From the NCBI RefSeq assembly GCF_001557325.1, contig NZ_LSJS01000169.1, positions 1 to 25,382 of the forward strand: a DNA stretch of 25,382 nucleotides, read 5' to 3'. Of this stretch, positions 1 to 25,382 are shown piece by piece. The notes under the pieces were generated by a model, which did no database searches, was not told where the DNA came from, and was given only the letters and a program-made list of their open reading frames with translations. Position numbers and translations under genes: made by a program. The DNA is from Erythrobacter donghaensis. Its GTDB lineage: Bacteria; Pseudomonadota; Alphaproteobacteria; Sphingomonadales; Sphingomonadaceae. How positions within the stretch are numbered: the stretch's first letter is position 1; each line of letters begins with the position of its first letter.

Positions 1-19
1 CCCCCCCACGGACGATCCC

Positions 20-55
20 GGCGGGCCGGTACCTGATCCCCGGCACCGGCCCGCC
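20..55. other. GC-rich hairpin upstream of the tyrosinase operon
   Basis: Positions 20-30 and 45-55 are perfect 11-bp inverted arms around a 14-nt loop. No T tract follows on either strand, so a classical intrinsic terminator is not supported. It could close an upstream transcript or stabilise the operon leader. It is followed by a CCACCA-rich stretch (about 54-80) and then a GAAGG ribosome-binding site before the first gene. Confidence 0.4.
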
Positions 56-95
56 ACCACACCACCGCCACCACCACCACGCAGAAGGTAGACCC

Positions 96-1478
96 ATGAC
101 GTCCCATCCTTTCATGTCCCGGCGGTCGCTGATCGCGGCAGGCGCGATCGGCGCAATCGGCCTCGGCAGCGGGCTTGCGGCGCTGGCGCAGGGCCAGCCC
201 GCCGCCAAGGCCGCGCGCGGGCTTCCCCCGATCGACCCGGGCCGCCTTGCGCCGATGAGCGAGATCGTCGGCTTCGGGGGGCGCAAGGAGGCGAACAGCC
301 TCACCGCCGACAGCGACGATGTGCGCATGTACCGCGAGGCCGTGGGCTGGATGAAGGCGCGTTCCGAGGCCAATCCGCTCGACCCGATGGGCTGGGCGCA
401 GCACTGGGCGCACCATTCGATGTTCTGCGCCACCAACACCTTCGGCTACCAGGTGCATTACGGCTGGTTCTTCCTGCCGTGGCACCGCGCCTATCTGGTC
501 AATCTCGAGCAGAAGATCCGCCGCTTGCTGAACGAGCCGGCTTTCGCGCTTCCCTATTGGGACTGGACCCGCAATCCCCGTCTTCCGGACTGGCTGTGGG
601 GCGCGGACAATCCGCTGTGGGACACCACCCGCGCGCAGGAGCAGGGCGACATGGTGCCGGCCGATTTCCTCGAGCTCGGCCCGGCGCTGCGGGCGCTGAC
701 ATTCGACCATTTCGGCGGGCGCAAGCGCGTGCCTGGCGAGAACCAGGTCGAGGGCACGCTCGAACAGGGGGCGCACAACAACGTCCACAACTGGACCGGA
801 GGAGAGATGGCCTCGTTCGACGGGGCGGGCAATGATCCGCTGTTCCAGTGCCACCACGGCAATATCGACCGCGTGTGGGAGATCTGGCTGGCGCAGGGCG
901 AGGGCCGCGCCAATCCGGCCGATCCCGACTGGCTCGACCACCGCTTCTGGTTTTTCGGCCCGGGAGGCGACCGCGAGGCGGTGCGCGTGGGGGATCTTCT
1001 GGACACGCGCTCGCTCGGCTACGCCTTCGCGGATCTGGAATGGCGCTCGACCCTGACGAGCAAGGCTATCCCGACCTTCGACGGCAAGGGCACGACCTTC
1101 GGGACGATCGACCTCGGCAAGACCGACCTCGCCAGGATCCGCGATCTGACCGAGGGCAGGGCGCGCGGACGCGTGTCGCTCAACTACGAGCGCATGAGCC
1201 TGCCGATCCAGCCCTTCCAGCACCGGCTGTTCCTGATCGACGATGCCTCGGGCGCGGCGACTTACGTGGGCACCTTCACGATCCTGCCGATCCCCGACCT
1301 GCGCTCCGGGCTGGAGCGCAGCGTCACCACCCAGGTCGAGGTTCCTCCCGCAGGGCTCGCCGCGCTTCTCGAAGCCGGGCGGGTGCGCGTGGTCGGAGTG
1401 CCGGTGCCGCTCAAGGGGCGCAAGATCCCCGAACAGCCGGTACCATTCGCCGGTGTCTCGCTCACCGTCGAAGCCTGA
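96..1478 (+). CDS. Tat-exported tyrosinase / polyphenol oxidase
   Basis: A 460-residue type-3 dicopper oxidase, expected to hydroxylate or oxidise phenols to quinones in the periplasm. A twin-arginine signal (SRRSLIAAG, residues 8-16) precedes a hydrophobic stretch. CuA ligands are probably His103 or His107, His121 (QVH) and His130 (PWHR). CuB ligands are His227 and His231 (HNNVH) and His253/254 (HHGNIDR). Cys111, just before QVH, is placed like the thioether cysteine of plant polyphenol oxidases. After CuB, the DWLDHRFWFF segment (about residues 279-287) matches the DWL middle domain of plant-type enzymes, and a C-terminal domain follows. The start is supported by GAAGG about 8 bases upstream. 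It is probably the first gene of an operon with the YceI, barrel and amidohydrolase genes. The family call is firm; the substrate is not known. Confidence 0.93.
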   Translation: MTSHPFMSRRSLIAAGAIGAIGLGSGLAALAQGQPAAKAARGLPPIDPGRLAPMSEIVGFGGRKEANSLTADSDDVRMYREAVGWMKARSEANPLDPMGWAQHWAHHSMFCATNTFGYQVHYGWFFLPWHRAYLVNLEQKIRRLLNEPAFALPYWDWTRNPRLPDWLWGADNPLWDTTRAQEQGDMVPADFLELGPALRALTFDHFGGRKRVPGENQVEGTLEQGAHNNVHNWTGGEMASFDGAGNDPLFQCHHGNIDRVWEIWLAQGEGRANPADPDWLDHRFWFFGPGGDREAVRVGDLLDTRSLGYAFADLEWRSTLTSKAIPTFDGKGTTFGTIDLGKTDLARIRDLTEGRARGRVSLNYERMSLPIQPFQHRLFLIDDASGAATYVGTFTILPIPDLRSGLERSVTTQVEVPPAGLAALLEAGRVRVVGVPVPLKGRKIPEQPVPFAGVSLTVEA

Positions 1479-1532
1479 AGCCCCGGCGATCCTCTCCGCT
1501 TTCCCTTTAACCCCCAGCAAACGGAAGACATT

Positions 1533-2162
1533 ATGCGTGATCTGATCCTTGCCGGCGCCCTCCTGACGCTCGCGGCCTGCAATGTCGCCGAAGCCCAGAC
1601 CGGCCCCGACCAGTCGAAGCCGGTCGAGGCACCGAGCGGCGCCTATGCCAACGACCCGGCCCACACCTCGCTGACCTGGAAGATCGGCCACATGGGCCTG
1701 TCGAACTACACCGCCCGCATGAGCGACGTTGCGATCGCGCTCCAGTTCGACAAGGACAATGTCGAGAAATCGTCGGTCTCGGCAACCATCGGCGCGACCT
1801 CATTCGACACCGGCTATCCCGGCAAGGACAAGGATTTCGACGCCGAGATCGCCAGCGACCTGATCATGAAGGCCGCCCAGTTCCCGACCATCACCTTCCG
1901 GTCCACCGCGGTCAGGCGGACCAGCCCGACCACCGCCGACATCACCGGCAACCTCACCATGATGGGCGTGACCCGGCCGGTCACGCTCTCGGCGACCTAC
2001 AACGGCTCGATGGCCTCGCACCCCTTCGTGAAGGTGCCGGCAATCGGCTTCAGCGCGAGGGGCGTGATCGATCGGACCGCGTTCGGGAACACCTTCCTGT
2101 CGGGCTCTGCGCTCGGCGACAAGGTCGAGATCGCGATCGAAGCCGAACTTCTGAAGAAGTGA
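1533..2162 (+). CDS. YceI-family lipid-binding lipoprotein
   Basis: A 209-residue YceI-like protein. This family forms a lipocalin-like barrel that binds isoprenoid or other amphipathic molecules in the periplasm. The N-terminus has a hydrophobic signal ending in the lipobox LAAC (Cys16), so the mature protein is probably lipid-anchored. Typical family segments are the early DPAHTSLTWKIGHMGLSNY stretch, the ATIGATSFDTG strand, FPTITFRST, and the late GNLTMMGVTRPVTL strand. The start is supported by GGAAG 7 bases upstream. It follows the tyrosinase gene by 54 bp and precedes the barrel gene by 7 bp, so cotranscription is likely. It could carry a quinone or another hydrophobic ligand for the neighbouring enzymes; that is inference only. 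Confidence 0.9.
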   Translation: MRDLILAGALLTLAACNVAEAQTGPDQSKPVEAPSGAYANDPAHTSLTWKIGHMGLSNYTARMSDVAIALQFDKDNVEKSSVSATIGATSFDTGYPGKDKDFDAEIASDLIMKAAQFPTITFRSTAVRRTSPTTADITGNLTMMGVTRPVTLSATYNGSMASHPFVKVPAIGFSARGVIDRTAFGNTFLSGSALGDKVEIAIEAELLKK

Positions 2163-2169
2163 AGCGGGG

Positions 2170-3456
2170 ATGCGGGCGCTCGTGACATCGGCGGCGGCGG
2201 TGCTGCTGCTCCTGCCGGAAGGCCCGCTTTCCGCAGACACCGGGGCGGAGGCCGAAACGCAAGGCGCCGCCCCGGAGCGCGCCATTGTCCTTACCGGCCA
2301 GCTGCGCGAGCGCGCCACCTACCAGTCGGCGCTCGAATATGACGCCGAGGCCGAGACGGCGGGCTGGTTCTGGACGCAGCGCGCCCAGATCGCGGCCGAC
2401 GCGAGGATCACCGGCAATCTGCGCGCTCGCGTCAGCGTTGTGAGCGCGCTGATCGAGGGCGGGGAGGAGGACAGCCCGATCGAGCGCAACGTGCTCGATC
2501 TGCAGGAGGCGTTCGTCGAGATCGGACCCGAGGACGCCTTCGTCCGGCTCGGGCGACAGGAAATCCGGCTCGGCTCGCAGCGCTTGCTCGCGGTGCGCGA
2601 CGGGACGACCGTGCGCCGCAACTGGGACGGGGCGCGGGTCAAGGCGCGGCTCGGCGCGGTCGATCTCGACGCCTTCGCCCTGCGCCTCGTCGCCACCGAC
2701 CCGAACGGCGTCTTCAACGACGGGCGCAACGAGGGGCGCGACATCGCCGGCGTGCAGGCGACCTTCCCCGCGCCGCTCGGCAGGGTCGATGCCTACTACA
2801 TCTTCTCCGAAGTCGCCGATCGGCGCACCATCGAGGGCGTGGGCGACGAGCGGCGCCACTCCCTGGGCCTGCGCGCCTTCGGATCACGTGGCGGATGGTT
2901 CTGGGACTGGGAGGCCGTCTATCAGACTGGCCGCTTCGGGCGCGGCGACATCTCGGCATGGACGCTCGCCACCAACACCGGCTACCGCTGGGAGGATCGC
3001 CCCTGGAAGCCCGAGATCATGCTCTCGGCCAACATCGCCTCCGGCGACGGCGATCCTGGCGACGGGGTGCTCGGCACCTTCAGCGCGCTTTACCCCAATG
3101 CCAGCTACTTCTCCGAGAATGCGGTGCTGGGGCCTGCCAACTTCTTCAACCTGCATCCCTACCTCCGGTTGCGTCCGCGCGAGAACCTGTTCCTCGCGCT
3201 CGACCTCAATCTCTATTGGCGGCTCGAGCGCGAAGACGGCGTCTATGCGCCGCCGGGCAACCTGTTCCGCCAGCCGCAGGGCGCGCGCCAGCGTTTCGTC
3301 GACACCTCGCTGTCGGGGGTGATCGAATGGGAACCGCGCGAGAACCTGCTGCTCGGCATCGTGTTCACCCACTCCGCGCCGCAGGACTTCATCAGGGCCA
3401 CCGGCCCGGCCGACCCCATCGATTTCGTCGAAGCCACCTTGCAGTTCGATTTCTGA
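2170..3456 (+). CDS. alginate-export-family outer-membrane beta-barrel
   Basis: A 428-residue protein with a short signal peptide (about residues 1-22) followed by alternating amphipathic strands rich in Arg, Glu and aromatic residues. It ends in QFDF, with the terminal phenylalanine typical of outer-membrane barrels. The repeated patterns (AFVRLGRQEIRLGSQRL, then RRNWDGARVKARLG) are characteristic of the alginate_exp (AlgE-like) porin family. No alginate biosynthesis gene is present here, so the family name should not be read as the substrate. It starts 7 bp after the YceI stop, with GGGG as a modest ribosome-binding site, and is probably translationally linked. Its likely role is outer-membrane passage of the substrate or product of the exported enzymes encoded around it. 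Confidence 0.85.
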   Translation: MRALVTSAAAVLLLLPEGPLSADTGAEAETQGAAPERAIVLTGQLRERATYQSALEYDAEAETAGWFWTQRAQIAADARITGNLRARVSVVSALIEGGEEDSPIERNVLDLQEAFVEIGPEDAFVRLGRQEIRLGSQRLLAVRDGTTVRRNWDGARVKARLGAVDLDAFALRLVATDPNGVFNDGRNEGRDIAGVQATFPAPLGRVDAYYIFSEVADRRTIEGVGDERRHSLGLRAFGSRGGWFWDWEAVYQTGRFGRGDISAWTLATNTGYRWEDRPWKPEIMLSANIASGDGDPGDGVLGTFSALYPNASYFSENAVLGPANFFNLHPYLRLRPRENLFLALDLNLYWRLEREDGVYAPPGNLFRQPQGARQRFVDTSLSGVIEWEPRENLLLGIVFTHSAPQDFIRATGPADPIDFVEATLQFDF

Positions 3457-3473
3457 CCCGAGGAGTTCCCGTC

Positions 3474-5336
3474 ATGACCCGGCTTTCCGTCCTCCCGCCC
3501 CCAGCGCTCTCGCGCCGCCGCATGCTCGCTCTCGGCGGCATGGCCGGTGCAGCCCTTGCCGCGCAGCCCGGCCGCGTGCTGGCGCAGGAGCTGTTTGCAT
3601 CGCCGCCCGACACGATCATCACCGATGCGCTGATCATCACCCAGGACACCGCCCGCCCGCGCGCCGAGGCGGTCGCGATCCGCGGCGGCTTGATCCAGGC
3701 GGTCGGCAGCAGCTCGGACATCCTCGCGCGCAGGGGCCCCGCCACCAGGGTCATCTCGGCGGGCGGCCGGACACTCATCCCGGGCCTCAACGACAGCCAC
3801 CAGCACCCCACCCGTGCGGGCCGCTTCTACGCGACCGAGCTGCGCTGGGATGGCGTCCCCTCGCTGGCGCAAGGCCTGAAAATGATCCGCGAGGCCGCGC
3901 GCAAGACCCCCAAAGGGCAATGGATGCGGGTGGTGGGCGGGTGGTCGCCTTACCAGTTCGCCGAGCGCCGCCTGCCGACGCCTGCCGAGCTGACCGCGGC
4001 GGCCCCCGACACACCGGTCTACGTTCTGTTCCTCTATTCGCAGGGCTACCTCAACCGCAAGGCGGTCGAGGTGCGCGGGCTCACCCCGGCCACCAAGCCG
4101 CCCTATGGCACGCGCTACGAATTCACGCCCGACGGCGGCTGCATCCTCCATGCCACGCCCAATCCCGACCTGCTCTACGGCGCCGTCGCGGCGTTGCCCT
4201 CGCTGTCTCCGGAGGAGCAGGCGCTCTCGACCCGGCACTACTACCGCGAGCTCAACCGCTTCGGGCTGACCTCGGTGATCGACGCCGGTGGCGGGGGTCA
4301 CAGCTTCCCCGAGGACTATGCGGGCACCGATGCGCTGGCGGCCAGCGGCGCGCTAACGATGCGCATCTCGACCTACCTTTTCCCGCAGAGGAAAGGCGCC
4401 GAACTCGCCGAGTTCGAGGCCTGGACCCGCGACTGGCAGGCCGGGGTCAATCGCGCCGAGGAGCTGCTCCACGGCTACGAGGTCGAAGGCGGGGGCGAGA
4501 CGCTGACCTGGTCGGCGGTCGATTACGAGAACTTCATGGCCGATCGCCCCGCGCTCGAGGATCGCGCCGGATGGGACGCGGCCCTGCTCGAGGTGACACG
4601 GCACCTGCTGAAGAACCGCTGGCCGCTGCGCATCCATGCGACCTATGACGAATCCATCGCGAACATCCTCAACGTCTTCGAGAAAGCCCACGCGCTCGAA
4701 GTCGCCGAGGGCCGCGACGGGTTCGGCGGGGTGCGCTGGGCCTTCGACCACGGCGAGACGCTCAAGCGCCCGACGATCGAGCGGATCAAGGCGCTGGGCG
4801 GCGGGCTCGCGATGCAGGCGCGCATGGCCTATGCGGGCGAATATTTCCTCGAACGCTACGGCGAGGAGGCGACCCGCAACGCCCCGCCGCTGCGCGACGT
4901 GATCGAGGCGGGCGTGCCGCTCGGGCTCGGCACCGATGCGACGCGGGTGGCGAGCTACAACCCCTGGCCCGCGCTTTACTGGGCGACAACCGGCAAATCG
5001 TTGGGCGGCACGCAACTGCACGGCGAGCGGCACCGGTTGAGCCGCGAGGAGGCGCTGTTCCACTACACCGTCGGATCGGCCTGGTTCAGCCAGGAGGAGC
5101 GCCTCAAGGGCCGGATCAAGCCGGGCCAATATGCCGATTTCGCGCTGCTCAATGGGCCCTATCTCGATGTCGCAGACGACGACCTGAAGGACATCGAAGC
5201 CGATCTCACCGTGCTGGCGGGCAAGCCCGTCCACGCGGTCGGCGACTTCAAGGGGCTGGCGACGGATCTACCCGCGATCGAGCCCGAATGGAGCCCCGTC
5301 CGCGCCTATGGCGGCTATCACGCGGCACAGCGGTAG
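3474..5336 (+). CDS. Tat-exported amidohydrolase (YtcJ-like, Amidohydro_3)
   Basis: A 620-residue metal-dependent hydrolase of the amidohydrolase superfamily. A twin-arginine signal (LSRRRMLALGG, residues 12-22) targets it to the periplasm. Metal-site candidates are His109 and His111 in DSHQHP after the first strand, His388 (RIHATYDES), His426 (FDHGET) and Asp488 (LGTDATR). The C-terminus contains the small beta domain segment GRIKPGQYADFALL. This layout fits Amidohydro_3/YtcJ proteins, which act on amide or related bonds. The start at 3474 is chosen because GAGGAG lies 8 bases upstream and the signal peptide begins there. The reading frame stays open further upstream, but that part overlaps the barrel gene. 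It is last in the operon, 17 bp after the barrel gene. The exact substrate cannot be deduced. Confidence 0.9.
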   Translation: MTRLSVLPPPALSRRRMLALGGMAGAALAAQPGRVLAQELFASPPDTIITDALIITQDTARPRAEAVAIRGGLIQAVGSSSDILARRGPATRVISAGGRTLIPGLNDSHQHPTRAGRFYATELRWDGVPSLAQGLKMIREAARKTPKGQWMRVVGGWSPYQFAERRLPTPAELTAAAPDTPVYVLFLYSQGYLNRKAVEVRGLTPATKPPYGTRYEFTPDGGCILHATPNPDLLYGAVAALPSLSPEEQALSTRHYYRELNRFGLTSVIDAGGGGHSFPEDYAGTDALAASGALTMRISTYLFPQRKGAELAEFEAWTRDWQAGVNRAEELLHGYEVEGGGETLTWSAVDYENFMADRPALEDRAGWDAALLEVTRHLLKNRWPLRIHATYDESIANILNVFEKAHALEVAEGRDGFGGVRWAFDHGETLKRPTIERIKALGGGLAMQARMAYAGEYFLERYGEEATRNAPPLRDVIEAGVPLGLGTDATRVASYNPWPALYWATTGKSLGGTQLHGERHRLSREEALFHYTVGSAWFSQEERLKGRIKPGQYADFALLNGPYLDVADDDLKDIEADLTVLAGKPVHAVGDFKGLATDLPAIEPEWSPVRAYGGYHAAQR

Positions 5337-5342
5337 GTCGGC

Positions 5343-5398
5343 GGCGAAAGGCAAGGCAAGGCAAGGCACGGGGGGAACGGGGGGACATTGCCTTCGCC
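5343..5398. repeat. convergent intergenic spacer with (AAGGC)4 and imperfect inverted repeat
   Basis: This 68-bp spacer separates the convergent amidohydrolase and malQ genes. AAGGC is repeated four times in tandem at 5348-5367. The flanks 5343-5354 (GGCGAAAGGCAA) and 5388-5398 (TTGCCTTCGCC) are complementary except for one bulged A, leaving a loop of about 33 nt. It could act as a weak bidirectional terminator, but no T tract is present. Confidence 0.35.
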
Positions 5399-5404
5399 TC
5401 GGCT

Positions 5405-7393
5405 TCAGCCTTCCGGCCGCCCCGGCGCGGCGACCGGCCTCGTGTCCGTGAGAATGGCGCAGCGCCGGGCGACGTCCGGCGCCTCCGCGAGCTCGCCGAT
5501 CGGAGCGGCGAGGCGGCGGCGCCAGTTGGGGTGGGTCTCGACTGTGCCGGGCAGGTTGGGCTGCTCTTCAAGGCCGAGCATGTCCTCAAGCGAGACCAGC
5601 ACTAGGGCCGAGGGGGTGCGGGCGATGTGGGCGATCGCGGCGTCGACCACCGGCGCGGGGTCGTCGGGCGCGGGGCGCGGTGCGGTGTGGTCGAGCGTCG
5701 ACCACAGCAGCCCCCGGTCCCAGTCGCGGATCGCTTCCGCCTCGGCGCGGGGCATGCCTTCGGGCAGGCGGCCGAGCTCGTCCGCCCAGTCGAGATCGCG
5801 CCCGCGCCACCAGCCTGCGACGGTAACGGTGTCATGCGTCCCGCTCATCGCCGCGCTGAGCGGCGCGTAGTCGCCCGCGCCGATGAAGCCGTGGTCGGCG
5901 GCGCGCTCGAACCACAGCACCCGCATGCCCAGCATCGCCTTCGCGGTGACCGCGCCGGTGAAGCCATGCGGCGCGGTGCCGAGGTCCTCGGCGATGATGA
6001 AGCCGCCCGCGCGGTGCGCCTCCAGTGTGGCAAGGCGGATCAGGTCTTCGAAGGGGTAGGAAAGGTAGGCCCCGTCCGCCGTGGCCCCGCCCTCGGGGAT
6101 CACCCAGAGCCGGGCGAGGCCGAAGGCGTGGTCGATCCTCAGGCCCCCGCCGCTTGCGAGACCTGCGCGGATCATCGCGATCCACGGCGCGTAGCCGCTT
6201 GCGCCGAGGCCATCGGGGGAGAAGCCGGTGATCGACCAGTTCTGCCCCAGCGGCCCCAGCGGATCGGGCGGGGCGCCGATGGTGAGGCCGTCCAGCATCG
6301 CGTGCCTGAGCGACCAGGCATCGCTCCCCGAAGGATCGACCCCGACGGCGAGATCGCCGATCAGGCCGATGCTCATGCCCGCCTCCTTCGCGGCGGCCTG
6401 CGCGGCCTCGAGACCGGCCTGCGCGAGGCTCTGGACGAAGAGGTGAAAGGCGACTTCGTCGGCGTGCGCGGCGGCAAAGCGCGCCGCCGCCTCGCCTGCG
6501 GGATCGTGATAGGCGGCGGGCCAGTCGCGCCAGCCATGCGCGCCCGTCGCTGCGCGGAAGTGGCAGTCGAGCGCGTCGAACAACGCGTGGCGGCGCAACA
6601 TCGGATCGTCGGTGGCGATGAAGGCGGCGCGACGCTCAGGGGCAAGGGCAGCGAACATGTCGCGCAGCTGTGCAAGGCGGCGTGGCAGGGCTTCGGCCCA
6701 GTCGATCAGCGGCGTTGCTTCTTCGGCGGGCAGCGGCGGCAGTCCCGCCAGCGCCGGATCGGCGAGCGCGCCGTTCAGGAACAAACGGGTCGAGGGCGAA
6801 TAGGGGCTGTAGCCCTTGCCGTGCCCCGGGAACAGCGCGTGGACGGGATTGATCGCCAGCGCGTCCGCTCCCGCCGCGCCGAAAGTGCGCGCGGTCTCGG
6901 CCAGTTCGCCGAAGGTGCCGAAGGGGGAGGGGCGCGCCGCCCGCAGCGCGGGGATCTGCACCGACACGCCCCAAGGGCGGCGCGCGCCCTGCGGCGGCAG
7001 CGGGCAGCGCGGCGGGGCGACCGCGAGCCGGGTCGCATGCCCGCCCAGCACGAGGTCGTAATAGCCCGGCACCTCGGGCACCGTCAGGCGCTCGCCCGCA
7101 ACCGCCAGCGCCAGGGTGACGCCGTCCTCCCCGGTCGCTTCGGCACGGGGCGGGGCGAAGGGCAGGGCGATCGTTCCCCCGCAGTCGGCGACCAGCATGG
7201 CGGGGAGCGCGCGGCGCCGTTCCTCCAACGCGACAAGACTGCGCGCGATCTGGCGTTCGCTCGCGGCCTCGTGCCCGAGCGCGGCGAGCACCGCCGCCAG
7301 CGCCGCATCGCCGACGACCTGCTGCCGGCCTTCGACATCGGTCCATGCACGGGCCACCCCGGCCGCCTGCGCCAGCGTGTGCAACTGCTCCAT
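5405..7393 (-). CDS. malQ: 4-alpha-glucanotransferase (amylomaltase, GH77)
   Basis: A 662-residue cytoplasmic enzyme that transfers alpha-1,4-glucan segments between maltooligosaccharides, recycling the short chains left by glycogen breakdown. The GH77 catalytic core is visible: nucleophile Asp421 in GLRIDHAFG, acid/base Glu469 in FIIAEDLGTAP, and third carboxylate Asp521 in SGTHDTVTVAGWW. The NPVHALFPG and GYSPYSPSTRLFLN segments also fit the family. The N-terminal 140 residues form the extra domain of MalQ-type enzymes. The start is supported by AGGGAGA 6 bases upstream. It is transcribed away from the glgP operon across a 240-bp shared upstream region, so the two units may share control. 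Confidence 0.95.
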   Translation of the reverse strand: MEQLHTLAQAAGVARAWTDVEGRQQVVGDAALAAVLAALGHEAASERQIARSLVALEERRRALPAMLVADCGGTIALPFAPPRAEATGEDGVTLALAVAGERLTVPEVPGYYDLVLGGHATRLAVAPPRCPLPPQGARRPWGVSVQIPALRAARPSPFGTFGELAETARTFGAAGADALAINPVHALFPGHGKGYSPYSPSTRLFLNGALADPALAGLPPLPAEEATPLIDWAEALPRRLAQLRDMFAALAPERRAAFIATDDPMLRRHALFDALDCHFRAATGAHGWRDWPAAYHDPAGEAAARFAAAHADEVAFHLFVQSLAQAGLEAAQAAAKEAGMSIGLIGDLAVGVDPSGSDAWSLRHAMLDGLTIGAPPDPLGPLGQNWSITGFSPDGLGASGYAPWIAMIRAGLASGGGLRIDHAFGLARLWVIPEGGATADGAYLSYPFEDLIRLATLEAHRAGGFIIAEDLGTAPHGFTGAVTAKAMLGMRVLWFERAADHGFIGAGDYAPLSAAMSGTHDTVTVAGWWRGRDLDWADELGRLPEGMPRAEAEAIRDWDRGLLWSTLDHTAPRPAPDDPAPVVDAAIAHIARTPSALVLVSLEDMLGLEEQPNLPGTVETHPNWRRRLAAPIGELAEAPDVARRCAILTDTRPVAAPGRPEG

Positions 7394-7633
7394 CGCCGTC
7401 TCCCTCGCCGCTTCCCGCCGTGTCGCATCGGGTGCTTTGCCCGCTCATGCAAGCGTCCGCGCCCGCACCTTTGCCAATTCGCCGCATGAATACGATTGTC
7501 AGGGCACTTCTGCGATTGCTGCCGGGCGGCGCACCTGATTAGTGTGGAGGCCGTTGCCGGGGGGGCGAGGGTGGCGGCGATGGATCCGCCGGGCCCGCGT
7601 CTTGCGCCGGTCCAACCAAGGAGAGTGTCCCGC
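7394..7633. promoter_or_regulatory. divergent malQ / glgP intergenic region
   Basis: These 240 bp separate the malQ and glgP start codons and must hold the promoters for both directions. A possible plus-strand sigma-70 promoter is TTGCTG (7516-7521) with TTAGTG (7539-7544) 17 bp downstream; the match is poor and not decisive. The last part carries AAGGAG (7618-7623), the glgP ribosome-binding site. I found no clear operator palindrome. Confidence 0.35.
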
Positions 7634-10043
<2,410 letters not shown>

Positions 10044-10045
<2 letters not shown>

Positions 10046-10309
10046 GCACTTTCCGGCCATTCAGACCCACCCTGACGGAGCCGATTTTGGCCCAGCGCAA
10101 GAAGCGAGGAGAGAGCCATGCCGAAGCATAGTGAGCGACGAGCGACGCGGCGCTGGGCCAAAAGCGGCCCGCCCCTGCGGGGTCGTGTCAGGAAGTCCGC
10201 TGGCTTCGTCACAGCACTTGCAGGGGCAACCAGCCCCTGCCGCGCACTGTTCCTGTCCAGCGGACTTCCTGACACGATCAGGGTGGGTCTGAATGGCCGG
10301 AAAGTGCTC
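10044..10309. repeat. 266-bp nested inverted-repeat (cloverleaf-like) element
   Basis: Positions 10044-10075 and 10278-10309 are perfect 32-bp inverted arms. Inside are two further stems. The first is 10080-10098 with 10150-10168 (18 of 19 bp) around a 51-nt loop. The second is 10183-10203 with 10257-10277 (21 bp, perfect), which itself encloses an 8-bp hairpin (10220-10227 with 10233-10240, 5-nt loop). Small hairpins also occur at 10118-10129 and 10172-10182. The whole can fold as a three-way junction as RNA or cruciform DNA. It has no transposase and no evident target duplication. It overlaps the glgP stop codon and ends 3 bp before the glgB start. It is best described as a mobile or structured intergenic repeat of unknown family. 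Confidence 0.8.
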
Positions 10310-10312
10310 TAA
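10118..10312 (+). CDS. possible 64-residue basic peptide inside the inverted-repeat element
   Basis: An ATG with a strong ribosome-binding site (AGGAG at 10107-10111, 6-base spacer) opens a 64-codon frame that ends with TAA at 10312, directly abutting the glgB GTG at 10313. The predicted product is Arg/Lys-rich (it begins MPKHSERRATRRWAKSG) and matches no family I know. Because the same bases form perfect inverted repeats, the open frame may be accidental. If translated, it would couple ribosomes onto glgB. Low confidence as a protein gene. Confidence 0.2.
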   Translation: MPKHSERRATRRWAKSGPPLRGRVRKSAGFVTALAGATSPCRALFLSSGLPDTIRVGLNGRKVL

Positions 10313-12475
10313 GTGAAGCCGCCGCCAGAGGCCATAGCCGCGCTGCTGGACGGCACCCACGCCGATCCCTTCTCGCTGCTCGGGCCGCATGACGGGCCGG
10401 AAGGCACCTTCGCCCGTGCGATCCTGCACGGGGCCGAGGAGGCCGAGGCCTTCTCGCTCAAGAGGGGGCGTCTCGGCAGGATGACCCGGGTCGATGGCCC
10501 GCTGTTCGAAGGCAAGCTGCGGGGCAAGCCCAAGCCCGTCAGATATCGCTGCCGGGGGGCGGGCGCCGAATGGTGGGTGACCGACCCCTATTCCTTCGGC
10601 CCGGTGCTTGGGCCCATGGACGATTTCCTGATCGCCGAGGGCACGCATTTCCGCCTGTTCGACAAGCTGGGCGCGCACGTGATCCATCACGAGGGCGCGG
10701 ACGGTGTCCACTTCGCGGTCTGGGCGCCCAATGCACGCGGCGTCAATCTGGTGGGCGATTTCAACGGCTGGAACCCGGCCGCGCACATGATGCGCCGCCG
10801 CGTGGACATCGGCGTGTGGGAGATCTTCATCCCCGACATCGGCGAGGGCGCGGCCTACAAGTATCGCATCACCGGCCCGGATGGCACAGTGCAGCCCCTC
10901 AAGGCCGATCCCTTCGCCTTCGCCAGCGAGCTGCGCCCCAGGACCGCGAGCGTCGTTGCCCGCCCCGGCAAGCGCGAATGGGGCGACGAGGCCCACCGCG
11001 CGCACTGGGCCAGCGTCGATCCCCGGCGCGAGGCGATATCGATCTACGAGGTCCACCCCGGCTCATGGCAGCGTGACGACAATGGCTGGTTCCTGACCTG
11101 GGACGAAATGGCCGCGCGCCTGATCCCTTACGTTACCGAAATGGGCTTCACCCATATCGAGTTCCTGCCGGTGTCCGAGCATCCCTACGACCCGAGCTGG
11201 GGTTACCAGACCACCGGGCTCTATGCGCCCTCGGCCCGGTTCGGCGATGTCGAGGGGTTCGCGCGCTTCGTCGACGGAGCGCACCGCGCCGGGATCGGCG
11301 TGCTGATCGACTGGGTGCCCGCGCACTTCCCGGTCGACGAGCACGGCCTCGCCCGTTTCGACGGCACCGCGCTCTACGAGCACGAAGACCCGCGCCTCGG
11401 CTTCCACCCCGACTGGAACACCGCGATCTACAATTTTGGGCGCAAGGAAGTGCGCTCGTTCCTCGTCAACAACGCGCTGTTCTGGGCCGAGCAATATCAT
11501 GTCGACGGGCTGCGCGTCGATGCGGTCGCCTCGATGCTCAACCGCGATTACTCGCGCAAGGACGGCGAGTGGATCCCCAATGCCGAGGGCGGGCGCGAGA
11601 ACTGGGAGGCGGTGGAGTTCATGCGCGCCACCAACCGCGCGCTCTACGGCACCCACGGCGGGGTGATGACGATTGCCGAGGAATCGACCTCATGGCCCGG
11701 CGTCTCGCAGCCCGCCTTCGACGAAGGGCCGCGCACGGCCCTGGGCTTCGGGTTCAAGTGGAACATGGGCTTCATGCACGACACGCTGCAATACATGGCG
11801 CGTGACCCGATCCACCGGAAATATCACCACAACGAGATCACCTTCGGCCTCGTCTATGCCTTCTCGGAGAACTTCGTCCTGCCCTTGAGCCATGACGAGG
11901 TGGTGCACGGCAAGGGCACGATCCTCGGCAAGATGAGCGGCGACGACTGGCAGCAATTCGCAAACTTGCGCGCCTACTATGCGATGATGTGGGGTTACCC
12001 GGGCAAGAAGCTGCTCTTCATGGGCCAGGAATTCGCCCAGCGCCGGGAATGGAGCGAGGAGCGCGCCCTCGACTGGCACCTGATGGATGCCCGCGCGCAT
12101 CGCGGCGTTGCCGATCTCGTCCGCGACTTGAACCGCCTCTACCGCCAGACCCCCGCGCTCCATGCCCGCGATTGCGAAGGCGAGGGCTTCGAATGGCTGA
12201 TCGCCGACGACGCCGACAACTCGGTCTTCGCTTGGGCACGCAAGGCTCCGGGCGAGGCTCCGGTGGCGGTGATCGCCAACATGACGCCCGCCTTTCACGA
12301 GGCCTACCGCCTGCCCTTGCCGCATGACGGGGTGTGGGCCGAGGTGCTCAACAGCGACGCGCTCGAATATGGCGGCAGCGGCAAGGGCAACATGGGAAGC
12401 GTCACCGCAGCGGGCGGCGCGGCGCATGTCGTGCTGCCGCCGCTTGCCACGATAATGCTGCAATTCACGGGATAA
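10313..12475 (+). CDS. glgB: 1,4-alpha-glucan branching enzyme
   Basis: A 720-residue GH13 branching enzyme that creates alpha-1,6 branches in glycogen. The N-terminal domain ([13 protein letters not shown]) is followed by a CBM48 domain ([22 protein letters not shown]) and the catalytic barrel. The nucleophile is Asp403 ([11 protein letters not shown]), the acid/base Glu456 (IAEESTSW), and the third acid Asp528 ([10 protein letters not shown]). Length is usual for GlgB. The start is GTG 10313. The preceding in-frame codon is TAA, so no earlier start is possible, and the next internal ATG would lose the N-domain. The only Shine-Dalgarno-like sequence, GGAAAG at 10299-10304, lies inside the terminal arm of the inverted-repeat element, so folding of that element could hide it. 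Confidence 0.95.
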
Positions 12476-12506
12476 GAACACAACACCACTCTGGGGAGAG
12501 AATGGG

Positions 12507-13768
12507 ATGCATGAAAGAACATCGGGACGCCCCCTGGCGCGTGAGGCGATGGCCTATGTGCTCGCCGGCGGGCGCGGCAGCCGGCTGATGGAGCTGACCG
12601 ACCGGCGCGCGAAACCCGCGGTCTATTTCGGCGGCAAGACCCGGATCATCGACTTCGCGCTGTCGAACGCGATCAATTCCGGCATCCGCCGCATCGGGGT
12701 GGCGACGCAGTACAAGGCGCATTCGCTGATCCGTCACATGCAGCGCGCCTGGAACTTCATGCGCCCCGAACGCAACGAGAGCTTCGACATCCTGCCCGCC
12801 AGCCAGCGCGTCTCGGAAAACCAGTGGTACGAAGGCACGGCCGACGCGGTGTTCCAGAACATGGACATCATCGCGTCCCACGCGCCCAAGTACATGGTGA
12901 TCCTTGCGGGCGACCACATCTACAAGATGGACTACGAATTGATGCTCCAGCAGCACGTCAATTCGGGCGCGGACGTCACCGTCGGCTGCCTTGTCGTGCC
13001 GCGCATGGAGGCGACCGGCTTCGGCGTCATGCAGGTCGATGCCGCCGACACCATCACCGCCTTCGTCGAAAAGCCCGCCGATCCGCCGGGCATTCCGGGC
13101 AACGAGGGCATGGCGCTCGCCTCGATGGGGATCTACGTCTTCAACACCGATTTCCTGTTCGAACAGCTGCGCCGCGATGCGGACGACCCGAATTCGAAGC
13201 GCGATTTCGGCGGGGACATCATCCCCTATATCGTCAAGCACGGCAAAGCGGTCGCGCACCGCTTCACCAGCAGCTGCATCCGGGCGGCTGAAGAAATCGA
13301 GGAATACTGGCGCGATGTCGGCACATTGGACGCCTATTTCGAGGCCAATCTCGACCTTACCGACACCGTGCCCAAGCTCAATCTCTATGACCGCGACTGG
13401 CCGATCTGGACCGACGCGGTGGTCGCCGCGCCCGCCAAGTTCGTCCATGACGAGGACGGGCGGCGCGGCTTTGCCGTCTCCTCGTTGGTGTCGGGGGATT
13501 GCATCATCTCCGGCTCCGAGGTGCGCCGCAGCCTGCTGTTCACCGGGGTGAAGATCGGCAGCTATTCCAACGTGCGCGAGGCGGTGATCCTGCCCTATTG
13601 CAACATCGGGCGGGGGGCGCGGCTCAATCGGGTGATCATCGATAGCGGGGTGCGCATCCCCGAGGGGCTGGTGATCGGCGAGGATCCCGAGCTCGACGCG
13701 CGCCGCTTCCGGATCTCGGACAAGGGGGTGGTGCTGGTCACCCGCGACATGATGGCGCGCCTCACGGG

Positions 13769-13772
<4 letters not shown>
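12507..13772 (+). CDS. glgC: glucose-1-phosphate adenylyltransferase (ADP-glucose pyrophosphorylase)
   Basis: A 421-residue enzyme that makes ADP-glucose from ATP and glucose-1-phosphate, the committed and usually allosteric step of glycogen synthesis. It has the nucleotide-binding loop [19 protein letters not shown] (from residue 21), the [12 protein letters not shown] segment, catalytic Asp136 in [10 protein letters not shown], and the sugar-phosphate motif FVEKP. A C-terminal left-handed beta-helix region follows. The start is supported by GGGGAGAG 6 bases upstream. It lies 31 bp after glgB, and its last 4 bases (ATGA) overlap glgA, indicating translational coupling. Confidence 0.97.
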
Positions 13773-18659
<4,887 letters not shown>

Positions 18660-18667
18660 AGGCGCGC

Positions 18668-18692
18668 GCGGATCACGAGCCTGTCGATCCGC
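18668..18692 (+). terminator. weak hairpin after glgX
   Basis: GCGGATC (18668-18674) pairs with GATCCGC (18686-18692) around an 11-nt loop, 9 bp after the glgX stop. There is no T run, so an intrinsic terminator is only weakly supported. It is the only candidate end signal of the glycogen operon that I see. Confidence 0.25.
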
Positions 18693-18697
18693 ACGGA

Positions 18698-18724
18698 AAT
18701 AAAGATTGACAATCATTCGCAATA
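18698..18724 (+). promoter_or_regulatory. metalloregulator-type operator/promoter of the TonB receptor
   Basis: An AT-rich island in GC-rich DNA, 45-71 bp before the receptor start. It contains TTGACA (18706-18711), a consensus -35 box; the -10 near 18729-18735 is poor. On the minus strand it holds AATGATTGTCA, close to the core of a Fur box. Its right end, CGCAATA (18718-18724), matches the half-site CGTAATA of the two downstream palindromes in 6 of 7 positions, but the left end matches poorly. Fur, NikR or both could bind here. Confidence 0.5.
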
Positions 18725-18768
18725 GCAAGAAATGTGGGCCTCCCTTTCCGACCTGATCCGGAGCCCCC

Positions 18769-20967
18769 ATGTCCCTGCGCCTGCCCACCGCCCCGTCGCT
18801 CGCCGCGCTTCTGCTTGCCACCACCGCCGCCCCCGCGTGGGCAAATGGCGAGGCTCCCGAGAGCGGCTCCGAAGCGGGTGGTCCCGGCCCGGCAACCTCG
18901 ATCATCGTCACCGCCGAGCGCGACGGCGACCGCCTGCCCGACCAGTCGGGCACGCTGATCTTCGCGGGCAAGCTCGGCGATATCGCGGTGCTGGACGACA
19001 TCCCCCCGGTGCCCACCCGCAACCTGCGCGTCGCGCTCGCCGACATCCCCGGGCTGCTGGTCTCGGAAGTCTCGAACGGGTCATGGGCCTCGCTCTCCTA
19101 TCGCGGCCTCGGCGAGCCGCACGAGAGCTGGAACATCCTGACGCTTCAGGACGCGGTGCCGGCCGTGCCCGACATGTATTCCTATCCCGCGGGCTACTTC
19201 ACCCCGCCCTTGGAAGCGGTCGAGCGGATCGAGTTCATCCGCGGCGCATCGGGCCTGCTCTACGGCCCGCAGCCGGGCGGGGCGATCAACTATGTGCTCA
19301 GGGGCCCGCGCCGCGAGGCGGGTGTCGGCGCCGAGGCGCGGCTCACCGCAGGCAGCTGGGACGCGCGGCAGGGCTATGCCAGCCTCGCCGCTTCGAACGG
19401 CACGCTCGCCGCGGACGGCTTCATCCATTACGCCGAAGGCGACGGCCCGCGCCGCGTCAATTCCGACCACGAGCAGACCACCGCGCGCCTGCGCGGCCAT
19501 TACCTCGGGGAGGATGTCACCGCGACGCTGAGCCTCGACTATTACACCGGCCGCTTCGGAGAGCCCGGCGGCCTGACCCGCGCGCGGCTCGAGGCCGACC
19601 GCCGCGACGGCTCGCTCACCCGCGACCGCGTCCGGATCGAGCGTTTCGCGCCGAGCCTTGCGGTCGAATGGCAGGCCGATGACGCCACCCTCGTCACCGC
19701 GCGCGCCTTCTACAGCCGCTTCGAGCGCGAGAGCTGGCGCCAGGCAGGCGGCAGCTTCGGCCAGGTGACGCCCGATGCCAATGTGCTGATCCGCCAGCTC
19801 CAGGTGTTCGACACCGCCGGCATCGACCTGCGCGCTCGCCGCGACTTCGGCGGCAATGGCCAGCACAGCGTCACCATCGGCGTGCTCGGCCACACCTCCG
19901 ACGCGCCGGTCTTCGTCGACAAGGGTGCGACCAACGCCGACTTCGTCGGCACCGCAGGCGCGCTCGCGCGGGCGCAGCGCAGCGGCGACACGGCGGCGGT
20001 GTTCGGCGAGGTCAAGCTCGGCTTCGGCGACGTGCAGATCGTCCCCGGCTTCCGGCTCGAACGCCTGCGCCAGCGGGTGGTCGAGACACTCGACCTCGGC
20101 GTGGGCAGCGCCACCGGCGGCGGGCCGGGGGCGGCCAACGGCACGCTCGGCAACCGCGAGGAAGTGAGCACTGTCCCGCTCTACGGCATCGGGGTGACGT
20201 GGGACGCCGCGCCCACCTTGCGCTTCGTCGCCAATGCCAGCCGCGCCTTCAAGCCACTGCTCTACAATGACGGCGTGACCTTCCAGGCCGGGATCGACGC
20301 GGCCGGCACCTTCGAGGCCTCCTACGCCTTCACCATCGAGGGCGGGGTGCAGGCCGAGCCGATCCCGGCGGTGCGGATCGATGCGGGGCTGTTCCGCGTG
20401 GAGTTCGAGGACCAGGTCGGCTTCCTCGCCGGGCCGCTGCCCGCTTCGCCGCCCTTCGGCGCGGTCGGCACGGGCGGCGCGCGGCGGCAGAATGTCGGCA
20501 ATATGCGCAACCAGGGGATCGATCTGGCGGTGCGGCTCGATCTCGTCGGGCCCGAGGGGCTGGCGAAGAGCGACAACACCCTGCGCCTCTCGACCAATCT
20601 GCAACTGCTCGATGCCGAGTTCACCGATGGCGTCGCGGCGGGCTTCACCCCGCAATATGCGCCGGGGCACCTGCTGCGTTCGGTGCTGGCGTGGATCGGC
20701 AAGGATGGCGCGCGCGCGGCGCTGACCTTCACCTCGGTCGGCAATCAGGAGGGCGCGGACAACAATGTCGCGGACTTCTTCCTGCCCGGCTACGAGGTGC
20801 TCGATGCCTCGGTCGAATGGCCCGTCGCGGGCGGTTTCACGATCGGGGCGGGGGTCAACAACCTGCTCGACGAGACTTACGCGAGCCGGGTCCGTCCCGG
20901 CGGCGGCGGCGGGTTCGATCCCGGCGCGCCGCGCAATTTCTATGTCTCGATCGGGTGGAAGGGCTGA
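18769..20967 (+). CDS. FecA-like TonB-dependent outer-membrane receptor
   Basis: A 732-residue outer-membrane receptor for energised uptake of a metal complex. The signal peptide ends near AWA-N (residues 24-26). A TonB-box-like SIIVTAE sits at 44-50, too close to the N-terminus for a signalling (STN) domain, so it is not a transducer type. The plug has FecA-style segments: SYRGLGEPHESWNILTLQD, DMYSYPAGYFTPPLEAVERI and GLLYGPQPGGAINYVLRG. The barrel follows and ends NFYVSIGWKG. The start is supported by CGGAG 5 bases upstream. FecA is named for ferric citrate, but in Helicobacter FecA3 is nickel-regulated by NikR, and a NikR-like gene lies downstream here. A metal chelate is likely; which metal is open. 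Confidence 0.92.
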   Translation: MSLRLPTAPSLAALLLATTAAPAWANGEAPESGSEAGGPGPATSIIVTAERDGDRLPDQSGTLIFAGKLGDIAVLDDIPPVPTRNLRVALADIPGLLVSEVSNGSWASLSYRGLGEPHESWNILTLQDAVPAVPDMYSYPAGYFTPPLEAVERIEFIRGASGLLYGPQPGGAINYVLRGPRREAGVGAEARLTAGSWDARQGYASLAASNGTLAADGFIHYAEGDGPRRVNSDHEQTTARLRGHYLGEDVTATLSLDYYTGRFGEPGGLTRARLEADRRDGSLTRDRVRIERFAPSLAVEWQADDATLVTARAFYSRFERESWRQAGGSFGQVTPDANVLIRQLQVFDTAGIDLRARRDFGGNGQHSVTIGVLGHTSDAPVFVDKGATNADFVGTAGALARAQRSGDTAAVFGEVKLGFGDVQIVPGFRLERLRQRVVETLDLGVGSATGGGPGAANGTLGNREEVSTVPLYGIGVTWDAAPTLRFVANASRAFKPLLYNDGVTFQAGIDAAGTFEASYAFTIEGGVQAEPIPAVRIDAGLFRVEFEDQVGFLAGPLPASPPFGAVGTGGARRQNVGNMRNQGIDLAVRLDLVGPEGLAKSDNTLRLSTNLQLLDAEFTDGVAAGFTPQYAPGHLLRSVLAWIGKDGARAALTFTSVGNQEGADNNVADFFLPGYEVLDASVEWPVAGGFTIGAGVNNLLDETYASRVRPGGGGGFDPGAPRNFYVSIGWKG

Positions 20968-20983
20968 GCGCCTCCCCCTCCGA

Positions 20984-21097
20984 TCAGGCCATCAGCGTCG
21001 GGCTCGCGGGGATGATCGCATAGGCGAAGAAGGCGGCCGAGAGCACCACCGAGAAGGCGGCGGCGAAGAGGCGATGGCTGGTTTCGTTGGCGTACAT
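20984..21097 (-). CDS. 37-residue single-span membrane peptide
   Basis: A small gene starting at ATG 21097 with AAGGAG about 6 bases upstream. The product begins MYANETSHRLFAAAF, has one hydrophobic segment (about residues 10-31) and ends PASPTLMA. It looks like a small inner-membrane protein with a short cytoplasmic N-terminus. A near-consensus sigma-54 promoter lies about 50-80 bp upstream, and the spacing to the ribosome-binding site fits a short leader. It lies tail-to-tail with the TonB receptor (16 bp between stop codons). No function is known to me. The strong ribosome-binding site plus promoter make it a credible gene despite its size. Confidence 0.7.
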   Translation of the reverse strand: MYANETSHRLFAAAFSVVLSAAFFAYAIIPASPTLMA

Positions 21098-21160
21098 GGC
21101 GGGTCTCCTTGACGTGTCTTGCGGTGTGTCCCGGGCCTGTCCCGGGGATGCCGCAGACTT

Positions 21161-21176
21161 TGCAGGAGCCGTGCCA
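21161..21176 (-). promoter_or_regulatory. sigma-54 promoter of the small membrane peptide
   Basis: Read on the minus strand, TGGCACGGCTCCTGCA matches the sigma-54 consensus TGGCACR-N4-TTGCW at all specified positions but one, with correct GG-to-GC spacing. The predicted transcription start is near 21150, giving a leader of about 53 nt before ATG 21097. Sigma-54 promoters need an activator bound upstream; a dyad at 21249-21269 is at a suitable distance. Confidence 0.65.
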
Positions 21177-21248
21177 AACGCGAAAAACGCCGGATTTGCG
21201 CGATTTTGCTCGCTACAGGCTGCACGAGCGCCGGCCCGCCGGGCAAAA

Positions 21249-21269
21249 CCTTGGGAAAAATCGCCAAGG
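21249..21269. promoter_or_regulatory. CCTTGG-N9-CCAAGG dyad: activator site or terminator
   Basis: A perfect 6-bp dyad with a 9-bp spacer, about 100-120 bp upstream of the predicted sigma-54 start and just past the stop of the propeller gene. Read on the minus strand it is followed by TTTT (21248-21245), so it may be a weak intrinsic terminator of the propeller gene. Its position also suits an upstream activating site for an enhancer-binding protein. Confidence 0.35.
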
Positions 21270-21289
21270 GTTGGCAAAGGCGAGCGGCT

Positions 21290-22258
21290 TCACTTGGCGG
21301 CGGGCGGGCTCCACCATGACAGCGTCTGATTGTCATGTGCCGAGGTCCACACGCCTTTGGGTGTCCAGCGCAGCGCGCCGCTGCCCACACTCGGCCCCAT
21401 GCGCGCGCGGATCTTGAGGCTCTGGGCGTCGATCACCACCATCGTCTGGTCCTCGGTGGTGCGCAGCCACACCGCGCCGTCGCCGGTATCGATATCGCCC
21501 CACTTGAGCTTGGGCCCGATCTTCGTGCGCCCCTGCACGGTGAGCGCCGCCGGATCGACCTTGGCGACCGTGCCGTCGCCCTGTTCCTGCACCCACACCG
21601 CGCCCTCTCCGGCCGCGAGGAAGCCGGGGGTGTCGCCCATCGAGACCTTGCCGGTGACCGCGTTGGTGGCGGGGTCGATCCGCTCCAATGACCTGCCCTC
21701 GCTCGACACCGCCCACACCGCATCGAAGCCGAAGGCGAGATACCACGTCTCGGGCGTTACCGGGATCGTCGCGATCACCGTGTTGGTCGCCGGATCGATC
21801 CGCGCGACTTTGCCCGCCGGGTCGCTCGGCACCCATACCGATCCCGCGCCGGAGACCACGTTGGTCTCGCCCTTGGGATTGCCGAGGCCGGTCGCGATTT
21901 TGGCCTCGATCTGAGCCGTCGCAAGGTTGATCCGGTATACATCGCCGTCCTTGCAATTGGCGACCCACAACGACCCTGCCGCAGTGGTCATCGCGCCGCA
22001 GGGGCGCGGGACGGGGGTGCTCGCAGCGAGGCCCGCGGGCGTCCACTTCTCGACCCGCCCGTCATTGGTGACCCACACCGCATCGCCGTCGATCGCCATG
22101 AAATCGGCAAAGCCGGGCACCTTCATCGCGTTCTCGGCGAGATCGGGCGCGGGGCCGACCGCATCGTTCGGCGGCGGGCCGTCCTCGGCGCAGGCCGAGG
22201 TCGCGAGTGCAGCGGCGGCGGCAAGCGTGGCAAGCGGGCGGGCAGCGTTCTTGGTCAT
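21290..22258 (-). CDS. seven-bladed beta-propeller envelope protein (YncE/Vgb-like)
   Basis: A 322-residue exported protein. The N-terminus is hydrophobic and ends ATSAC (Cys23), a possible but non-standard lipobox, so it is either a lipoprotein or a cleaved periplasmic protein. The rest is built from about seven repeats of the form VWV-x-x-x-G-x-V-x-x-IDPATN (for example KVARIDPATNTVIATIPV and SLERIDPATNAVTGKVSM), typical of YncE/virginiamycin-lyase-like propellers. The start is supported by GGAGG 9 bases upstream. It diverges from the ABC importer genes, with a shared palindromic operator between them. In E. coli the propeller YncE is likewise encoded beside a TonB receptor (YncD), which suggests, but does not show, a role linked to receptor-mediated uptake. 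Confidence 0.8.
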   Translation of the reverse strand: MTKNAARPLATLAAAAALATSACAEDGPPPNDAVGPAPDLAENAMKVPGFADFMAIDGDAVWVTNDGRVEKWTPAGLAASTPVPRPCGAMTTAAGSLWVANCKDGDVYRINLATAQIEAKIATGLGNPKGETNVVSGAGSVWVPSDPAGKVARIDPATNTVIATIPVTPETWYLAFGFDAVWAVSSEGRSLERIDPATNAVTGKVSMGDTPGFLAAGEGAVWVQEQGDGTVAKVDPAALTVQGRTKIGPKLKWGDIDTGDGAVWLRTTEDQTMVVIDAQSLKIRARMGPSVGSGALRWTPKGVWTSAHDNQTLSWWSPPAAK

Positions 22259-22279
22259 GGTTCTTTGCCTCCATGCGGC

Positions 22280-22345
22280 GGCAGGCGGGGAGAGGAAGCG
22301 CCCCGCAAGGGCGCAGCGCCTGCCACGGTGGAACCAATCTCTCCC
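22280..22345 (-). promoter_or_regulatory. structured leader of the propeller gene, possible pseudoknot
   Basis: Between the propeller start and the shared operator, GGCAGGCG (22280-22287) pairs with CGCCTGCC (22317-22324) and encloses a 6-bp hairpin (22298-22303 with 22309-22314, 5-nt loop). The 10-nt internal loop contains GGGAGAG (22288-22294), complementary to CTCTCCC (22339-22345) outside the stem, so a pseudoknot or alternative fold is possible. It matches no riboswitch class I recognise. The minus-strand transcript would need to start above 22345 for the outer partner to be included. Confidence 0.3.
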
Positions 22346-22346
22346 A

Positions 22347-22372
22347 TATTACGTTTGCAATCAATCGTAATA
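22347..22372. promoter_or_regulatory. 26-bp palindrome between divergent propeller and ABC genes (candidate NikR box A)
   Basis: TATTACG (22347-22353) and CGTAATA (22366-22372) form a perfect 7-bp dyad with a 12-bp spacer, in an AT-rich spot 64 bp before the binding-protein start and 89 bp from the propeller start. A near-identical palindrome of the same total length precedes the NikR-like gene. The form resembles the Helicobacter NikR box (TATWATT-N11-AATWATA). A divergent minus-strand -10-like TAATAT overlaps it. Confidence 0.6.
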
Positions 22373-22435
22373 AATCATGGTGGACAAACGCAGCCAAGGC
22401 GCGGATGTTCGCGGGCGCAACATAGGGGACGAATC

Positions 22436-23524
22436 ATGCTCCACCACCTCTCCCGGGCAGCCCGCTTCCTCCTCCTCGGCCTCGCCGCGCTGCTGGTGAC
22501 AGCATGCTCCGGCGGGGAGGAAGAGGCAGCCGCGCCCAAGACCGAGTTCAACATCGGCTGGTCGATATACGCCGGGTGGATGCCCTGGCCCTATGCCGAA
22601 CAGGCCGGGATCGTGAAGAAGTGGGGCGACAAGTACGGGATCACGATCAGGTTCGTGCAGGTGAACGATTATATCGAGAGCGTGAACCAGTACACCGCGG
22701 GCAAATTGGACGGGGTGACGGTCGCCAACATGGACGCGCTGACCATCCCCGCCGCAGGCGGCAAGGACACCAGCGCGATCATCCTCGGCGACTATTCCAA
22801 CGGCAATGACGCGGTGCTGCTGAAGGGCGCGGAAACGCTCGCGGGGATCAAGGGGCGGCAGGTCTACCTCGCCGAGCTGTCGGTCTCGCACTACCTCCTC
22901 GCCCGCGCGCTCGAGAAGAGCGGCCTCAAGCTCGCCGACGTGAAAACGGTCAACACCTCGGACGCCGACATCGCCGCCGCCTTCGCCGCGCCGGAGGTCA
23001 CCGCAGCCGTGGCGTGGAACCCGCAGGTCACCACCATGAAGGGCGTGGCGGGCACCAAGGCGGTGTTCACCTCGGCCGATATCCCGGGCGAGATCCTCGA
23101 CCTTCTGGTGGTCGATACCGCCACGCTCAAGGCCAATCCCAACCTCGGCAAGGCGCTGGCGGGCATCTGGTACGAAACCATGGCGCTGATGGCCCGGAAG
23201 GACGCCGAAGGTGCCGCCGCGCGCGCCGCGATGGCGAAGCTCGCGGGCACCACACCCGAAGCCTTCGAGGGCCAGCTGGCGACCACCTTCCTCTACACCG
23301 ATCCCAGGGCAGCGGCGGCGGCCATGTTATCGGACGACCTGGTCACCACCATGAACCGGGTGCGCGATTTCTCCTTCGCCCAAGGTCTGTTCGGGCAAGG
23401 TGCGCGATCGGCTGACGCGGTGGGGATGAGCTTCCCAGGGAGCAAGGCGCTGGGCGATGTCAACGCGATAACCCTGCGTTTCGACAACACCTACATGGTG
23501 ATGGCCGCGGACGGGAAGCTGTAA
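22436..23524 (+). CDS. ABC importer substrate-binding lipoprotein (NitT/TauT type, urea-carboxylase-region-like)
   Basis: A 362-residue periplasmic binding protein anchored by a lipobox, VTAC (Cys24). The early segments NIGWSIYAGWMPWPYAEQAG, DYIESVNQYTAGKLDG, NMDALTIPAAGGKDTS and GDYSNGNDAVLLKG strongly resemble the family annotated as urea ABC transporter binding protein next to urea carboxylase, within the NitT/TauT group. No urea or guanidine enzyme is visible here. The start at ATG 22436 is supported by AGGGGA 6 bases upstream and by the signal peptide. It is followed 4 bp later by the permease. Given the upstream palindrome and the downstream NikR-like gene, the cargo may be a nickel complex or a solute used by a nickel enzyme. 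The role as importer is firm; the substrate is inferred. Confidence 0.88.
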   Translation: MLHHLSRAARFLLLGLAALLVTACSGGEEEAAAPKTEFNIGWSIYAGWMPWPYAEQAGIVKKWGDKYGITIRFVQVNDYIESVNQYTAGKLDGVTVANMDALTIPAAGGKDTSAIILGDYSNGNDAVLLKGAETLAGIKGRQVYLAELSVSHYLLARALEKSGLKLADVKTVNTSDADIAAAFAAPEVTAAVAWNPQVTTMKGVAGTKAVFTSADIPGEILDLLVVDTATLKANPNLGKALAGIWYETMALMARKDAEGAAARAAMAKLAGTTPEAFEGQLATTFLYTDPRAAAAAMLSDDLVTTMNRVRDFSFAQGLFGQGARSADAVGMSFPGSKALGDVNAITLRFDNTYMVMAADGKL

Positions 23525-23528
23525 GCCG

Positions 23529-24344
23529 GTGCGCTGGGTGACCGCCAATCCCGAGCGGCGCGGCAGTCTGCTGCTCGGCGCGGCGCCGCTGCTGGTGCTG
23601 GCGCTCGGCTACGTCATCGCCGCCGCCGCGCGCCATGCCGACAACCCCGCCGAAAAGATCCTGCCGCTTCCGGGAGCGATGGCGGCGGCGATGGCGGGGC
23701 TGTTGTTCGAGCCCGATCCGCTCTCGGGGCAATATCTGTTCTGGGCCGACACCGCCGCGAGCCTGTGGCGGCTCGGCGCGGGGCTGGGGATCGCGACGCT
23801 CTCGGCGCTGCTGGTCGGCCTGATGCTGGGCGCCCTGCCGCCGGTTCGCAGCACTCTCGGGCCGCTCGTCACCGGGATCGCGGTGATCCCGCCGATCGCG
23901 CTGCTGCCGATCCTGTTCATCACCTTCGGCCTCGGCGAGGCTGCCAAGGTGGCGCTGATCGTGATCGGCGTCGCGCCCTTCATGATCCGCGATGTCGCCG
24001 GCCACATCGGTGCCCTGCCGCGCGAGCAGGTGGTCAAGGCGCTCACGCTCGGCGCCAATTCCTGGGGCGTGATCCTGCGCGTCGCCTTGCCGCAGGCGCT
24101 GCCTCGCCTGTTCGAGGCCCTGCGCCTCTCGCTCGGCCCCGCATGGGTGTTCCTGATCTCGGCCGAGGCGATCGCCGCCGACGTCGGCCTCGGCTACCGC
24201 ATCTTCCTCGTGCGGCGCTATCTCGCGATGGACGTGATCATCCCTTACGTGGCGTGGATCGCGCTGCTGGCGGTTCTGATGGACTTGGCCCTCACCTTCG
24301 CCAGCCGCCGCCTGTTCGGCTGGGCCCATCTGGGGACGCGCTGA
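23529..24344 (+). CDS. ABC importer permease (NitT/TauT type)
   Basis: A 271-residue inner-membrane protein with several hydrophobic spans and the cytoplasmic coupling (EAA-like) loop ALTLGANSWGVILRVALPQA from about residue 171, followed by LRLSLGPAWVFLISAEAI, as in BPD_transp_1 permeases of the nitrate/taurine/sulfonate group. It starts with GTG 4 bp after the binding-protein stop and ends 3 bp before the ATPase start, so the three genes form one transcription unit. As the only permease, it probably acts as a homodimer with two copies of the ATPase. Confidence 0.9.
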   Translation: MRWVTANPERRGSLLLGAAPLLVLALGYVIAAAARHADNPAEKILPLPGAMAAAMAGLLFEPDPLSGQYLFWADTAASLWRLGAGLGIATLSALLVGLMLGALPPVRSTLGPLVTGIAVIPPIALLPILFITFGLGEAAKVALIVIGVAPFMIRDVAGHIGALPREQVVKALTLGANSWGVILRVALPQALPRLFEALRLSLGPAWVFLISAEAIAADVGLGYRIFLVRRYLAMDVIIPYVAWIALLAVLMDLALTFASRRLFGWAHLGTR

Positions 24345-24347
24345 GCC

Positions 24348-25136
24348 ATGCTGTCCCTGCGCAACCTCTGGGTCGAATATGGCGAGAAGGTGGTGCTCGA
24401 ACGCATCACGATCGATATTGCCGAGAGGAGCTTCGTCTCGATCATCGGCCCCTCGGGGGCGGGCAAGAGCAGCCTGCTGCGCGTGATCCTCGGGCAGGAG
24501 CAGCCGAGCCGGGGGCGTATCACCCTCGACGGGGCGCCGCTCCCCGCCGAATGCGGGCCGGACCGCGGCGTGGTGTTCCAGCGCTATTCGGTGTTCCCGC
24601 ATCTGACCGTGCTCGGCAATGTGCTGCTGGGTCTCGAATTTGCCGCCTCGCCCTTCACCGCGCGGCTGTTCGGCAGCGCGCGGCAGGCGGGCGTCGCCGA
24701 GGCCGAGGCAATGCTTGACGAGGTCGGCCTCGCCGACAGCCGCCATCTCTACCCGGCGCAGATGTCGGGCGGGATGCAGCAGCGCTTGGCAATCGCGCAG
24801 GCGCTGATCAAGCGCCCGCGCATCCTGCTGCTCGATGAGCCCTTCGGCGCGCTCGATCCGGGCATCAGGGGCGACATGCACGCGCTCATCACCCGCCTGT
24901 GGCGCGAGCACGGGCTGACGATCATCATGGTCACCCACGACATCAAGGAGGCCTTCGGGCTCGGCACGCGGGTGCTCACGCTCGACAAGCGCCGCCACGA
25001 TCCGCACGCGCCGCACCGCTACGGGGCAGGGGTGGTCTACGACCTCGAACTGACCCGCAAGCAGCCTCCCGACGTCCCGCCGGAGCTGGAGCGGGAAGAG
25101 GTCGGTATTACGATTGACACGATAGGTAATAATTGA
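24348..25136 (+). CDS. ABC importer ATPase
   Basis: A 262-residue cytoplasmic ATPase with Walker A GPSGAGKSS (residues 34-42), Q-loop VVFQRY, signature MSGGMQQRL (139-147), Walker B ILLLDEPFGALD (159-170) and the H-switch MVTHDI (194-199). A C-terminal tail of about 40 residues (after VYDLEL) extends beyond the nucleotide-binding core, as in NitT/TauT-type ATPases beside urea-type binding proteins. The final 10 or so codons overlap the second palindromic operator (25106-25131), so the end of the coding sequence also serves as regulatory DNA for the next gene. Confidence 0.93.
   Translation: MLSLRNLWVEYGEKVVLERITIDIAERSFVSIIGPSGAGKSSLLRVILGQEQPSRGRITLDGAPLPAECGPDRGVVFQRYSVFPHLTVLGNVLLGLEFAASPFTARLFGSARQAGVAEAEAMLDEVGLADSRHLYPAQMSGGMQQRLAIAQALIKRPRILLLDEPFGALDPGIRGDMHALITRLWREHGLTIIMVTHDIKEAFGLGTRVLTLDKRRHDPHAPHRYGAGVVYDLELTRKQPPDVPPELEREEVGITIDTIGNN
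25106..25131. promoter_or_regulatory. 26-bp palindrome before the NikR-like gene (candidate NikR box B)
   Basis: TATTAC (25106-25111) and GTAATA (25126-25131) form a perfect 6-bp dyad with a 14-bp spacer, the same outer half-sites and total length as box A. It lies in the last codons of the ATPase gene and ends 6 bp before the regulator's first ATG, suiting autoregulation. The TTGACA inside it (25114-25119) is too close to the start codon to serve a normal promoter for this gene. Confidence 0.6.
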
Positions 25137-25137
25137 G

Positions 25138-25382
25138 ATGCCCGGCAGCATGAGCCCCCCCGAAAACTCGCGGCCCGAACCGGCCAGGCTGGCGCGCCTC
25201 TCGATGAGCCTGCCGGCCGAGCTGTTCCGCCAGCTCGACCTGATGGTGGAGGAGCGAGGGCTGCCGTCGCGCTCGCAGCTGATCGCCGAACTGATCCGCC
25301 ACGCGCTCGCCGAGCACGAGGCGCTGACGCGGCCGGACGAGACGCTCGCGGGGACGGTGACGATCGTCTACCAGGGCGGGGG
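25138..25382 (+). CDS. nikR: NikR-type ribbon-helix-helix regulator (partial, cut by window end)
   Basis: 81 codons are visible, with no stop before the window end. After a 15-residue Pro/Glu-rich lead, RLARLSMSLPAELFRQLD, then GLPSRSQLIAELIRHAL, match the DNA-binding ribbon and two helices of NikR, closest to the Helicobacter form (R-x-S-x-S-L and SRSEL). The following GTVTIVYQGG corresponds to the start of the metal-binding ACT-like domain. The His and Cys nickel ligands would lie beyond 25382 and cannot be checked. The start is ATG 25138, 1 bp after the ATPase stop, with only a weak ribosome-binding site; ATG 25150 is an alternative. A CopG-type regulator without metal binding is the main alternative. 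It probably controls the two palindromes and hence the ABC and propeller genes. Confidence 0.75.
   Translation, partial: MPGSMSPPENSRPEPARLARLSMSLPAELFRQLDLMVEERGLPSRSQLIAELIRHALAEHEALTRPDETLAGTVTIVYQGG

Follow-up and report, generated by a model that had tools for sequence, protein, structure and literature searches.

What does an importer operon that ends in a NikR-family gene carry, and which signal does its regulator follow? The question is posed by the window, a 25,382-nt stretch of Erythrobacter donghaensis DNA, whose gene module was read within 18698..25382. All six genes named below are open in the window, and coordinates are those of the whole window:

18769-20967, + strand, TonB-dependent receptor with plug and barrel domains
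21290-22258, - strand, beta-propeller lipoprotein (beta-propeller repeat TIGR02276, 51.5 bits)
22347..22372, operator 1 (TATTAC-N14-GTAATA); the binding-protein ATG lies 63 bp away on one side, the propeller ATG 88 bp away on the other
22436-23524, + strand, substrate-binding lipoprotein of the ABC importer (TIGR03427, 520 bits; lipobox and start codon read)
23529-24344, + strand, ABC permease (PF00528, 66.5 bits)
24348-25136, + strand, ABC ATPase (PF00005, 111 bits)
25106..25131, operator 2 (TATTAC-N14-GTAATA), sharing bases with the 3' end of the ATPase gene; 6 bp separate it from the regulator ATG
25138-25382, + strand, NikR-like regulator, first 81 codons (PRK04460, 39.9 bits; RHH_1, 30 bits)

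The initial annotation had placed a NikR-family gene at the end of a NitT-type importer operon, and the gene identities established by computation bear this out, with the regulator fragment following the ATPase gene from 25138. For the binding protein, NitT/TauT-like is too broad a label, as its score exceeds the TIGR03427 cut-off (520 versus 334 bits), and by homology the importer is of the guanidine/urea-carboxylase type. The genes downstream of the window end are known from relatives only, where the order is NikR-like regulator, UAAP1, UAAP2, carboxylase and allophanate hydrolase. In locus L002, the five genes from the regulator on encode the regulator itself, two DUF1989 proteins, a biotin-type carboxylase and allophanate hydrolase, with UAAP1, UAAP2, carboxylase and hydrolase all above their model cut-offs. 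Neither urease nor a nickel guanidinase is among these five genes. UAAP1 is present in 68 of the 80 related loci, and UAAP1/2 lie alongside the carboxylase in 67 of 70 carboxylase-positive loci, the exceptions being L067, L072 and L076 (8.9 kb). Since L067 and L072 also have neither the regulator nor the operator, they may be loci of the urea kind. Locus L066 has the regulator and the importer, with no UAAP1 within 21 kb. At a position that is presumed, by inference, to lie in the active site of the carboxylase, relatives have PWCPDN and the yeast enzyme has PNN; a rule assigning Asp to guanidine and Asn to urea carboxylases (PDN/PNN) was dropped because three riboswitch-controlled operons have PSN there.

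From its gene content, the window looks like the importer half, or front, of a guanidine uptake and assimilation operon, and the operon as such is well supported. A guanidine-like solute was one of the options raised initially, and it is the best fit to the TIGR03427 importer together with the carboxylase, DUF1989 pair and allophanate hydrolase of L002. The accompanying idea that the solute's enzyme would need nickel (urease or a nickel-dependent guanidine hydrolase) finds no support in L002, which has a biotin-type carboxylase and allophanate hydrolase instead.

The window end cuts the regulator, leaving the ribbon-helix-helix part (RHH_1, over cut-off) with just the first stretch of the NikR C domain; the window's own nickel-ligand region lies beyond that end, and all statements on ligands come from relatives. 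Full-length relatives occur in 69 of the 80 loci and represent 55 distinct 135-residue cores, many of the loci being close kin. The L002 regulator matches RHH_1 (26 bits) and PF08753 (NikR_C, 72.9 bits), reaches 98.7 bits against the NikR model PRK04460, under its cut-off of 105, and stays under the cut-offs of four further NikR models. A structure model (mean pLDDT 71) supports the NikR fold, although as a monomer it cannot show a pocket at the tetramer interface; the C domain is ACT-like. The nickel ligands of NikR are H76, H87, H89 and C95, as given in passages of PMC7055735. Across 78 rows of regulator relatives, the H89 equivalent is always F, the C95 equivalent is never C and the H76 equivalent is H only once, so that three of the four ligands are lost with a single exception at H76; the H87 equivalent is kept in 74 rows. 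The initial annotation would have given up nickel control for a regulator lacking the metal-binding domain; the domain is present in L002, whereas the metal site is missing in relatives. The C domain is followed by a nearly invariant histidine, which with the H87 equivalent could possibly form another metal site, and by a conserved LLPP tail. A wider subfamily at loci L109-L111 has half-lost nickel sites, and intermediate relatives adjoin importers of the same general type as well as creatininase-family and glutamine-synthetase-family genes; this wider subfamily may sense related nitrogen compounds. Some sources call proteins of this regulator kind nickel-responsive.

The palindrome TATTAC-N14-GTAATA, found twice in the window, has 122 copies in the 80 related loci, always with a half-site spacer of 14 bases (expected, 0.0004). 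It occurs in exact form in 73 of the 80 loci, and is present in 67 of the 69 that bear the regulator. Automatic placement left 12 of the 122 sites unassigned, and these were placed by eye; eight sites (L050, L052, L054-L057, L062 and L069) lie just before the start of the regulator, whose open frame extends upstream, and four (L029, L031, L033 and L034) lie beyond the propeller, before the next gene. Across the 36 genomes searched, exact operators are located almost only beside the regulator: all 23 copies, in 13 genomes, are within about 10 kb of it, and among the flanking genes read, no nickel transporter or nickel enzyme appeared in the regulon. The reversed pattern, used as a control, appeared once each in 6 of the 36 genomes, so single palindrome sites can arise by chance. 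Genome G265, though regulator-bearing, lacks an exact operator, with no more than a symmetric variant at L128. No sigma-70-type promoter was found in a scan around both operators, and any operator–promoter overlap is therefore not readable from the sequence. Operator 2 lies within coding sequence, where conservation alone is weaker evidence than it is for operator 1. Taken as the regulator's predicted operator, the palindrome is well supported, and the protein would be expected to bind it.

Other bacteria control this operon by RNA. In the four riboswitch operons that we read, guanidine-I and guanidine-II riboswitches lie at the two positions that the palindromes occupy elsewhere. Sampling covered 19 UAAP2-bearing genomes: 13 carry the regulator and lack a guanidine-I riboswitch over the cut-off, and in the other six the riboswitch is present and this regulator absent. 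The split follows lineage, and the two orders were chosen for their possession of the regulator, so it does not amount to 19 independent events. In neither the window nor 19 stretches of the regulator-bearing type did a guanidine riboswitch reach the gathering score, whereas all four control operons had one. Genome searches scored the best first-look candidates only, using Infernal with stricter filters, so weak riboswitches may have been missed. Three genomes of the order of G001, none with UAAP2, gave sub-threshold guanidine-I matches. Because the regulator takes the place of guanidine-sensing RNA switches, it is a candidate guanidine-sensing protein.

We favor, as a fairly probable reading, a guanidine operon under a NikR-family regulator re-purposed to sense guanidine or a product of its pathway. 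Guanidine would enter the cell via the ABC importer and, judging by the downstream enzymes of relatives, would be carboxylated, the resulting carboxyguanidine deaminated and allophanate hydrolysed to ammonia. The ribbon-helix-helix regulator, presumably no longer binding nickel, would bind TATTAC-N14-GTAATA at two places, upstream of the importer and upstream of its own gene. Its ACT-like C domain would most likely bind guanidine, or else a pathway intermediate or methylguanidine, and repression would thereby be released. The regulator would thus do the job of the guanidine-I and guanidine-II riboswitches of other alphaproteobacteria.

A somewhat unlikely alternative keeps the operon and operator unchanged and has the regulator sense another signal tied to the pathway, such as carboxyguanidine, allophanate, urea, methylguanidine or a nitrogen-state metabolite. 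The ACT-like fold, shared by the regulator's C domain, often accommodates amino acids and other small metabolites as ligands, and the creatininase-family and glutamine-synthetase-family neighbors of intermediate relatives suggest that ligands may vary within the subfamily. Moreover, according to passages of PMC12508155, one guanidine-II riboswitch fails to discriminate between guanidine and methylguanidine. However, it is guanidine aptamers that sister operons bear at the same two control points.

Improbable, in our view, is a regulator that is still metal-responsive through the H87 equivalent and other residues, linking the use of guanidine with nickel or some other metal. Homology to NikR (98.7 bits for L002), H87 retention in 74 of 78 rows and the histidine beyond the C domain are in its favor, but H89 and C95 are missing in all 78 rows and H76 in 77, none of the four enzyme genes recognized downstream of the regulator in L002 codes for a nickel enzyme, and the operators, confined almost entirely to this locus, mark a guanidine locus. 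The same losses and operator placement speak against the nickel responsiveness proposed at the outset. Very unlikely is an operon for urea instead of guanidine: database names still say urea, yet UAAP1/2 accompany nearly every carboxylase and sister operons carry guanidine riboswitches.

The initial annotation also described a complete envelope-to-cytoplasm route. Its genes are all open, but the catabolic genes lie beyond the window end and the gene set is unevenly conserved: permease relatives occur in 76 of the 80 loci, those of the regulator in 69 and of the propeller in 56, whereas the window's TonB receptor has relatives in only two (142 and 24 bits) and no operator upstream within 3 mismatches. 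By these comparisons the receptor is a neighbor and is ruled out as a conserved module member. Operators do lie near the start of another TonB receptor type in seven loci, and receptors of other types may join the regulon there. The propeller gene, divergent from the importer genes with operator 1 between them, adjoins this operator in Erythrobacter-type loci and lies elsewhere in other loci; its product is a probable accessory member. A NikR-controlled route for nickel or a nickel chelate, entering by the TonB receptor and passing on through the ABC importer, can draw on those seven loci and on the 42 of 80 that match one of four TonB receptor types, but is extremely improbable, being contradicted by the unconserved, operator-free receptor, the TIGR03427 binding protein, the continuation into guanidine catabolism, the ligands lost in relatives and the operator placement.

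The favored guanidine-sensing regulator resembles NikR, a nickel-responsive ribbon-helix-helix repressor, in its domains (ribbon-helix-helix and NikR_C in L002) and in its predicted operator, a long inverted repeat whose spacer is wide and fixed; it differs in the lost ligands of its relatives, the LLPP tail and the target, guanidine catabolism. According to passages of PMC12508155, the guanidine carboxylase operon of Vreelandella boliviensis is of the same kind, comprising an ABC importer, cgdA/B, guanidine carboxylase and allophanate hydrolase and likewise controlled at two points, with guanidine-I and guanidine-II riboswitches in place of a protein and two palindromes. Loci of the nickel-dependent guanidinase GdmH, as outlined in parts of PMC12186494, likewise place a guanidine importer beside guanidine catabolism; unlike them, L002 shows neither a ureohydrolase nor a nickel-loading protein in the identified genes that follow its regulator. 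The Caulobacter crescentus urea-carboxylase operon CCNA_01902-06, linked to nickel by its authors (PMC8552747), is possibly of the same kind as the window's, and the passages of that account considered here name neither guanidine nor an altered NikR.

According to passages of a 2025 review (PMC12186494), no guanidine receptor is known, transporters and enzymes aside, other than the guanidine riboswitches, and regulatory proteins that bind guanidine could still come to light. In the open-access literature we found no paper joining NikR to guanidine carboxylase or a guanidine riboswitch; prior work may exist elsewhere. Whether this is the first known transcription factor for free guanidine, a NikR whose nickel site gave way to one for guanidinium and that replaced two-riboswitch control at the same two operon points in Sphingomonadales and the order of L069 (Caulobacter, Phenylobacterium), we consider evenly balanced. 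Because the candidate comes with a defined operator, the question of a guanidine-binding regulator becomes directly testable. Caution is due with the nickel-responsive names that such regulators carry, an operon of this sort having been read as nickel-linked in the part of PMC8552747 cited above. If confirmed, the regulator could find use as a protein-based guanidine biosensor. If the proposal is true, a single operon would answer to RNA in some lineages and to a protein in others, and what was once a metal sensor would have become a small-molecule sensor.

Positions 18769 to 25382 of the window encode a TonB receptor, then on the opposite strand a propeller lipoprotein, followed by the binding lipoprotein, permease and ATPase of an importer. 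A NikR-like regulator gene comes last and is cut off after 81 codons. The binding protein matched TIGR03427, the model for binding proteins of importers accompanying urea/guanidine carboxylases, at 520 bits (curated cut-off 334). The match of the regulator fragment to NikR models was weak (39.9 bits at best) because the gene is cut. Upstream (15133-18659), phosphoglucomutase-like and glycogen-debranching-like frames have, by eye, a carbohydrate-metabolism look.

The content past the window end was read in relatives gathered by one scan with the binding protein, the best 80 of 206 matches being kept. The nearest of these come from Porphyrobacter and Erythrobacter, with up to 93% identity. In one of the loci, L002, the importer is followed by the NikR-like regulator, two DUF1989 proteins (UAAP1 and UAAP2), a urea-type carboxylase and an allophanate hydrolase, all four enzyme genes exceeding their curated cut-offs. 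Within the fetched stretches of these best 80 relatives, the regulator is present in 69 and UAAP1 in 68; UAAP1 never occurs without the regulator, and the regulator lacks UAAP1 in L066 only. The 11 loci without a regulator comprise six contigs shorter than 9 kb and five longer stretches (L059, L063, L067, L072 and L078). UAAP1 accompanies 67 of the 70 carboxylase matches, being absent from L067, L072 and the short L076. We take UAAP1/2 to be CgdA/B, the carboxyguanidine-deaminating subunits. The gene order in PMC12508155 agrees with this assignment. A Caulobacter cold-shock paper (PMC8552747) interprets the urea-carboxylase operon CCNA_01902-06 as nickel-linked; it may be the same guanidine operon.

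Several loci vary in detail. In Erythrobacter-type loci the propeller lipoprotein (21290-22258 in the window; also in L032 and L127) diverges from the importer, and in some others it lies at the far operon end. At L027:7672-9886, two metallo-beta-lactamase-fold genes divergent from the importer separate it from the propeller, and L024 has similar frames. In the pair L026 and L027, the regulator on a contig labelled Candidatus Poribacteria is identical, as printed, to that on a Croceicoccus contig; the former is probably a wrongly binned MAG contig. One contig (L127, from genome G357) carries two regulator copies (7844-8299 and 11290-11745).

The importer and regulator genes of the window are each preceded by the same palindrome:

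22347-22372, operator 1, TATTAC-N14-GTAATA, before the binding-protein gene
25106-25131, operator 2, TATTAC-N14-GTAATA, 6 bp before the regulator start codon

Across the 80 loci (1.51 Mb), the two half-sites stand 14 bases apart in 122 cases, and none of the other spacer lengths between 4 and 30 occurs; a first-order Markov model predicts 0.0004 occurrences. The spacers of these sites comprise 84 different sequences, so the half-sites are conserved while the middle drifts. The exact operator is present in 67 of the 69 regulator-bearing loci, and the other two (L058 and L060) have a one-mismatch site. It is also found in all six short regulator-less contigs and in none of the five longer ones. 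Of the sites placed automatically, 76 lie close to where the binding-protein gene begins and 31 close to the beginning of the regulator gene; a further eight were placed before the regulator by eye. Since operator 2 overlaps the ATPase gene end, part of it may be kept by coding constraint. Both halves are changed symmetrically in L125 (TATGAC-N14-GTCATA) and L128 (TGTTAC-N14-GTAACA), the latter resembling the NikR signal predicted for delta-proteobacteria, GTGTTAC-N13/14-GTAACAC, in PMC545781. A TonB receptor gene begins close to an operator in seven loci (L032, L036, L038, L039, L040, L043 and L045); the receptor, of types differing from that of the window, may therefore be a regulon member there.

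The exact pattern was then searched in 36 genomes, 14 of which carry the guanidine-type regulator. Thirteen of these contain 23 exact operators in total, all on the regulator's contig and within about 10 kb; the fourteenth, G265, has none genome-wide. The 22 genomes without this regulator yielded one exact site (in G217). As a control, the pattern was also read backwards, which gave a single site in each of six genomes out of the 36. Judged by the exact pattern only, this clustering suggests that the regulon is the guanidine locus. G265 carries two UAAP2-regulator pairs, on two contigs.

In the genomes sampled, the regulator alternates with guanidine riboswitches. Among 210 genomes of the class, UAAP2 exceeds its cut-off in seven (with weaker matches in 12 more). 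Of these, G001 carries the regulator (289 bits). The remaining six lack a guanidine-type regulator and have a guanidine-I riboswitch over cut-off, 2.7 to 3.8 kb upstream of UAAP2; one of them (G046) encodes a canonical NikR on a separate contig (60 bits). Guanidine-I exceeds its cut-off in 11 of the 210, five of them without UAAP2. In 147 genomes of the Sphingomonadales, the order to which G001 belongs, UAAP2 and the regulator occur together in the same nine and neither in 138, with no guanidine-I at cut-off. In 120 genomes of the other regulator-bearing order, the same four have both, and no guanidine riboswitch was found; two further genomes gave 54-60-bit regulator matches, one with canonical ligands and one degenerate. 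Pooled, 19 UAAP2 genomes divide into 13 with the regulator only and six with the riboswitch only, a strong association rather than 19 independent tests, as the two orders were picked for holding the regulator and the split follows lineage.

Sequences were retrieved for four of the six riboswitch operons (L130-L133). They match in gene order (permease, ATPase, UAAP1, UAAP2, carboxylase, allophanate hydrolase) and contain neither the regulator nor the palindrome. The importer genes are headed by guanidine-I, which precedes the binding protein in L130 and L133; L131 and L132 yielded no TIGR03427-like binding protein, and there it precedes the permease. In all four, guanidine-II sits just before UAAP1 and shares bases with the 3' end of the ATPase frame, much as operator 2 overlaps the ATPase end. 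The riboswitches thus occupy the same two points as the palindromes of the window. Searches of the window and of 19 regulator-bearing stretches gave no guanidine riboswitch.

The analysis shows the gene content, the ligand losses in relatives, the operator with its link to the regulator, and the alternation with riboswitches. In the likeliest model, the regulator, presumably tetrameric as NikR is, would bridge both half-sites and repress the importer and catabolic genes; the placement of operator 2 is compatible with repression, possibly including that of the regulator's own gene. On guanidine entry, the altered C domain would bind guanidine or a product, and the regulator would leave the DNA.

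Relatives of the regulator have lost nickel ligands. Intermediate NikR relatives in L123 (genome G783) and L124 (G496) retain H87 and H89 and lack H76 and C95. They lie beside NitT-type importers and creatininase-family and glutamine-synthetase-family genes, L124 additionally having a DUF1989 gene. L123 has an exact palindrome before the binding protein, and L124 one with a single mismatch near it. A NikR-like protein in L088 (G473) shows another loss pattern, retaining H76 and carrying R, Y and S in place of H87, H89 and C95, respectively. Searches of open-access papers turned up none that links NikR with guanidine. What is new is the pairing of a known operon with a known regulator family whose sensor site is changed, and the intermediate relatives hint at a regulator subfamily serving nitrogen compounds.
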